Source: Ruegeria arenilitoris
GTDB lineage: Bacteria; Pseudomonadota; Alphaproteobacteria; Rhodobacterales; Rhodobacteraceae
Direction: 5' to 3'
Assembly (NCBI RefSeq): GCF_013032855.1
Contig: NZ_WQDA01000001.1
Location: 1,185,501 to 1,249,500, forward strand
DNA: 64,000 nucleotides
Every line of letters starts with the position of its first letter. The first letter of the stretch is position 1. Shown one piece after another: positions 1 through 64,000 of this stretch. Made by a program: the position numbers and the translations under genes. The notes under the pieces were generated by a model. The model was not told the origin of the DNA and did not search any database. It saw nothing but the letters and a program-made list of their open reading frames with translations.

Positions 1-406
1 CAAGGATTGCCGTTTCATGATGGATTTCCGGGTCGTCCCCGGCGAGCAGGCATCAGCTTGGAAAGAAGCCTATCTGGAACAGGTAAGAGTGGCGGAAAGG
101 AAGATGCAGCAAGTGCATCCGGACGCCCATATCGAGGTGAAGGCCAGCTTTGCCGTTCCGGCGTTGGTCCCGGAAACCGATGGCGAAGCCGAGACGCTGG
201 TGCGCGCCCTTACAGGCGACAACGCAACCCATGTCGTCAGCTATGGCACCGAAGCCGGTCAGTTTCAGGAAGCCGGTTACTCGGCCGTGATCTGTGGGCC
301 CGGAGATATCGCTCAGGCGCACCAGCCGAACGAATACATCACGATCGCTCAGTTCAACGCCGGCCATGACTTCATGCAGCGTCTGGTCTACAAACTGGCG
401 GCGTGA
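1..406 (+). CDS. argE: Acetylornithine deacetylase-like protein (C-terminal part, 5' end outside window)
   Basis: The reading frame is open from the first complete codon at position 2 to the stop at 406, so the gene begins upstream of the window. About 134 residues are visible. They match the end of the M20 dimerisation domain (MDFRVVPGEQ) and the C-terminal catalytic part of ArgE-type enzymes (VVSYGTEAGQF, then SAVICGPGDIAQAHQPNEYI, with the acidic and histidine residues typical of the zinc site). ArgE removes the acetyl group from N-acetylornithine in arginine synthesis, but in this group such genes often act on other N-acyl amino acids. Three further M20 genes follow on the same strand, which favours an amino-acid deacylation cluster. 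The family is clear; the substrate is inferred. Confidence 0.8.
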   Translation, partial: KDCRFMMDFRVVPGEQASAWKEAYLEQVRVAERKMQQVHPDAHIEVKASFAVPALVPETDGEAETLVRALTGDNATHVVSYGTEAGQFQEAGYSAVICGPGDIAQAHQPNEYITIAQFNAGHDFMQRLVYKLAA

Positions 407-461
407 CCCAAAAGAGGCACTGGAAACTCAGGATTTCAGTCAGAAGCTCGGAGAGTTGAAC

Positions 462-1628
462 ATGCCGGTCAAAAACAGACTTGCTGAAATGCACGCCGAG
501 ATCACCAAGTGGCGGCGGCACCTGCATGCGCATCCCGAGTTGATGTACGACGTTCATGAAACCGCCGGCTTCGTTGTCGACCGACTCAAGGCGTTCGGTG
601 TCGATGAAATCACGCCGGGTATAGGTAAAACCGGTGTCGTGGCCGTGATCCGAGGGCGGACGGACACGCAGGGGCGGGTGATCGGGTTGCGGGCCGACAT
701 GGATGCCTTGCCGATCAACGAGGCGACCGGACTGGACTATGCCTCGACCGTGCCGGGCAAGATGCATGCCTGCGGGCATGACGGGCACACGTCGATCTTG
801 CTCGGCGCTGCGCAATATCTTGCCGAGACGCGCAATTTCGACGGAACGGTGGTTCTGATCTTTCAACCAGCCGAAGAAGGCGGAGCCGGCGGTCTGGCCA
901 TGTGCCGCGATGGGCTTATGGATCGATGGGGCATTCAGGAAGTCTACGGCTTGCACAACATGCCCGGCCTGCCTGTCGGAGAGTTCGCAATCCGGCCCGG
1001 CGCGCTGCTGGCGTCGTCGGACGAGTTCGAGATTGTCGTGACCGGCAAAGGTGGCCACGCCGCCGCACCGCATGAAGCCATCGACACAACCTTGGTGGCA
1101 TCGCATATCGTGGTTGCGCTGCAATCGGTTGTATCCCGCACCGTTGATCCAATCCGACGGGTGGTGCTGACGGTGGGGACGTTTGAAACTGACAGCGTCG
1201 CCTCGAACGTGATTGCGCACACGGTCCGGCTGCAGGGCACGGTTCGCACACTGGACCCGGAATACCGTGGCATCGCCGAGGAGCGCGTGCGCCGGATCGC
1301 CGAAGACACAGCCTCGGCTTTTGGCGCCAAAGCCCGCGTGACCTGGACGCCCGGCTACCCGGTGACGGTGAACTCCGAGGCGGAAACGGCCTTCGCCGCC
1401 GAAGCCGCCGAGGCGGTGGCCGGCAAGGTCAATGACGCAACGGATCCGATCATGCCGTCGGAAGACTTCGCCTACATGCTTGAAGAACGGCCCGGAGCCT
1501 ACATCTTCTTGGGGAACGGCGACACGGCCATGTGCCACCATCCCGAATACAATTTCGACGACCAGGCCATTCCGGCCGGATGCAGCTGGTTCGCCGAGCT
1601 CGTCGAACGACGAATGCCCATCGCCTGA
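462..1628 (+). CDS. M20 family amidohydrolase, tandem copy 1 (hippurate hydrolase/aminoacylase-like)
   Basis: A 388-residue M20D peptidase-family enzyme expected to hydrolyse N-acyl amino acids in the cytoplasm. The start ATG at 462 follows a GGAGAG ribosome site and gives the same N-terminus (MPVKNRLAEM) as the two following paralogues; a longer frame upstream overlaps argE and is not needed. Family signatures are present: HACGHDGH, QPAEEGG, GGHAAAPHE and PSEDFAYML, which provide the metal-binding Cys, His and Glu residues. The protein is the most diverged of the three copies (DVHETAGFVV where the others have DTHRTSALVA). It lies 55 bases after argE and 16 bases before copy 2, so one transcript is likely. 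The natural substrate is not known from sequence. Confidence 0.88.
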   Translation: MPVKNRLAEMHAEITKWRRHLHAHPELMYDVHETAGFVVDRLKAFGVDEITPGIGKTGVVAVIRGRTDTQGRVIGLRADMDALPINEATGLDYASTVPGKMHACGHDGHTSILLGAAQYLAETRNFDGTVVLIFQPAEEGGAGGLAMCRDGLMDRWGIQEVYGLHNMPGLPVGEFAIRPGALLASSDEFEIVVTGKGGHAAAPHEAIDTTLVASHIVVALQSVVSRTVDPIRRVVLTVGTFETDSVASNVIAHTVRLQGTVRTLDPEYRGIAEERVRRIAEDTASAFGAKARVTWTPGYPVTVNSEAETAFAAEAAEAVAGKVNDATDPIMPSEDFAYMLEERPGAYIFLGNGDTAMCHHPEYNFDDQAIPAGCSWFAELVERRMPIA

Positions 1629-1644
1629 AACAGGAAAGACAGTC

Positions 1645-2808
1645 ATGCCGATCAAGAACCGTTTTGCCGAAATGCACCCCGAAATCACCGGTTGGCGGCG
1701 CGACATACATCAACACCCCGAAATTCTCTACGATACCCATCGGACCAGCGCATTGGTTGCGGAAAAACTGAAAGAGTTCGGTTGCGACGATGTCGTGACC
1801 GGAATTGGCCGGACCGGGGTGGTCGGCGTGATCAAGGGCAGGACCGACACCCAAGGCCGCGTGATCGGTCTGCGGGCCGATATGGATGCGCTGCCAATGC
1901 AAGAGCAGACGGGAGCGGAATATGCCTCCAAGACTGCGGGCGCCATGCATGCCTGCGGCCATGACGGTCACACTGCGATGGTTCTGGGCGCCGCCAAATA
2001 TCTGGCCGAGACCCGAAACTTCGATGGGACCGCGATCGTGATCTTTCAGCCGGCCGAAGAAGGCGGCAACGGTGCGGAAGCCATGTGCCAGGACGGTTTG
2101 ATGGACCGCTTCGGCATCCAGGAAGTCTATGCGATGCACAACGTTCCGGGCCTGCCGACCGGGCAGTTTGCCATTCGCTCCGGGCCTCTGCTGGCGGCGG
2201 CGGACGAGTTCGACATCCATATTGAAGGCCGCGGCGGTCATGCCGCCAAGCCGCAGGAAACCGTGGACACGACGGTCATGCTGTCGCAACTGATCGTGGC
2301 CCTGCAGACCATCGTTTCGCGCAACGCCGACCCAATCTTGCAGGCCGTTCTGTCGGTCACTGCGGTCGAGACCTCGTCGAATGCATTTAACGTGATCCCG
2401 CAATCGGCCCGCCTGCGTGGCACCGTCCGCACCCATTCGAACGAGATGCGCGACCTGATCGAACAGCGGCTGAATGAAGTTGTGCAAGGTGTCGCGGCGA
2501 CCATAGGTGGCACCGCCACGGTGACCTACTCGCGCGGCGTTCCCGTCACGATCAACGCGGAAGAGCAGACTGGATATGCAGAATCCGCGGCAATTGCCGT
2601 GGGTGGCAGCTGTGCCGAGGCACCGATTGTGATGGGGGGTGAAGACTTCTCGTTCATGTTGCAGGAACGTCCCGGGGCCTTCATAGTCCTGGGAAATGGC
2701 GACAGCGCCGGGCTTCACCACCCCGAATACGATTTCAATGACGAGATCATTCCGATCGGTTGCTCGTGGTTTGCAGAAATGGTCGAACGCCGGATGCCGG
2801 TGGCCTGA
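1645..2808 (+). CDS. M20 family amidohydrolase, tandem copy 2
   Basis: A 387-residue paralogue of its two neighbours. It begins at ATG 1645 (MPIKNRFAEM), 16 bases after copy 1 ends. The metal-site motifs HACGHDGH, QPAEEGG, GRGGHAAKPQE and GGEDFSFML are intact, so the enzyme should be active. It is closest to copy 3 in the N-terminal third (HRTSALVAEKLKEFGCD is identical in both). Differences between copies cluster around the substrate pocket and dimerisation domain, for example DEFDIHIEGR here against DQFDITFEGR in copy 3. That suggests different acyl or amino acid preferences, an inference rather than something visible. Confidence 0.88.
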   Translation: MPIKNRFAEMHPEITGWRRDIHQHPEILYDTHRTSALVAEKLKEFGCDDVVTGIGRTGVVGVIKGRTDTQGRVIGLRADMDALPMQEQTGAEYASKTAGAMHACGHDGHTAMVLGAAKYLAETRNFDGTAIVIFQPAEEGGNGAEAMCQDGLMDRFGIQEVYAMHNVPGLPTGQFAIRSGPLLAAADEFDIHIEGRGGHAAKPQETVDTTVMLSQLIVALQTIVSRNADPILQAVLSVTAVETSSNAFNVIPQSARLRGTVRTHSNEMRDLIEQRLNEVVQGVAATIGGTATVTYSRGVPVTINAEEQTGYAESAAIAVGGSCAEAPIVMGGEDFSFMLQERPGAFIVLGNGDSAGLHHPEYDFNDEIIPIGCSWFAEMVERRMPVA

Positions 2809-2833
2809 GATTTTTTAAGGAGAGAAGACGAAG

Positions 2834-3997
2834 ATGCCAGTGAAGAACCGCTTTGCCGAATTGCAGGATGAAATCACCGCCTGGCGGCGTGATATTCACG
2901 AGAATCCTGAAATTCTGTTCGATACGCATCGCACCAGCGCGCTGGTTGCGGAAAAGCTGAAAGAATTCGGCTGCGACGAGGTGGTCACGGGGATTGGCCG
3001 CACCGGAGTTGTCGGGGTGATCAAAGGCAAGGTCGACACCAAGGGGAAGGTGATCGGATTGCGGGCGGATATGGACGCTTTGCCGATCCACGAAGCGACG
3101 GGGTTGGACTATGCTTCGAAAACGCCGGGTGCGATGCATGCCTGCGGCCATGACGGCCACACCGCCATGCTGCTGGGGGCGGCAAAATACCTGTCGGAAA
3201 CGCGCAATTTCGACGGAACCGTCGTTGTGATCTTCCAACCCGCCGAGGAGGGCGGCGGCGGCGGCCGCGAGATGTGCGAAGACAACCTGATGGAGCGTTG
3301 GGGCATTCAGGAAGTCTACGGAATGCACAATTGGCCCGGTAAGCCTGTGGGCAGCTTCTCGATCCGGCCGGGGGCGTTCTTCGCGGCGACTGATCAGTTC
3401 GATATCACGTTCGAAGGTCGTGGCGGCCATGCCGCCAAACCGCATGAAACCGTGGACACCACTGTCATGACTGCGCAGGCCGTTCTGGCGTTGCAGACCA
3501 TCGCGTCGCGCAATGCCGATCCGATCGATCAGGTCGTTGTTTCGGTCACCTCGTTCGAGACTTCGTCGAAGGCGTTCAACGTGATCCCGCAGAAAGTGCA
3601 GATCAAGGGCACCGTGCGCACGATGAGCAAAGAGATGCGCGACCTTGCTGAGCAGCGCATCAACGAAATCTGCTCGGGCGTCGCTGCGACATTCGGCGGC
3701 ACTGCCGATGTCACTTATATCCGGGGCTATCCGGTCATGATCAACAGCGATGAGCAGACCGAGTTCGCCGCCGAGGTCGCCCGCTCGATCTCGGGGGCCT
3801 GCGAGGAGGCACCTTTGGTCATGGGCGGCGAAGACTTCGCCTACATGCTGGAAGAACGTCCCGGTGCCTATATCCTGGTCGGCAATGGCGACACGGCGAT
3901 GGTTCACCACCCGGAATACAACTTCAACGACGAGGCGATTCCTGCCGGGTGCAGCTGGTGGGCCGAGATCGTCGAACAGCGGATGCCCGCAGCCTGA
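2834..3997 (+). CDS. M20 family amidohydrolase, tandem copy 3
   Basis: The third 387-residue M20D copy, starting at ATG 2834 after an AAGGAGAG ribosome site. HACGHDGH, QPAEEGG, GRGGHAAKPHE and GGEDFAYML are all present. It follows copy 2 by 25 bases and ends 39 bases from the convergent waaA stop, so it closes the operon. Some DNA stretches match copy 1 better (around GIQEVYG and EDFAYMLEERPGAY), while the N-terminal third matches copy 2, a mosaic pattern that hints at recombination among the copies. Probable function: hydrolysis of N-acylated amino acids; substrate unknown. Confidence 0.88.
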   Translation: MPVKNRFAELQDEITAWRRDIHENPEILFDTHRTSALVAEKLKEFGCDEVVTGIGRTGVVGVIKGKVDTKGKVIGLRADMDALPIHEATGLDYASKTPGAMHACGHDGHTAMLLGAAKYLSETRNFDGTVVVIFQPAEEGGGGGREMCEDNLMERWGIQEVYGMHNWPGKPVGSFSIRPGAFFAATDQFDITFEGRGGHAAKPHETVDTTVMTAQAVLALQTIASRNADPIDQVVVSVTSFETSSKAFNVIPQKVQIKGTVRTMSKEMRDLAEQRINEICSGVAATFGGTADVTYIRGYPVMINSDEQTEFAAEVARSISGACEEAPLVMGGEDFAYMLEERPGAYILVGNGDTAMVHHPEYNFNDEAIPAGCSWWAEIVEQRMPAA

Positions 3998-4036
3998 TAC
4001 CGTGGCGGGGGCGCAGGTTCCCGCTGCCGCTTGCGG

Positions 4037-5347
4037 TCAGCAGCCTGCGTTCTCCAGACCCAGCTTGTCGCATAGCGTATCCACAACCGAATCCAGCGCC
4101 GATTTCTGGGTGTTCACGCAGGATTGCGCCGCCGCTTGCGCCGCTGCCAGCGCCGATCTGTCCGACAGCCAGAGCTCGACCGCTTTGGCCAACTCGGGTG
4201 CCGAAGCGACTTCGACCGCGCCGCCGCTGTCCACCAGCGGGGCAAATGTCTCGGCGAAATTGTAGTAACCCGGCCCAGTGATCACTGCGGCCCCGGCTTG
4301 TGCGGGCTCGAACGGGTTGTGGCCGCCGATTTCCTTCAGCGACCCGCCCAGAAACACGATCGGGCACAACGCGTACCACGTTCCGGTTTCGCCCAGCGTG
4401 TCGGCCACATAGACCTGCGTCTCGTCGGTGATCGGCTGCCCGGCGCTGCGCAGGGCATGGCTTTGACCTGCGGCATCAATCAGGGCGCAGACCTCGTCCC
4501 GCCGTTCCGGGTGGCGGGGGATGAGCAGCAGCAGCAGATCGGGCCAGCGGTTCAGCAATTCGGCATGGCCGGCCAGAACGGTCTCCTCCTCGCCCGCATG
4601 GGTCGAGCTGGCGATCCAGACCGGCCGCGCGCCGATCTGGGTGCGGATCTGCGTCAGCGTGTCTTGATCCACCGGCAGCGGATCGGACATGGCCTTGAGG
4701 TTGGTTCCGGGCTGCACCAGATCGGCGGGCGCGCCCATGGCGATCAGGTTTGCGGCCGTGCGGTCGTTTTGCGTCAGGAACAGGCGGAACTGGCTCAGGA
4801 CATAGCGGGCGGTGTCGGGGCGCTTCTTCCACCCGGTCACCGACTTCTCGGACAGGCGCGCGTTCAGCAGGGCCAGAGGCGTTCCACGCCGGGCGGTCTC
4901 GACGATCAGGCGTGGCCAGATCTCGCTTTCGACGAAGACGCCGGCATCGGGCCGCCAGTGATCCAGAAACCGCGCCACCGGGCCGGCGCTGTCCAGAGGG
5001 GGGTATTGGTGGCGGGTGCGCGGCGGCAGACGTTTTTCCACCAGCGCCGCCGAGGTCGGGGTGCCAGAGGTGATCAGGAACTGCGCGTCCTCGATCCGTT
5101 CGCTCATACGCTTGATCAGGCTCAGAACCGACAGGCTCTCGCCCACGCTGGCCGCATGGAACCAGATCAGCCGACCGTCGGGCCGGGGCTGGCTCGCATG
5201 GCCCAGCCGCTCGCGCTGGCGGACCTCGGAAACACCCGCCGTCTGCAGCTTGGCGCGAACGGTGCGCCAGGCCAATGGCATGGCGATGGACGTCAACGCG
5301 CAGTACATACGGTACAGCGTCGTGGGTTGCCCCGACTGGTCTGCCAT
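4037..5347 (-). CDS. waaA: 3-deoxy-D-manno-octulosonic acid (Kdo) transferase
   Basis: A 436-residue GT30-family glycosyltransferase that adds Kdo from CMP-Kdo to lipid A precursor at the inner face of the cytoplasmic membrane. A short N-terminal hydrophobic anchor (about residues 11-25) is followed by the hallmarks IWFHAASVGE, VFVESEIWPRL, NARLSEKS and, in the C-terminal domain, FLGGSLKEIGGHNPFEPA with the conserved GGHN. Length and architecture are normal for WaaA/KdtA. The start codon lies one base after the moaA stop, so the two are cotranscribed although their roles are unrelated. Confidence 0.92.
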   Translation of the reverse strand: MADQSGQPTTLYRMYCALTSIAMPLAWRTVRAKLQTAGVSEVRQRERLGHASQPRPDGRLIWFHAASVGESLSVLSLIKRMSERIEDAQFLITSGTPTSAALVEKRLPPRTRHQYPPLDSAGPVARFLDHWRPDAGVFVESEIWPRLIVETARRGTPLALLNARLSEKSVTGWKKRPDTARYVLSQFRLFLTQNDRTAANLIAMGAPADLVQPGTNLKAMSDPLPVDQDTLTQIRTQIGARPVWIASSTHAGEEETVLAGHAELLNRWPDLLLLLIPRHPERRDEVCALIDAAGQSHALRSAGQPITDETQVYVADTLGETGTWYALCPIVFLGGSLKEIGGHNPFEPAQAGAAVITGPGYYNFAETFAPLVDSGGAVEVASAPELAKAVELWLSDRSALAAAQAAAQSCVNTQKSALDSVVDTLCDKLGLENAGC

Positions 5348-5348
5348 G

Positions 5349-6356
5349 TCAGCCGCCCGTGTGGCTCATGTGACGGCTCATCTGGCCATCGATCTTCTGG
5401 CGGGAATAGTCGAAATCATGGCCCTTGGGCTTGAGGGTAATCGCCGCGCGGATCGCCTGTTCCAGCGGCTCTTCGCTGTCGGGATGGTCGCGCAGGGGCG
5501 CGCGCAGGTCGGCCATGTCCTCTTGCCCCAGGCACATGTACAACTCGCCCGTGCAGGTCAGGCGTACCCGGTTGCAACTTTCACAGAAATTATGGCTGAG
5601 CGGCGTGATGAAGCCGATCTTCTGCCCGGTTTCCTCCAACCGGACATAGCGCGCCGGTCCGCCCGTGCGCTCGGCCAGATCGGTGACGGTATATTGGTTT
5701 TCGTACTCGGCCCGGACGTCCTTCAGCGACCAGTACTGGTCCAGCCGGTCCTCGTTGCCGATGTCACCCATGGGCATGACCTCGATCCAGGTAAGGTCCA
5801 TGTCGCGTTCGGCGCACCAGCGGGTGATCTTGGGCAGTTCGTCCTCGTTGAACCCTTTCAGGGCCACCGCGTTGATCTTGACGCGCAACCCGGCCTTCTG
5901 CGCGGCATCGATCCCGCCCAGGACCTGTTTCAAGCGACCCCAACGGGTGATCTGGGCGAATTTGTCCTCGTCCAGCGTGTCGAGCGAGACATTCACCCGC
6001 CGCACCCCGGAGGCATACAGGTCGTCGGCGAACCGGGCGAGTTGCGAGCCATTGGTGGTCAGCGTCAGCTCTTTCAGTGCGCCGCTGTCCAGATGCCGGG
6101 TCATCGAGTCGAAGAACCCCATGATCCCGCGGCGCACAAGCGGCTCGCCCCCGGTGATCCGCAGCTTTTCCACGCCCAGCCGGACGAAGGTCGAACACAT
6201 CCGGTCCAGTTCTTCCAGCGTCAGCAGCTCTTTCTTGGGCAGAAAGGTCATGTTTTCAGACATGCAGTAGACACAGCGGAAATCGCAGCGGTCCGTGACG
6301 GAGACGCGGAGATAGGTGATTGCGCGGGCAAACGGGTCGATCAACGGAGCAGTCAT
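5349..6356 (-). CDS. moaA: GTP 3',8-cyclase (molybdenum cofactor biosynthesis protein A)
   Basis: A 335-residue radical SAM enzyme that converts GTP to 3',8-cyclo-GTP, the first step of molybdopterin synthesis. The start is placed at ATG 6356 ([11 protein letters not shown]); a TTG two codons upstream is possible but weaker. The N-terminal cluster motif CDFRCVYC supplies C24, C28 and C31. The C-terminal cluster motif [18 protein letters not shown] gives the second [4Fe-4S] site. The protein ends in the conserved Gly-Gly tail (HTGG) needed for activity. The gene comes first in a two-gene minus-strand unit with waaA. No other moa gene is in the window. Confidence 0.95.
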
Positions 6357-6447
6357 GCCCAATAGGTAAAGCGCACCGTGCCTTGCGACAAGTCAGAACT
6401 GCGCTTGAGGGGTGGAACGCGGGCGCGGGCAGGGGTAGGCTGGTTGC

Positions 6448-6852
6448 ATGCGATACCTGTTTGTCATTATTCCTGCGTTTTTGACCGGCTGTGATGCGGT
6501 GCGGCAAAGCCTTGATCGCGCCCCGGATGCGGAACCTGCGCAGACGACAGAAACCGCCGCTGCGACCGAAGAGGTGGAAGCAACGCCTGTTGCGGCCGTG
6601 AACACCGGATGGGCCGGCGCCAAGACAACGATTGCCGGACTGGGCGATCCGAACAAGCCCGGACGCTGGCTTGAAACGCCGTTGGTCGAAACAGAGATCA
6701 ATGGCCGGGTGGTCGTGCCCAAGACGGGCGCGCAGGCCTATATCACACTTGTACCGGCGCCCTCAGGCGGCAGCCGCCTGTCGGTTGAGGCGATGCGTGC
6801 GCTATTGGTGCCGTTTGACGAACTGGTTGAACTGGACGTTTATTCCAACTGA
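6448..6852 (+). CDS. Small putative lipoprotein of unknown function
   Basis: A 134-residue protein with a very short signal sequence (MRYLFVIIPAFLTGC) in which C15 is the likely lipidated cysteine. The next 45 residues are rich in Ala, Thr and Glu, a typical flexible tether. The C-terminal 80 residues (WAGAKTTIAGLGDPNKPGRW, VVPKTGAQAYITLVPAPSGG, FDELVELDVYSN) look folded. I recall similar small proteins in other Rhodobacteraceae under an unreliable dehydratase name. Its last 13 bases overlap the end of alkD on the opposite strand. No function can be assigned. Confidence 0.7.
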   Translation: MRYLFVIIPAFLTGCDAVRQSLDRAPDAEPAQTTETAAATEEVEATPVAAVNTGWAGAKTTIAGLGDPNKPGRWLETPLVETEINGRVVVPKTGAQAYITLVPAPSGGSRLSVEAMRALLVPFDELVELDVYSN

Positions 6853-7526
6853 TCTTTCAGGTACTTGCCGGCCTCTTTGCGGGCAAACGGCTTCATCGCG
6901 TCACCATGCGCGGCCAGAAACGCCCGCACCCGGTCGGGGTCATGTTTGGACAGGTCGCGCAGCCACCAAGCCACCGCCTTCTGGATGAACCAGTCGCGAT
7001 CAGGGGCATAACCGGCGGCCCACCCCAGAATTCGGTCGCGGCGCTCAAGGTCTTCGGGCTTGGGGTGGTTCTGCTTGGTCCAGGGCAGGGTGGCCACCAG
7101 CGCCGCGCGTCGGGTCCACATGTGATCCGAGGTCGTCCAGCTTTCGACCTGGTCCAGCCGCGACGGATCGGCCCACAGGCGCTTTTGCACGGCCATGCTC
7201 GCATGATCGGCCACCGCCCAGGCGTCGAAATCGGGCAGCCAGCTTTGCAGCAGGTCCCAAACCGCCTGATCGGGGCGGATGCGCGCTTGGGTCAGCAGCT
7301 TGGCGGCGGCCAGCCGCGCCTCGTGGATGTTGGTCTGCCACAGCTGATCGGCCAGCGCGACACGGGCGTCCACGTCCATCTGCTGCCGCCAGCTTTTGGT
7401 CAGATCATTCAGCACCGGATTCGGTACCCCAAGATAGGGACGATCGACCTTATGATAGGCCGCCATCTGGGCGGCCCGATCCGGGTCGGCATACGCCTTG
7501 ATCTGGTCCAGAGGGCTGTCCGGCAT
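6840..7526 (-). CDS. DNA alkylation repair protein, AlkD-like
   Basis: A 228-residue all-helical protein of the AlkD family, HEAT-like-repeat glycosylases that excise positively charged alkylated bases. Aromatic and acidic residues in the repeats (LPDFDAWAVADHASM, RRAALVATLPW, FIQKAVAWWLRDLSKHDP) fit the family, and the length is standard. It begins 6 bases after the glmS stop and is last in the glmU-glmS-alkD run. The link to cell wall precursor genes is probably only positional. The 3' end overlaps the convergent lipoprotein gene by 13 bases. Confidence 0.82.
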   Translation of the reverse strand: MPDSPLDQIKAYADPDRAAQMAAYHKVDRPYLGVPNPVLNDLTKSWRQQMDVDARVALADQLWQTNIHEARLAAAKLLTQARIRPDQAVWDLLQSWLPDFDAWAVADHASMAVQKRLWADPSRLDQVESWTTSDHMWTRRAALVATLPWTKQNHPKPEDLERRDRILGWAAGYAPDRDWFIQKAVAWWLRDLSKHDPDRVRAFLAAHGDAMKPFARKEAGKYLKDQLE

Positions 7527-7532
7527 GGCGGT

Positions 7533-9356
<1,824 letters not shown>

Positions 9357-9360
9357 TTAC

Positions 9361-10713
9361 TCAGGCTCCCTTGTCCCGGCGTGCCTTTTTCGCCTTCAGC
9401 ATCTCGAACAGCTTGCGGGCATAGCCCGGTTTGTTTTCCTGTTTGGCGCGACCCACCGCCAGGGCGTCGGGTTCGATGTCGCGGGTCACGATGGTGCCCG
9501 TGGCCGTCATCGCGCCGCTGCCCACGGTGACCGGGGCCACCAGCATGGTGTTCGAGCCGACAAAGACGTTCTCGCCGATCACCGTGCGGTGCTTCATCAC
9601 GCCATCATAGTTGCAGGTGATGGTGCCCGCGCCGATATTCGTACCCGCGCCGACCGACGCATCGCCGATATAGCTGAGGTGATTGACCTTGGCGCCCTCG
9701 GCGATTTCGGCATTCTTGATCTCGACGAAATTGCCGATACGGGTGTTCTCGGCCAGTTCCGCCCCCGGGCGCAGCCGGGCATAGGGGCCGACCACGGCGC
9801 CGCGGCTGACATGGCAGCCTTCCAGGTGCGAAAACGCCCGGATCGCCGCGCCGCTTTCGACCGTGACGCCGGGGCCGAAGACCACGTTGGGTTCGATCAC
9901 CGTGTCGCGGCCGATCACCGTGTCGGCAGCCAGATAGACCGTCTCGGGGGCCATCAGGGTGACGCCCAGATCCAGTAGCTCGGCCCGGGCGCGGGCCTGG
10001 AACACGGCGTCGGCCGCGGCCAGATCAGCGCGCGAGTTCACGCCCAGCGTCTGCGCCTCGTCGCACGAAACGGCGGTGACCTTCAGGCCGCGGTCGCGCG
10101 CGATCTCGACCACGTCGGTCAGGTAGTATTCGCCCGACGCGTTGTCGTTTCCGACCGCGTCGATCAGGTCGAACAGGGTGCCCGCGTCACAGGCCAGAAG
10201 ACCGGAGTTGCAGAAGGTTATGGCGCGTTCTTCATCTGACGCATCCTTGAACTCGACGATCCGTTCCAGAGCATCTCCGTTCATCACCAAACGGCCATAC
10301 CGGGCCGGGTCGGCGGCCTCGAAGCCCAGGATCACCAGATCGTTGTCAGCCCGCGCGGCGATCATGCGCTCCAGCGTGTCGGGCTGCAGAAACGGGGTAT
10401 CGCCGTACAGAACGACCACGTCGCCGGTGAACCCGTCCAAAGCCGCGCGCGCCTGGGCGACGGCATGGGCGGTGCCCAACTGTTGGTCCTGCACGACGAT
10501 GCGGGCGTCTTCATCCTCGGCCTGCGCGACTTTGGCCACCGCCTCGGCGCCGTGGCCGGTGACGATGGCCGTGCGTTCGGGTGCCAGAACCGACCCGGCG
10601 CGCATGGCGTGCACCAGCATCGGAACCTGGGCGATCGGGTGCAGAACCTTTGGGATATCCGAATTCATCCGGGTGCCTTTTCCGGCGGCAAGGATGACAA
10701 GGGCAGTGCTCAT
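9361..10713 (-). CDS. glmU: Bifunctional UDP-N-acetylglucosamine pyrophosphorylase / glucosamine-1-phosphate acetyltransferase
   Basis: A 450-residue two-domain enzyme completing UDP-GlcNAc synthesis. The N-terminal uridyltransferase domain begins with the nucleotide-binding loop LAAGKGTRMNSDIPKVLH and contains YGDTPFL and the metal-binding region NSRADLA. From about residue 250 hexapeptide repeats form the left-handed beta helix of the acetyltransferase domain (RLRPGAEL, GNFVEIKNAEI, LSYIGDASVG, GAGTITCNYDG, VGSNTMLVAPV). It is the promoter-proximal gene of the glmU-glmS-alkD run and diverges from the phosphatase gene at 10847. Confidence 0.97.
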   Translation of the reverse strand: MSTALVILAAGKGTRMNSDIPKVLHPIAQVPMLVHAMRAGSVLAPERTAIVTGHGAEAVAKVAQAEDEDARIVVQDQQLGTAHAVAQARAALDGFTGDVVVLYGDTPFLQPDTLERMIAARADNDLVILGFEAADPARYGRLVMNGDALERIVEFKDASDEERAITFCNSGLLACDAGTLFDLIDAVGNDNASGEYYLTDVVEIARDRGLKVTAVSCDEAQTLGVNSRADLAAADAVFQARARAELLDLGVTLMAPETVYLAADTVIGRDTVIEPNVVFGPGVTVESGAAIRAFSHLEGCHVSRGAVVGPYARLRPGAELAENTRIGNFVEIKNAEIAEGAKVNHLSYIGDASVGAGTNIGAGTITCNYDGVMKHRTVIGENVFVGSNTMLVAPVTVGSGAMTATGTIVTRDIEPDALAVGRAKQENKPGYARKLFEMLKAKKARRDKGA

Positions 10714-10846
10714 GAATGCGTTTTCTCTTTTGTTTTGTCGCGGTCCGTTTTATCCGCTGAGGGCAAAGGCGCAAGCCGTTCGGCCATCAAACAAGATTGC
10801 CGTTTGCAACACGACATGGCGGAAAACTGCCGAGCAAGGAGACAGA

Positions 10847-11518
10847 ATGCGCACGGTCATCTTCGATCTGGACGGGACTTTGGCCGATACGTCGGGCGAT
10901 CTGCTGGCGGCGGCCAACCATTGTTTCCGGCAGATGGGGCATGGCGACGTGCTGGTGCACGGGCAGGATGCGGCGGTGGCTTTGCGCGGCGGGCGGATGA
11001 TGCTGACCCACGGGCTGAAACGCGTGGGCGCCTATGACGAAGAGACCGTGAACGCCTATTACCCGGTCCTGCTCGAGGCCTATGGGCAGGCGATCGACAC
11101 CCACACCACCTTCTATCCCGGCGCGCTGCAGGCGGTCGAGGCGCTGAAGGCCGCCGGATACGGTGTCGGCATCTGCACCAACAAGCCCGAGGCGCTGGCC
11201 GAGCTGCTGATGACGCGGCTGGGAGCGCGGGCGTTGTTCGGCTCGTTGGTGGGGGCGGACACGCTGCCGGTGCGCAAGCCCGACCCCGCGCCGCTGCGCG
11301 AAGCGGCGCGCCGGGCCGGTGGGCATCCCGACCACTGCATTCTGGTAGGCGACTCGGATACCGACCGTAACACGGCCCGGGCCGCAGGGGTGCCTTCGAT
11401 CCTTGTGACCTTCGGCCCGTCCGGTGATGACATGGCCGCACTGCAGCCCGAGGCGCTGTTGCACCATTTTGACGATCTGCCCGCAATCGTCGCCGAGCTT
11501 GTGGGCGCGGCGGCCTGA
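10847..11518 (+). CDS. gph: Phosphoglycolate phosphatase-type HAD hydrolase
   Basis: A 223-residue haloacid dehalogenase-superfamily phosphatase. Motif I is FDLDGTLADTSGD at the very N-terminus (nucleophile Asp), motif II is GICTNKPE, and motif III/IV is the K of RKPDPAP with LVGDSDTD. The cap insertion after motif I fits Gph-type enzymes that clear 2-phosphoglycolate. The start ATG 10847 follows AAGGAG. It diverges from glmU across about 130 bases and runs 40 bases ahead of the aminotransferase gene. The assignment to phosphoglycolate is by family resemblance. Confidence 0.85.
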   Translation: MRTVIFDLDGTLADTSGDLLAAANHCFRQMGHGDVLVHGQDAAVALRGGRMMLTHGLKRVGAYDEETVNAYYPVLLEAYGQAIDTHTTFYPGALQAVEALKAAGYGVGICTNKPEALAELLMTRLGARALFGSLVGADTLPVRKPDPAPLREAARRAGGHPDHCILVGDSDTDRNTARAAGVPSILVTFGPSGDDMAALQPEALLHHFDDLPAIVAELVGAAA

Positions 11519-11558
11519 TCTCTTGACCCGGGCTGCGACTGGCCCCACAAACGACGCC

Positions 11559-12749
11559 ATGACCGAGCGATTTTCAGGCAGTTTCACCCAACAGGAGCCG
11601 ATCCCCGACGCGGCGATCGAGGCGGCGCTGGCCGTTCTGCGCCACGGGCGGTTGCACCGCTACAACGTGGCCCCCGGAGAGCTGAGCGAAACCGCCCTGT
11701 TGGAGCAGGAATTTGCCGCGCAGATGGGGGCGAAATACTGTCTGGCCGTGTCCTCGGGCGGCTATGCGCTGGCCACGGCCCTGCGTGCCGTGGGTGTCCA
11801 ACCGGGGGACGCGGTTCTGACTAACGCTTTCACGCTGGCCCCGGTGCCGGGGGCGATCGCCTCGGTCAATGCGCGCCCGGTTTTCGTCGGCGTGACCGAG
11901 GGGCTGACCATCGATCTGGACGATCTGGAGGCCAAGCTGGACCGCGCCAAGGTTCTGATGCTCAGCCACATGCGCGGGCACCTCTGTGACATGGACCGGT
12001 TGATGCAGATGTGCGATGCCGCCGGGGTGACGGTGATCGAGGATTGCGCCCATACGATGGGCGCCGCCTGGCGCGGACAGTTATCCGGCCGTCAGGGGGC
12101 GATCGGCTGCTATTCCTGCCAGACCTACAAACATGTGAACTCGGGCGAGGGTGGCCTGTTGATCACCGATGACGAAATGCTGGCGGCCAAAGCCACGATG
12201 CTGTCGGGCTCGTACATGCTGTACGAACGCCACCTTGCGGTGCCGGGTCCCGAGGTGTTCGAGCGGATCAAGTACACCACGCCAAACGTGTCGGGGCGGA
12301 TGGACAATCTGCGCGCGGCGATCCTGCGCCCCCAGTTGCGCGAGTTGGATCGGCAGGTGCGGCGCTGGAACGAACGCTATGCCGAGATCGAGGCGGGCCT
12401 GCGCGGCACGCCCGGCCTGACCATCGTCGAGCGGCCTGCCGAGGAGAGCTATGTCGGCTCGTCGATCCAGTTCCTTCTGCTGGATTGGGCGCAGGACAGG
12501 ATTACCGAGGTTCTGCGACGCTGCGCCGATCGCGGAGTCGAGTTGAAGTGGTTCGGCGGGGCCGAGCCGACCGGGTTCACCTCGCGCTATGACAGCTGGC
12601 GCTATGCCGAGTCGGAACGGATGCCCGAGACCGACCGGATTCTGCGCGGGATCATCGACATGCGCGTTCCGTTGACCTTCTCACTGGACGATTGCCGCCT
12701 GATTGCCGGCATCATCCGCGCCGAGGTCGGCGCCGTTTTCCAACAGTAA
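11559..12749 (+). CDS. DegT/DnrJ/EryC1/StrS-family PLP aminotransferase
   Basis: A 396-residue fold-type I aminotransferase. The PLP-binding lysine is K191 in SCQTYKHVNSGEGG, and DCAHTMGA provides the cofactor-ring aspartate; AVSSGGYALATALRAVGV forms the phosphate pocket. Family members normally act on keto-sugars bound to nucleotides, but there are no sugar nucleotide or glycosyltransferase genes nearby, so the substrate is open. ATG 11559 was chosen because it puts the start just before the conserved N-terminal region; the gene stands alone after gph and is followed by a clear terminator. Confidence 0.85.
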   Translation: MTERFSGSFTQQEPIPDAAIEAALAVLRHGRLHRYNVAPGELSETALLEQEFAAQMGAKYCLAVSSGGYALATALRAVGVQPGDAVLTNAFTLAPVPGAIASVNARPVFVGVTEGLTIDLDDLEAKLDRAKVLMLSHMRGHLCDMDRLMQMCDAAGVTVIEDCAHTMGAAWRGQLSGRQGAIGCYSCQTYKHVNSGEGGLLITDDEMLAAKATMLSGSYMLYERHLAVPGPEVFERIKYTTPNVSGRMDNLRAAILRPQLRELDRQVRRWNERYAEIEAGLRGTPGLTIVERPAEESYVGSSIQFLLLDWAQDRITEVLRRCADRGVELKWFGGAEPTGFTSRYDSWRYAESERMPETDRILRGIIDMRVPLTFSLDDCRLIAGIIRAEVGAVFQQ

Positions 12750-12789
12750 TTCAATCGAGTGCGCCATGCGGCGCACGCTCGAACACTGC

Positions 12790-12814
12790 AAAAGCCGCCC
12801 GAGGGCGGCTTTTT
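12790..12814 (+). terminator. Rho-independent terminator after the aminotransferase gene
   Basis: AAGCCGCCC-GA-GGGCGGCTT forms a near-perfect GC-rich stem with a two-base loop and is followed by a run of T (to 12814). It lies 41 bases after the aminotransferase stop and 20 bases before the proposed ivd promoter, so it separates the two transcription units. A-rich bases on the left arm could make it work in both directions. Confidence 0.85.
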
Positions 12815-12833
12815 CATTTGGGTCACGCGATGA

Positions 12834-12862
12834 TTGACCGCGCGGGGAAAGGTCTGTATCAG
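12834..12862 (+). promoter_or_regulatory. Candidate sigma-70 promoter for ivd
   Basis: TTGACC (12834-12839), a 17-base spacer and TATCAG (12857-12862) give a plausible -35/-10 pair located after the terminator and about 44 bases before the ivd start codon, which has its own AAGAGGAGAG ribosome site. Prediction by eye only. Confidence 0.4.
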
Positions 12863-12905
12863 TTTATTGAACACCTGTTCATTAACGCGAAAGAGGAGAG
12901 CGCGG

Positions 12906-14069
12906 ATGTTCACGGCGACAATGCAATTCGATCTGGGTGAGGATGTGAACGCGCTGCGCGAGATGGTGCACCGCTGGGCGCAGGAGCGGGTCAAGCCGAT
13001 GGCGGCCGAGATCGACAAGACCAACGCCTTTCCCAACGAGCTGTGGAAGGAAATGGGTGAACTCGGTCTGCTGGGCGTAACCGTTCCCGAACAGTATGGC
13101 GGCGCCGAAATGACCTATCTGGCGCATACGATCGCGGTTGAAGAAATCGCACGCGCCTCGGCATCGGTGGCGCTGTCCTACGGGGCGCATTCCAACCTAT
13201 GCGTCAACCAGATCAAGCTGAACGGCACTGAAGAACAGAAGCAGAAATACCTGCCGCGCCTGATTTCGGGCGAACACGTAGGTGCCCTGGCAATGTCGGA
13301 ACCCGGAGCGGGGTCGGATGTTGTGTCGATGAAACTGCGGGCGGAAAAGCGCAACGACCATTACCGCCTGAACGGCAACAAATACTGGATCACCAACGGG
13401 CCGGATGCCGATACGCTGGTCGTCTATGCCAAGACCGACCCCGAGGCCGGGTCCAAGGGCATCACGGCCTTCCTGATCGAGAAAGAGATGAAAGGGTTCT
13501 CGACCTCGCCCCATTTCGACAAGCTGGGTATGCGCGGTTCGAACACGGCCGAGCTGATCTTCGAAGATGTCGAGGTGCCCTTCGAGAACGTGCTGGGCGA
13601 AGAAGGCAAGGGCGTTGCGGTTCTGATGTCGGGCCTCGACTATGAGCGCGTGGTTCTGGCCGGGATTGGCACCGGCATCATGGCTGCCTGCCTGGACGAG
13701 ATCATGCCCTATCTGGCCGAACGCAAGCAGTTCGGCAAACCGATCGGAACCTTCCAGCTGATGCAGGGCAAGATCGCCGACATGTACACCGCGATGAATT
13801 CGGCCCGGGCGTATGTCTACGAGGTCGCCAAGGCCTGTGATCGGGGCGACGTGACCCGGCAGGATGCGGCGGCGTGCTGTCTCTATGCGTCCGAGCAGGC
13901 GATGGTGCAGGCGCATCAGGCGGTTCAGGCCATGGGCGGGGCCGGGTTCCTGGCGGATGCGCCGGTCAGCCGGATCTTCCGCGATGCCAAGCTGATGGAG
14001 ATCGGCGCGGGCACCAGCGAGATCCGCCGGATGCTGATCGGCCGCGAATTGATGAACGAAATGCTCTGA
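12906..14069 (+). CDS. ivd: Isovaleryl-CoA dehydrogenase
   Basis: A 387-residue acyl-CoA dehydrogenase that oxidises isovaleryl-CoA to 3-methylcrotonyl-CoA with FAD, passing electrons to ETF. FAD/substrate motifs [11 protein letters not shown] and [11 protein letters not shown] are present. The catalytic glutamate is in the isovaleryl-specific place: E247 in [12 protein letters not shown], while the usual C-terminal glutamate position reads GAGTSEIRR. That pair separates isovaleryl-CoA dehydrogenase from short/medium-chain relatives. The start ATG 12906 ([13 protein letters not shown]) follows AGAGGAGAG. Downstream genes for the next steps of leucine breakdown support the call. Confidence 0.93.
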
Positions 14070-14075
14070 AGAAAA

Positions 14076-14106
14076 ACGCCTCGCCGACGAGGTCACGGCG
14101 AGGCGT
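14076..14106 (-). terminator. Terminator of ompW (possibly bidirectional)
   Basis: ACGCCTCGCCG and its exact complement CGGCGAGGCGT flank a nine-base loop (14087-14095). Read on the minus strand the stem is followed by a run of five T, so it fits as the end of the ompW transcript 14 bases past its stop. It also lies just after the ivd stop on the plus strand and could slow transcription there, though no T-run follows in that direction. Confidence 0.75.
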
Positions 14107-14120
14107 ATCCGATCGAAGGA

Positions 14121-14726
14121 TCAGAAGCGATGGACGTAGGACACGCCAACCAGCCACGGATCGATCTCGGCCTTGCCGATGTCGGCTCCGTTGAGGGTGA
14201 CGTCCGAGTCGATGTCGAACCAGCGGACGTTCAGGCGAACCGCGCCCTTGTCCGTGACCATGTAGTCCAGGCCGGCCTGCAGCGACACGCCGAACGAGTC
14301 GTCGACCTTCAGATCGCCCAGCGGCGATTCCTCGTCAAAGAACACGGTGTAGTTCAAACCGGCGCCGACATAGGGTTTCCAGGCGCTGCTGGTTGCAAAG
14401 TGGTAGTTCAGCGACAGTGTGGGCGGCAGGTGCTTGACGCTGCCCGCGTCGACACTTCCGCCCAGCGTGATGTCATGGCTGAACGGCGTTGCGGCCAAAA
14501 GCTCGATGCCCAGATTGTCACGAATGAAATACTCGGCGGTGAAGATCGGGCGGGTGTCCGAGTCGACATCGGCGCTGAAGCCGGCGAGGGATCCGTTGTC
14601 GGATTTCGGGTCGAGGTAGCCGATACCGACACCAACGGTCCAGTCTCCCTGAGACTGGGCGAATGCGGGGGCCGAAACAGCGGCCAACGCGGTGGAAAGG
14701 GTGAGGATGGCGAGTTTGCTGGTCAT
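14121..14726 (-). CDS. ompW: OmpW-family outer membrane protein
   Basis: A 201-residue small beta-barrel protein. The start is set at ATG 14726 because it opens a classical signal peptide (MTSKLAILTLSTALAA then VSAPAFAQ, cleavage after AFAQ near residue 24); longer frames upstream spoil it. Alternating beta-strand sequence (WTVGVGIGYLDPKSD, YVGAGLNYTVFF, VSLQAGLDYMV, VRLNVRWFDID) and the terminal GVSYVHRF with a final Phe are typical of OmpW porins for small hydrophobic compounds. It is transcribed against the surrounding leucine-degradation genes and shares a 136-base divergent region with the acyl-CoA synthetase gene. Confidence 0.87.
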   Translation of the reverse strand: MTSKLAILTLSTALAAVSAPAFAQSQGDWTVGVGIGYLDPKSDNGSLAGFSADVDSDTRPIFTAEYFIRDNLGIELLAATPFSHDITLGGSVDAGSVKHLPPTLSLNYHFATSSAWKPYVGAGLNYTVFFDEESPLGDLKVDDSFGVSLQAGLDYMVTDKGAVRLNVRWFDIDSDVTLNGADIGKAEIDPWLVGVSYVHRF

Positions 14727-14792
14727 GTTCTTGCCTTTGGTTTTGTGTGCAAGCCGACCATGCCTGCAGGACGGGGCGGCCACTCTGATCTG

Positions 14793-14810
14793 CATCAAGT
14801 TTCGTTGATG
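14793..14810. promoter_or_regulatory. Inverted repeat in the ompW / acyl-CoA synthetase divergent region
   Basis: CATCAA-GTTTCG-TTGATG is a perfect six-base inverted repeat with a six-base centre, midway between the two divergent starts. The half sites resemble those of FNR-type regulators but are arranged outward, so I would not call it an FNR box. It could bind a dimeric regulator of either gene. Confidence 0.3.
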
Positions 14811-14862
14811 TTCGATATTCAATTTGGCGCGGCAAGTCGCTTAAATTTAAGGGAAAAACGCC

Positions 14863-16395
14863 ATGCGTCCCGCTGAGGTCATACCGGGTTTGCGGTCTGG
14901 TGGCAGCTGGGACATTCCGCCCAGGCTGAACATGGCACGTCAGTGCCTGTCGCGGCCTAGTGAGCAGGTGGCGATCCTCGATCTGTCTTCCGCGGCTACG
15001 ACCGAGATCACCTATGGTGAACTTGAACGTATGACCGACCGGCTGGTGCGCGGGTTGCTGGGTAGGGTGCAACCCGGCGATCGGGTCGGCGTGCTGCTCA
15101 GCCAGTCGCCGTGGTGCGCGGCCGCGCATCTGGCCATCTGGAAGATCGGGGCAATCTCGGTGCCGTTGTTCAAGCTGTTCAAACGCGATGCCCTTGCCTC
15201 GCGCATCGGCGATGCGGGCGCCAGGTATGTGCTGACCGACGGCGAGGGCGCCGGTATGCTGGGTGATCTGGCGCAGCCGCTGATCGTGTCCGAGCTTGGG
15301 GCGGACGGGCCTGCCTTGGATTTTGCTGACACAGGCCCCGAAGATCCGGCGGTGCTGATCTATACCTCGGGCACGACGGGCAAACCCAAGGGCGCGCTGC
15401 ATGGGCACCGGGTGCTGACCGGGCATCTGCCGGGCGTTTCGATCAGCCACAACCACCTGCGCGCGGGCGACTGCCTGTGGACGCCGGCCGACTGGGCCTG
15501 GATCGGCGGGTTGTTCGACGTACTGATGCCGGGGCTGGCGCTGGGCATTCCGGTCGTTGCCGCGCGGCTCGACAAGTTCACCCCCGAGGCCTGCGCGGAT
15601 GTGATCGCGCGCGGCGGCGTGCGCAACGTTTTCTTTCCGCCCACGGCGCTGCGGATGCTCAAGGCCGCGGATGTGACGATCCCCGGCCTGCGGTCCGTGG
15701 CTTCGGGCGGAGAGCCGCTGGGCGCGGAAATGCTGGCGTGGGGAGAGCGGGCCTTTGGCCTGACGATCAACGAATTCTACGGCCAGACCGAATGCAATAT
15801 GGTGGTTTCCTCCTGCGCCGAGGATTTCCCCGCGCGCCCGGGCTGCATCGGCAAACCGGTGCCGGGGCATGAGGTCGCGGTGATTGACGCGGACGGCAAC
15901 CCGACCGACGCCGAGGGTGACGTGGCCATTCGGCGGGGCTCAGCCTCGATGCTGCTGGAATACTGGAACAACCCGCAGGCCACGGCCGAGAAGTTTCGCG
16001 GCGATTGGCTGGTCACCGGTGACCGCGGCGTGTGGGAGGGCGACTATCTGCGCTTTGTAGGCCGCGAGGATGACGTGATCACCTCGGCCGGCTACCGCAT
16101 CGGCCCGGCCGAGATCGAGGATTGCCTGCTGACCCATCCGGCGGTGGCCACCGTGGGCGTGGTCGGCAAACCTGATCCGCTGCGGACCGAGATCGTGAAG
16201 GCCTATGTGGTGTTGAAACCGGGGTCCGAGGCCTCGGAGCAAGAGCTGCAGGATTGGGTCAAGGACCGTCTGGCGCATTATTCCTACCCGCGAGAGGTGG
16301 CTTTTGTGCAAGACTTGCCTTTGACCGTGACGGGAAAAGTCATTCGCAAGGAATTGAAACGTCGCGCGTCCGAGGAGATGTGCCATGGCAGATAA
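14863..16395 (+). CDS. AMP-dependent acyl-CoA synthetase
   Basis: A 510-residue adenylate-forming enzyme that activates a carboxylic acid to its CoA thioester. The P-loop is YTSGTTGKPKGALHGH, the adenine motif EFYGQTECN, the hinge GDRGVWEGDYLRFVGRED and the C-terminal catalytic lysine is in TVTGKVIRKELKRR. It resembles the medium-chain/acetyl-type synthetases often found in leucine and isovalerate clusters, where it may activate free isovalerate or acetoacetate. The next gene begins 11 bases before its stop, so the two are translationally coupled. Substrate is inferred from context. Confidence 0.87.
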   Translation: MRPAEVIPGLRSGGSWDIPPRLNMARQCLSRPSEQVAILDLSSAATTEITYGELERMTDRLVRGLLGRVQPGDRVGVLLSQSPWCAAAHLAIWKIGAISVPLFKLFKRDALASRIGDAGARYVLTDGEGAGMLGDLAQPLIVSELGADGPALDFADTGPEDPAVLIYTSGTTGKPKGALHGHRVLTGHLPGVSISHNHLRAGDCLWTPADWAWIGGLFDVLMPGLALGIPVVAARLDKFTPEACADVIARGGVRNVFFPPTALRMLKAADVTIPGLRSVASGGEPLGAEMLAWGERAFGLTINEFYGQTECNMVVSSCAEDFPARPGCIGKPVPGHEVAVIDADGNPTDAEGDVAIRRGSASMLLEYWNNPQATAEKFRGDWLVTGDRGVWEGDYLRFVGREDDVITSAGYRIGPAEIEDCLLTHPAVATVGVVGKPDPLRTEIVKAYVVLKPGSEASEQELQDWVKDRLAHYSYPREVAFVQDLPLTVTGKVIRKELKRRASEEMCHGR

Positions 16396-17185
16396 ATCCA
16401 GCGTCCGGACCGGAATCGAGTTCAGCGCGACAGTCATCGCGGTCATCGGGGCCGTGTGGGCCGGAAAGACCTATTTCGAAACGTGGATGCACGACACGAT
16501 CGACAAGGCGGTCGAAGAAAAGATCGCCGTCATCGAAAAACTGCAATTGGCCGACCTTCTGGTTTTATACGGCTACCCGGATGAGGCCATCTCGGAATTG
16601 CGCAAGATCGCCGATCGGGTCGCCAGGCTGGACGCCGATGACAAACGAAAGATCGCCTTTTACGACAACTATCTGGATGCGGTGGCCGATTCCGACGGCA
16701 CCCTGAAATTCGAACCGGAAATCCGGATGTTGCACTCGGTTTTCAGCAATGAAATGCAGACCGACGGCTGGCATGACGAGAAGCTGGCCTATGTCGCGAT
16801 GTTCCTGCCCGAGGCGCAGGCGGATGATGGGTATTTCGACCGTCAGGTCGTTGGGCGGCTCAAACTTGCGGTCAACCAGTACGAGGCAGACGACGACAAT
16901 GAGAGCCTCGGGAGCGCCTATCGTAACCTGTCGCTGGCCTATCTGTGTCGCGGAGAACAGGACATGGCCGTCGAGGCGATGGAAATGGCGGCCGAGATGC
17001 TGCCGTTCGAGTATTATTTCATGGTTCCGATGTGGGACCTTGAGGATTTCCTTGAAGAGCCGGAAATCAAGAAGCTGGACACCGTCTGCTCCAGCAATGT
17101 GTCGCAGGGCTATGCGCGCATCATGCAGAGCTTTGGCGTCAGCGAAAACCCCGTTCGCGAATTCCTGAGAGAGTATACCAGATGA
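16385..17185 (+). CDS. Membrane-anchored hypothetical protein, possibly TPR-like
   Basis: A 266-residue protein with one N-terminal membrane segment (about residues 13-30, [19 protein letters not shown]) followed by a charged helix ([20 protein letters not shown]) and an all-helical remainder. Segments such as [20 protein letters not shown] followed by [11 protein letters not shown] have the spacing of a tetratricopeptide pair. It overlaps the acyl-CoA synthetase by 11 bases and mccB by 4, so it is firmly inside the leucine-degradation transcript. I do not recognise the family. A scaffold role at the membrane is one guess with no direct support. Confidence 0.75.
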
Positions 17186-18786
17186 AGCTGCGATCTTCCG
17201 CTTTGCCCTCGTCCGATGGCTTCAAGCAAAACCGTGCTGCGCACCTCGACGCGCTGGCGCAGATCTCTGACGCCGCCGAGGCCGCGCGCATGGGCGGGGG
17301 CGAGAAATCGCGCGAACGCCATGTGTCGCGGGGCAAGATGCTGCCCCGGCGGCGGGTGGCCAACCTACTGGATCCGGGGTCTCCGTTTTTGGAAATCGGC
17401 GCGACGGCGGCGCATGGCATGTATGGTGACGCGGCCCCCTGTGCCGGCGTGATCGCGGGCATCGGCCGGGTGCAGGGGCAAGAGGTCATGGTGGTCTGCA
17501 ACGACGCTACCGTGAAGGGCGGCACCTATTATCCGATGACGGTCAAAAAGCACCTGCGCGCGCAGGAGATCGCCGAGGAAAACCATCTGCCCTGCATCTA
17601 TCTGGTGGACAGCGGGGGCGCGAACCTGCCCAACCAGGACGAGGTCTTTCCCGACCGCGACCATTTCGGCCGCATCTTCTACAACCAGGCCCGGATGAGC
17701 GCCAAGGGCATTCCGCAGATTGCCGTGGTCATGGGCTCGTGCACTGCCGGCGGCGCCTATGTGCCGGCCATGTCCGACGTGACGATCATCGTCAAGGAAC
17801 AGGGCACGATCTTTCTGGCCGGCCCGCCGCTGGTCAAGGCGGCGACGGGCGAGGTCGTCAGTGCAGAAGACTTGGGCGGCGGCGATGTGCATACGCGCCT
17901 GTCCGGCGTCGCCGACTATCTGGCCGAGGATGACGCCCACGCGCTGGCTCTGGCCCGCCGGGCCGTTGGCTCGTTGAACCGGAACAAGCCGCAGACGGTG
18001 GATTGGGCCAGCCCCGAAGACCCGGCCTATGACCCCGAGGAAATCCTGGGCGTCGTCCCGGCCGATCTGCGCACCCCGTATGACATCCGCGAGGTAATCG
18101 CACGTCTGGTCGATGGCTCGCGCTTTGACGAGTTCAAGCCTCGGTTCGGTGAAACGTTGGTGACAGGCTTTGCTCATGTCAAAGGCTGCCCCATCGGCAT
18201 CATCGCCAACAATGGCGTGCTGTTCTCCGAGGCCGCGCAGAAGGGCGCGCATTTCGTCGAACTGTGCAGCCAGCGCAAGATCCCGCTGGTCTTCCTGCAG
18301 AACATCACCGGCTTCATGGTTGGCCGCAAGTACGAGAACGAAGGCATCGCGCGCCACGGCGCCAAGATGGTGACCGCCGTGGCCACCACAAGCGTGCCCA
18401 AGATTACCATGCTGGTGGGCGGCTCGTTCGGGGCCGGGAACTATGGCATGGCGGGCCGCGCCTATCAGCCCCGCTTCCTGTGGACGTGGCCGAACAGCCG
18501 TATCTCGGTCATGGGTGGCGAACAGGCCGCCGGTGTTCTGGCAACGGTCAAACGCGACGGGATCGAACGGCAGGGCGGCACATGGTCGGCCGAAGAAGAG
18601 GCCGAATTCAAACGCCCAACGCTCGAGATGTTCGAGGAACAGTCGCACCCGCTCTATGCCTCTGCCCGGCTGTGGGATGACGGCATCATCGACCCGCGCA
18701 AAAGCCGCGACGTGCTGGCCCTGTCGCTGAGAGCCGCGTTGAACGCCCCGATTGAGGACACGCGCTTTGGCGTGTTCCGGATGTAG
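17182..18786 (+). CDS. mccB: Methylcrotonyl-CoA carboxylase, carboxyltransferase (beta) subunit
   Basis: A 534-residue biotin-dependent carboxyltransferase subunit that transfers CO2 from carboxybiotin to 3-methylcrotonyl-CoA. Both halves of the crotonase-like carboxyltransferase fold are present, with ERVHVSR-like N-terminal text ([15 protein letters not shown]), the oxyanion-forming [14 protein letters not shown] and, in the C-terminal half, [11 protein letters not shown] and [11 protein letters not shown]. Residue choices match methylcrotonyl rather than propionyl carboxylase, consistent with ivd and HMG-CoA lyase alongside. It overlaps the upstream hypothetical by ATGA and is separated from its alpha subunit by an ASCH gene. 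Confidence 0.94.
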
Positions 18787-18799
18787 AAGGGGCGGTTTG

Positions 18800-19216
18800 A
18801 TGCTGGAAAGCTTGAAAGAAAGATATCCGGGGGCCGAGACCTTTCAGTTCGGCGACAACCGGGCATTGTGTGACGAATTGCTGGCTCTGGTCCGCTCGGG
18901 GCACAAGACCGCGACATGTGGCGCGTTGCGTGACTTTGCGGCGGGTGGCGAGGCGATGCCGCAGGCAGGCCGCCGCGACATCGCTTTGGACTGGGACGGA
19001 CGGCCTGCGCTGGTCATCGAAACGGTCGATGTGTCGGTCCGGCGCTATTGCGATGTTGACGAGTCATTCGCCCTGGCCGAGGGCGAGAACGACAGCCTGG
19101 AAGGCTGGCGCGAGGATCATCGCAGATATTTCGAAAGAAACGGCGGCTTCGACCCAAAGATGGAGTTGGTCTGCGAACGGTTTCGCCTTGTGGAAGATCT
19201 GGCAGGGAAAGGGTAA
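18800..19216 (+). CDS. ASCH domain-containing protein
   Basis: A 138-residue protein with the ASCH fold (a PUA-like barrel proposed to bind RNA or modified nucleosides). Visible family text is SGHKTATCGAL in the N-terminal half and, later, FALAEGENDSLEGWREDHRRYFERNG, the E-G-D-SLE-WR-H pattern of this family. ATG 18800 is 13 bases after mccB ends, and the gene stops 5 bases before mccA, so it sits between two subunits of one enzyme. Some ASCH proteins are amidohydrolases acting on acetylated cytidine; whether this one does cannot be told. Confidence 0.85.
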   Translation: MLESLKERYPGAETFQFGDNRALCDELLALVRSGHKTATCGALRDFAAGGEAMPQAGRRDIALDWDGRPALVIETVDVSVRRYCDVDESFALAEGENDSLEGWREDHRRYFERNGGFDPKMELVCERFRLVEDLAGKG

Positions 19217-19221
19217 CGGCC

Positions 19222-21153
19222 ATGTTTGACAAGATCCTGATCGCCAACCGGGGCGAGATTGCCTGCCGGGTCATCGAAACCGCGCACAAGATGGGCGTGG
19301 CCTGCGTTGCCGTGTACTCGGATGCCGACGCGGCCGCCAAACATGTGCAGATGGCGGATGAGGCCGTACATATCGGCGGGGCGGCTCCGGCCGACAGCTA
19401 TCTGAAAGGCGACGTGATCATTCAGGCCGCGCTGGATACCGGCGCGCAGGCGATCCACCCCGGCTATGGGTTTCTGTCCGAGAACCCTGATTTCGTCGAT
19501 GCGGTACAGGCCGCGGGCCTGACCTTCATCGGCCCCTCGGCGGATGCGATCCGCAAGATGGGCCTGAAGGATGCCGCCAAGGCGCTGATGGAGCAGGCCG
19601 GCGTCCCGGTCGTGCCCGGCTATCACGGCGACAACCAGGACCCCGAACATCTGGCCGGCGCGGCCGACACGATCGGCTATCCGGTGCTGATCAAGGCGGT
19701 GGCCGGCGGTGGCGGCAAGGGGATGCGGCTGGTCGAGAGGCCGGCGGATTTCGCCGCTGCTCTGGACAGTGCCCGGGGCGAGGCCAAGACCGCCTTTGGC
19801 AATGATGCTGTTCTGGTCGAGAAATACGTGGCCAAGCCCCGCCATATTGAGGTGCAGGTTTTTGGTGACGGCACCCATGCCGTGCATCTGTTCGAACGCG
19901 ACTGCTCGCTGCAGCGCCGCCATCAGAAGGTGATCGAAGAAGCCCCGGCGCCCGGAATGACACCCGAAATGCGCGAAGCGATGGGCCAGGCGGGCGTGCG
20001 CGCGGCCGAGGCCATCGGCTACAAGGGCGCGGGCACCGTGGAGTTCATCGTCGATGCCTCGGACGGTCTGCGCCCCGACCGGTTCTGGTTCATGGAGATG
20101 AACACCCGCCTGCAGGTCGAACACCCGGTGACCGAGGCCATAACCGGCATCGACCTGGTCGAATGGCAGTTGCGGGTTGCGGCCGGGGAAAGCCTGCCCA
20201 AGCGGCAGGCAGAGCTGTCGATCAACGGCCATGCCTTCGAGGCCCGGCTCTATGCCGAGGACGTACCCAAAGGGTTCCTGCCCGCGACGGGCACCCTGAC
20301 CCATCTGGAGTTTCCGCACGGCTGCCGCGCCGACAGCGGCGTGCGGGCGGGCGACACGATCAGCCCATGGTATGACCCGATGATCGCCAAGGTGATCGTG
20401 CACGGCCCGACCCGCGCGGTGGCGCTGGAACAACTGCACCGCGCGCTGCGTCGGACGCAGGTGGCGGGAACCGTCACCAACTTGTCTTTCCTAGGCGCAC
20501 TGACCCGGCACGCCGGGTTTGCGGCGGGCGATGTCGATACCGGGTTGATCGGCCGCGATCTGGACGATCTGGTGCGCGAACCCGCCGTCACTCCGGCAAT
20601 GACCGTTGCGGCGGCGATGGCCGCGACCGGGCTGGACAAACCCGCCGAGGACGCCGGGTTTACCCTCTGGGCCCCGCTGCACCGGGCGCTTCAGCTGAAG
20701 CGCGAAGGCGAGGTTCTGGATCTGGACGTCCAGGTCGCAGGGCCGGACCGGCAGGACTGGCAGGTCGGCGGGGCCAGCGTGATCGCCGAAAGTGTCAACG
20801 GCCGCTGGATTATCGACGGCCAGCCGATGCCGCCGGTTGCGATTGCGGGCCACGATGTCACCGTGTTCGACGCCTATGGCGTGAGCTTCGAGGTGCTGGA
20901 CCCGCTGGACCGCGACGTCAGCGCCGCCGGTGACACCAACGTGGTCGAAGCGCCGATGCCCGGGCTGGTCAAGGCGGTGTTCGCCGCGCCGGGACAGGCA
21001 GTGAAGGAAGGCGACCGGCTGGCCATTCTCGAGGCCATGAAGATGGAACATTCGCTGCTGGCCGCCCGCGACGGTGTCGTGGCCGAGGTTCTGGCCGAAG
21101 CTGGATCGCAGGTCGAGGCCGGCGCGGCGCTGGTCCGGCTGGAAGAGGACTGA
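19222..21153 (+). CDS. mccA: Methylcrotonyl-CoA carboxylase, biotin-containing (alpha) subunit
   Basis: A 643-residue subunit combining biotin carboxylase and biotin carrier. The N-terminal Rossmann part (LIANRGEIACRVIETAHKMG), the glycine-rich ATP loop (AVAGGGGKGMRLVE), the catalytic stretch FMEMNTRLQVEHPVTE and a C-terminal biotinyl domain are in the usual order. The biotin site is EAMKMEH with K607. Length is normal for MccA/LiuD. birA at 40381 in this window encodes the ligase expected to charge K607. Three liu-type genes follow or flank it in one direction. Confidence 0.95.
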   Translation: MFDKILIANRGEIACRVIETAHKMGVACVAVYSDADAAAKHVQMADEAVHIGGAAPADSYLKGDVIIQAALDTGAQAIHPGYGFLSENPDFVDAVQAAGLTFIGPSADAIRKMGLKDAAKALMEQAGVPVVPGYHGDNQDPEHLAGAADTIGYPVLIKAVAGGGGKGMRLVERPADFAAALDSARGEAKTAFGNDAVLVEKYVAKPRHIEVQVFGDGTHAVHLFERDCSLQRRHQKVIEEAPAPGMTPEMREAMGQAGVRAAEAIGYKGAGTVEFIVDASDGLRPDRFWFMEMNTRLQVEHPVTEAITGIDLVEWQLRVAAGESLPKRQAELSINGHAFEARLYAEDVPKGFLPATGTLTHLEFPHGCRADSGVRAGDTISPWYDPMIAKVIVHGPTRAVALEQLHRALRRTQVAGTVTNLSFLGALTRHAGFAAGDVDTGLIGRDLDDLVREPAVTPAMTVAAAMAATGLDKPAEDAGFTLWAPLHRALQLKREGEVLDLDVQVAGPDRQDWQVGGASVIAESVNGRWIIDGQPMPPVAIAGHDVTVFDAYGVSFEVLDPLDRDVSAAGDTNVVEAPMPGLVKAVFAAPGQAVKEGDRLAILEAMKMEHSLLAARDGVVAEVLAEAGSQVEAGAALVRLEED

Positions 21154-21163
21154 AACCCTGAAC

Positions 21164-21185
21164 GCCCGCCCCGAACAGGGCGGGC
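21164..21185 (+). promoter_or_regulatory. GC-rich hairpin between mccA and HMG-CoA lyase genes
   Basis: GCCCGCCC-CGAACA-GGGCGGGC is a perfect eight-pair stem with a six-base loop. No T-run follows, so it is not a standard terminator; it may stabilise or process the mRNA, or attenuate between mccA and the lyase gene, which has its own AGGAGGG ribosome site at about 21197-21203. Confidence 0.55.
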
Positions 21186-21210
21186 CGGTACTGAACAGGA
21201 GGGCACCGCC

Positions 21211-22065
21211 ATGGCGGAACGTGTCGAGATTTTCGAAGTGGGGCCGCGCGACGGGCTGCAGAACGAAAAGCGCGAAATCCCGGTTTCCGAGAAGATCGCG
21301 CTGGTCGACTGCCTCAGCCGGGCGGGGTTCAGCCGGGTCGAGGTGGCCAGTTTCGTGTCACCCAAATGGGTGCCGCAGATGGCCGGCAGCGCTGAGGTGC
21401 TGGCCGGGATCACCCGCGCCCCCGGCGTGCGCTACGCCGCGCTGACCCCGAACATGCGCGGCTATGAGGACGCGCTCGCTGCCGGGGCGGATGAAATCGC
21501 GGTGTTTGCCTCGGCCTCCGAGGGGTTCTCCAAGGCCAACATCAACGCGACCATTGCCGAATCCATCGAGCGTTTCGTCCCGATCCTCGAGGCGGCGCGC
21601 CATATCGACCTGCCGGTGCGGGGATACGTCTCTTGCGTGACCGACTGCCCCTATGACGGGCCGACTCCGCCCGCCAAAGTGGCCGAGGTGGCCGACCTGC
21701 TGTTCTCGCACGGCTGTTACGAGATCTCGCTGGGCGACACGATCGGGCAGGGGACACCCGACAGCATCGCGCGGATGCTGCTGGCGGTGCGTGAATATGT
21801 GCCCCCGACCCGCCTGGCCGGGCATTTTCATGACACCAACGGGCGCGCGATCGACAATATCGACGCGTCGCTTGCGCTGGGCGTCCGGGTGTTCGACGCC
21901 GCCGTGGGCGGGTTGGGCGGCTGCCCTTACGCGCCGGGCGCGGCCGGGAATGTGGCCACCGAAGCCGTGGCCGCGCATCTTGAGCGGTTGGGCTATGACA
22001 CCGGACTGGACGCCGCCGTGCTGAACGAAGCGGCGGAAATGGCCCGCGCGATGCGGGCGGGTTAA
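21211..22065 (+). CDS. Hydroxymethylglutaryl-CoA lyase
   Basis: A 284-residue TIM-barrel lyase that splits HMG-CoA into acetyl-CoA and acetoacetate, the last step of leucine degradation. VGPRDGLQNEK near the N-terminus supplies the catalytic Arg-Asp, HFHDTNGRAI carries the metal-binding histidines, and GLGGCPYAPGAAGNVATE holds the active-site cysteine. Length matches bacterial enzymes (LiuE/MvaB). The gene follows mccA after 57 bases containing a hairpin and ends 9 bases before the hydratase gene. Confidence 0.95.
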   Translation: MAERVEIFEVGPRDGLQNEKREIPVSEKIALVDCLSRAGFSRVEVASFVSPKWVPQMAGSAEVLAGITRAPGVRYAALTPNMRGYEDALAAGADEIAVFASASEGFSKANINATIAESIERFVPILEAARHIDLPVRGYVSCVTDCPYDGPTPPAKVAEVADLLFSHGCYEISLGDTIGQGTPDSIARMLLAVREYVPPTRLAGHFHDTNGRAIDNIDASLALGVRVFDAAVGGLGGCPYAPGAAGNVATEAVAAHLERLGYDTGLDAAVLNEAAEMARAMRAG

Positions 22066-22074
22066 GAGGCTGAC

Positions 22075-22863
22075 ATGTTCGAAACCATCTCGATTTCCAC
22101 CGATTTGTGCGGCGTTGCCAAGCTGACGCTGAGCCGGCCGGAAAAACACAACGCGATGTCGGCGCAGATGATCGCCGAGCTGACCCAGGCCGCCGCGCAA
22201 CTGGGGGAAACCAACGACGTGCGCGTCGTAGTTCTGACCGGCGCGGGCAAAAGCTTCTGCGCAGGGGGTGACCTGGGTTGGATGCAGGCCCAGATGGCCG
22301 CCGACCCCGAGACCCGCTTTATCGAGGCGCGCAAGCTGGCCGAGATGCTGAACGCCCTGAACACCCTGTCAAAACCGTTGATCGGCGCGCTGCAGGGCAA
22401 CGCCTTTGGCGGTGGCGTGGGCATGGCCGCGGTCTGCGACGTGGCAATCGGCGTGGACAGCCTGAAGATGGGTCTGACCGAAACCCGGCTGGGGGTGATC
22501 CCGGCCACCATCGGGCCCTATGTTATCGCCCGCATGGGTGAGGCCCGCGCGCGGCGCGTGTTCATGTCGGCCCGTCTGTTCGACGCGGCCGAGGCGGTAG
22601 AACTCGGCCTGCTGGCGCGGGCCGTTCCGGCAGATGAGTTGGGTGCCGCGATCGAAGCCGAAGTGCAGCCTTATCTGTCCTGTGCGCCGGGCGCCGTGGC
22701 CTCGGCCAAGGCGCTGGTGCGGGACCTCGGGCCGCGCATCGACGACGCGGTGATCGACCACACGATCCGGGCGCTGGTCGACCGATGGGAAACGGACGAG
22801 GCGCATGAGGGAATCAGCGCTTTCTTCGACAAGCGAAAACCTTCATGGAATAGTAAGGTTTGA
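22075..22863 (+). CDS. Methylglutaconyl-CoA hydratase (crotonase family)
   Basis: A 262-residue enoyl-CoA hydratase/isomerase superfamily protein. The CoA-binding and oxyanion motifs are AGKSFCAGGDLGWM and LQGNAFGGGVGMAAVCD, with the catalytic region TRLGVIPATIGPYV. The family alone does not fix the substrate, but the position directly after HMG-CoA lyase and mccAB makes 3-methylglutaconyl-CoA hydration the best reading (LiuC/GnyH role). It is the last gene before the nuo operon, which begins after 187 bases. Confidence 0.88.
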   Translation: MFETISISTDLCGVAKLTLSRPEKHNAMSAQMIAELTQAAAQLGETNDVRVVVLTGAGKSFCAGGDLGWMQAQMAADPETRFIEARKLAEMLNALNTLSKPLIGALQGNAFGGGVGMAAVCDVAIGVDSLKMGLTETRLGVIPATIGPYVIARMGEARARRVFMSARLFDAAEAVELGLLARAVPADELGAAIEAEVQPYLSCAPGAVASAKALVRDLGPRIDDAVIDHTIRALVDRWETDEAHEGISAFFDKRKPSWNSKV

Positions 22864-22957
22864 CCGCCCGCGACCATTTGAAGCCAAGGGCTTGCGCCTA
22901 GTGCAGCGCTGGGCGTTGGCAAGCCGAATATTCGGTGCCATGCGCGCTTCTGCTCGG

Positions 22958-22986
22958 TTGACCCTCTGACCCCGCGCGGATAGAGA
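22958..22986 (+). promoter_or_regulatory. Candidate sigma-70 promoter of the nuo operon
   Basis: Within the 187-base gap before nuoA, TTGACC (22958-22963) and TAGAGA (22981-22986) are 17 bases apart, giving a 5' leader of about 55-60 bases to the GTG start at 23051. The gap also holds a GGCTTGC/GCAAGCC inverted repeat near 22889-22925. Prediction by eye. Confidence 0.4.
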
Positions 22987-23050
22987 ATGTCCAGTCAACA
23001 CGCCAATTGACGGCGCGTCTCGTTCGGGATGCGCAGGAAAGGAGCCACTC

Positions 23051-23416
23051 GTGGAAGAGCTGTTGCGGGAATATCTCCCGATCCTGGTGTTTCTGGCCGT
23101 CGCCGTGGGCCTTGGAATCGTCCTGATTCTGGCCGCCGTCGTTCTGGCTGTCCGCAATCCCGACCCCGAAAAGGTCAGCGCCTATGAGTGCGGGTTCAAC
23201 GCGTTCGACGATGCGCGGATGAAGTTCGATGTCCGATTCTATCTGGTGTCGATCCTTTTTATCATCTTCGACCTCGAGATTGCGTTCCTGTTTCCCTGGG
23301 CCGTGGGCTTCAAGGACATCAGCGATGTCGGCTTCTGGTCGATGATGGTGTTCCTGGGCGTTCTGACCATCGGCTTTGCCTATGAATGGAAGAAGGGGGC
23401 CTTGGAATGGGAGTGA
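23051..23416 (+). CDS. nuoA: NADH-quinone oxidoreductase subunit A
   Basis: A 121-residue membrane subunit of complex I with three hydrophobic segments. It starts with GTG at 23051, chosen because AGGAAAGGAG precedes it at good distance. Conserved loop text [20 protein letters not shown] (with the acidic and cysteine residues of the quinone-channel loop) and [13 protein letters not shown] identify NuoA. It overlaps nuoB by 10 bases. First gene of the operon. Confidence 0.95.
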
Positions 23417-23940
23417 TGACGGGTGCAAACACCGCGGGCGTCGACAAGGAAGTCGCCACCCAGGCCCTGAACGCCGAGCTGCAGGACAAAGGGTTCCTGC
23501 TGACCTCGTCCGAGGACATCATCAACTGGGCGCGCACCGGCTCGTTGCACTGGATGACCTTTGGTCTGGCCTGCTGCGCGGTCGAGATGATGCACACCTC
23601 GATGCCGCGCTACGACGCCGAACGCTTCGGCATAGCGCCGCGCGCATCCCCGCGCCAGTCGGACGTGATGATCGTGGCCGGTACGCTGACCAACAAGATG
23701 GCCCCGGCGCTGCGCAAGGTCTATGACCAGATGCCCGAGCCGCGCTATGTGATCTCTATGGGCTCCTGCGCCAATGGTGGTGGCTATTACCACTATTCCT
23801 ATTCCGTCGTGCGTGGTTGCGACCGCATCGTTCCGGTGGACATCTACGTTCCCGGTTGCCCGCCGACCGCCGAGGCGCTGCTGTACGGTCTCCTGCAGCT
23901 GCAGCGCAAGATCCGCCGCACCGGCACCATCGTCCGCTGA
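23407..23940 (+). CDS. nuoB: NADH-quinone oxidoreductase subunit B
   Basis: A 177-residue subunit that holds cluster N2, the final electron donor to quinone. The four ligands are visible: C56 and C57 (LACCAVEMM), C121 ([12 protein letters not shown]) and C151 ([18 protein letters not shown]). ATG 23407 ([11 protein letters not shown]) overlaps the nuoA end; the N-terminal extension of about 25 residues is usual in alphaproteobacteria. Peripheral arm, at the membrane junction. Confidence 0.96.
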
Positions 23941-23952
23941 GGAGGGACCGAG

Positions 23953-24555
23953 ATGAGCGAAGCACTCAAGGAGCTCGGCACGCATATCGAGCTGAAGCGC
24001 ACGGACTGCGTTCTGTCATGGACCGTAGCCCATGACGAACTGACGGTGGATGTTGCGCCCTCGAGCCTGGTGGAATTTGTCGAGTTTCTGAAAACGGATC
24101 AGAACTGCAAGTTTTCTACCTTGGTCGACATTACCGGAGTTGACTACCCCGAACGCGCCAAACGGTTCGACGTGGTTTACCACTTTCTTTCGATGTACCA
24201 GAACCAGCGTATCCGTATCCGGATTTCGGTGCGCGAGGAAGACATGGTTCCGTCGATCGTCGATGTGCACCCCTCGGCCAACTGGTTCGAGCGTGAAGTG
24301 TTCGACATGTTCGGCATCCTGTTCTCGGGCCACCCGGACCTGCGTCGCATCCTGACCGACTATGGCTTCCGCGGCTATCCGCTGCGCAAGGATTTTCCGA
24401 CTACCGGGTATATCGAAGTCCGCTACGACGAAGCGCAGAAACGGGTCGTGTACGAACCGGTCTCGCTGGTTCAGGAGTATCGCCAGTTTGATTTCATGAG
24501 CCCGTGGGAAGGTGCGAACTATGTTCTGCCGGGGGATGAAAAACAGGAGACCTGA
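23953..24555 (+). CDS. nuoC: NADH-quinone oxidoreductase subunit C
   Basis: A 200-residue peripheral-arm subunit (30 kDa subunit in mitochondria) that helps form the quinone site. Signature text [20 protein letters not shown] and [13 protein letters not shown] is present. It is separate from nuoD, unlike the fused NuoCD of enterobacteria, and two very small genes lie between them here. An AGGAGGGACCG ribosome site precedes the ATG at 23953. Confidence 0.95.
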
Positions 24556-24557
24556 CA

Positions 24558-24731
24558 ATGGGTGGCATCTGGTGGCTGATCCTTTCTGCACTGACCATCA
24601 TTCCGATGGTGAAGATTTTGCCGTTTTTCGGGATCAACAAATACTGGTGCCTTCTCTGCCTGGTCCCATTCGGCACGATCGCGTTGCTGTGGTGGGTCGG
24701 TTTGAAACTGCAGGAACTGGAGCGCCGCTGA
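24558..24731 (+). CDS. Small two-helix membrane protein inside the nuo operon
   Basis: A 57-residue protein (MGGIWWLILSALTIIPMVKI to WWVGLKLQELERR) made of two hydrophobic segments, about residues 3-20 and 33-50, with a short loop (FFGINKYWCLLC) holding two cysteines. ATG 24558 is two bases after the nuoC stop and follows AGGAG. Its stop is one base from the start of the next small gene. The tight coupling and membrane character suggest a real accessory gene of complex I or its assembly. I do not recognise the family with certainty. Confidence 0.7.
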   Translation: MGGIWWLILSALTIIPMVKILPFFGINKYWCLLCLVPFGTIALLWWVGLKLQELERR

Positions 24732-24732
24732 G

Positions 24733-24864
24733 ATGGTCATGCTGCTGGGGGAACTGATTGCGTTGGGTGCGCTGGGGGTCCTGCTGGCGGGGGCCGCGGC
24801 CAAGGCGCTTGAGGCGGAAAAGGTCCGGGTTCGGGCCGAAGCGAAAAAGAAACGAGGGCGTTGA
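24733..24864 (+). CDS. 43-residue single-helix membrane peptide inside the nuo operon
   Basis: ATG 24733 to TGA 24864 encodes one membrane helix ([20 protein letters not shown]) followed by a strongly basic tail ([14 protein letters not shown]). The stop overlaps the nuoD start (TGATG), so translation is coupled on both sides. A single helix with a positive tail should sit N-out with the tail in the cytoplasm. The size is like that of supernumerary complex I subunits, but that is speculation. Coding is supported by position, frame use and helix composition only. Confidence 0.6.
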
Positions 24865-26087
24865 TGGACGGCTCAAGATACGATGACGGCAGCACGGACG
24901 CGCTGAGCGGAGAACAGAAGATCCGCAACTTCAACATCAACTTTGGCCCGCAGCACCCTGCGGCGCACGGAGTTTTGCGTCTTGTGCTTGAGCTGGACGG
25001 CGAGATCGTCGAACGTTGCGACCCGCATATCGGCCTGCTGCACCGCGGTACCGAAAAGCTGATGGAAAGCCGGACGTATCTGCAGAACCTGCCGTATTTC
25101 GACCGTCTGGATTACGTGGCGCCGATGAACCAGGAACATGCCTGGTGCCTTGCCATCGAAAAGCTGACCGGCGTCGAAGTTCCGCGCCGGGCCTCGTTGA
25201 TCCGGGTCCTCTATTCCGAGATTGGGCGCGTTTTGAACCATCTGCTCAACGTGACCACGCAGGCGATGGATGTGGGCGCGCTGACCCCGCCGCTGTGGGG
25301 TTTTGAAGAGCGCGAAAAGCTGATGGTGTTCTACGAGCGTGCCTGCGGTGCGCGCCTGCACGCGGCCTATTTCCGCCCCGGCGGTGTACATCAGGATCTT
25401 CCGCCCGAACTGCTGGATGACATCGAGACCTGGAGCCACGAATTCCCCGCCGTTCTGGACGACATTGACGGGCTGCTGACCGAGAACCGCATCTTCAAAC
25501 AGCGCAACTGCGACATCGGCGTGGTCACCGAGGAGGATATCCAGCAATACGGCTTCTCGGGCGTGATGGTGCGCGGATCGGGCTTGGCCTGGGACCTGCG
25601 TCGCGCGCAACCCTATGAATGCTACGACGAGTTTGAGTTCCAGATCCCCGTTGGCAAGAACGGGGACTGCTACGATCGTTACCTGGTGCGGATGGAAGAA
25701 ATGCGCCAGTCGGTGTCGATCATCCGGCAGGCCATCGCCAAGCTGCGCGACTGCCCGGGCGACATTTTGGCCCGCGGCAAGATCACCCCGCCGAAACGCT
25801 CGGACATGAAGACCTCGATGGAGAGCCTGATCCATCACTTCAAACTTTACACCGAAGGCTTCCACGTCCCCGCAGGCGAAGTCTATGCCGCCGTCGAAGC
25901 GCCCAAGGGCGAGTTCGGCGTCTATCTGGTGGCCGACGGCACCAACAAGCCGTACCGCGCCAAGCTGCGTGCGCCCGGTTTCCTGCACCTGCAGGCTATG
26001 GACCACGTCGCCAAGGGCCACCAACTGGCCGACGTCGCCGCCATCATTGGCACCATGGACGTCGTATTTGGAGAGATTGACCGCTAA
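24864..26087 (+). CDS. nuoD: NADH-quinone oxidoreductase subunit D
   Basis: A 407-residue subunit (49 kDa type) lining the quinone cavity beside NuoB. Conserved text [20 protein letters not shown] contains the quinone-binding histidine, and [25 protein letters not shown] and the C-terminal [12 protein letters not shown] are typical. ATG 24864 overlaps the preceding small gene and nuoE starts inside the nuoD stop (TAATG). Confidence 0.96.
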
Positions 26088-27235
26088 TGCTCCGCCGTCT
26101 TCATCCCGAACAACCCGAAAGCTTTGCCTTCACCGCTGCCAACCAGCAATGGGCCGAAGCGCAGATCACCAAATACCCCGAGGGCCGTCAGGCCAGCGCG
26201 GTCATCCCGCTGCTGTGGCGCGCGCAAGAGCAGGAGGGCTGGCTGAGCCGTCCGGCGATTGAAACCGTCGCTGACATGCTCGGCATGTCGTACATCCGGG
26301 TGCTCGAAGTTGCATCCTTCTACTTCATGTTCCAGCTGCAACCGGTTGGGTCCGTCGCGCATATTCAGGTCTGTGGCACCACGTCCTGCATGATCTGCGG
26401 GGCCGAGGATCTGATTGCTGTTTGCCGCGAAAAGATCGCGCCCAAGCCGCACCAACTGTCGGCGGACGGCAAGCTGAGCTGGGAAGAGGTTGAATGCCTG
26501 GGTTCCTGCACCAACGCGCCGATGGCACAGATCGGTAAAGACTATTACGAGGACCTGACCGCCGAGAGTTTTGGTCGGATCATTGATGAACTGGCCGCTG
26601 GCAAGGTTCCGGTGCCCGGTCCCCAGAATGGTCGCTTTGCGGCCGAGCCTCTGGGCGGGGTGACCAGCCTGAAGGATTATCAAGGTAGCAAGGCAAAGCA
26701 CAATGCCAGTGTACAACTGGCCACGGAATTGGGCGATACCGTCAAGCGCATCGACGGAACCGAGGTTCCGATACTAACGCCATGGTTGGGCAAGGATGGC
26801 AAGGCCGCCGGAGCGAAAGCCGCACCCAAGCCGCCGAAGGTGCCAGAGCAGGGCAAACCAGCCGCCCGTCAGGCCGCGCCCAAGAAATCCGCCAAGGCGG
26901 AGCCATCTTCGCCCGAGGGTGCTGCGGCCAAGCCAGAAGCGACTGAGGCTCAGCCCGAAACGCTGAGCGGTGCGCGTGAGGGCAAGCCCGACGACCTCAA
27001 GCTGCTGAAAGGTGTGGGGCCGAAGCTCGAGCAGACGCTGAACGAGCTCGGGTTCTACCACTTCGATCAGATCGCAGCTTGGACGCCAGAACATGTGGCC
27101 TGGGTTGATGCCCGGCTGAAGTTCAAGGGCCGGATCGAACGCGACGGTTGGATCGAGCAGGCGGCCAAGCTGGCTGCTGGCGAGGAAACCGAATTTGCCA
27201 AACGTGCCAAGCAAGACGGCACCTACGAAGACTGA
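26087..27235 (+). CDS. nuoE: NADH-quinone oxidoreductase subunit E with a long C-terminal extension
   Basis: A 382-residue protein. Residues 1 to about 190 are the normal thioredoxin-like NuoE with [2Fe-2S] cluster N1a ligands C96, C101 (CGTTSC) and C137, C141 (CLGSC). After this comes an Ala/Lys/Pro-rich linker (about 200-300) and a compact domain from about residue 305 ([20 protein letters not shown], then [20 protein letters not shown]) with the helix-hairpin-helix look of small DNA-binding-like domains. A usual NuoE is 160-240 residues, so the extension nearly doubles it. I recall long NuoE proteins in Rhodobacter relatives, but the role of the tail is not known to me. Confidence 0.93.
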
Positions 27236-27267
27236 GAGACGGTGCCCGATACGGGCATCGGAGTGTG

Positions 27268-27489
27268 ATGGACAAGGACAAGGAACAGGCCATCGCCCGC
27301 AAGGGCCGACATATCGGCGTGGTCATCGCGGTGACCATGCTGTTGTGGCTTGCCATGACCCTGTTCATCGGCCCGGCGCTGGAGCTGCCGGGACGCTTTG
27401 CGCTGCTGTTTGATTTCGCCGCGATCGCGGCGTTCATCTATGCGGGCGTCAACATATTTCAACTCTGGCGCATGCGTCAGGACAGCTGA
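27268..27489 (+). CDS. DUF5337-like two-helix membrane protein
   Basis: A 73-residue protein with a short basic N-terminus (MDKDKEQAIARKGRHIG) and two hydrophobic helices (about 17-37 and 44-64). It resembles the DUF5337 family that I know mainly from Rhodobacteraceae nuo loci. It lies 32 bases after nuoE and 12 bases before nuoF, in the same direction. Probably an accessory or assembly factor for complex I; nothing in the sequence shows a catalytic function. Confidence 0.72.
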   Translation: MDKDKEQAIARKGRHIGVVIAVTMLLWLAMTLFIGPALELPGRFALLFDFAAIAAFIYAGVNIFQLWRMRQDS

Positions 27490-27501
27490 AGGTAACACGC
27501 G

Positions 27502-28800
27502 ATGCTGAAGGATCAGGACCGGATCTTTACCAACATCTACGGGATGCACGAGCGCACCTTGAAGGGCGCCCAGGCCCGGGGGCATTGGGACGGCACTGCT
27601 GGCCTGATGGAGAAGGGTCGCGACTGGATCATCCAGACTATGAAAGACTCAGGGTTGCGCGGGCGCGGCGGTGCGGGCTTCCCGACCGGCCTGAAATGGT
27701 CGTTCATGCCGAAGGAAAGCGATGGCCGCCCGTCCTATCTGGTCGTAAACGCCGACGAATCCGAACCGGGCACCTGCAAGGACCGCGAGATCATGCGCCA
27801 CGATCCGCACACGCTGATCGAAGGCTGCCTGATTGCGTCTTTCGCGATGAATGCGCACACCTGCTACATCTACCTGCGCGGCGAGTATATTCGTGAGCGC
27901 GAGGCACTGCAGGCTGCAATCGACGAGGCCTATGATGCGGGCCTTCTGGGCAAGAACGCCGCCGGATCGGGATGGGATTTCGACCTGTTCCTGCATCACG
28001 GGGCAGGCGCCTATATCTGTGGCGAGGAAACCGCGCTCATTGAAAGCCTAGAAGGCAAGAAGGGCATGCCGCGCATGAAGCCGCCGTTCCCGGCGGGGGC
28101 GGGCCTGTATGGCTGCCCGACCACCGTGAACAACGTGGAATCCATCGCCGTCGTGCCCACGATCCTGCGCCGCGGTGCCGACTGGTTCGCCGGTTTTGGT
28201 CGCCAGAACAATGCGGGTACCAAGCTGTTTGCCGTCTCGGGTCACGTCAACAATCCCTGCGTGGTCGAAGAGGCGATGTCGATCAGCTTCGGGGAACTGA
28301 TCGAAACTCATTGCGGTGGCATCCGCGGCGGGTGGGACAACCTGCTGGCCGTGATCCCCGGTGGATCGTCCGTGCCCTGCGTGCGCGGCGAGAACATGCG
28401 CGACGCGATCATGGATTTTGACTATCTGCGCAACGACCTGGGCTCGGGGCTTGGCACGGCGGCGGTGATCGTGATGGACAAGTCCACCGACATCATCAAG
28501 GCGATCTGGCGCCTGTCGAAATTCTACAAACACGAAAGCTGCGGCCAGTGTACGCCCTGCCGCGAAGGTACGGGCTGGATGATGCGGGTGATGGATCGCC
28601 TGGTACGCGGCGAGGCCGAACTGGAAGAGATCGACATGCTGTTCGAGGTGACCAAGCAGGTCGAAGGCCATACGATCTGTGCGCTGGGTGACGCGGCCGC
28701 ATGGCCGATCCAGGGCCTGATCCGCAACTTCCGCGAAGAAATCGAAGACCGCATCAAGGCTCAGAAATCGGGCCGTATGGGTGCGATGGCGGCGGAGTGA
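27502..28800 (+). CDS. nuoF: NADH-quinone oxidoreductase subunit F
   Basis: A 432-residue flavoprotein carrying FMN, the NADH site and [4Fe-4S] cluster N3. The NADH/FMN loop [16 protein letters not shown], the acidic loop [16 protein letters not shown] and [19 protein letters not shown] are intact. The cluster ligands are C347, C350, C353 (CGQCTPC) and C393 (HTICALGD). It forms the electron-input module with NuoE and NuoG. Confidence 0.97.
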
Positions 28801-28805
28801 CAACG

Positions 28806-29222
28806 ATGGAAGCCTATGCAGAGTATTCCCACGCGATTGCGTCTTTGGTGATTTTCACACTGGTCGTTTTGTTCCTGTCGCCGTTTTCGGCACTGGCGAA
28901 ACAGGGCAAGGGGCTGGCTCCTGGCGCGACCCCCGACCAGGACTACGCCGACAAGGCCTATCGCCTGAACCGTGCCTACCTGAACGGCACCGAGACTTTG
29001 CCCGCGTTTCTGGCCGTTACTGTGGCAGCCATTCTATTGGGCGCCAGCCCGTTCTGGGTGAACTGGCTGGCCGCGATTGCCTTGGTCGCGCGACTGGTGA
29101 TGCTTGTCGTACACATTCAAGGCGTCGGCAAACCGCATAGCGGTATTCGTTCTGTCCTGTATGTGGTGGCGTGGGCCTGCATGTTCGTGATTGGGATCCT
29201 TGCATTGGTGGCTGCGTTCTGA
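28806..29222 (+). CDS. MAPEG-family membrane protein inside the nuo operon
   Basis: A 138-residue integral membrane protein with four predicted helices and the MAPEG-type core (YRLNRAYLNGTETLPAFLAV, where family members have an R-x-x-x-A-x-x-N-x-x-E motif). Eukaryotic MAPEG enzymes use glutathione or lipid substrates; bacterial ones are mostly uncharacterised. ATG 28806 was preferred to a GTG at 28797 because GGAG lies 8 bases upstream. Its stop overlaps the start of the next gene. A link between glutathione/lipid chemistry and complex I is not established. Confidence 0.82.
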   Translation: MEAYAEYSHAIASLVIFTLVVLFLSPFSALAKQGKGLAPGATPDQDYADKAYRLNRAYLNGTETLPAFLAVTVAAILLGASPFWVNWLAAIALVARLVMLVVHIQGVGKPHSGIRSVLYVVAWACMFVIGILALVAAF

Positions 29223-29599
29223 TGGCCGTCACACTTGTTGATATCACCGCGAACCTGCGCCGCCCGGCTGTCGGTGTCCTTGTTCTGCTGACGCTGCTTT
29301 CGGCCTGCGGGACAGCGCCAACCAGTGACCGGATCCTGTTTGACGGCAAGTCGTTTCGGGCCAAGGCAAAGCCGGTCGACAAGAAACGGTCGCCTGCGGA
29401 TTTCACCGTGACGATCAAAGGCGTGTCGGCTTCGCTGGACGGCGCGCGCGAGGCTGGTCGGTACGAGGGCACCCGGTTCTGCATTCAGAATTTCGGTTCC
29501 TCCCGCATTGCGTGGAAGGTTGGTCCTGACACCGAACCGCAGAACCTGCGCGTCGAAAACGACAGCCTGACATTTGCCGGAGCCTGTCAACGACCATGA
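29222..29599 (+). CDS. Small putative lipoprotein inside the nuo operon
   Basis: A 125-residue protein with a lipobox at residues 26-29 (LSAC, lipidation at C29). The mature part is small and basic (LFDGKSFRAKAKPVDKKRSP) with a folded region containing one more cysteine near FCIQNFG. The start ATG overlaps the MAPEG stop (TGATG). It would be tethered on the periplasmic side, away from the complex I peripheral arm. I do not recognise the family. Confidence 0.65.
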   Translation: MAVTLVDITANLRRPAVGVLVLLTLLSACGTAPTSDRILFDGKSFRAKAKPVDKKRSPADFTVTIKGVSASLDGAREAGRYEGTRFCIQNFGSSRIAWKVGPDTEPQNLRVENDSLTFAGACQRP

Positions 29600-29664
29600 G
29601 CTTCGCTATTGCATATCCTGCGCTGATCGGGCGGCCGTTATTGCATAACAGCCGTGCTGCGGAA

Positions 29665-29685
29665 CGTCTTGGGGAACCCAAGACG
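29665..29685 (+). promoter_or_regulatory. Perfect hairpin just upstream of the DUF5333 ribosome site
   Basis: CGTCTTGGG-GAA-CCCAAGACG gives nine pairs and a three-base loop, and is followed immediately by AAAGGA, the likely ribosome site of the gene at 29698. It is inside the 98-base gap between two operon genes. No T-run follows. It might block exonucleases or regulate translation of the next gene. Confidence 0.55.
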
Positions 29686-29697
29686 AAAGGATATGTC

Positions 29698-30102
29698 ATG
29701 AAACTTGTGAAACTTGCCGCATTTGCCTGTGCGATGGCGTTGCCCGTCTCGGCGGACGCCAAGCCGCCCTTGCGCGAAGTCAAGGAAATCGACAACGAGC
29801 TCTACTACATCGCCATCGCAAATGAGATCTCGGAATACTGCCCGTCGATCAGTGGGCGGCGTATGAAGGCAATCGGTGTGATGTGGAGCCTGCGGTCCAA
29901 GGCCAACAGCCTGGGTTATTCGGACGGCGAGATCCGGGCCTATGTCGAGTCGGATTCCGAAAAGGCGCGGATGCGGGCCAAAGGCGAGAAATACCTCGCG
30001 CAGAACGGCGTGAGCTACGGAAAAGCTGAAACATTCTGTGCCCTGGGGCGCAAGGAAATCGAACGAAACAGCGCCATTGGCGTGTATTTGAGGGCGAACT
30101 AG
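29698..30102 (+). CDS. DUF5333-like secreted protein inside the nuo operon
   Basis: A 134-residue protein with a cleavable signal peptide (MKLVKLAAFACAMALPVSADA). An upstream in-frame ATG at 29596 is possible but would bury the signal sequence, and a good ribosome site precedes 29698. The mature part is helical with two cysteines (EYCPSISGRRMKAIGVMWSL and ETFCALGRKEIE) that could form a disulfide in the periplasm. It resembles the DUF5333 family, which I associate with Rhodobacteraceae. It lies 3 bases before nuoG. Function unknown. Confidence 0.75.
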   Translation: MKLVKLAAFACAMALPVSADAKPPLREVKEIDNELYYIAIANEISEYCPSISGRRMKAIGVMWSLRSKANSLGYSDGEIRAYVESDSEKARMRAKGEKYLAQNGVSYGKAETFCALGRKEIERNSAIGVYLRAN

Positions 30103-30105
30103 ACC

Positions 30106-32091
30106 ATGTCTGACCTCCGCAAGATCGTAATCGACGACAAGGAAATCGAAGTCGATGGCGCGATGACCCTGATCCAGGCCTGCGAACAGGCCGGGGTCGA
30201 GGTGCCACGGTTCTGCTATCATGAGCGCCTGTCGATTGCTGGTAACTGCCGCATGTGCCTGGTCGAGGTCGTGGGCGGGCCGCCCAAGCCCGCCGCCTCG
30301 TGCGCGATGCAGGTGCGCGATCTGCGCCCAGGGCCAGAAGGTCAACCGCCGGTGGTCAAGACCAACTCTCCCATGGTCAAGAAGGCCCGGGAAGGCGTCA
30401 TGGAGTTTCTGCTGATCAACCACCCCTTGGATTGCCCGATCTGTGACCAGGGCGGTGAATGCGATCTGCAGGACCAGGCAATGGCCTACGGTATGTCGGC
30501 CAGCCGGTTCAAAGAAGCCAAGCGGGCCGTGGACGATCTGGATCTTGGCCCGCTGGTCGGGACGGCCATGACCCGCTGCATCAGCTGCACCCGCTGTGTG
30601 CGTTTCACGACCGAGATCGCGGGTATCGACCAGATGGGCCAGACGGGTCGGGGCGAGGATGCGGAAATTACCTCGTACCTGAACCAGACCCTGGATTCGA
30701 ACCTGCAGGGCAACATCATTGACCTGTGCCCGGTGGGGGCGCTGACTTCCAAGCCTTATGCCTTTACCGCACGCCCGTGGGAACTGACAAAGACCGAAAC
30801 CATCGACGTGATGGATGCGCTGGGATCGAATATTCGTGTCGATACCAAGGGCCGCGAAGTGATGCGCATTCTGCCGCGCAACCATGATGGCGTGAATGAA
30901 GAGTGGATCTCGGACAAGACGCGTTTCGTCTGGGACGGTTTGCGCCGTCAACGTCTGGACACGCCCTATATCCGTGAAAACGGTCGCCTGCGTGCTGCCA
31001 GCTGGCCCGAGGCTTTGGCCACCGCCGCAGCGGCGATGAAGGGCAAGAAAGTTGCAGGTCTGATCGGCGGTCTGGTTCCTGTCGAAGCCGCCTTTGCGCT
31101 GAAGCAGATGATTGAGGGGCTGGGTGGCAAGGTCGAATGCCGAACCGACAATGCCCGCCTGCCTATCGGCAACCGTTCGGGCTATGTCGGCAATGTGACG
31201 ATCGAGGAGATCGACACGGCGAAAGAGATCATCCTGATCGGCACCAACCCGCGGGACGAGGCCCCGGTGCTGAATGCGCGCATCCGCAAGGCGTGGCTGG
31301 CGGGCGCCGATGTCAAATTGATTGGCCCGGCCGTTGATCTGACTTATGACTACGAGCATCTTGGCACCGACCGCGATGCGCTGACGAAGGCCAAGGCAAG
31401 CAACGAAGCCGTTGTGATCGTCGGACAGGGCGCCGTGTCCGAGGCAGACGGTCTCGCCGTTTTGGCCGCCGCGCGCGCGCTGTCGGGTCGGATGCTTGTT
31501 CTGCACACTGCGGCGGCTCGCGTTGGTGCGATGGATGTGGGTGCAGCGACGGAGGGTGGCCTTGAGGCTGCAATCGACGGCGCCGAGGTGATCTTCAATC
31601 TGGGCGCGGACGAGGTCGATATCGATGCGGGCCCGTTTGTCATCTACCAAGGCAGCCACGGAGACCGCGGTGCACACCGCGCCGACGTCATCCTGCCTAG
31701 CGCGGCCTATACCGAGGAAAACGGTCTGTTCGTCAACACCGAGGGTCGCCCTCAATTGGCGATGCGGGCCGGATTTGCACCGGGTGAAGCCAAGGAAAAC
31801 TGGGCGATCCTGCGGGCGCTTTCGGCGGAGTTGGGCGAGAAACTTCCTTATGACACGTTGGCCCAGCTGCGGCAAAAGCTGATCGAAGCAGTGCCGCATC
31901 TGGCCGGGATCGACCAAGTGCCCGAGAACGAAGATCAGGCAATCGAGGCCGGACCTTTGGGACTGGCCGATTTCCGGACCGTGATCAAGGATTTCTATCT
32001 GACCAACCCGATTGCACGAGCCTCGCAGTTGATGGCCGAGCTTTCGGCGCTGGCCAAGGCGCGCGGTGACCAAAAGATTGCCGCGGAATGA
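30106..32091 (+). CDS. nuoG: NADH-quinone oxidoreductase subunit G
   Basis: A 661-residue iron-sulfur subunit. The N-terminal [2Fe-2S] ligands are C37, C48, C51 and C66; [17 protein letters not shown] forms the His-Cys [4Fe-4S] site; [10 protein letters not shown] with DLCPVGAL forms the other [4Fe-4S] site. The rest is the degenerate molybdopterin-oxidoreductase domain. No additional CxxC cluster (the N7 type of some bacteria) is evident, which is usual in alphaproteobacteria. It is followed by an unusually long 240-base gap for this operon. Confidence 0.96.
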
Positions 32092-32331
32092 GGCTTGCGA
32101 CGACCATAAACCGCAAAGCGGGCGGAAACCCGAGCTCGTTTTTCCGAGAGGAGATGCGAGGGGCGTGGTCGTGTGTTTTGCCGAATGAAATGAAGGAAAA
32201 AGGTGGCGTGCAGGCAGCGGATGCTGTTTACACCAACTCGCCAAACCAATCGCAGGCGACGCGAGTCTCCGACCGGCCGGTCGGGCCTCGCGATGGCAGC
32301 GGAAAACGGAATACCCACGGTGTGAGGACCA
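32092..32331 (+). other. nuoG-nuoH spacer with strong hairpin; doubtful 83-residue ORF
   Basis: This 240-base spacer contains CCGACCGGCCGGTCGG (32269-32284), a perfect 16-base palindrome, inside a further GCGAG/CTCGC pair (32261-32265 with 32287-32291), so a long stem can form. No T-run follows. A reading frame from 32088 to 32339 is coupled to nuoG by ATGA and overlaps nuoH, and encodes 83 polar residues with no domain, helix or signal that I can see. I think the spacer is mainly a regulatory or processing element, with the small frame possibly incidental. Confidence 0.5.
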
Positions 32332-33369
32332 ATGGCTGAATTCTTTGACACCCCAGGCGGAATAGCCCTGATCATATTGGCGCAGGTGCTGGCCGTCGTG
32401 GCCTTCGTGATGATCTCGCTGCTGTTTCTGGTCTATGGCGACCGCAAGATCTGGGCCGCGGTCCAGATGCGTCGCGGCCCCAACGTGGTTGGCGTTTACG
32501 GCCTGCTGCAATCGGTGGCGGACGCGCTGAAATACGTCGTCAAAGAGGTGGTGATCCCTGCCGGCGCGGACAGGACTGTTTTCATCCTGGCGCCGCTGAC
32601 GTCGTTCGTCCTGGCCATGATCGCCTGGGCGGTCATTCCGTTCAATGACGGCTGGGTCCTGTCCGACATCAACGTGGCTATCCTCTATGTGTTCGCGGTG
32701 TCCTCGCTCGAGGTGTACGGCGTGATCATGGGCGGATGGGCGTCGAACTCGAAATACCCGTTCCTGGGCTCGTTGCGCTCGGCCGCGCAGATGATTTCGT
32801 ATGAGGTTTCGATCGGCCTGATCATCATCGGGGTGATCATTTCGACCGGGTCGATGAATTTTGGTGACATCGTGCGGGCGCAGGATGGCTCGTTCGGGTT
32901 CTTCAGCTGGTACTGGCTGCCGCATTTCCCGATGGTCTTCCTGTTCTTCATCTCGGCCCTGGCCGAGACCAACCGCCCGCCGTTCGACCTTCCGGAAGCG
33001 GAATCGGAACTGGTCGCAGGCTATCAGGTCGAATACTCGGCAACGCCCTTCCTGCTGTTCATGGCGGGCGAATACATCGCCATCTTCCTGATGTGCGCGC
33101 TGACCACGCTGCTGTTCTTCGGCGGCTGGCTGTCGCCGATCCCCGGCCTGCCCGATGGCGTGCTGTGGATGGTCGCCAAGATGGCGTTCTTCTTCTTCCT
33201 CTTCGCGATGGTCAAGGCGATCACGCCCCGCTACCGCTATGACCAGCTGATGCGGCTGGGCTGGAAAGTGTTCCTGCCGTTCAGCCTGGTGTGGGTGGTC
33301 TTCGTGGCCTTTGCGGCGAAGTTCGACTGGTTCTGGGGTGCATTCGCCCGTTGGAGCGTAGGAGGCTGA
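32332..33369 (+). CDS. nuoH: NADH-quinone oxidoreductase subunit H
   Basis: A 345-residue membrane subunit with eight hydrophobic segments that links the quinone chamber to the proton-pumping arm. Diagnostic loops are ERKIWAAVQ-like [39 protein letters not shown] and [20 protein letters not shown]. The ATG at 32332 follows GTGAGGACCA; nuoI starts 2 bases after its stop. Confidence 0.96.
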
Positions 33370-33371
33370 CA

Positions 33372-33866
33372 ATGGCAAATATCGACTATACCCGCGCGGC
33401 CAAATACTTCCTTCTGCAGGATTTCTGGGTCGGCATGAAGCTGGGGCTGAAGTACTTCTTCGCGCCCAAGGCCACCGTGAACTACCCGCACGAAAAGGGC
33501 CCGCTGTCGCCACGGTTCCGCGGTGAACACGCCTTGCGCCGTTACCCCAACGGCGAGGAGCGCTGCATCGCCTGCAAATTGTGCGAAGCTGTGTGCCCCG
33601 CGCAGGCCATCACAATCGACGCCGAACCGCGCCAGGACGGCAGCCGCCGTACCACGCGATATGACATCGACATGACCAAGTGCATCTACTGCGGCTTCTG
33701 CCAAGAGGCCTGCCCGGTCGATGCTATCGTCGAAGGACCTAATTTCGAATTCGCCACGGAAACCCGCGAAGAGCTGTTCTATGACAAGCAGAAGCTGCTG
33801 GACAACGGTGAACGCTGGGAAGCCGAGATCGCCCGCAATCTGGAACTGGACGCGCCCTACCGATGA
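33372..33866 (+). CDS. nuoI: NADH-quinone oxidoreductase subunit I
   Basis: A 164-residue subunit with two [4Fe-4S] clusters (N6a and N6b) between NuoG and NuoB. The ligands are C65, C68, C71 with C75 ([12 protein letters not shown]) and C104, C107, C110 with C114 ([12 protein letters not shown]). An amphipathic N-terminus ([20 protein letters not shown]) would rest on the membrane. The stop overlaps the following CMD gene by ATGA. Confidence 0.97.
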
Positions 33867-34285
33867 GCGATCCGACGAAAAACCCATTCGAGCAGATGCT
33901 CAGACAGGCGCATGACATGGCCAAGGCGTTCAACCCGGCGCTGGAGAGCTATTCGCCCGTCGACGCGATGCGCGGCTTCGAGGCGCTGTGGCCGACCATG
34001 CCCAAAGAGGTCATGGAGATGATGTTCGGCAACACCGTCAATCCGGGCGGACTGGATGCCAAGACCCGCCTGTTGCTGACGCTGGCCGGGCTGACCTGTC
34101 AGGGCGCACAGGCCGACACGGCCCTGCGCCAGACGGTACGCCATGCCATCGAGGCAGGGGCCAAGAAACAAGAGATCGTGGAAACGATCGGTCAGATGTC
34201 GGTCTTTGCCGGCATCCCGGCCATGACCCGGGCGCTGGAACTGGCGCAGGAGGCCATGGGCGAAAACGAGGAAGATGACCAATGA
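33863..34285 (+). CDS. Carboxymuconolactone decarboxylase (AhpD-like) family protein inside the nuo operon
   Basis: A 140-residue all-helical protein of the CMD/AhpD superfamily ([20 protein letters not shown], then [19 protein letters not shown]). The AhpD peroxidase motif CxxCxxxH is absent: only one cysteine (TCQGAQ) is present, so disulfide peroxidase activity is unlikely. It overlaps nuoI and nuoJ by four bases each (ATGA), which ties it to complex I expression. Possible roles are chaperone-like assembly or redox protection of the nearby clusters; neither is shown. Confidence 0.85.
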
Positions 34286-34884
34286 GCGTATTTGCCTTTT
34301 ACCTCTTTGCCATCAGCGCCATCACCGGCGGGCTGTTCACCGTGATCAGCCGGCAGCCGGTGCATTCGGTGCTGTGGCTGATCCTGGCCTTCCTTTCGTC
34401 GGCGGGACTGTTCGTGCTGCTGGGGGCGGAATTCGTCGCCATGCTGCTGATCATCGTCTATGTCGGCGCGGTGGCGGTGCTGTTCCTGTTCGTGGTGATG
34501 ATGCTGGACGTGGACTTTGCCGAGCTCAAGGCCGAGATGGCGCGCTACATGCCTCTGGCCCTGCTGATCGGTCTGGTCATCCTGATGCAGTTCGTCATGG
34601 CCTTTGGCGCCTGGGACAGCGCACAAGGCGCGGCGGCCAACCTGGCCCAGCCGATCCCTGCCGACCGCCACAACACCGAGGCACTGGGTGTCATCCTTTA
34701 CGATCAATACTTCCTTCTGTTCCAACTGGCGGGCCTGATCCTGCTGGTGGCCATGATCGGCGCCATCGTGCTGACGCTGCGCCACCGCAAGGACATCAAG
34801 CGTCAGGACATCGTCGGCCAGATGATGCGTGACCCGGCCAAGGCAATGGAGTTGAAGGACGTGAAACCGGGGCAGGGACTTTGA
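34282..34884 (+). CDS. nuoJ: NADH-quinone oxidoreductase subunit J
   Basis: A 200-residue membrane subunit with five hydrophobic segments. The conserved third helix is visible as [22 protein letters not shown], given here in part: [18 protein letters not shown]. The C-terminal tail ([20 protein letters not shown]) is cytoplasmic. The start overlaps the CMD gene; nuoK starts 4 bases after its stop. Confidence 0.95.
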
Positions 34885-34888
34885 GACG

Positions 34889-35194
34889 ATGATCGGACTT
34901 GAACACTATCTTACCGTCGCGGCGACGCTGTTCGTCATCGGCATCTTCGGTCTCTTCCTGAACCGCAAGAACGTCATCATCCTGCTGATGAGCATCGAAC
35001 TGATGCTGTTGGCCGTGAACATCAACCTCGTGGCGTTTTCCAGTTTCCTCGGCGATCTGGTCGGGCAGGTGTTTACGCTGTTCGTGCTGACCGTGGCCGC
35101 GGCCGAGGCTGCCATCGGGTTGGCCATTCTGGTCTGCTTCTTCCGCAACCGCGGCACCATCGCGGTTGAAGACGTCAACATGATGAAGGGGTAA
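34889..35194 (+). CDS. nuoK: NADH-quinone oxidoreductase subunit K
   Basis: A 101-residue, three-helix MrpC-like membrane subunit. The two conserved proton-path glutamates are in [15 protein letters not shown] and [14 protein letters not shown]. Length is exactly that of most bacterial NuoK proteins. It lies between nuoJ and nuoL with 4- and 6-base gaps. Confidence 0.96.
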
Positions 35195-35200
35195 GGGATC

Positions 35201-37327
35201 ATGGAAACCACAATCCTCTTTGCCCCGCTCGTGGGCGCGCTGATCTGCGGCTTTGGCTGGAAGTTCATAGGCGAAAAGGCCGCGCTGTGGACGGCGACGG
35301 GTCTGCTGTTCCTGGCCTGTTTGCTGTCGTGGATCGTCTTCTTCAGCTTTGACGGGCAGACCCAGCAGATCGAGATCATGCGCTGGATCGAGAGCGGCTC
35401 GCTGTCGACCTCGTGGGCCGTTCGTCTGGACCGGCTGACCGCCATCATGTTGATCGTCGTCACCACCGTTTCGGCGCTCGTGCACCTTTATTCGTTCGGC
35501 TATATGGATCACGACCCGCAGTGGCGCGAGGGCGAAAGCTACAAGCCGCGCTTCTTTGCATATCTGTCCTTCTTCACCTTCGCCATGCTGATGCTGGTGA
35601 CGGCCGACAACCTCGTACAGATGTTCTTCGGCTGGGAAGGCGTGGGCGTCGCGTCGTACCTGCTGATCGGTTTTTACTATCGCAAACCCTCGGCCAATGC
35701 GGCGGCGATGAAAGCGTTCATCGTTAACCGTGTGGGCGACTTCGGCTTCGCGCTTGGGATATTTGCGCTGTTCTTCCTGACCGACAGCATCAACTTCTCG
35801 GATATCTTTGCCGCTGCACCCCAGCTGGCAGAAACGCAACTGACCTTCCTGTGGAGCGAATGGACCGCGATCGAGGTCATCTGCGTGCTACTGTTCATCG
35901 GTGCGATGGGCAAGTCGGCGCAGTTGATCCTGCACACCTGGTTGCCGGACGCGATGGAGGGCCCGACGCCCGTGTCGGCGCTGATCCACGCGGCCACCAT
36001 GGTGACGGCCGGTGTGTTCCTGGTTTGCCGCATGTCGCCGCTGATGGAGTTCGCGCCAGGAGCAACCGGGTTCGTCACCGTGCTCGGGGCTGCCACCGCT
36101 TTCTTTGCCGCGACCGTGGGCTTGGTGCAGACGGACATCAAACGCGTGATCGCCTATTCGACCTGCTCGCAGCTGGGCTACATGTTCGTGGCCGCGGGCG
36201 TGGGCATGTATTCGGCGGCGATGTTCCACCTGTTCACGCATGCCTTCTTCAAGGCGCTCTTGTTCCTGGGGGCGGGTTCGGTGATCCACGCCATGCACCA
36301 CGAACAGGACATGATGAACTATGGCAACCTGCGCAAGAAGATCCCCTATACCTTCTGGGCGATGATGATCGGTACCCTGGCCATCACCGGTGTCGGCATC
36401 CCGCTGACCACGATCGGCTTTGCCGGTTTCCTGTCCAAGGATGCCATCATCGAAAGCGCCTATGCCGGCGGATCGGCCTTCGGGTTCTGGGCGCTGGTGA
36501 TCGCGGCCGCGATGACCTCGTTCTACAGCTGGCGCCTGATCTTCCTGACCTTCTATGGCGAGGAGCGGGGCGACAAGCACACGCATGAGCACGCGCACGA
36601 AAGCCCGATGGTCATGCTGGTGCCGCTGGGTGTTCTGTCGCTGGGCGCCGTGTTCGCGGGCATGATCTGGTACAACAACTTCTTCGGGCACGCCGATCAG
36701 GTTGGCAAGTTCTATGGCATTCCGGTGGCCGAGGCGCATGCCGAGGCCGGTGACCATGCCAAGGCCGATGACCATGGCGACGACACGCATGCCACCGAAT
36801 CCCATGGCGACGACGCTGCGCACGACGATAAGGCCAAGGGCGGAGATCACCACTATGCCTTTGTCGGCAAACCGGGCGAGGGCGCGCTGTACATCGCGCC
36901 GGACAACCATGTTCTGGCCGACGCGCATGCGGCGCCGAAATGGGTCAAGGTCTCGCCGTTCATCGCAATGGTTCTGGGTTTTGGGCTGGCTTACCTGTTC
37001 TACATCGTGAACCCGGCGCTGCCGGGCCGCCTGGCCGAGAACCAGCGTCCGCTGTACCTGTTCCTCAAGAACAAGTGGTACTTTGACGAAATCTACGACG
37101 CGATCCTTGTAAAACCGACCGTGGCCCTGGGCCGGTTCCTGTGGAAGGGCGGTGACGGCAAGACGATCGACGGTTTCCTGAACGGAGTAGCAATGGGCGT
37201 CGTTCCCTTCTTTACCCGCCTCGCAGGCAAGGCGCAGACGGGCTACATCTTCACTTACGCCTTCTGGATGGTTCTGGGGATCGCCGCCCTGGTCACCTGG
37301 ATGTCGATCGGCGGAGGCGCAAACTGA
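35201..37327 (+). CDS. nuoL: NADH-quinone oxidoreductase subunit L with His/Asp-rich loop
   Basis: A 708-residue antiporter-like proton-pumping subunit with the long lateral helix at its C-terminus. Key text: [55 protein letters not shown] and [20 protein letters not shown]. Between two late helices (about residues 505-555) it has an insertion rich in His and Asp ([20 protein letters not shown] and more), with about a dozen histidines, that is not part of the core fold and would face one side of the membrane. Otherwise of expected size for alphaproteobacteria. Confidence 0.96.
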
Positions 37328-38868
37328 TGGACAATATCCTATCCATTGTAACGTTCATTCCGGCCATTTCCGCCGGTCTGATGGCGCTGTTCCTGCATGG
37401 GAACGATGTGGCCGCACAGCGCAATGCCAAGTGGATCGCGCTGGTTGCGACCACAGTGACCTTCCTTGTTTCGATCGGAATCTATACCGAGTTCGACCCA
37501 TCGAACACCGGCTTCCAGATGGTGGAAGAGGGTCAGTGGCTGCTGGGCCTGAAGTACAAGATGGGCGTGGATGGCATCAGCGTTCTGTTCGTGCTGCTGA
37601 CCACCTTCATCATGCCGCTGACCATCTTGGCCAGCTGGAACGTGACCGACCGGGTCAAGGAATACATGATCGCCTTCCTGCTTCTGGAAACGCTGATGCT
37701 CGGCGTGTTCATGGCGCTGGATCTGGTGCTGTTCTACCTGTTCTTCGAAGCCGGGCTGATCCCGATGTTCCTGATCATCGGGATCTGGGGCGGCAAGGAC
37801 CGGATCTACGCCAGCTTCAAGTTCTTCCTCTACACCTTCCTCGGCTCGGTTCTGATGCTGGTGGCGATGGTGGCGATGTATGCGGATGCAGGCACAACGG
37901 ACATTGCCGCGCTCATGACGCACCAGTTCTCGTCCGAGAGCTTCAGCGTGCTGGGTGTCCACATTGTCGGCGGTATGCAGACGCTGATGTTCCTCGCGTT
38001 CTTTGCGTCCTTCGCGGTGAAGATGCCGATGTGGCCCGTGCACACCTGGTTGCCAGACGCGCACGTTCAGGCACCGACGGCGGGCTCGGTCGTGCTGGCG
38101 GCAATTCTGCTGAAGATGGGTGGCTATGGTTTCCTGCGTTTCAGCTTGCCCATGTTCCCTGTCGGGTCGGCCGTGATGACCGATCTGGTGCTGTGGCTGT
38201 CGGCAATCGCCGTGGTCTATACCTCGTTGGTGGCGCTGGTGCAGGAGGACATGAAAAAGCTGATCGCCTATTCTTCGGTCGCGCATATGGGTTTTGTGAC
38301 CATGGGCATCTTTGCCGCCAACCAGCAGGGCATCGACGGGGCGATCTTCCAGATGCTCAGCCACGGGTTCATCTCGGCCGCGCTGTTCCTTTGTGTTGGC
38401 GTGATCTACGACCGGATGCACACCCGCGACATCGAGGCCTATGGCGGCCTGGTGATCCGGATGCCGGCCTATGCGTTGGTGTTCATGCTGTTCACTATGG
38501 CCAATGTGGGCCTGCCGGGCACCAGCGGGTTCATCGGCGAATTCCTAACGCTGATGGGCACCTTCCAGGTCAACACCTGGGTGACCGCAGTGGCGGCCAG
38601 CGGTGTGATCTTCTCGGCAGCTTATGCGCTGTGGCTGTATCGCCGCGTGGTCTTTGGCGACCTGATCAAGGAAAGCCTCAAGTCGATCACCGACATGAGC
38701 ACTCGCGAACGCCTGATCTTTGCGCCGCTGATCGTCATGACCATCCTGCTGGGGGTCTATCCGTCGCTGGTCACCGACGTGATCGGCAATTCGACCGCCG
38801 CGCTGATTTCGAACTATGACACGGCTCTGGCCGCGGCCCAAGCCGCGACCCAGGTCGCTTCGCACTAA
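37327..38868 (+). CDS. nuoM: NADH-quinone oxidoreductase subunit M
   Basis: A 513-residue antiporter-like proton-pumping subunit. The conserved glutamate/lysine charges are visible in [40 protein letters not shown] and [17 protein letters not shown]. The start overlaps the nuoL stop (TGATG). Its close relatives NuoL and NuoN flank it. Confidence 0.96.
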
Positions 38869-38883
38869 GGGAGCTTTGGAGAC

Positions 38884-40326
38884 ATGATCCAGGCTGATCT
38901 CACTGTAATTCTGCCGGAAATCATTCTGGCGATCTATGCGATGGCGGCGCTGATCGGAGCTGTCTACACCAGCAAGGATGCGCTGGCTCCGGTTCTGGTC
39001 TGGACGACGGCCGGACTGATGGCGGCGCTGTCGTTCTGGATCGCGTCGAACGGCTCGGGGACCAACGTGGCCTTCAACGGCATGTTCATCGACGACGGGT
39101 TCGCCCGATTTGCAAAGGTCGCGATTCTGCTATCGGCCGCCGCGGTTCTGGTTATGAGCCAGGAGTACATGGCGCGCCGGAACCTGCTGCGTTTCGAGTA
39201 TCCGTTGCTGGTGGCTTTGGCAGCGGTCGGCATGATGATGATGGTCAGCGCCGGCGATTTGATGTCGCTCTATATGGGTCTCGAGCTGCAGTCGCTGTCT
39301 CTGTATGTCGTGGCGGCCCTGCGCCGTGACAGCGCCAAATCGACCGAGGCGGGGCTGAAGTATTTCGTTTTGGGTGCGCTCAGTTCGGGATTGCTGCTGT
39401 TCGGCGCATCTCTGGTCTATGGGTTCACCGGTACGACGCTGTTCTCGGGCATCATCAACACGGTGCATCACGGCGATGTCTCGGTTGGGCTTCTGTTTGG
39501 CCTTGTTCTGCTGATCTCGGGTTTGGCATTCAAGATTTCGGCGGTTCCGTTCCACATGTGGACACCGGACGTTTACGAGGGCTCGCCCACTCCGGTGACG
39601 GCTTTCTTTGCAACCGCACCCAAAGTTGCAGCGATGGCCTTGTTCGCGCGCGTTCTGCATGATGCGTTCGGCGGTGCCATCGCGGACTGGCAGCAGGTGA
39701 TCGTGCTGCTTTCGGTCCTGTCGATGTTGCTGGGGGCCGTGGCTGCCATCGGGCAGCGCGACATCAAACGGCTGATGGCCTATTCGTCAATTGCACATAT
39801 GGGGTACGCGCTGATCGGTCTGGCCGCGGGCACCGAATTGGGTGTCAAAGCGATGCTGATGTATCTGGCGATCTATGTGACCATGAATATCGGCACCTTC
39901 GCCTTCATCCTGATGATGGAGCGCGACGGCAAGCCGGTGACAGACATCGACGCCCTGCGCCAGTATTCCAAGCGGGACCCGGGCAAGGCGCTGGCCGTGC
40001 TGATCCTGATGTTCAGCCTTGCCGGCGTACCGCCAATGCTGGGGTTCTTCGCCAAGTTCGGCGTCTGGCAGGCCGGAGTGCAAGCTGACCTGATTGGGTT
40101 GGTTATTGCATCGGCAATCGCCTCGGTGATCGGTGCCTTCTACTACCTGCGGATCGTCTTCTACATGTATTTCGGCGACGAAAACGAAGATCCGATCGAA
40201 ACCCGCTCGACCCCGGTATTGTGGATTGCTCTGATGGGGTCGGCCGCATTGATGTTGATCGGTGTGGTCTACCAGTTCGGGATCGAGGGCGCAGCGGCAG
40301 CCGCGGCGACGACGCTTGTCAACTGA
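38884..40326 (+). CDS. nuoN: NADH-quinone oxidoreductase subunit N
   Basis: A 480-residue antiporter-like subunit and last gene of the operon. Typical motifs: [42 protein letters not shown] (in part), [20 protein letters not shown] and [16 protein letters not shown]. It is followed within 20 bases by a strong terminator, so the nuo transcript should end here. Confidence 0.96.
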
Positions 40327-40345
40327 CCGTTTCAACAAAATCTGG

Positions 40346-40377
40346 AAAGGGGCTCGGCCATCAGGCCGGGCCTTTTT
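40346..40377 (+). terminator. Rho-independent terminator of the nuo operon, ending 3 bases before birA
   Basis: The arms 40346-40359 (AAAGGGGCTCGGCC) and 40364-40377 (GGCCGGGCCTTTTT) pair over 14 positions, allowing three G-U pairs, around the loop ATCA. The T-run is the end of the right arm. The birA ATG is at 40381, so birA has neither room for its own ribosome site nor a visible separate promoter downstream of the terminator. Confidence 0.88.
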
Positions 40378-40380
40378 GGC

Positions 40381-41130
40381 ATGAGCACCTGGCCCCAAGG
40401 ATACGGTCTGCATATCCTGCAGGAAGTTGACAGCACCCTGAATGAGGCCGCGCGGATCGCACCCACTGCAACAGGTCCGGTCTGGATCATGGCGCATCAT
40501 CAAACCGCCGCGCGTGGCAGGCGCGGCCGGGCGTGGTCCAACCCCCAGGGCAACCTGGCAGCAACCTTGTTGCTGCGGCCCGAGGGCAATCCAGAGCAGG
40601 CAGCCCTTCGCAGCTTTGTTGCCGCGCTGGCGCTTTTTGATGCCTGTGTTTCGGTCACCGGTCGCGCACAGGGGTTCGCATTGAAATGGCCGAATGACGT
40701 GTTGTTGAACGGCGGGAAACTGGCCGGCATCCTGTTGGAAAGCACGGGGCAGGGGCGCGACGTATCCCACCTTGCGATCGGCATCGGGGTGAACCTCGCA
40801 GACGCGCCTGATCCTGAGACAGTTGAGCAGGGAGCTCTGCGGCCCGTTTCGTTGTTGTCGGAAACCGGGGCTCAGGTGTCCGCCGAGGATTTTCTGACCG
40901 AACTCGCCGATGCCTACGCAAAGCTCGAACACCAGTTTGTTACCTACGGGTTTGAACCGATCCGCAAAGCGTGGCTGGCCCGAGCCGCGAAGCTGGGCGA
41001 GGTGATTACCGCGCGCACAGGTGCTTCGGAAACCGTCGGGACCTTTGAAACGGTGGACGCGGGCGGCAACCTTGTCCTAAACACCGCCAAGGGCCGCGTC
41101 AGCATTCCGGCGGCAGACGTCTATTTCTGA
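40381..41130 (+). CDS. birA: Biotin-[acetyl-CoA-carboxylase] ligase
   Basis: A 249-residue biotin protein ligase without the N-terminal DNA-binding domain of E. coli BirA, so an enzyme only. Motifs: biotinyl-AMP loop QTAARGRRGRAWSNPQGNL, the catalytic ALKWPNDVLLNGGKLAGILLE (19-20 residues shown as KWPNDVLLNGGKLAGILLE) and GIGVNLADAP. It should biotinylate MccA (K607, gene at 19222) and other carboxylases. The start ATG directly abuts the nuo terminator; the only other in-frame start candidate is a CTG at 40342. coaX follows after 11 bases. Confidence 0.93.
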   Translation: MSTWPQGYGLHILQEVDSTLNEAARIAPTATGPVWIMAHHQTAARGRRGRAWSNPQGNLAATLLLRPEGNPEQAALRSFVAALALFDACVSVTGRAQGFALKWPNDVLLNGGKLAGILLESTGQGRDVSHLAIGIGVNLADAPDPETVEQGALRPVSLLSETGAQVSAEDFLTELADAYAKLEHQFVTYGFEPIRKAWLARAAKLGEVITARTGASETVGTFETVDAGGNLVLNTAKGRVSIPAADVYF

Positions 41131-41141
41131 AAGGGGCGCAT

Positions 41142-41921
41142 ATGCTTCTGGCCATTGACTGCGGCAACACGAACACCGTTTTCTCGATCTGGGATGGCGA
41201 GAAATTCCTGTGCACGCTGCGCACCTCGACCCATCATGCCCGCACGGCCGATGCCTATTTCACCTGGTACTCGACCCTGGTGAAACATTACGGGATCGAG
41301 GCTGACATCACCGACGTCATCATCGCCTCGACGGTGCCGCGGGTGGTGTTCAACCTGCGCGTCTTTGCCGACCGGTTCTTTGGATGCCGGCCGTTGGTGG
41401 TGGGCAAGCCCGATTGCGAGTTGCCGGTGGCGCCGCGCGTTGATGAAGGGACGATTCCCGGTCCGGACCGTCTGGCGAATGCGGCCGGTGCCTTTGATCG
41501 GCACGGCGGGAATGTCGTGGTGGTGGATTTCGGGACCGCCACGAATTTCGATGTGGTCGCCGCTGATGGCGCCTATGTCGGAGGAGTGATCGCCCCCGGC
41601 GTGAACCTCAGTCTCGAGGCCTTGCACCAGGGCGCTGCAGCTCTGCCGCATATCGACGTGACGCGTCCCGAGAAAGTCATCGGCACAAACACGGTTGGAT
41701 GTATCCAGTCAGGTGTGTATTGGGGGTATTCCGGCCTCATCGAAGGTTTGATCGACAGGATCAAGGCGGAATACGGAATGCCCATGAAGGTCATAGGGAC
41801 GGGCGGTCTTGCACCGCTGTTCGATCAGGCCGATGTGGGCTTTGATGCAATTGAAGACGATCTGACGATGCACGGGCTTACCGTGATCCATCGCTACAAC
41901 AAGGATACTGGCTCGGCATGA
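41142..41921 (+). CDS. coaX: Type III pantothenate kinase
   Basis: A 259-residue ASKHA-fold kinase that phosphorylates pantothenate in the first step of CoA synthesis. Phosphate-binding text LAIDCGNTNTVFSIWDG opens the protein, with PGPDRLANAAGAF and VVDFGTATNFDVV further in; GGVIAPGVNLSLEAL is also typical. ATG 41142 follows AAGGGG. It overlaps the RNase J gene by four bases (ATGA), so birA-coaX-rnj form one unit, an arrangement I recall as common next to nuo in alphaproteobacteria. Confidence 0.94.
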   Translation: MLLAIDCGNTNTVFSIWDGEKFLCTLRTSTHHARTADAYFTWYSTLVKHYGIEADITDVIIASTVPRVVFNLRVFADRFFGCRPLVVGKPDCELPVAPRVDEGTIPGPDRLANAAGAFDRHGGNVVVVDFGTATNFDVVAADGAYVGGVIAPGVNLSLEALHQGAAALPHIDVTRPEKVIGTNTVGCIQSGVYWGYSGLIEGLIDRIKAEYGMPMKVIGTGGLAPLFDQADVGFDAIEDDLTMHGLTVIHRYNKDTGSA

Positions 41922-43585
41922 GCAGCGAAAGACTGATCTACTTGCCGCTCGGCGGCGCGGGCGAAATCGGTATGAACGCCTATGTCTACGGCTATGGCAA
42001 ACCCGGTCAGGAACGTCTGATCCTGGTCGATCTGGGCGTGACCTTTCCCGACATGGATACAACGCCGGGCGTCGATCTGATCTACGCCGACATTTCGTGG
42101 TTGAAGGAACGTGCGGATCGGCTTGAGGCGATCTTCGTCACCCATGCGCACGAGGATCACGTCGGCGCCGTGGCCCATTGTCATGAGGCCCTCGGCGCGC
42201 CGGTCTACGCGCGTGCTTTCACCGCAAATATCGCCCGCCGCAAAATGGAAGATGCCGGACATCCGCCCGAAGCCGTGCGCACCGTTTCCGCCTGGCCCGA
42301 GCAGATCAAGGCAGGTCCGTTTACGGTCGGGTTCCTGCCCGTTTCGCATTCGATCCCCGAGAGTGCGGCGCTGGTGATCGACACGCCGGCTGGCCGTGTC
42401 GTGCATACCGGTGATTTCAAACTGGACACCAATCCGGTTGTGGGCGAACCGTTTGATCCCGATCTTTGGGCCGAAGTGGCCAAGCCTGGGGTCAAGGCGT
42501 TGGTTTGTGACAGCACCAACGTGTTTTCCTCGCATCCCGGTCGCTCGGAGTCAGAGGTTGGGCCGGCCATCACCCAATTGGTCGAGGACGCGACCGGTAT
42601 GGTGGTTGCAACGACCTTTGCGTCGAATGTCGCGCGGGTCAAAACGCTGGCCGAGGCCGGGCATCGGGCGGGTCGTTCGGTGGTTCTGTTGGGCCGGGCC
42701 ATGCGCCGCATGATCGAGGCTGCGACCGAAACCGGTATCCTGTCTGATTTTCCGCGCGTGATCAGCGCTGAGGAAGCCTTGGATCTGCCCCGCCAGAACC
42801 TGATGCTGATCGTCACCGGCAGCCAGGGTGAGCGCCGCGCGGCCAGCGCGCAGTTGGCGCGCGGCAAATACCGGGGGATCGAGCTGAAGGATGGCGACCT
42901 GTTCCTTTTCTCCTCGAAGACCATTCCGGGGAATGAACGCGGTGTGATCCGCATCATGAACCAACTGAGCGAAAAAGGCGTCGACGTGGTCGATGACAGT
43001 GCTGGCTTGTACCACGTTTCCGGCCACGCCAACCGCCCTGATCTTGAGCAGATGCATGCCTTGGTCGATCCTCAGATCGTCGTTCCAATGCACGGTGAAC
43101 ACAGGCATCTGCGGGAACACGCCAAGCTGGCCGAGGCCGCAGGTCGTGCCGGTGTCCTGGCGGTCAATGGCACGATGCTGGATCTGTCGGGGAACGCGCC
43201 CGAGGTCGTGGATTATGTCGAGACCGGCCGGACCTACCTGGACGGTTCCGTCAAGATTGGCGCGCTGGACGGTGTGGTGCGGGACCGTATCCGCATGGCT
43301 CTGAACGGGCACGTGACCGTAACTGTCATCCTGGACGAAGACGATGAGCCACTGGGCGAACCTTGGTGCGATACCATGGGGCTGCCGGAAACCGTCGTGT
43401 CGCGGGCCGGATTGATCGAGGTGCTGGAAGAGGACCTGAACCAGTTCCTGATGCGGGCTGAGGTCAAAACGCTGCGGGACGATGACAAGCTGGAAGAAGC
43501 CATGCGTCGCATCGTTCGACAAAGTGCACAGATCGAAATCGGCAAAAAGCCCGAAGTCACAGTTGTAATAAGCCGAATGAAATAA
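41918..43585 (+). CDS. rnj: Ribonuclease J
   Basis: A 555-residue metallo-beta-lactamase/beta-CASP ribonuclease with 5'-3' exonuclease and endonuclease activity in mRNA decay and rRNA maturation. The zinc motif is FVTHAHEDHVGAVAH, preceded by LPLGGAGEIGMNAYVYG; the beta-CASP part includes DSTNVFSSHPGRSE, TFASNVARV and HVSGHANRPDLEQM. The C-terminal domain is shorter than in some homologues but normal for this group. It converges with the NUDIX gene 6 bases further on. Confidence 0.95.
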   Translation: MSSERLIYLPLGGAGEIGMNAYVYGYGKPGQERLILVDLGVTFPDMDTTPGVDLIYADISWLKERADRLEAIFVTHAHEDHVGAVAHCHEALGAPVYARAFTANIARRKMEDAGHPPEAVRTVSAWPEQIKAGPFTVGFLPVSHSIPESAALVIDTPAGRVVHTGDFKLDTNPVVGEPFDPDLWAEVAKPGVKALVCDSTNVFSSHPGRSESEVGPAITQLVEDATGMVVATTFASNVARVKTLAEAGHRAGRSVVLLGRAMRRMIEAATETGILSDFPRVISAEEALDLPRQNLMLIVTGSQGERRAASAQLARGKYRGIELKDGDLFLFSSKTIPGNERGVIRIMNQLSEKGVDVVDDSAGLYHVSGHANRPDLEQMHALVDPQIVVPMHGEHRHLREHAKLAEAAGRAGVLAVNGTMLDLSGNAPEVVDYVETGRTYLDGSVKIGALDGVVRDRIRMALNGHVTVTVILDEDDEPLGEPWCDTMGLPETVVSRAGLIEVLEEDLNQFLMRAEVKTLRDDDKLEEAMRRIVRQSAQIEIGKKPEVTVVISRMK

Positions 43586-43591
43586 GGCGGC

Positions 43592-44293
43592 TCAGTCTGT
43601 TTCGGGCATCGGGTGGCCCTTGAGGCGCTGGAACAGACTGGCTTCTTCGTTGTTCAGAAAGAACGGCACAGAGTCGGGGGGCGTTGTATCTGATACGCGC
43701 GCCTCGACTTCCGACAGAACAACCTCGGTGATGAACGGCAAGTCGAACTCCCGCGCCTGTTCCAGCGGAATCCACTGTAGATGTGACAGTTCATCCGAAG
43801 CCTGGCTGAAATCGTCCAGATCATCGGCAATGGCATCTGCGTCCAAAAGAAAAAAACGGGCGTCGAACCGGCGTGGACGTCCGGGCGGGGTTACCGCGCG
43901 GAACACGAACTGCAGCGCTTCGGCCGACGGAATGTAGCCTCTTTCCGCGAAGCCGGTCCAGGCATGTGGAACCGGACCCGGCCAGGTGTCGCGGACACCG
44001 AGGATAAAGCCGGTCTCCTCCCACAACTCGCGAATTGCCGCTGCCGCCAGTGGCACATGCAGTCCGGCAGGAGCCTGATCGCTCAGCCTTTGTTGGCAAA
44101 TCTCGGGTACCGGAGTGGCCAGCGGAACTTGCGCGTCTTCAGCATCCACGGCACCCCCCGGAAACACGAACTTGTTCGGCATGAAGGCCGCCGCGGCACC
44201 ACGTTGGCCCATCAGGATCGACGGGGTTCGAAAACGGTCGCGCAAAACGATGATCGTCGCGGCGTCGCGAATTGTGGATTTGTCCACGGTCAT
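43592..44293 (-). CDS. NUDIX hydrolase (NUDT19/NUDT7-like)
   Basis: A 233-residue NUDIX protein. The box is split by a long insertion: FVFPGGAVDAED near residue 42 and then AIRELWEETGFILG, which supplies the catalytic REUXEEXGU core. That split layout is typical of NUDT7/NUDT19-type enzymes thought to hydrolyse CoA derivatives. The C-terminal half (RFFLLDADAIA, LQWIPLEQAREFDLPFITE) completes the fold. Being near coaX may be chance. It is followed (in reading direction) by the RNase J end and preceded by the DUF983 gene 24 bases upstream. Confidence 0.87.
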   Translation of the reverse strand: MTVDKSTIRDAATIIVLRDRFRTPSILMGQRGAAAAFMPNKFVFPGGAVDAEDAQVPLATPVPEICQQRLSDQAPAGLHVPLAAAAIRELWEETGFILGVRDTWPGPVPHAWTGFAERGYIPSAEALQFVFRAVTPPGRPRRFDARFFLLDADAIADDLDDFSQASDELSHLQWIPLEQAREFDLPFITEVVLSEVEARVSDTTPPDSVPFFLNNEEASLFQRLKGHPMPETD

Positions 44294-44317
44294 GAGAAGC
44301 TCAGCTGCATTGACGGG

Positions 44318-44716
44318 TCACTTGCTGTCGTCGAACCCGTGCATCTTCCGGGCCCATTGAAAGCCGACGACCGCTCCTTTGAGTCTGGGAAGAAGGAACA
44401 GCGACAGGGCAACGCAAGCTATCGAAAAGCCGATTGCCATGGCCCACGGAGACGGGCGCAGGCCGACGTAAGTGACATGCAGCGCCGGAGCCAAAAGGTG
44501 TCCGACCAGCAGAATGGTCAAGTAGGCCGGCCCGTCATCTGCCCTGTGGTGAAACAATTCCTGACCGCAGTCTGCGCAGGTATCATTCACCTTCAGGTAG
44601 CTGTGCAACAGCTTGCCTTTGCCGCAATTGGGGCATTTGCACCGGAACCCTTTCACGATGGCGGGCCACGTGGGGCGTTCCTCCTGAGAGAGGGTGTCGA
44701 TGGTTTGATCTGTCAT
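44318..44716 (-). CDS. DUF983 family membrane protein
   Basis: A 132-residue protein with a zinc-ribbon-like N-terminus (CKCPNCGKGKLLHSYL and then CADCGQELFHHRADD; four cysteines in two CxxC pairs) and two membrane helices after it (about 68-86 and 91-110). ATG 44716 was chosen because it gives the family N-terminus; the longer open frame upstream lacks similarity. DUF983 genes often neighbour cytochrome oxidase assembly genes in alphaproteobacteria, but here the neighbour is a NUDIX gene. Confidence 0.85.
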   Translation of the reverse strand: MTDQTIDTLSQEERPTWPAIVKGFRCKCPNCGKGKLLHSYLKVNDTCADCGQELFHHRADDGPAYLTILLVGHLLAPALHVTYVGLRPSPWAMAIGFSIACVALSLFLLPRLKGAVVGFQWARKMHGFDDSK

Positions 44717-44861
44717 CTTGATACTCGCGCTCGGATTTCGGGGATATTGCGCTTGTTTCATCCCGCAGAAAAGGGGGGTGCGTCGCTTTGCACCGACCCT
44801 CTCCAAAATATTGACCGGAAATGCAGGTTTCAATGCCGGAAAAAAATTCGCGGACAGCGAC

Positions 44862-44885
44862 GGAAACTTTGCCGGGCTGCGTTTG
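44862..44885 (+). promoter_or_regulatory. Possible ECF-type promoter ahead of the EF-hand operon
   Basis: GGAAAC (44862-44867), 12 bases and CGTTTG (44880-44885) resemble ECF-sigma -35 and -10 elements, 50 bases before the EF-hand gene. The spacer is shorter than the usual 15-17 bases, so this is weak. The 218-base divergent region also contains GGAAA repeats near 44816 and 44847. An autoregulated operon would be expected to carry such a site. Confidence 0.25.
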
Positions 44886-44934
44886 AATGAATGTAAGCAG
44901 CGGCACAGGGCCGCGACAACAAAGGAAACGAGCA

Positions 44935-45402
44935 ATGAAGAGCGCAAAATTTATCTCGGCCATCATTCTGTCTGCAGTTGCCGTCACCGGGACGGCTGCG
45001 CTGGCCAAAGGACCTCGCGACCGTGAACCGGTCAGCTTTCAGGAGCTGGATGCCAACGGGGACGGCCAGGTGACCAAGGCCGAGATGGAGGCCCATCGCC
45101 TGCAGAAGTTCACATCGGCCGATACCGACGGTGACGGAAAGATCAGCGTCGAAGAAATGCAGGCCGAGGCCCAGAAGAAGGCAAACGACCGCGTTTCCGA
45201 CATGTTCGAGCGTCATGATGCCGACAAAGACGGCTTTCTGACTGCGGACGAGTTGCCGAAACCGCGCCGGGCTGACAAGATGTTTGACCGCCTTGATGCG
45301 GATGGAAACGGATCTCTGTCCGAGCAGGAGTTCGCCAATGCACGGGATGGAATGGGTCGGCACCACAAGAAGGGTGGCCGCCCGGACCCAGACAACAACT
45401 GA
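44935..45402 (+). CDS. Secreted EF-hand calcium-binding protein
   Basis: A 155-residue protein with a signal peptide (MKSAKFISAIILSAVAVTGT then AALA, cleavage near residue 25) and four EF-hand-type loops: DANGDGQVTKAE, DTDGDGKISVEE, DADKDGFLTADE and DADGNGSLSEQE. All have acidic residues at positions 1, 3, 5 and 12 or close substitutes, so calcium binding in the periplasm is likely. The tail is His/Lys-rich (GRHHKKGGRPD). The gene lies 6 bases before an ECF sigma factor gene, which suggests a sensor role in that circuit; this is an inference from position. Confidence 0.86.
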   Translation: MKSAKFISAIILSAVAVTGTAALAKGPRDREPVSFQELDANGDGQVTKAEMEAHRLQKFTSADTDGDGKISVEEMQAEAQKKANDRVSDMFERHDADKDGFLTADELPKPRRADKMFDRLDADGNGSLSEQEFANARDGMGRHHKKGGRPDPDNN

Positions 45403-45408
45403 CGCAGG

Positions 45409-46023
45409 ATGAAGGACGTGCCGTCCTCTGCGCATACTGTCCGCGGCGACACGTTCGCCGCGGATGCCTGCAGCGACGACGTGTTGCTGAAGCGGTTTGC
45501 CGAAGGCGACGCCCAGGCAGCACGCCTGTTGACCGATCGGTTGGGGCCGCGGTGCTATTCGGTTGCTCTGCGCATGTTGAACAACACGGCAGAGGCCGAA
45601 GACGTAACCCAGGAAGCGATGCTTCGGCTGTGGAAAGTGGCGGCGGACTGGGTTCCGGGGCAGGCCAAGATCTCGACCTGGTTGTACCGCGTGGTCTTGA
45701 ACCTGTGTGTCGATCTACGGCGGAAGAAAACGGCAGGCACATTGGACGATGTGCCAGAGCCTGAGGACGACCAGCCCAGTGTCGTGGACCGAATGCAGCA
45801 AAACGCCCGCGTGGATGCGTTGCAAGCGGCCTTGGCACAATTGCCCGAACGGCAGCGCGAAGCTGTCATACTCAGGCATATCGAGGAGTTGTCCAATCCG
45901 GAAATCGCGGGAATCATGAGGATTTCCGTAGAAGCGGTAGAAAGTCTTGTTGCCCGCGGAAAGCGGTCGTTGACGGCCATATTGTCAGGCCGTCAGGAAG
46001 AGTTGGGGTATGACCATGTCTGA
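45409..46023 (+). CDS. ECF-type RNA polymerase sigma factor
   Basis: A 204-residue sigma factor with only regions 2 and 4. Region 2 includes TAEAEDVTQEAMLRLWKVA and WLYRVVLNLCVDLRRKK; region 4 includes LPERQREAVILRHIEELSNP and then EIAGIMRISVEAVESLVARG, a helix-turn-helix. The N-terminal 25 residues are extra and unstructured. The next gene overlaps it by 14 bases and encodes a membrane protein that may be its anti-sigma factor. The target regulon cannot be read from this window. Confidence 0.93.
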   Translation: MKDVPSSAHTVRGDTFAADACSDDVLLKRFAEGDAQAARLLTDRLGPRCYSVALRMLNNTAEAEDVTQEAMLRLWKVAADWVPGQAKISTWLYRVVLNLCVDLRRKKTAGTLDDVPEPEDDQPSVVDRMQQNARVDALQAALAQLPERQREAVILRHIEELSNPEIAGIMRISVEAVESLVARGKRSLTAILSGRQEELGYDHV

Positions 46024-46369
46024 CCAAGATACAGAACTGGATCTCTTGTTTGCCGAGGCACGGCAGGCACATGTTGATCTGCCCGGCGATTTGGCCGTTC
46101 GTATCCTGACGGATGCCGAGGCCATCCGGCTTGCGGCGACAAAAACAGCGAAACCCAAGTCACAGGGGTTTTTGGGCAATCTCGTTGCCGGTCTCGGGGG
46201 CTGGCAGGCGCTCAGTGGGCTTGCGGCGGCCAGCGTGGTTGGCGCATGGGTCGGTTTTGCCGCGCCGTCCTTTCTGCCGGACCCGGCAAATTACATAATG
46301 ACCCAGGATGCATCCTACATGGTCGCCAATCTCGGTCTCGAGGCCGCGTTTCTGGAGGAAGCGGAATGA
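46010..46369 (+). CDS. Membrane protein, candidate anti-sigma factor
   Basis: A 119-residue protein: an acidic, helical N-terminus (DTELDLLFAEARQAHVDLPG), a linker and one membrane helix (about 67-88, LSGLAAASVVGAWVGFAAPS), then about 30 residues in the periplasm. The layout fits a single-span anti-sigma factor, but the zinc motif HxxxCxxC of the ZAS class is absent. Start at ATG 46010 or 46016. It overlaps the sigma gene by 14 bases and the next gene by 4. Similar small proteins next to this sigma factor are, as I recall, widespread in Rhodobacteraceae under misleading names. Confidence 0.65.
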   Translation: MTMSDQDTELDLLFAEARQAHVDLPGDLAVRILTDAEAIRLAATKTAKPKSQGFLGNLVAGLGGWQALSGLAAASVVGAWVGFAAPSFLPDPANYIMTQDASYMVANLGLEAAFLEEAE

Positions 46370-46836
46370 ATGAAGACGTTAAACCCCCAAGGCGCTGGGT
46401 GCCTGTGCTATTGGTGGTATCCCTTGGCCTGAACCTGCTGGTCGCCGGGGTGATCATCGGGACTGCGCTGCGGTTTCACGGTGTGCGGGACGATGTTCCT
46501 CCCGGATTTGGACCTGCCCTGTACCGCGCTCTTCCTGATCCGGAACGCAAGGCGTTGAGAGGCGATCTGGCCGACAAGCATCGGCGCGGGGCCGAGAAAA
46601 GGTCTCGTGATTTCAAGGCGCTTGGCAAAGCGCTGCGGGCCGTTCCGTTCGACCGAGATGAAGTCCAGAACTTGCTGGAAGAACAAGCCCGGGCGAATGA
46701 CGAAATCCAGGCGGCTCTGCAAGAGCAATGGCTGGCTCGGGTTTCGGCCATGTCCGACGAAGAACGAAAAGCTTATGCCGACCGCTTGGAAGACGTGTTG
46801 AAGCGGCGCCCGGATCCCAAGAAACGCAAGGACTGA
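46366..46836 (+). CDS. Periplasmic heavy-metal sensor family (Metal_resist/CpxP-like) protein
   Basis: A 156-residue protein with an N-terminal membrane anchor (about 11-32, VPVLLVVSLGLNLLVAGVII) and a helical periplasmic part (LPDPERKALRGDLADKHRRG, VPFDRDEVQNLLEEQARAND, SDEERKAYADRLEDVLKRRP) like the CpxP/CnrX/ZraP superfamily. Such proteins bind metals or misfolded envelope proteins and feed ECF or two-component signalling. Its start overlaps the preceding gene's stop, making it part of the EF-hand/sigma operon. The gene converges with a diguanylate cyclase gene 5 bases further on. Confidence 0.8.
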   Translation: MNEDVKPPRRWVPVLLVVSLGLNLLVAGVIIGTALRFHGVRDDVPPGFGPALYRALPDPERKALRGDLADKHRRGAEKRSRDFKALGKALRAVPFDRDEVQNLLEEQARANDEIQAALQEQWLARVSAMSDEERKAYADRLEDVLKRRPDPKKRKD

Positions 46837-46841
46837 CCCGC

Positions 46842-48263
46842 TTAGGCCGCGTTCTGTTTCATCCACACCTGGTTCCGGCCTGCCTGTTTTGCCGCATAAA
46901 GCGCCTTGTCCGCGCATTTGATCAGGCTTTCGGCCGACAGTGAGCCGTCTGGAAGTGGGGAGAAGGGTGGCTCGCATACCTTCAGCCCGATGCTGACCGT
47001 CACCGGAAGCCGGGCAGGAATGTCCGGCAGGACGATCGGTACGCTGCTGACGCCGCTGCAGATATCGGCCGCCTTCCTGAGCGCCTTTTCGCGGGTCGCG
47101 TTTGGCAGTCCGAACAGGAATTCCTCTCCTCCGATGCGGGCGAGGAAGCCGTCAGGTCCGAAAGCGCGCTTCATCCGTTTTCCGGCCTCGACCAAAACCC
47201 TGTCACCGGCACTGTGGCCATAACGGTCATTGATGGATTTGAAGTGGTCCAGGTCGGCCAGCATGATCGCAAAACCCCGCTGTTTGTGCACCGAACTGTG
47301 CAGCAATTGGTCCATCGCGGTCTGTGCGAAACGACGGTTGTTCAGGCCGGTCAGCGTGTCGATCCACGATTCCTCAATCCCACGGCGCAATGAGTCGCGC
47401 ATTTGCTCGTCATGCGCCTTGCGTGCAATCAACGCCTCGACCCGAAGCGATACTTCGTCAGGGCAGAACCCTCCGAGGCAAATTGCATCGGCGCCGCGAT
47501 CCAGGGCCTCGGCGGCAAGAGTGGCGTTGTCATCGGGAATGATTCCGATCAGAGCGGTCCGCCGAGTGCCGGTGCGGGATTTGAGGTCGGCCAACATGTT
47601 CAGGCCGGATGGATCGCTGTTCAATTCGACAACAATCGCGTCAGGTATGGTGCCGGACAAGACTCCGCTGAGGTTGGGCAGGGTATGGCTGCACACCGAA
47701 TGCTGCGTTCGTCCGTTCAGGGCCTTGTGCCACAGCGTGCGAGTACGTGCGGTGTGGGCCAAGACGGCGATCTGACCATGCCGCGCGGGCGTGATCATTG
47801 CTGCGGGGGCTTCGGCAAATCCCACGGATTGAGGGTTGCCACTGTTCTTCAGATCCTGAGTTTCCGCACGGGCGCGCAGCAGGCTTCGCACACGCGCCAG
47901 CAACAGCGTATCTTTGAACGGATAGGCCAGAACGTCATCCAGCCCCTCGGACAGGTTCCGCAGCCGGGCGGTCCGATCGTTCTGAGGCGCAATCGCGACC
48001 ACAGGGACATCCTGCAGGGCCGGAACGGACAGCATCAATCTTTTGACGTCGCCCGCGTCTCCGTCGGGTAGTGTCTGGGCCGTCAGCACCAGATCCGGCC
48101 GGGTCCGCCGCAGCAACGCCCCAAGACCAGCCAGCTTCTCGCCCTGCACGACATGATACCACGCCGCCGTCAGCTGCACCTTCAGCATGATGCGATTGGT
48201 CGAGACCCCGTCGAGGACAAGGATGGTTCCCTGCACGGACATTGTTTTCACCGTAGATTGCAT
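46842..48263 (-). CDS. PleD-like diguanylate cyclase with degenerate receiver domains
   Basis: A 473-residue protein laid out as two receiver-like domains and a GGDEF domain, the PleD architecture. The cyclase motif is intact: GGEEF at residues 378-382, with DTLTGLNNRRF and LADLDHFKSINDRYGH. No RxxD inhibitory site precedes it (the place reads GPDG). The first receiver lacks key residues: the aspartate pair is LDG, the phosphoacceptor place in PDLVLTAQTLPDGD is alanine, and the conserved KP lysine reads YPF. The second is more eroded. Activation by phosphorylation is therefore doubtful. Start at 48263 or, closer to PleD, at ATG 48242. Confidence 0.88.
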   Translation of the reverse strand: MQSTVKTMSVQGTILVLDGVSTNRIMLKVQLTAAWYHVVQGEKLAGLGALLRRTRPDLVLTAQTLPDGDAGDVKRLMLSVPALQDVPVVAIAPQNDRTARLRNLSEGLDDVLAYPFKDTLLLARVRSLLRARAETQDLKNSGNPQSVGFAEAPAAMITPARHGQIAVLAHTARTRTLWHKALNGRTQHSVCSHTLPNLSGVLSGTIPDAIVVELNSDPSGLNMLADLKSRTGTRRTALIGIIPDDNATLAAEALDRGADAICLGGFCPDEVSLRVEALIARKAHDEQMRDSLRRGIEESWIDTLTGLNNRRFAQTAMDQLLHSSVHKQRGFAIMLADLDHFKSINDRYGHSAGDRVLVEAGKRMKRAFGPDGFLARIGGEEFLFGLPNATREKALRKAADICSGVSSVPIVLPDIPARLPVTVSIGLKVCEPPFSPLPDGSLSAESLIKCADKALYAAKQAGRNQVWMKQNAA

Positions 48264-48330
48264 GCCTTGCCAAAGTGTTTATGAGTCTGGTTAACAAACC
48301 CTTTCCAAATCTTCGAACCGGGGCCTGATC

Positions 48331-48615
48331 ATGCCGATCTCTGCCGAATTCGCCGAAACTCTGGCCTTGAAAGCGCTTGGGTGGCTTGTTGGGAACGATG
48401 AATTGTTGCCTGTTTTCCTTGGTTCGACCGGCGCCTCGACGGATGACCTGAGGGACCGCGCCACAGAGCCCGAGTTTCTTGCTTCGGTGCTGGAATTTCT
48501 GATGCTTGACGATTCGTGGGTGTTGGCCTTTTGTGACGCAAACGCTGTCCCCTACGATCAACCGGCCCAGGCCCGAAGCGTCCTGTCAGGCGGCGCGGAT
48601 GTTCATTGGACCTGA
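48331..48615 (+). CDS. DUF3572 family protein
   Basis: A 94-residue helical protein. EFAETLALKALGWLVGNDEL and VLEFLMLDDSWVLAFCD match the DUF3572 family, small proteins of unknown function that I know from alphaproteobacteria. It diverges from the PleD-like gene with a 67-base gap, an arrangement that recalls Caulobacter, where a similar gene is near pleD/divK. It ends 26 bases before the HAD hydrolase start. Confidence 0.82.
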   Translation: MPISAEFAETLALKALGWLVGNDELLPVFLGSTGASTDDLRDRATEPEFLASVLEFLMLDDSWVLAFCDANAVPYDQPAQARSVLSGGADVHWT

Positions 48616-48641
48616 ACGGGTCCGCGCAGGAGCAAGAATGC

Positions 48642-49334
48642 ATGTCGATTGATGCGCTGGTTTTTGACAAGGACGGAACCCTGTTTGATTTCGCCGCCAC
48701 GTGGGGGGCGTTCGGCAAGGCGGTGCTGCTGCGTCTGAGCGAGGGCGACAATGCGCGTGCGTCCGTGCTTGGAAAGAGCATTGGCTTTGACTTCGCGACA
48801 GGGACCTATTCCGAGGACAGTATCGTGATCGCTGGCACCGTCGACGAGGTCGCCGACGCCTTGTTCCCCGACCTTGACGGCTGGTCCCGCGAGGATCTGG
48901 TTCAGACCTTGAATGCGGCTTCTGCCCATGCGCCTCAGGTCGAGGCCGTTGCGCTTGCACCTTTTCTGCAATTCCTGAAAGACGCCGGCAAGAAGCTGGG
49001 TGTTGCGACCAATGACGGCGAGATGCCGGCGAAACGGCACCTGGCCTCGGTCGGAATCGAGACCTATTTCGATTTCATTGCGGGGTATGACAGTGGCCAC
49101 GGGTTCAAGCCTGGGCCCGGCCAGTTGTTGGCTTTTGCTCAACATGTTGGCGTCCCACCGGACCGGATCGCCATGGTCGGCGACAGTCTGCACGATCTGG
49201 AGGCCGGTCGCGCCGCCGGCATGACCACTATCGGTGTTCTGACTGGATTGGCAAAGGTTGAGGATCTTGCACCGATGGCTGATGTCGTTCTTCCCGATAT
49301 CAGCCACATCCCCGGCTGGCTGAACCTTCGTTAA
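48642..49334 (+). CDS. HAD-family hydrolase
   Basis: A 230-residue HAD phosphatase: motif I VFDKDGTLFDF at the N-terminus, motif II VATNDGE, a lysine region in GHGFKPGPGQ and motif IV MVGDSLHDLEAG. The cap domain is helical, as in phosphoglycolate phosphatase-like enzymes. ATG 48642 is preceded by AGGAG at suitable distance; the frame can be extended upstream to a TTG at 48606 but without a ribosome site. It resembles but is clearly distinct from the gph at 10847. Confidence 0.85.
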   Translation: MSIDALVFDKDGTLFDFAATWGAFGKAVLLRLSEGDNARASVLGKSIGFDFATGTYSEDSIVIAGTVDEVADALFPDLDGWSREDLVQTLNAASAHAPQVEAVALAPFLQFLKDAGKKLGVATNDGEMPAKRHLASVGIETYFDFIAGYDSGHGFKPGPGQLLAFAQHVGVPPDRIAMVGDSLHDLEAGRAAGMTTIGVLTGLAKVEDLAPMADVVLPDISHIPGWLNLR

Positions 49335-49453
49335 AGCGCCTTGCCTGAAAATCGGCGGTTCATGAGTTGAAACCGACCTTGGCTGTCGCAGACAGAGCGG
49401 CCAGAGACCGGACTTCGGGTCTTGTTTGAGAGTAACAATCGCCGGAGGAACAG

Positions 49454-51013
49454 ATGGCCGACACGAATACTCGCAAGCGCAGGGGTGGTGGACGCGCAGG
49501 CGCTGCAGCGCGCCGCGGTGCGGCAGTCATCGACCAGATGCCATGGAACCCGCCGATCAACATCGACCGGCCAACCGAACCGTTGGGCCCCGAGGGCGTC
49601 GAAGCCATCCATGACGGCGCCATGCGTATTCTCGAGGAAATCGGCATCGAGTTCTACAATCAGGAAGCCTTGGAGATCCTGCGTGAAGCTGGATGCATCG
49701 TCAACGGCGACAACGTGCGCATGGGTCGTGACTTCGTTATGGAAATGGTCGCCAAGGCGCCGTCGACCTTTACCATCACGCCGCGCAACCCGAACCACAC
49801 GATCGAGATCGGCGGCAAGACGATGTTGTTCGGAAATGTCTCGTCACCGCCGAACTACTGGGACATGGAGATCGGCAAGAAGGTTCCCGGCAACCGCGAA
49901 ATGTGCCAGAACCTGTTGAAGTTGACGCAGTATTTCAACTGCATCCACTTTGCCGGAGGCTACCCGGTCGAGCCGGTTGACCTGCACGCCAGCGTCCGGC
50001 ACCTGGATGTCCTTTATGACAAGCTGACGCTGACGGACAAGGCGATGCATGCCTATTCGTTGGGCAAAGAGCGCGTAGAGGATGTCATGGAAATGGTGCG
50101 CATCGCAGGCGGTCTCAGCCACGAGGAATTCGAGGCGTCACCGCGCATGTACACCAACATTAACTCGACCTCGCCTCTGAAACACGACCACCCGATGATC
50201 GACGGGTGCCTGCGGCTGGCCCGGCGGGGGCAGGCCATTGTCGTCACGCCGTTCACTTTGGCGGGGGCGATGGCCCCGGTAACCATGGCCGGTGCCGTTG
50301 CGCAGTCGCTGGCCGAGGCGCTGTGTGCGATTGCCTTGTTCCAGTACGTCCGGCCCGGCATCCCATGTGTCATCGGGACGTTCACCTCGAATGTCGACAT
50401 GAAGTCCGGTGCGCCCGCGTTTGGCACGCCTGAATACATCCGGTCGACCCAGATGACCGGCCAGATGGCGCGGTTCTATGGGCTGCCCTTGCGCTCGTCC
50501 GGTGTCTGCGCGGCCAATGTGCCGGACGGCCAAGCTGTCTGGGAGACGTCGAATTCACTCTGGGCGGCGGTGCAGTCGGGGACCAACATGGTCTATCACG
50601 CGGCCGGATGGCTGGAGGGCGGCCTGATCGCGAGCCCGGAGAAGTTCATCATGGACTGCGAGATATTGCAGCAAATCCAAAGATATATGCAGCCCGAGAT
50701 CTGCGCCACAGGCCCGGACGAAATCGCACTGGAAGCCATCCGCGCGGTCGGGAACGATGGGCACTTCTTTGGCATCCAACACACGCAGGATCGCTATACC
50801 ACCGCGTTCTATCAACCCTTCCTGAGCGATTGGAAAAACTACGAGGGCTGGGAAGTCGCGGGCGGGATCTGGACAGCCGAACGGGCGCATCTGATGTTCA
50901 AGGAGATCATCAACAGCTTTGAGGCTCCGCCCATGGATGAGGCGATCCGAGAGGAACTGGCTGACTTCGTCGCACGTCGCAAAGCCGAAGGGGGCGCGCC
51001 GACCGATTTCTGA
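49454..51013 (+). CDS. Trimethylamine methyltransferase (MttB) superfamily protein, non-pyrrolysine type
   Basis: A 519-residue protein of the MttB superfamily, corrinoid-dependent methyltransferases acting on quaternary amines. Typical text includes GVEAIHDGAMRILEEIGIEF, FGNVSSPPNYWDMEIGK, NINSTSPLKHDHPMIDG and GGLIASPEKFIMDCEI. There is no in-frame amber codon, so it belongs to the non-pyrrolysine branch whose few studied members demethylate glycine betaine, proline betaine or carnitine. The first 25 residues are basic (KRRGGGRAGAAARRG). No corrinoid protein or methyltransferase partner gene is adjacent. The substrate is unknown; betaine-like compounds are a family-based guess. Confidence 0.88.
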   Translation: MADTNTRKRRGGGRAGAAARRGAAVIDQMPWNPPINIDRPTEPLGPEGVEAIHDGAMRILEEIGIEFYNQEALEILREAGCIVNGDNVRMGRDFVMEMVAKAPSTFTITPRNPNHTIEIGGKTMLFGNVSSPPNYWDMEIGKKVPGNREMCQNLLKLTQYFNCIHFAGGYPVEPVDLHASVRHLDVLYDKLTLTDKAMHAYSLGKERVEDVMEMVRIAGGLSHEEFEASPRMYTNINSTSPLKHDHPMIDGCLRLARRGQAIVVTPFTLAGAMAPVTMAGAVAQSLAEALCAIALFQYVRPGIPCVIGTFTSNVDMKSGAPAFGTPEYIRSTQMTGQMARFYGLPLRSSGVCAANVPDGQAVWETSNSLWAAVQSGTNMVYHAAGWLEGGLIASPEKFIMDCEILQQIQRYMQPEICATGPDEIALEAIRAVGNDGHFFGIQHTQDRYTTAFYQPFLSDWKNYEGWEVAGGIWTAERAHLMFKEIINSFEAPPMDEAIREELADFVARRKAEGGAPTDF

Positions 51014-51157
51014 TAGCGCATCATCGGGCAGGCAGCTGGAACGGCAGGATATCTCATCCTGAGATTTCCGTGAATTTTCCGCATCTTGAACTGCCGCATT
51101 TGGCCTTTGTTAAGATCTTTGAGGTGGGATCGGCATGAAACCTTTTTGAGGGCATTC

Positions 51158-51742
51158 ATGCACGGATTGATCAACAGGGCAGTTCAATCGTTTGTATGCG
51201 CGACCTATGGGCGTGAGCGCTGGCTTCGGGCGACCGAGGCCGCTGAACTTGGGTTCGCCGAGTTCGAAGCGATGCTCGTCTACGACCGGGAAAAGTCATA
51301 TCGCCTGCTGGACGTGGTCTGCGATCAATTGAACCGTTCGCGGGACGAGTTTCTGGAAGATCTCGGAACCTATCTGGTCTCACACCCCAACATGGAAGGA
51401 TTGCGGCGCCTTCTGCGCTTTGGCGGCGTTACCTATGTCGAGTTTCTGCAGTCTTTGGATGATCTGGCCGACCGGGTCAAACTGGCGGTCTCTGACCTTG
51501 AATTGCCTGCCCTGGAACTGCTGGAGCGTTCGCCCACAGAATTCGAACTGCGCTGCCATCCCGGGCTGGATGGGTATGCCAATGTCATGATCGGGATCTT
51601 GCGAGCAATGGCGGACGACTATGGCGCGCTCGTGATTCTGAGGCATGCCGGGCAGAGGGGCGGGGTGGACGTCATCTCGATGGTTCTGGTCGAAAGCGCC
51701 TTTGCCGAGGGTCGTCACTTTGATCTGGGGGCGCGGAACTGA
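51158..51742 (+). CDS. H-NOX-like protein lacking the proximal heme histidine
   Basis: A 194-residue protein with the H-NOX fold pattern: MHGLINRAVQSFVCATYG at the start, VCDQLNRSRDEFLEDLGTYL, LRRLLRFGGVTYVEFLQSLD and a C-terminal RAMADDYGALVIL. Aligned by eye with soluble guanylate cyclase (FLQNLDALH), the proximal heme histidine is alanine here (A104 in LDDLADRVK). The YxSxR phosphate/propionate motif is also missing (region FELRCHPGL). Ordinary heme binding is therefore unlikely. It overlaps by one base a gene with an HNOBA-GGDEF protein, the partner expected for H-NOX signalling. ATG 51158 was chosen because the family starts MHG or MKG. Confidence 0.82.
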   Translation: MHGLINRAVQSFVCATYGRERWLRATEAAELGFAEFEAMLVYDREKSYRLLDVVCDQLNRSRDEFLEDLGTYLVSHPNMEGLRRLLRFGGVTYVEFLQSLDDLADRVKLAVSDLELPALELLERSPTEFELRCHPGLDGYANVMIGILRAMADDYGALVILRHAGQRGGVDVISMVLVESAFAEGRHFDLGARN

Positions 51743-52734
51743 TGATGGATCTGGATCAACTGGGCAGGATGTTGGAGACGTTGTGCCCGATGTTCACCTT
51801 GGTGGATCAGGATGGGCGTATCCTTCAGGTCGGGCCGACACTGCAAAAACTGCGCCCCGACCAGCCGTTGGTTGGCAGCGAATTTCTGGAAATATTTGAA
51901 CTGGTAAGGCCCAGAACCGTGACGACTCTGCCGGCGTTGATGGCGACGGCAGGTACCAAGCTTCATCTCAAGCTTCACGATGAACCGCGCACAGCATTGA
52001 AGGGTTTGGTGGCGCCGCTGCCTGACGATGCAGGCGCGGTTATCAACCTGTCCTTCGGGATCTCGATCCTGGACGCTGTACGGGATTATGCCCTGACAAG
52101 TGCGGATTTCTCGGGAACCGACCTTGCGATTGAGTTGCTCTACCTGGTCGAAGCCAAGTCTGCGGCGATGGAGGCTTCGAGGTCGTTGAACCTGCGGCTT
52201 CAGGGGGCAATGCTTGCGGCCGAGGAACAGGCCTATACGGATACTCTGACCGGCCTCAAGAACCGGCGCGCGATGGACCACATTCTCGAGCATTTGGTTT
52301 CAACGAAATCCACTTTTGCGTTGATGCATCTGGACCTGGATTTCTTCAAAGCCGTGAACGACGAATTGGGGCATGCCGCGGGCGACTATGTGCTGTCCCA
52401 GGCCGCCCGGATCATGCTGGAAGAAACCCGCAGCGACGACACGGTCGCCCGGATCGGCGGCGATGAATTTGTTCTGATATTCAAAAGCCTGTCGAGCAGG
52501 GCTCAGCTTGAACGGATCGCCAATCGCCTGATTGGCCGCCTTCAGAAACCGATGGTTTTCGAGGGCGAGACCTGCGCGATTTCGGCGAGCATCGGGACCG
52601 CACTTACGTCACAGTTTCTGTCCCCGAAACCGGCTGAGATTCTGCACGCGGCGGATTTGGCCCTTTACGAGGCCAAGCGAAACGGTCGGTCGTGCCATCG
52701 CTTCTATTCCGAAGAGGCGCGGGCACCGGAGTAG
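51742..52734 (+). CDS. HNOBA-GGDEF diguanylate cyclase
   Basis: A 330-residue protein. Residues about 10-60 match the heme-NO-binding-associated (HNOBA, PAS-like) domain: FTLVDQDGRILQVGPTLQKL and EFLEIFELVRP. A helical linker (about 130-165) leads to a GGDEF domain with DTLTGLKNRRAMD, HLDLDFFKAVNDELGHAAGD and the active GGDEF at 239-243; RSDD (230-233) is an intact RxxD inhibitory site. It should make c-di-GMP under feedback control. The start overlaps the H-NOX-like stop (TGATG). An alternative ATG is at 51745. Confidence 0.92.
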   Translation: MMDLDQLGRMLETLCPMFTLVDQDGRILQVGPTLQKLRPDQPLVGSEFLEIFELVRPRTVTTLPALMATAGTKLHLKLHDEPRTALKGLVAPLPDDAGAVINLSFGISILDAVRDYALTSADFSGTDLAIELLYLVEAKSAAMEASRSLNLRLQGAMLAAEEQAYTDTLTGLKNRRAMDHILEHLVSTKSTFALMHLDLDFFKAVNDELGHAAGDYVLSQAARIMLEETRSDDTVARIGGDEFVLIFKSLSSRAQLERIANRLIGRLQKPMVFEGETCAISASIGTALTSQFLSPKPAEILHAADLALYEAKRNGRSCHRFYSEEARAPE

Positions 52735-52763
52735 ACCGGTGCGTCGGTAGGCTGGTTGCTTGA

Positions 52764-53459
52764 CTACTCAGCGAAAGCCCCGTCCAATGTCCGCGCGATG
52801 TGCGACTGGATTTCATCCAACTCGCCGACCACAGGCAGCACCGGGCCACGAAATGCGGCCTTGCCCAGCTCGGCGGGAATATCATCCAACACGTGGCCCC
52901 CGGTGCAGGCAAAGAACGGCAGGCAGATCGCATGATCCCCGGTCATTTGGGCGGCGTCACTGATCGATGGGGGTTCTTCGACAAATCCACAGCGGATTGA
53001 TTTCAGTGATATCAACCCGGCCAAACGGTCAGCGAATTCGTGGGTGACGGCTGCCGGGTTGCGGCTGCGGCCTGAGCCGTGTGCGGCAATAAGCAGATCC
53101 GTGGACGTGGTGCTCCAACCTAGCTCGTCGATCAAGGGTTGCAGGGCGCGCGCCACCAGGTTGGGTAGCTGCGGGTCAACGCCCAACGGGTCGAGTTGCC
53201 GAACTGCGCGCCCTTCAAGGCGCTTGGGAAGCGCAGAAGTCACGAACCATCCTTTCGCCATGAACAATGGATAAATCGCGCTGCCGTCCGGAATGTCATC
53301 AAGGACCTTTTCCAACGCGCCTGGCGCGGCGAGGGTCGCCGATCTGACTGTGACTCTATCCGTAAGTTGATCGATCCGAGCGGCCAGTATGGCCAGAGAT
53401 GCCTCGGCCGGACCTGGGTCGGAGGGTTGGCCATGCGCTACGATGACGGCAGTCGGCAT
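52764..53459 (-). CDS. CbiX/sirohydrochlorin chelatase-like protein
   Basis: A 231-residue protein made of two chelatase-like halves, each opening with the family histidine: VIVAHGQPSDPG and LIAAHGSGRSRNP. CbiX-type enzymes insert cobalt, iron or nickel into sirohydrochlorin, but this long form in Rhodobacteraceae stands outside any cobalamin or siroheme cluster here, so its metal and substrate are open. It follows the AEC transporter gene by 63 bases on the minus strand and converges with the diguanylate cyclase. Confidence 0.8.
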   Translation of the reverse strand: MPTAVIVAHGQPSDPGPAEASLAILAARIDQLTDRVTVRSATLAAPGALEKVLDDIPDGSAIYPLFMAKGWFVTSALPKRLEGRAVRQLDPLGVDPQLPNLVARALQPLIDELGWSTTSTDLLIAAHGSGRSRNPAAVTHEFADRLAGLISLKSIRCGFVEEPPSISDAAQMTGDHAICLPFFACTGGHVLDDIPAELGKAAFRGPVLPVVGELDEIQSHIARTLDGAFAE

Positions 53460-53522
53460 GCTGGGGCTTCCTTGTTCTGTTTCGGGATAGGTGTGGCGCC
53501 CTCCCGCAAAGTCAATTCGTCT

Positions 53523-54455
53523 TTATCCGAGCAACGTCAACCACATCCATACCGTAAGAATGGACACGCCTGTGCCAATCAAGACCGAAGAGGCGGCAAC
53601 TCGTTTGGCCCGGCCATACATGTTGGCGAAGATGTAGGCGTTGAAACCGGGCGCCATCGCCGCGTTCAGAACGCCCGAGCGGAAAAGATCTTGCGGCAGG
53701 GCGGTCGCTGTACCGAACAACCAGACCAGGCTTGGATGCAGAACAAGTGAAACGCAGCAAACATAGCCGATTGTCCGCAGGTCGCCTTCGGGCTTGTATT
53801 TGACCAGAACTCCACCCAGGGCGAACAGGGCGCCGGGCAATGCGGCGCGGGTCACCAGGCTCAGGGCCTCGTCTGCCACAGCCGGAATGCCGACGCCCGT
53901 GAGATTGACGATGAAGCCCAGAGCGATACCCAAGATCAGTGCGTTCTTGAACATTGCCGAAAGCACCGATCGGGCCATGCGCATACCGCCATTGCCTCGG
54001 TTGCGGATGACCTCCATCACGGTAATGCCGACGCAGTAGCAGAACGGCGAGTGGAACGCGATGATCGCATAGTTTCCGGTCAGGTTGTCGGGCCCATAGG
54101 CGCGTTCGGTGATCGGCAGGCCCAGCAGGACCGAGTTCGAGAACAGGCAGCAGAACCCGATTGCGACGCAGTCTTCCCATTCGCGCTTGAATATCAGGCG
54201 AGCGCCGAAAACCCCCGCAAGAAAACACAGAGCTGCGGCGGTATAGAAACTGCCCAGAAGGCGCGGGTCAAAGCTGGCGCTCAGGTCCAGATGGGCGATG
54301 GCCAGAAACAGCAGGCAGGGGATTGCGAACCCCTGCGTGAACTTCATCAACCCGTCAATATGAACTTCTTTGAAGTAGCCCGTCAGCGTCGCGACATAGC
54401 CGGCCCCAATCACAAGAAAGACCGGAAGGATGACGTCGATCAGGCTTTGCAACAT
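53523..54455 (-). CDS. AEC family transporter (auxin efflux carrier type)
   Basis: A 310-residue membrane protein with ten hydrophobic segments in two halves of five, as in the AEC/bile-acid-symporter fold (VILPVFLVIGAGYVATLTGY, FTQGFAIPCLLFLAIAHLDL; crossover FNAYIFANMYGRAKR in the second half). Bacterial members export malonate, malate or other small acids. Nothing nearby identifies the substrate. It begins 61 bases after the MBL-fold gene ends. Confidence 0.87.
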   Translation of the reverse strand: MLQSLIDVILPVFLVIGAGYVATLTGYFKEVHIDGLMKFTQGFAIPCLLFLAIAHLDLSASFDPRLLGSFYTAAALCFLAGVFGARLIFKREWEDCVAIGFCCLFSNSVLLGLPITERAYGPDNLTGNYAIIAFHSPFCYCVGITVMEVIRNRGNGGMRMARSVLSAMFKNALILGIALGFIVNLTGVGIPAVADEALSLVTRAALPGALFALGGVLVKYKPEGDLRTIGYVCCVSLVLHPSLVWLFGTATALPQDLFRSGVLNAAMAPGFNAYIFANMYGRAKRVAASSVLIGTGVSILTVWMWLTLLG

Positions 54456-54516
54456 GTCACGACCTCAATCCAGGCTGTTCGCTCAGAGCTGGGGGAAGCG
54501 CGTGCAATCCGATGTC

Positions 54517-55314
54517 CTACAATGGCTGCCGGATCACCATGCCGTCATAGGCAGGCTCGACATGGTCCGGGGTCTCGGCATCGACGGCTGCATAGTCCAG
54601 ATCGATGTGCATATTGGTCAGGACCGCCCGAGCCGGCTTTAGCTGTTCGATCCAGCCAAGGGTCTTTTCCAGGTGGGCATGGGTCGGATGTGGGTTCCGG
54701 CGCAGCGCGTCGATCACGAGGCAGTCCAATCCCTGAAGCTCGGGCCAGGCATCATCGTAGATTTCCGCAACATCAGGCAGATAGGCCAGGTTGTTCATAC
54801 GAAAACCAAGCGCATCGATCGATCCGTGGTTCACCTTGAACGGGCGAAACGGGATTGATCCTCCCGGGCCGTCTATCTCGAACGGGCCGTCAATTGTCTT
54901 CAGGTCGAGTATCGGTGGATAGGGCGAGCCTTCGGGTTGAATGAAGGCGTAGCCGAACCGCCCCAGCAATGCGTTTTGCGTGTCGCCATCCGCCCAAACG
55001 GGCACCCGCGTGCGCATGTTGAAAACGATCATGCGCAGGTCGTCGATGCCGTGGACATGGTCGGCATGTGAGTGTGTGTAGACAACGGCGTCGAGGCGTC
55101 CGGTTCCGGTGTCCAGCAGTTGGCTGCGCATGTCCGGGGTCGTGTCGATCAGAACCGAGGTCGTGCCGTCCGGCCCGTCCCGTTCAACCAGCATCGAGCA
55201 TCGGCGGCGGATATTGCGCGGATTTTGCGGGTCACAGTCTCCCCAATGCCCACCCAACCGGGGGACACCGCCAGAGGAGCCACAGCCCAGGATCGTGAAC
55301 CGCAGCATGCTCAT
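54517..55314 (-). CDS. PhnP-like MBL-fold metallohydrolase
   Basis: A 265-residue metallo-beta-lactamase-fold enzyme with FTILGCGSSGGVPRLGGHWG at the N-terminus and the metal motif YTHSHADHVHGIDDLR. The GCGSSxGVPxxG and CDPxNPRNxRRR pattern (CDPQNPRNIRRRCSM) is that of the PhnP-like phosphodiesterase branch. There is no phn operon, so a cyclic-phosphate housekeeping role is likely. It overlaps tatD by four bases (ATGA) and belongs to the tatD-holB-tmk run. Confidence 0.88.
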   Translation of the reverse strand: MSMLRFTILGCGSSGGVPRLGGHWGDCDPQNPRNIRRRCSMLVERDGPDGTTSVLIDTTPDMRSQLLDTGTGRLDAVVYTHSHADHVHGIDDLRMIVFNMRTRVPVWADGDTQNALLGRFGYAFIQPEGSPYPPILDLKTIDGPFEIDGPGGSIPFRPFKVNHGSIDALGFRMNNLAYLPDVAEIYDDAWPELQGLDCLVIDALRRNPHPTHAHLEKTLGWIEQLKPARAVLTNMHIDLDYAAVDAETPDHVEPAYDGMVIRQPL

Positions 55315-56126
55315 GCGGCAACCGGGTAGGCGGCCGCCTTCGCAAACAGTCGATCAAAATTCGCTTGGGTCTGCGCGGCGAAATCCGGGTAGTCCAGGCC
55401 GAACAGTTCGGCGCCGACCCGGGCCGTGAAAGTGGTATAGCCGGGCTCGTTCCGCTTGCCCCGGTGCGGCGGCGGGGCCAGGTATGGTGCGTCGGTCTCT
55501 ATCAGAATTCGATCGACAGGCGCTGCCGCAAAGATATCCCTCAGCTCTTGGCTTTTTGGAAAGGCCGCGATGCCGGACATGGAGAGGTAGAACCCCAAAT
55601 CCAACGCTGCCCGTGCCAGTTCGGCCGAAGACGAGAAGCAATGCATCACACAGGAGTAAGGTGCGTTCCGAAACTCGTCCTGCAGGATCGCCGCCATGTC
55701 CTCGTCGGCTGCACGGGCGTGAATGATCAGCGGCAGGCCTGTACTTTGGGCGGCCTGAATGTGAACCCTCAACGAGCGTTTTTGTATTTCGGCGCTGTCG
55801 GCGGTGTAGTGATAGTCCAGCCCCGTTTCGCCGATGCCGACAAATTTCGGATGTCGGGACAATGCGACGAGTTCGTCGACGCTCGCCAGTGGCTCTTCGG
55901 ACGCGCTCATGGGATGGGTGCCCGCAGCGTAGAAAACCGGGGCATGTGTTTCGGCGATCGCGCGCACGGTCGGCTCATTGCGCAGACGTGTGCAGATCGT
56001 CACCATGCGTGTCACGCCCGCTTCGACCGCACGAGCGATGATTGCGTCCAACTGGCCCTCGAAATCCGGGAAATCCAGATGGCAATGGCTGTCAGTGATT
56101 GCGGGAGGTTGGGGCGTGTCGCTCAT
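55311..56126 (-). CDS. tatD: TatD family metal-dependent hydrolase
   Basis: A 271-residue TIM-barrel hydrolase (DNase-like). Metal ligands are visible in ITDSHCHLDFPDF, GIGETGLDYHY, PLIIHARAADEDM, CVMHCFSSS and ILIETDAPYLAPPPHRGKRN. Length is standard. It overlaps both neighbours by four bases (holB upstream and the MBL gene downstream), the conserved order holB-tatD-MBL seen widely in bacteria. Confidence 0.93.
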   Translation of the reverse strand: MSDTPQPPAITDSHCHLDFPDFEGQLDAIIARAVEAGVTRMVTICTRLRNEPTVRAIAETHAPVFYAAGTHPMSASEEPLASVDELVALSRHPKFVGIGETGLDYHYTADSAEIQKRSLRVHIQAAQSTGLPLIIHARAADEDMAAILQDEFRNAPYSCVMHCFSSSAELARAALDLGFYLSMSGIAAFPKSQELRDIFAAAPVDRILIETDAPYLAPPPHRGKRNEPGYTTFTARVGAELFGLDYPDFAAQTQANFDRLFAKAAAYPVAA

Positions 56127-57244
56127 CTGCTCGGACCGGCGGTTTCCTGAATCTTGAACACCGTATCTAGGACGACGGCGGCAGGGTCAAGGTTCACCGC
56201 CTGCCCGTGCCGCGCACGGGCCGTGATGATGGATGCGGCCTCGGCCCAGCCCAAGGCTTGTGGGCGCGAGGATGACAGGCGCAACAGAACTTCGGCTTCG
56301 TTTGGCGCAGCTTCGGGCTGCGGAGGCGCGCCGGTCGCACCTGTCAGAGCAAGGCGAGAAAGGGCGATGTCAATCAGATTCAAAAGCAGGTCATAGCGCT
56401 CGGCTGCTCCGCGCTGCGCGGCCGCTTCGGCCAAAGCCAGCGCGCGCTGGCGGTCGAGGCGGGGCAGGGTGCCAAGTATCTGGATCAGCTCGGCATAGAT
56501 CTCCATCCCGCCCAGATTGATCAGCCGTACCGCGTCGCCTACGGAACCGGCGGCCAAAGCCGCGAGGTGATCGGATTGCGGAGGCAATTCGGCCCCGGTC
56601 TGTGCCAGCGCCGATTTCATGTCCTCCGGCGACAGCGGTGACAGGCGCAGGGTACGGCACCGCGAGCGGATCGTCGGCAACAGCCGTGACGGCTGATGCG
56701 AAACCAGCAGCAGTGTCGTGCGGGCAGGGGGCTCTTCGAGCATTTTCAACAACGCGTTTGCGGCGCTGACATTCATTTCGTCTGCCGCATCCACGATAAC
56801 CACGCGGCGCCCGCCGTCCGCTGAACTGAGGCCGAAGAAGCGCCCCAGTTTTCGGATGTCATCGACAACGATCTCGTTACGCAGGCGGCCCTGATCATTC
56901 AGGGATCTGGTGATCGCGGCCAGACCGGGTTCGGCCCCCGCCAGCATCCTTGCTGCAACCGGGTGGTCCGGCGCGATGTCGAGTGTCGTCGGATCCTCGG
57001 GCGCGCCGAACAGCCCGTCATCCTGTTGCGGCGGCGTGGCCAGCAGAAACCGCGCGATGCGCCATGCGAGGGTCGCTTTACCCACGCCACGAGGGCCGGT
57101 CAGAAGCCACGCGTGATGCAGCCGGTCAGACGCAAAGGCGGTCAGGAAGGCTTGCTCGGCCGCATCCTGTCCAAACAGTCTGCGTGTCTCGCGCGGGTGA
57201 AGCGCGCCGGGCGCCTGGTCCGGTGTGGGTGTGTCGTCGCTCAT
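56123..57244 (-). CDS. holB: DNA polymerase III subunit delta'
   Basis: A 373-residue clamp-loader subunit. The N-terminal AAA+ domain has the Walker A-like loop LLTGPRGVGKATLAWRIARF, the sensor region VDAADEMNVSAANALLKMLE with EEPPARTTLLLVSHQP and the SRC arginine-finger stretch TIRSRCRTLRL. C-terminal helical domain follows. It lies 7 bases after tmk in the reading direction and overlaps tatD by four. Standard replication gene. Confidence 0.93.
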   Translation of the reverse strand: MSDDTPTPDQAPGALHPRETRRLFGQDAAEQAFLTAFASDRLHHAWLLTGPRGVGKATLAWRIARFLLATPPQQDDGLFGAPEDPTTLDIAPDHPVAARMLAGAEPGLAAITRSLNDQGRLRNEIVVDDIRKLGRFFGLSSADGGRRVVIVDAADEMNVSAANALLKMLEEPPARTTLLLVSHQPSRLLPTIRSRCRTLRLSPLSPEDMKSALAQTGAELPPQSDHLAALAAGSVGDAVRLINLGGMEIYAELIQILGTLPRLDRQRALALAEAAAQRGAAERYDLLLNLIDIALSRLALTGATGAPPQPEAAPNEAEVLLRLSSSRPQALGWAEAASIITARARHGQAVNLDPAAVVLDTVFKIQETAGPSR

Positions 57245-57251
57245 TCGTGAA

Positions 57252-57878
57252 TTACCGCAGAACCTTCAGGACGGTTTCTCTCACATCCACGGCCACGCTG
57301 TCCACGTCGCGATTGCCATCGATCACACGGAACCGGTCCTTGAACTCGTCCGCCAGCGCAAGGAAACCCGAGCGCATGCGTTTTTGAAGGGCCGGGCCAA
57401 AATCCTCGAACCGTTCTTCGGTGCCTTGCCGGCCCTTGGCGCGGGAGAGGCCGATTTCCGGATCCATATCGATCAGCAAGGTCAGATCAGGCTCGCGGCC
57501 GATCATCAGGCCGTGGAGTTGGTCCACCAACGCGCGCAGATCTCCGCGCGACAGGCCCTGATACATTCGGGTGCTGTCGGCGAACCTATCGCAAATCACG
57601 ATCTTACCCGCATTCAAGGCCGGTTCGATCGTGCGCTCCAAATGATCGCGTCGTGCGGCCGTGAACAGAAGGATTTCGGTTTCAGCCGACCACCTGTCGG
57701 GGTCGCCTTCCAGGACCAACCGGCGAATTTCCTCGGCCCCGGGCGAACCGCCCGGTTCGCGCGTCAGAACAACGTCATGTCCGGCCGCCTCGAGACTTTC
57801 TGCCAGCCTGCGGGCCTGCGTGGACTTGCCCGAACCGTCGATCCCCTCGAATGTCAGGAACAGACCGCGCGGGCTCAC
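57252..57878 (-). CDS. tmk: Thymidylate kinase
   Basis: A 208-residue kinase converting dTMP to dTDP. P-loop FEGIDGSGKSTQARRLAES, the REPGGSPGAEEIR loop and the DRF motif (VICDRFADSTRMYQGL) are intact. The start is GTG at 57878, overlapping the carboxypeptidase stop by GTGA; no ATG in frame gives a complete P-loop region. Same operon as holB and tatD. Confidence 0.95.
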   Translation of the reverse strand: MSPRGLFLTFEGIDGSGKSTQARRLAESLEAAGHDVVLTREPGGSPGAEEIRRLVLEGDPDRWSAETEILLFTAARRDHLERTIEPALNAGKIVICDRFADSTRMYQGLSRGDLRALVDQLHGLMIGREPDLTLLIDMDPEIGLSRAKGRQGTEERFEDFGPALQKRMRSGFLALADEFKDRFRVIDGNRDVDSVAVDVRETVLKVLR

Positions 57879-59041
57879 ATCGACTCCAGTGGGGTATTGA
57901 TCATGTCTTTCAGGACGATGCCGCCCACGGTCATCAGCCGCACCAAAAACCCGCCCATCGCCACATCCTCGGCCGCGACAAGGGGGCGCCGGATTTCGGG
58001 CAAACCTTCGGGTTGTATCACAAGTTCGGCCAGTTGTTGGCCCTTGGCGATCGGAGCGTTGATCGGGCCTTGATACACGACTTCGGCCTGCACGTTCTGA
58101 TCGCCCAGAACGGGAAACAGAAGGGTGAGGTCACCGCCGGGCACAAGCCCAACCGTCTTTTGCGCGCCCATCCACACTTTGGCCTGTGCTATCGGCGTTT
58201 CGGCGTTGGCAACTGTCCTCTCGATAAAATTTCGAAACGACCAGTTAACCACGGCCTCAGCCTCCTCTGCCCGGCGAGAGATGCTGTCGAGCCCGGAAAG
58301 AACGAAGACCACCCGGCGATCGCCTTGCTTGGCCGATCCGACAAGGCCATAGCCTGCCTCTTGCGTGTGGCCGGTCTTCAGGCCATCGGCACCGATATCC
58401 AGTTTCAGCAACGGGTTGCGGTTGTTCACGTTCGACGGGGCACGGCCGTCGAATTCGAAGGTTTCCTCGGCAAACAGCGGATAGTATTCGGGAAAATCGG
58501 TGATCAGCCTGTCGGCCAGTACGGCCAGATCATGAACCGACATCATGTGACCCGCAGCAGGCCAGCCGTTCGAGTTGGTGAAGTTCGAGTGGTTCATGCC
58601 CATCTGCCTGGCGCGTTGGGTCATGTAACGCGCAAAGCCGGCCTCGGTACCGTCCGGGCTGAGCGCTTCGGCGATCACGACACAGGCGTCATTGCCGGAC
58701 AGGACGATGATGCCTCGCAGCAGGTCCTCGACCCGGACCCGGTCCTGCGTGTTCAGGAACATGGTCGAGCCGCCATAGCTCATGGCATGTTCCGAGACCG
58801 GAAGCGTTTCATCCAGCGTCAGTCGACCGTCGCGCAGAGCTTCGAATGCCACGTAGAGCGTCATCAGCTTGGACATCGATGCTGGTGGAAGCGGTTCATC
58901 GGCATTCTTCGACAACAGCACAGTGCCTGTCGTTTGATCGATCACGTAGGCCGCGCGCGCGGACGTGTCGAAGGCGTGAACCGGCAGGGCCAGCAGGGCA
59001 AGGCCCGCGGCCAGAACAGCCGACTTGAGTGAGGTCAGCAT
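57875..59041 (-). CDS. D-alanyl-D-alanine carboxypeptidase (PBP5/6 type)
   Basis: A 388-residue periplasmic penicillin-binding protein that trims the terminal D-Ala of peptidoglycan stem peptides. A signal peptide (KSAVLAAGLALLALPVHAFD) opens it; the three catalytic motifs are SMSK (PPASMSKLMTLYVAFEA), SGND (VLSGNDACVVIAEAL) and KTG (GLKTGHTQEAGYGL). The C-terminal PBP5-type domain and an amphipathic tail (FLVRLMTVGGIVLKDMINT) are present. It lies 13 bases after the SPOR lipoprotein gene, an order often seen in alphaproteobacteria. Confidence 0.94.
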   Translation of the reverse strand: MLTSLKSAVLAAGLALLALPVHAFDTSARAAYVIDQTTGTVLLSKNADEPLPPASMSKLMTLYVAFEALRDGRLTLDETLPVSEHAMSYGGSTMFLNTQDRVRVEDLLRGIIVLSGNDACVVIAEALSPDGTEAGFARYMTQRARQMGMNHSNFTNSNGWPAAGHMMSVHDLAVLADRLITDFPEYYPLFAEETFEFDGRAPSNVNNRNPLLKLDIGADGLKTGHTQEAGYGLVGSAKQGDRRVVFVLSGLDSISRRAEEAEAVVNWSFRNFIERTVANAETPIAQAKVWMGAQKTVGLVPGGDLTLLFPVLGDQNVQAEVVYQGPINAPIAKGQQLAELVIQPEGLPEIRRPLVAAEDVAMGGFLVRLMTVGGIVLKDMINTPLESM

Positions 59042-59054
59042 TGGACCCTCCTGT

Positions 59055-60218
59055 TCAGTTCTTCACGATAAAGGCATCGGTAAAGCCCAGGTCTTTCATA
59101 TCTCCGAGGATCGCCTTGCGTTCGGCGCGGGTTGTGGCAGGGCCGACCAATACACGCCAGACCGACTTGCCCGCCGACTCCAGTTCCAGAACTTCGGCCG
59201 CCAATCCGTTCGTGCGGACCTTTTCGGCCGCGGCTTTCGCATTCGCTTCAACCCCGAACGTTCCGATCTGAACATAGGGTTTGGTCAGGTTCGACGATGC
59301 GGCCGTGGCACTGGCCGCCGCAGCCGGCGTCGGCTCGGATGCGTCTATGGCGGCGGCAGCACCTGCGATCGGGTCCAGCGGCGTCTCGGTAATTTCATTG
59401 GGATCTTTCTTCTGCCACCACTTGCGTTTTTTCTGGGCGGGTGGCGGTGCGACGACCGGATCCGTCAATGCAGCGGTCGCGGACGCATCTGCCGCTTCCT
59501 CAATCGCGGGCGCAGTTTCTTCGGCGGCGGCGCTTGCGGCCGCTCCGGCCGCGGCAGCACCGGCGACCACGGCACCGGTGTTTTCAGGTGTCTTTTTCTG
59601 CCACCATTTCCGCTTGGCCGGCTTTTCTTCGACATTTTCGTCGGGCCCGGCCGTTGTGGCTTCTTCGGCTGCGGTTGCTTCGGCGGCGTTTGCAGTTTCT
59701 TCGGTCGGGGCTGCTTCGGGTTCCGGCGCAGGCTCCGGCTCGATCGTTTCGCGGCGGAGTGCAACCACCTGCAGACGGGCAGGAGCGCCGGCAAGCATTC
59801 CCAGTTTTTCAGCCGCTGCCGAGGACACCTGAAGGGCCGGCCCGGGCAGGTTTCGTTCCCGGCGGAACAAGGCGCCCGTCACGGTCTTGTTGTTGCTTGT
59901 GTTCTTGATGGCGACCCGCTCGGGCTGAGACGCGCTGGGGTGCGCGACCCAGATGCCACCCAACGAGGGACGCCCATCCCAGAGCCCGGCCTCGGTCACT
60001 TCAAAGACGTCCGGCGCTTCAACATCGCGCTGAGAGCCGCTGGCGACTTCGGGGAACAGTTCCGTGGTGTTGCTTTGGGTCTGCCCATCGTCACTGGCGG
60101 CCTCCGAGGAAGACTTGCCTGCGTTCAAAGCTTCGTCACATCCCGTCAGCGCAGTCATTGCAACAACCAGCACCGCCAACGGCCGCGGTCCAAAGCGTGT
60201 CTCTGTCGCTCGCTTCAT
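59055..60218 (-). CDS. SPOR domain lipoprotein (RlpA-like)
   Basis: A 387-residue putative lipoprotein. The signal ends in the lipobox ALTGC (C27). Residues about 75-155 (AGLWDGRPSLGGIWVAHPSA and on) look like a degenerate double-psi barrel as in RlpA. A long Ala/Glu/Pro-rich linker contains two copies of KRKWWQKK (near residues 200 and 263). The last 75 residues (PYVQIGTFGVEANAKAAAEK, VWRVLVGPATTRAERKAI) form a SPOR domain, which binds denuded peptidoglycan at the septum. With the carboxypeptidase downstream it points to cell-wall remodelling at division. Confidence 0.87.
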   Translation of the reverse strand: MKRATETRFGPRPLAVLVVAMTALTGCDEALNAGKSSSEAASDDGQTQSNTTELFPEVASGSQRDVEAPDVFEVTEAGLWDGRPSLGGIWVAHPSASQPERVAIKNTSNNKTVTGALFRRERNLPGPALQVSSAAAEKLGMLAGAPARLQVVALRRETIEPEPAPEPEAAPTEETANAAEATAAEEATTAGPDENVEEKPAKRKWWQKKTPENTGAVVAGAAAAGAAASAAAEETAPAIEEAADASATAALTDPVVAPPPAQKKRKWWQKKDPNEITETPLDPIAGAAAAIDASEPTPAAAASATAASSNLTKPYVQIGTFGVEANAKAAAEKVRTNGLAAEVLELESAGKSVWRVLVGPATTRAERKAILGDMKDLGFTDAFIVKN

Positions 60219-60382
60219 ATTGTGTTATCCCTTGCCTGTAGGGCCTTTGCGTGGCTGGCCCCAACCGCGGTTCGACCGGTTCTTTTGCCGGCCTCCTGCA
60301 GTCATTGCGCAAATCATAACCTGCGGGTTGTTTCAAGGAAAGACCGCGGGTCCGGCTTCGGCAAGAAATCCCTCTTTTGGAC

Positions 60383-60411
60383 TTGCCACCAACCGATGTT
60401 CGTCCTAGACC
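60383..60411 (+). promoter_or_regulatory. Candidate promoter of tRNA-Ser
   Basis: TTGCCA (60383-60388), 17 bases and TAGACC (60406-60411) lie 12 bases before the mature tRNA 5' end, which fits a stable-RNA promoter in this group. Prediction by eye; it is in the 205-base divergent gap between the SPOR lipoprotein and tRNA genes. Confidence 0.45.
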
Positions 60412-60423
60412 GCTGCCTGCGCC

Positions 60424-60513
60424 GGGGAGGTGGCAGAGTGGTCGAATGCGGCGGTCTTGAAAACCGTTGGGCGTGAGAGCGTCCCCAGGGTTCGAATCCC
60501 TGTCTCCCCGCCA
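60424..60513 (+). tRNA. tRNA-Ser (anticodon TGA), reads UCA and related codons
   Basis: The 90-base sequence folds as a class II tRNA: acceptor GGGGAGG pairing with TCTCCCC, D-loop text GGCAGAGTGGTCGAATGC, anticodon stem and loop with TGA at 60458-60460, long variable arm (GGGCGTGAGAGCGTCCC region) and T-arm AGGGTTCGAATCCCT. The CCA end is encoded (60511-60513). A mobile element appears to begin directly after it. Confidence 0.95.
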
Positions 60514-60680
60514 CTCATACCTGTCTCACTTCAGTTGTATTTTCTGATCCGGAATTGTTACGCAATTCCCGCGCGTTGGCGCATGCGCTTTCAATCAGAG
60601 ACGAAGCAAACCGTACATTCAGAGGACAATTCAGGCGCGAGTCTCAGTGTCGCATTTTAGCGGGGTCGCTTTGGGCTGGA

Positions 60681-60869
60681 TTTCCCTGATAACCTGCAAT
60701 TTACAGGGAATATTCGCAAACCGGGACTGACTTCCGTCATTTCTTCTATCAGAACTGTATGTTTCTCAGAGGTTTATGTTGCAAATTCCCTAAAAGGTGG
60801 AACAGGGAATTTCCTCGTGCGAACAGGGAATTGTTCCGCCGGATCAGGGAGGGCGAAGTCTGTATCAGG
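60681..60869. repeat. Cluster of CAGGGA(A) repeats between tRNA-Ser and the recombinase gene
   Basis: Seven copies of CAGGGA or its complement occur in 189 bases: TTTCCCTGAT at 60681, ACAGGGAAT at 60703, AATTCCCT at 60784, AACAGGGAATTT at 60801, GAACAGGGAATT at 60821, ATCAGGGA at 60843 and ATCAGGGA at 60864. Two of them are 21 bases apart in direct orientation and two form an inverted pair (60681/60703). The setting, at the element edge and beyond the 3' end of the recombinase gene, suggests recombinase-binding or attachment-site function, but this is inference. Confidence 0.55.
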
Positions 60870-60888
60870 GACGCAGGAGCTGGAGATG

Positions 60889-62568
60889 TCAGAAGCCGAA
60901 CAGGCGTTCCTGTTCGGACCATTCAAGTGGGTGGGTCACGCTGACCAGACGCTTGAGTGTGAGTTCGGGCGGCTGGCTCCCGTCGAGAATCGCCGTTTGA
61001 ATCTTTGGTGAGAGAAAGGCGAGCTGAGCACGGGTGCGGATGAAGGCGTCAGGGACGCTTTCGCGGCGGGCAATCTCCATCAGTTGAACTCCGGCCTTCA
61101 GATCACGGGCCCAGCCATGGGCGCGGATCAGCATGGACCGGAGGTGGGGATCAGGTTGGGGTGCCATGTCTCCGGCGATGACCTTGGCCTCGACGCCGCG
61201 GCGGCACAGATCGAAAGATGCGGTGACGTGGGTGAGATCCGGGTGCAGATGATCGGCCGCGATGCCAAGTGCGCTTGCCAGAGTTTTGGGGTTAAATTCG
61301 AGGTCGATCTGTCCTCGTGCAAGTTTGCCTTTGGCCAGAAGAGCAGCGCCGATCTGACAGCCATGGCCTAGAAGCCGGGTTACTAAATCCGCAACTGAAG
61401 TCTGAACTGCCTCGGCTGACCCGGCCTCCGGCTGCGCCAGTACTTGGTGCGCCGCGGCGGCGTCTTGCAAATGTCTGACGATGACATCAATGACCGCGTT
61501 TTCCAGCGCTGGGCCGGGCAGTCGCCAGCCAGAGATATCCTTGCCGCCTGAGATCAGTCGATTGGAGATATAGTAGCGCAACCGTCGGCCTTTGCGCGTG
61601 GTGTGGGTCGGCGTCAACCGATCACCAGTTTCGTCATACAGCAGACCGGTGAGCCAGGCCCCGGGGTCAGTGGAGTGTTGGCGCGCATCGGAGTCGCCGC
61701 GTGCCCGCGAGCGGTTGGAGGCCTGTCGCATTTTTTCCTGCACCCGGTCCCAGATGTCCTGATCGATGATCGCCGGATGTTGTCCGTCCCAGATCTTATC
61801 CTTGTGGCGGATTTTTCCGAGATAGACCGGATTGCGCAGCAGGTAATAGATTTGACCCCGTGACAGCGGACAATCCCCCTTCACACTGCCATCTGTCCGA
61901 ACAACCCGTTTTGACCGCAGGTCTTCTGCCGTTGCCCGTTCTTCTACTTTGCGCAGGCAACCAAGCTCGTCATAAAGCCCAAAGAGATGCCGGACCGTTC
62001 TGGCCTCCTCTTCATTCACCACCGGCGTTCTTGCCTTCGGATCGGGGTGGCGATCATAGCCCAGAGGCAGGTTGCCACCCATCCAAAGCCCCTTCTTCTT
62101 CGACGCTGCAATCTTGTCGCGAATACGTTCGGCGGTGACTTCCCGTTCAAACTGAGCAAAGGACAACAGCACATTCAGCGTTAACCGGCCCATGGAAGAT
62201 GAGGTATTGAAGGCCTGCGTGACGGACACAAAAGAACAGTTTGCCTGTTCCAGCCGGTCGACCAGCTTAGAGAAGTCGGCAAGCGACCGGGTCAGCCGGT
62301 CAATCTTGTAGACCACCACCATGTCAATACGCCCGGCATCGATCTCTTCAAGAAGGCGCTGAAGGGCGGGTCGCTCTAGGGTGCCGCCCGACAGGCCACC
62401 GTCATCGTAGCGCCCGGACAACAGGGTCCAGCCTTCATGTCGCTGGCTTGCGACATAGGCCGCGCAGGCCTCATATTGCGCATCCAGCGAATTGAAGTCC
62501 TGATCCAGACCATCTTCTGAGGACTTGCGCGTGTAGATGGCGCATCGGATTTTACGGCGCGGGCTCAT
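60889..62568 (-). CDS. Large serine recombinase (resolvase/invertase N-terminal domain)
   Basis: A 559-residue site-specific recombinase. The catalytic domain starts RCAIYTRKSSEDG with the nucleophile serine S16, followed by SLDAQYEACAAYVASQ, YDDGGLSGGTLERPALQ and VVVYKIDRLTRSLADF. A Recombinase domain follows (PPLGYDRHPD-like NLPLGYDRHPDPKART; YYLLRNPVYLGKIRHK). The usual cysteine-rich zinc ribbon is not evident (GLLYDETGDRLTPTH lacks cysteines). ATG 62568 overlaps the DUF2924 stop by four bases; a longer frame would run into that gene. It probably integrates and excises the element. Confidence 0.92.
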   Translation of the reverse strand: MSPRRKIRCAIYTRKSSEDGLDQDFNSLDAQYEACAAYVASQRHEGWTLLSGRYDDGGLSGGTLERPALQRLLEEIDAGRIDMVVVYKIDRLTRSLADFSKLVDRLEQANCSFVSVTQAFNTSSSMGRLTLNVLLSFAQFEREVTAERIRDKIAASKKKGLWMGGNLPLGYDRHPDPKARTPVVNEEEARTVRHLFGLYDELGCLRKVEERATAEDLRSKRVVRTDGSVKGDCPLSRGQIYYLLRNPVYLGKIRHKDKIWDGQHPAIIDQDIWDRVQEKMRQASNRSRARGDSDARQHSTDPGAWLTGLLYDETGDRLTPTHTTRKGRRLRYYISNRLISGGKDISGWRLPGPALENAVIDVIVRHLQDAAAAHQVLAQPEAGSAEAVQTSVADLVTRLLGHGCQIGAALLAKGKLARGQIDLEFNPKTLASALGIAADHLHPDLTHVTASFDLCRRGVEAKVIAGDMAPQPDPHLRSMLIRAHGWARDLKAGVQLMEIARRESVPDAFIRTRAQLAFLSPKIQTAILDGSQPPELTLKRLVSVTHPLEWSEQERLFGF

Positions 62569-62981
62569 TTGGCCGCCTTGCCGGTGAGCCCAAAGAAACG
62601 CGGCCCTGACCAATGCGCGCCGGTAATCTCTCGGGCGATGGCCGAGAGTGAGCGATAGGACCGACCGTTCCAAGTGAAGCCGTCTTCTGTAACGTCGACT
62701 ACATGGGTCACACTATTCCACTCGCGTAGCAGGCGCCCGCCGGGTTTTAGGGCAGGGCATGTAGGCCGGGGTTTCTTCCCAGAGCCCTTTTCCAGCGTGG
62801 CTTTGACCTGGCGGGGTAGCCTGCCATGACGGCGGGACTGCATCTCAAAGGCGATAAAGCGGCGCAGAAAGGGTTGGCTGAGCATGGCGGGGGCGGGTTG
62901 ATCAAACAGTTGCTGCCAAAGCGTGACCAGATCCGATCGACCCATGGCGGCGAGATCGGCGACATCGCTCGTCTTGGTCAT
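62565..62981 (-). CDS. DUF2924 family protein
   Basis: A 138-residue protein with the DUF2924 layout: helical N-terminus (LVTLWQQLFDQPAPAMLSQP, FLRRFIAFEMQSRRHG) and a C-terminal DNA-binding-like fold (GGRLLREWNSVTHVVDVTED and then GFTWNGRSYRSLSAIAREIT, TGAHWSGPRFFGL). This family commonly precedes large serine recombinases in alphaproteobacterial islands. It overlaps both neighbours by four bases, so the three genes form one translation-coupled unit. The biochemical role is not known; a recombination accessory factor is plausible. Confidence 0.88.
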   Translation of the reverse strand: MTKTSDVADLAAMGRSDLVTLWQQLFDQPAPAMLSQPFLRRFIAFEMQSRRHGRLPRQVKATLEKGSGKKPRPTCPALKPGGRLLREWNSVTHVVDVTEDGFTWNGRSYRSLSAIAREITGAHWSGPRFFGLTGKAAK

Positions 62982-63208
62982 GACGCTTCTCCAGTTCCCG
63001 CCGCCAGATGATATGTGGATGGTCCATTTGGTTTGTCGGATGTCCGCCGTTCAATTGTGACGCCTTTTTTCCGCAGACCGCTTAGAGCTGCTCGGACCGA
63101 ATGAGGCTGCCATCCCGTTGCTTTGCAGAGCGCCTCAAGGCTGGCGCCGCTCGGGCGGCGCAACAAGTGTTGCACTTTGTCAATTTTGGTTTGCTTCCGC
63201 TTGGACAT
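62978..63208 (-). CDS. DUF3489 family protein (winged-helix-like)
   Basis: A 76-residue protein with a helix-turn-helix pattern: KIDKVQHLLRRPSGASLEAL, CKATGWQPHSVRAALSGLRK, KGVTIERRTSD. This matches DUF3489, small putative DNA-binding proteins found beside DUF2924 and recombinase genes. It is first in the three-gene unit and may be its regulator or a recombination directionality factor; both are guesses. The stop overlaps the DUF2924 start. Confidence 0.85.
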   Translation of the reverse strand: MSKRKQTKIDKVQHLLRRPSGASLEALCKATGWQPHSVRAALSGLRKKGVTIERRTSDKPNGPSTYHLAAGTGEAS

Positions 63209-63656
63209 GTATTGTCTCCTCTGATTTGGGGCTGGCTAGATGCCGAACCCCGGTACCGAGGAGCGCCCGAATGGCTCGGGCGTGGGTTCAGTGATGCGTG
63301 GTTGACGGCAACAGTCCAGCTCTTTCTGAAGCGATTACTTGAGGCGTGTGTTTTGAAGGGCGTTGCTGGCGTACCCCCGATTATTCGTCAACAATCTTAA
63401 TTGGTTACTTTTAGTTTGGGGGGTTGCGTCTCGTATTGATGGCACCTACATTCGACCTAATCGCCCGGACTATCAGGGCGGGAAACTGCTCCCGCAGGCA
63501 GCACTCATTGGAAACACAGGTTTCCGCAGAGAGCATTCAAAGGAGCAACGTCTCGGATCGATTGGTCCGGGGAGTTGCGATTTGTGCTCTCTCCGATTTT
63601 CCAGCGCGATCCCTCCATCTCGACGTCCGCGCGGCGTCACGCAAAAGGAGGCGGTT
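63209..63656. other. 448-base gene-free region between DUF3489 and the ParB-domain gene
   Basis: No reading frame here has family similarity or a ribosome site that I can support. It is a divergent region and should hold promoters for both directions. An AT-rich stretch lies at about 63380-63420. Small inverted repeats include GGAAAC-ACAG-GTTTCC at 63510-63525. A strong AAAAGGAGG ribosome site (63642-63650) precedes the ParB-domain start. Confidence 0.5.
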
Positions 63657-64000
63657 ATGCCTGCCAAAAACACACACAGCGACGTTCGGGCGTCCAATAC
63701 GCCTATCTGGATGGCCGAAAAAGTTATCCAATCCCAGATCAGCCAGATCAAGCCCTACGCCAACAACAACCGCGTGCACGCGGCCAAGAATGTCGACAAA
63801 CTGAAAGCATCGGTGGCCCAGTTTGGCTTTGTCACTCCGATCCTGTTGGATGGTTCGGGCACAATCATCGCGGGTCATGGCCGCTATGAGGCCGCTAAGG
63901 CCCTGGGGTTGAATTCCGTACCGACTGTTGTCGCGGATCATTTGTCAGAAGCGGAAGTGCGCGCTCTGCGCATTGCGGACAATAAGCTGGCGGAATTGTC
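63657..64000 (+). CDS. ParB N-terminal (ParB-like nuclease) domain protein, truncated by window end
   Basis: About 114 residues are visible. After a short tail (MPAKNTHSDVRASNTPIWMA) comes the ParB/Srx fold: ISQIKPYANNNRVHAAKNVD, ASVAQFGFVTPILLDGSGTI, IAGHGRYEAAKALGLNSVPT (GHGR box) and RALRIADNKLAEL. Island-borne proteins of this type in alphaproteobacteria usually continue into a DNA-methyltransferase domain rather than a partition protein; that part would lie beyond the window. A strong ribosome site is 7 bases before the ATG. Confidence 0.85.
   Translation, partial: MPAKNTHSDVRASNTPIWMAEKVIQSQISQIKPYANNNRVHAAKNVDKLKASVAQFGFVTPILLDGSGTIIAGHGRYEAAKALGLNSVPTVVADHLSEAEVRALRIADNKLAEL

Follow-up and report, generated by a model that had tools for sequence, protein, structure and literature searches.

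A Group 5 H-NOX protein without the proximal heme histidine, coupled to an HNOBA-GGDEF diguanylate cyclase in Ruegeria arenilitoris

The 64,000-nucleotide stretch of the Ruegeria arenilitoris genome analysed here (the window; contig NZ_WQDA01000001.1, positions 1,185,501 to 1,249,500 of the forward strand) carries an H-NOX gene whose stop codon overlaps the start codon of a diguanylate cyclase gene by one base (TGATG), and the coordinates, frames and one-base coupling given in a previous sequence-only reading of this DNA were all reproduced (Table 1). The H-NOX protein is a member of the HNOB family (PF07700, 81.2 bits, E=1e-22, cut-off 25.5) and its partner matches GGDEF (PF00990) with 138 bits and HNOBA (PF07701) with 26.8 bits over part of the profile only (cut-off 23.4), the HNOBA domain being where the H-NOX protein is presumed to dock. 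Both domains, the GG[DE]EF motif and the RxxD I-site are present in the window cyclase. The GGDEF motif and I-site are also invariant in 31 aligned partners, and the earlier claim of intact active and inhibition sites is sustained; judged by these motifs the partner cyclase is apparently active. A promoter and terminator scan of positions 50950-52900 returned no promoter-like site and one terminator-like site, which is not above shuffled sequences.

Table 1. Features of the H-NOX/HNOBA-GGDEF gene pair (positions within the window)
Feature	Position	Strand	Remarks
GAGGG ahead of the H-NOX gene	51148-51152		
H-NOX-fold protein (HNOB) of Group 5 type, lacking proximal His and YxSxR	51158-51742	+	194 aa, ATG start
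Position of the proximal heme His	51467-51469	+	codon GCC, Ala104; faces Alr2278 H105
Position of the YxSxR heme-propionate motif	51554-51568	+	residues 133-137, C-H-P-G-L
HNOBA-long helix-GGDEF diguanylate cyclase	51742-52734	+	330 aa
HNOBA match	51769-51993	+	residues 10-84; PAS-like by strand/helix order in the model
GGDEF domain	52231-52692	+	residues 164-317
I-site RxxD	52429-52440	+	R230-D233
GGDEF motif	52456-52470	+	residues 239-243

The whole genome contains one HNOB match, one HNOBA match, two EAL matches and three GGDEF matches, two of the latter lying inside the window within 6 kb, and a genome with three GGDEF genes and a single H-NOX gene makes the pair a tidy test case. The second diguanylate cyclase of the window (46842-48263, minus strand, 473 aa, GGDEF) is located approximately 3 kb upstream of the pair, has by eye a receiver-like N-terminus of PleD-like character, and is matched with more than 300 bits in 44 of the 61 named loci of at least 12 kb. 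The gene directly preceding H-NOX (49454-51013, plus strand) we named by eye as MttB-type trimethylamine methyltransferase-like, and convergent with the cyclase gene is one likewise named as CbiX/SirB-like (52764-53459, minus strand), matched in 42 of the 61 named loci. Among 239 family loci, 109 have an MttB gene next to H-NOX on the same strand, as has the probable Dinoroseobacter shibae locus, too weak a link for us to retain MttB as the source of the input.

H-NOX proteins that sense NO or O2 through heme have a proximal His and a YxSxR motif, and the window protein has neither. In an alignment to Nostoc Alr2278 that is ungapped around the site, His105 ('DNLHARV') faces Ala104 ('DDLADRV') and Y134/S136/R138 face Cys133/Pro135/Leu137, as the sequence-only reading had described for both sites. 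A misalignment hiding a His can be ruled out, as the proximal site forms one column over 315 rows and no conserved His emerged from this better alignment. On these residues we infer that the window protein is heme-less.

The fold is nevertheless predicted to be kept. An AF2 model of the H-NOX protein built with 38 sequences has a mean pLDDT of 89.4 and a pTM of 0.86, with residues 184-194 under 50, and matches Nostoc H-NOX (2o09) with a VIA Z of 21.1 and an rmsd of 2.2 over 176 residues. Its best Foldseek match is 4iae (E 8.7e-13), Nostoc H-NOX bound to BAY 60-2770, a drug that takes the place of heme in H-NOX. Engineered removal of His likewise keeps the fold in the H103G H-NOX of Shewanella oneidensis (2kil, VIA Z 16.1 to the window model), which is reported to mimic the NO-bound state; that protein was however studied with heme, whereas the window protein additionally lacks YxSxR. 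The cyclase model (pLDDT 90.2, pTM 0.60) has a PAS-like strand and helix order to residue 116, a long helix at 125-164 and then the GGDEF domain. Soluble guanylate cyclase is built in the order H-NOX, PAS (HNOBA), coiled coil and cyclase, and the H-NOX domain of its alpha subunit is heme-free. The window pair has the same domain order but divides it between two genes rather than one chain and ends in another cyclase type; the human alpha chain was matched by the H-NOX model in Foldseek with an E of 6.5e-5, a weak match (TMq 0.47).

The alignment of A104 across Rhodobacteraceae homologues that the sequence-only reading had proposed was run over 248 loci, made up of the window locus, 29 from the rest of its genus and 218 from elsewhere in the family at one per genus, and His was found in only 16 of them. 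Pro is the usual residue (158), followed by Ser (26), Ala (14), Gln (10), Arg (10), Asn (6), Gly (4), Glu (2), Tyr (1) and Asp (1), and at one row per genus His amounts to 16 of 219 (7%), so that among the loci read a missing proximal His is the rule. Of the 296 family genomes in which HNOB was matched, 219 genera are represented by the loci read, and of the 54 genus genomes 30. Two loci (L148 and L336) are split into two frames each, hence 250 frames make up the 248 loci; a control stretch (L126), a locus with no frame found (L268), a duplicate of L001 (L031) and the named loci L062-L124, which in part repeat genus genomes, were excluded from the counts. The 64 frames of those named loci have Ser in 35, Pro in 19, Ala in 8, Thr in one (a named Ruegeria record) and a gap in one, with no His, while the 30 loci of the window's genus divide into Ser (22) and Ala (8). 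A complete YxSxR was found in none of the 248 loci. The canonical higher-scoring H-NOX proteins of the same family on the other hand have His in 28 of 28 and a complete Y-S-R in 27 of the 28 read.

The coupling to a cyclase is close to universal. An HNOBA-GGDEF gene lies directly downstream in 246 of the 247 loci whose downstream sequence extends to 700 bases or beyond, a recurrence far beyond chance, and the paired genes overlap by four bases in 138 of the 246 and by one base in 17. GG[DE]EF is present in all 246 partners and RxxD-5-GG[DE]EF in 242, and no natural fusion of H-NOX and HNOBA-GGDEF in a single chain occurs among the loci examined. At L149, which has too little downstream sequence, no partner was found. 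The sole exception to the coupling (L147, genome G070) has an HNOB protein with His and Y-H-R and no cyclase downstream; it may lie outside the subfamily and is possibly canonical or intermediate.

Selection holds the H-NOX gene. Within the genus the median dN/dS is 0.085 over 71 pairs, being those of 406 with a dS of 0.05-1.5 and with one genus locus (L016) left out, and the value is approximate because the median dS of 1.3 is near saturation. At one row per genus, Gly70 and Pro117 are invariant in 217 of 217 rows, and R84 and L85 in 216. That the gene is decaying and functionless might be read from the lost cofactor residues and from frames that are split in two of the 248 loci (L148, L336), one genus genome (G032) and one named Ruegeria record (L123), but this dN/dS speaks against gene decay, an HNOB match is found in 54 of 54 genus genomes searched, the coupling is retained as above and mutants of the Paracoccus denitrificans gene have a phenotype (PMC5588039); we give the idea next to no credence.

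Outside the genus an HNOB match is present in 296 of 394 family genomes, with 43 matches at or above 101 bits and the rest at or below 97.2 and no wide gap between the two. A profile of the subfamily (A1) matches 161 of 196 order genomes, some with canonical-like scores, and at class level 9 of 385 genomes; four of these lie beyond Rhodobacteraceae, score 65-94 bits and all have His and Y-S-R. In the genomes sampled the subfamily appears not to extend beyond Rhodobacteraceae sensu lato. Of the relatives at 70% identity or above that have record titles, 38 of 42 are titled Ruegeria.

The sequence-only reading had taken the pair for a candidate undescribed system, a claim that the literature does not bear out. 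Lee-Lopez and Yukl (2022; PMC8738867) describe a very large Group 5 of H-NOX proteins seeded by that of P. denitrificans, in which the proximal His is present in fewer than 10%, most members have Pro, the Gly hinges are kept and no Cys is conserved. The loci read here agree in His (16/248), Pro (158/248), the absence of a conserved Cys and the cyclase downstream (246/247), and these traits, matched to the published description, place the window pair among the Group 5 H-NOX/HNOBA-GGDEF systems, where it differs from most in having Ala rather than Pro at the proximal site. The legend of the neighbourhood figure of PMC8738867 names GGDEF, MTTB and HAD, three families also found around the window pair, among the neighbours of the five groups taken together. 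Loss of the proximal His in P. denitrificans and Rhodobacter sphaeroides was already in print (Kumar and Spiro 2017; PMC5588039). How Group 5 proteins sense anything is posed as a question in PMC8738867, and signalling by an H-NOX protein without a heme ligand is a problem stated in the field. In the literature searched, which left most subscription journals outside its scope, we found no ligand or heme analysis of a His-less Group 5 protein.

Canonical H-NOX proteins of Shewanella woodyi and Legionella pneumophila are reported to be heme NO sensors that control an adjacent c-di-GMP enzyme (PMC8846402); the window protein also adjoins such an enzyme but is without proximal His and YxSxR. More similar is the P. 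denitrificans pair HnoX (Pden_3719) and DgcA (Pden_3720), in which, as in the window, the genes overlap and the His is missing, and for which PMC5588039 gives mutant phenotypes. As that protein too has no His, its genetics are the best support for a heme-independent reading. A deletion of hnox in P. denitrificans led to metabolic changes but direct c-di-GMP measurement failed (PMC12582929), so that inhibition of the cyclase in this organism rests on genetics.

The account we favour, and consider somewhat better than an even bet, is that the window protein is a heme-ligand-independent and probably inhibitory partner of its HNOBA-GGDEF cyclase. The H-NOX-fold protein would dock on the PAS-like HNOBA domain and set cyclase activity, most likely by inhibition as proposed for P. 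denitrificans HnoX/DgcA, with a switch other than breakage of an Fe-His bond; fold and HNOBA interface would be kept and the trigger replaced. Two conserved segments of the H-NOX protein, RRLLRFGG (83-90) and ADDYG (152-156), are candidates for this interface. The trigger could be a molecule bound in the hydrophobic cavity that remains, another protein, or simply how much H-NOX protein is made under CtrA and quorum sensing control, and the output would be the c-di-GMP pool, acting on attachment, motility and gene transfer agent production. In Phaeobacter inhibens and D. shibae, mutants of the CtrA phosphorelay have hnox and one dgc gene turned down (PMC11974857), and in Rhodobacter capsulatus the neighbour of the H-NOX gene, rcc02629, is under CtrA regulation and has effects on gene transfer and motility (PMC9143464, PMC7232146). 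A point against this account is that in P. denitrificans NO also stimulated the biofilm of hnoX and dgc mutants (PMC5588039). The claim of the sequence-only reading that the pair senses something other than NO by heme is reasonable and has partial support. Most members read cannot use the ordinary Fe-His mechanism, and 'heme-less' is a term that we keep as inference.

The group may not be uniformly heme-free, since a probable orthologue of the window gene is listed as a heme NO sensor. One locus read here we take to be that of D. shibae, its H-NOX being Dshi_2815 and its cyclase Dgc1. It has the same HAD, MttB, H-NOX and HNOBA-GGDEF neighbours as the window, but its H-NOX keeps the proximal His (one of the 16) and has C-W-R at the YxSxR positions, leaving that motif incomplete. 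The D. shibae protein is listed in Table 4 of PMC8846402 as a heme NO sensor inhibiting Dgc1, and PMC7232146 likewise has it as an NO sensor inhibiting Dgc1 and names R. capsulatus rcc02630 as a homologue. Because D. shibae appears in the His minority, an NO mechanism like its own should not be assumed for relatives untested. The listing as a heme NO sensor speaks for the idea that heme is still bound through another residue or without protein ligation, with NO still sensed and the proximal His dispensable in the group. The biofilm of P. denitrificans does respond to NO (PMC5588039), and the approximate summed mean side-chain volumes at 33 presumed pocket positions are 4896 for the subfamily, 5079 for canonical family members and 4976 for Alr2278, so that the cavity need not be filled. 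As the probable D. shibae orthologue has His, however, it gives no demonstration of ligation without one; the 248 loci are without a complete YxSxR, and helix 93-110 has no conserved alternative His, Cys or Tyr in aligned relatives, position 98, often His in these, being highly variable and Gln in the window. We regard retention of heme as quite improbable.

The vacated pocket might instead bind another small hydrophobic signal such as a lipid, a tetrapyrrole precursor or a quorum-sensing compound, and a pocket ligand of this kind is the main alternative to control by the level of H-NOX protein. Besides the roughly kept volume, L73, L85, F96, P117 and L148 are near-invariant in the subfamily; the top Foldseek match is the drug-bound Nostoc structure above, and TRAPP subunit 3 with bound palmitate was matched by VIA with a Z of 8.3. 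A Z near 8 may however reflect a mere common arrangement, the pocket positions are presumed ones and there is no constant genetic link to one metabolite, the mttB gene being variably adjacent as described above. We consider such a ligand unlikely, if a serious contender. A redox sensor working through cysteines, as reported for the heme-free H-NOX of Vibrio cholerae, could draw on the Cys that occupies the YxSxR Tyr position in 150 of the 248 loci, window C133 included, but this position is Val in 49 and something else in another 49, no invariant or near-invariant Cys was found in 38 aligned proteins, and PMC8738867 gives the same for Group 5; we think this very improbable. The zinc-ligating Cys of the V. 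cholerae type is not conserved in the alignment, and a zinc/cysteine redox H-NOX was rejected as a candidate.

The distribution of His was analysed on one FastTree tree built jointly from H-NOX and partner, without the proximal column. Two split loci, L148 (His) and L336 (Gln), are blank owing to a wrong fragment and L147 and L149 were omitted, so that these tests hold 14 His rows and not 16. The 14 His rows among 215 need 14 changes, against a mean of 13.7 over 500 shuffles, all at or below that number, in a clustering test that at one row per genus has little power. In codon-weighted parsimony most of the changes to His start from Pro (10), which also gives way to Arg (9), Gln (7), Ala (7) and Ser (5), each of them one base away, and the cost is 64 base steps with regain of His allowed and 87 with regain forbidden. 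The tree was rooted on a single distant pair (L032), and the root state is a tie between A, D, H, N, P, S and T under codon weights and between A, N and P under equal weights. A scattered His and single-base changes centred on Pro suggest that heme does not constrain the proximal position and that drift reaches His as one state among several. This scattered pattern, as if drifting from Pro, is what is new here, and D. shibae may be an atypical model of the group. More tentatively, and with the odds rather against it, Group 5 could be an ancestrally heme-free H-NOX module with a non-gas input, its proximal site drifting round Pro by single-base changes and His returning many times independently, so that heme and NO sensing in D. 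shibae would be a secondary and repeatedly arising exception; with Pro, Ser or Ala in its signalling helix, the protein may be kept in the 'His-off' conformation to which NO brings canonical H-NOX.

Close to the lost YxSxR, a Trp is seen in 9 of 14 His-bearing loci (L125 to L321) as against 43 of 201 others (Fisher p 0.001), an association that over independent pairs was not significant and was excluded from the evidence. In one Rhodobacteraceae genome (G346, L032/L349) a canonical H-NOX with His and YxSxR adjoins a gene matching residues 13-313 of the window cyclase, an arrangement that is possibly the ancestral form of the pair.
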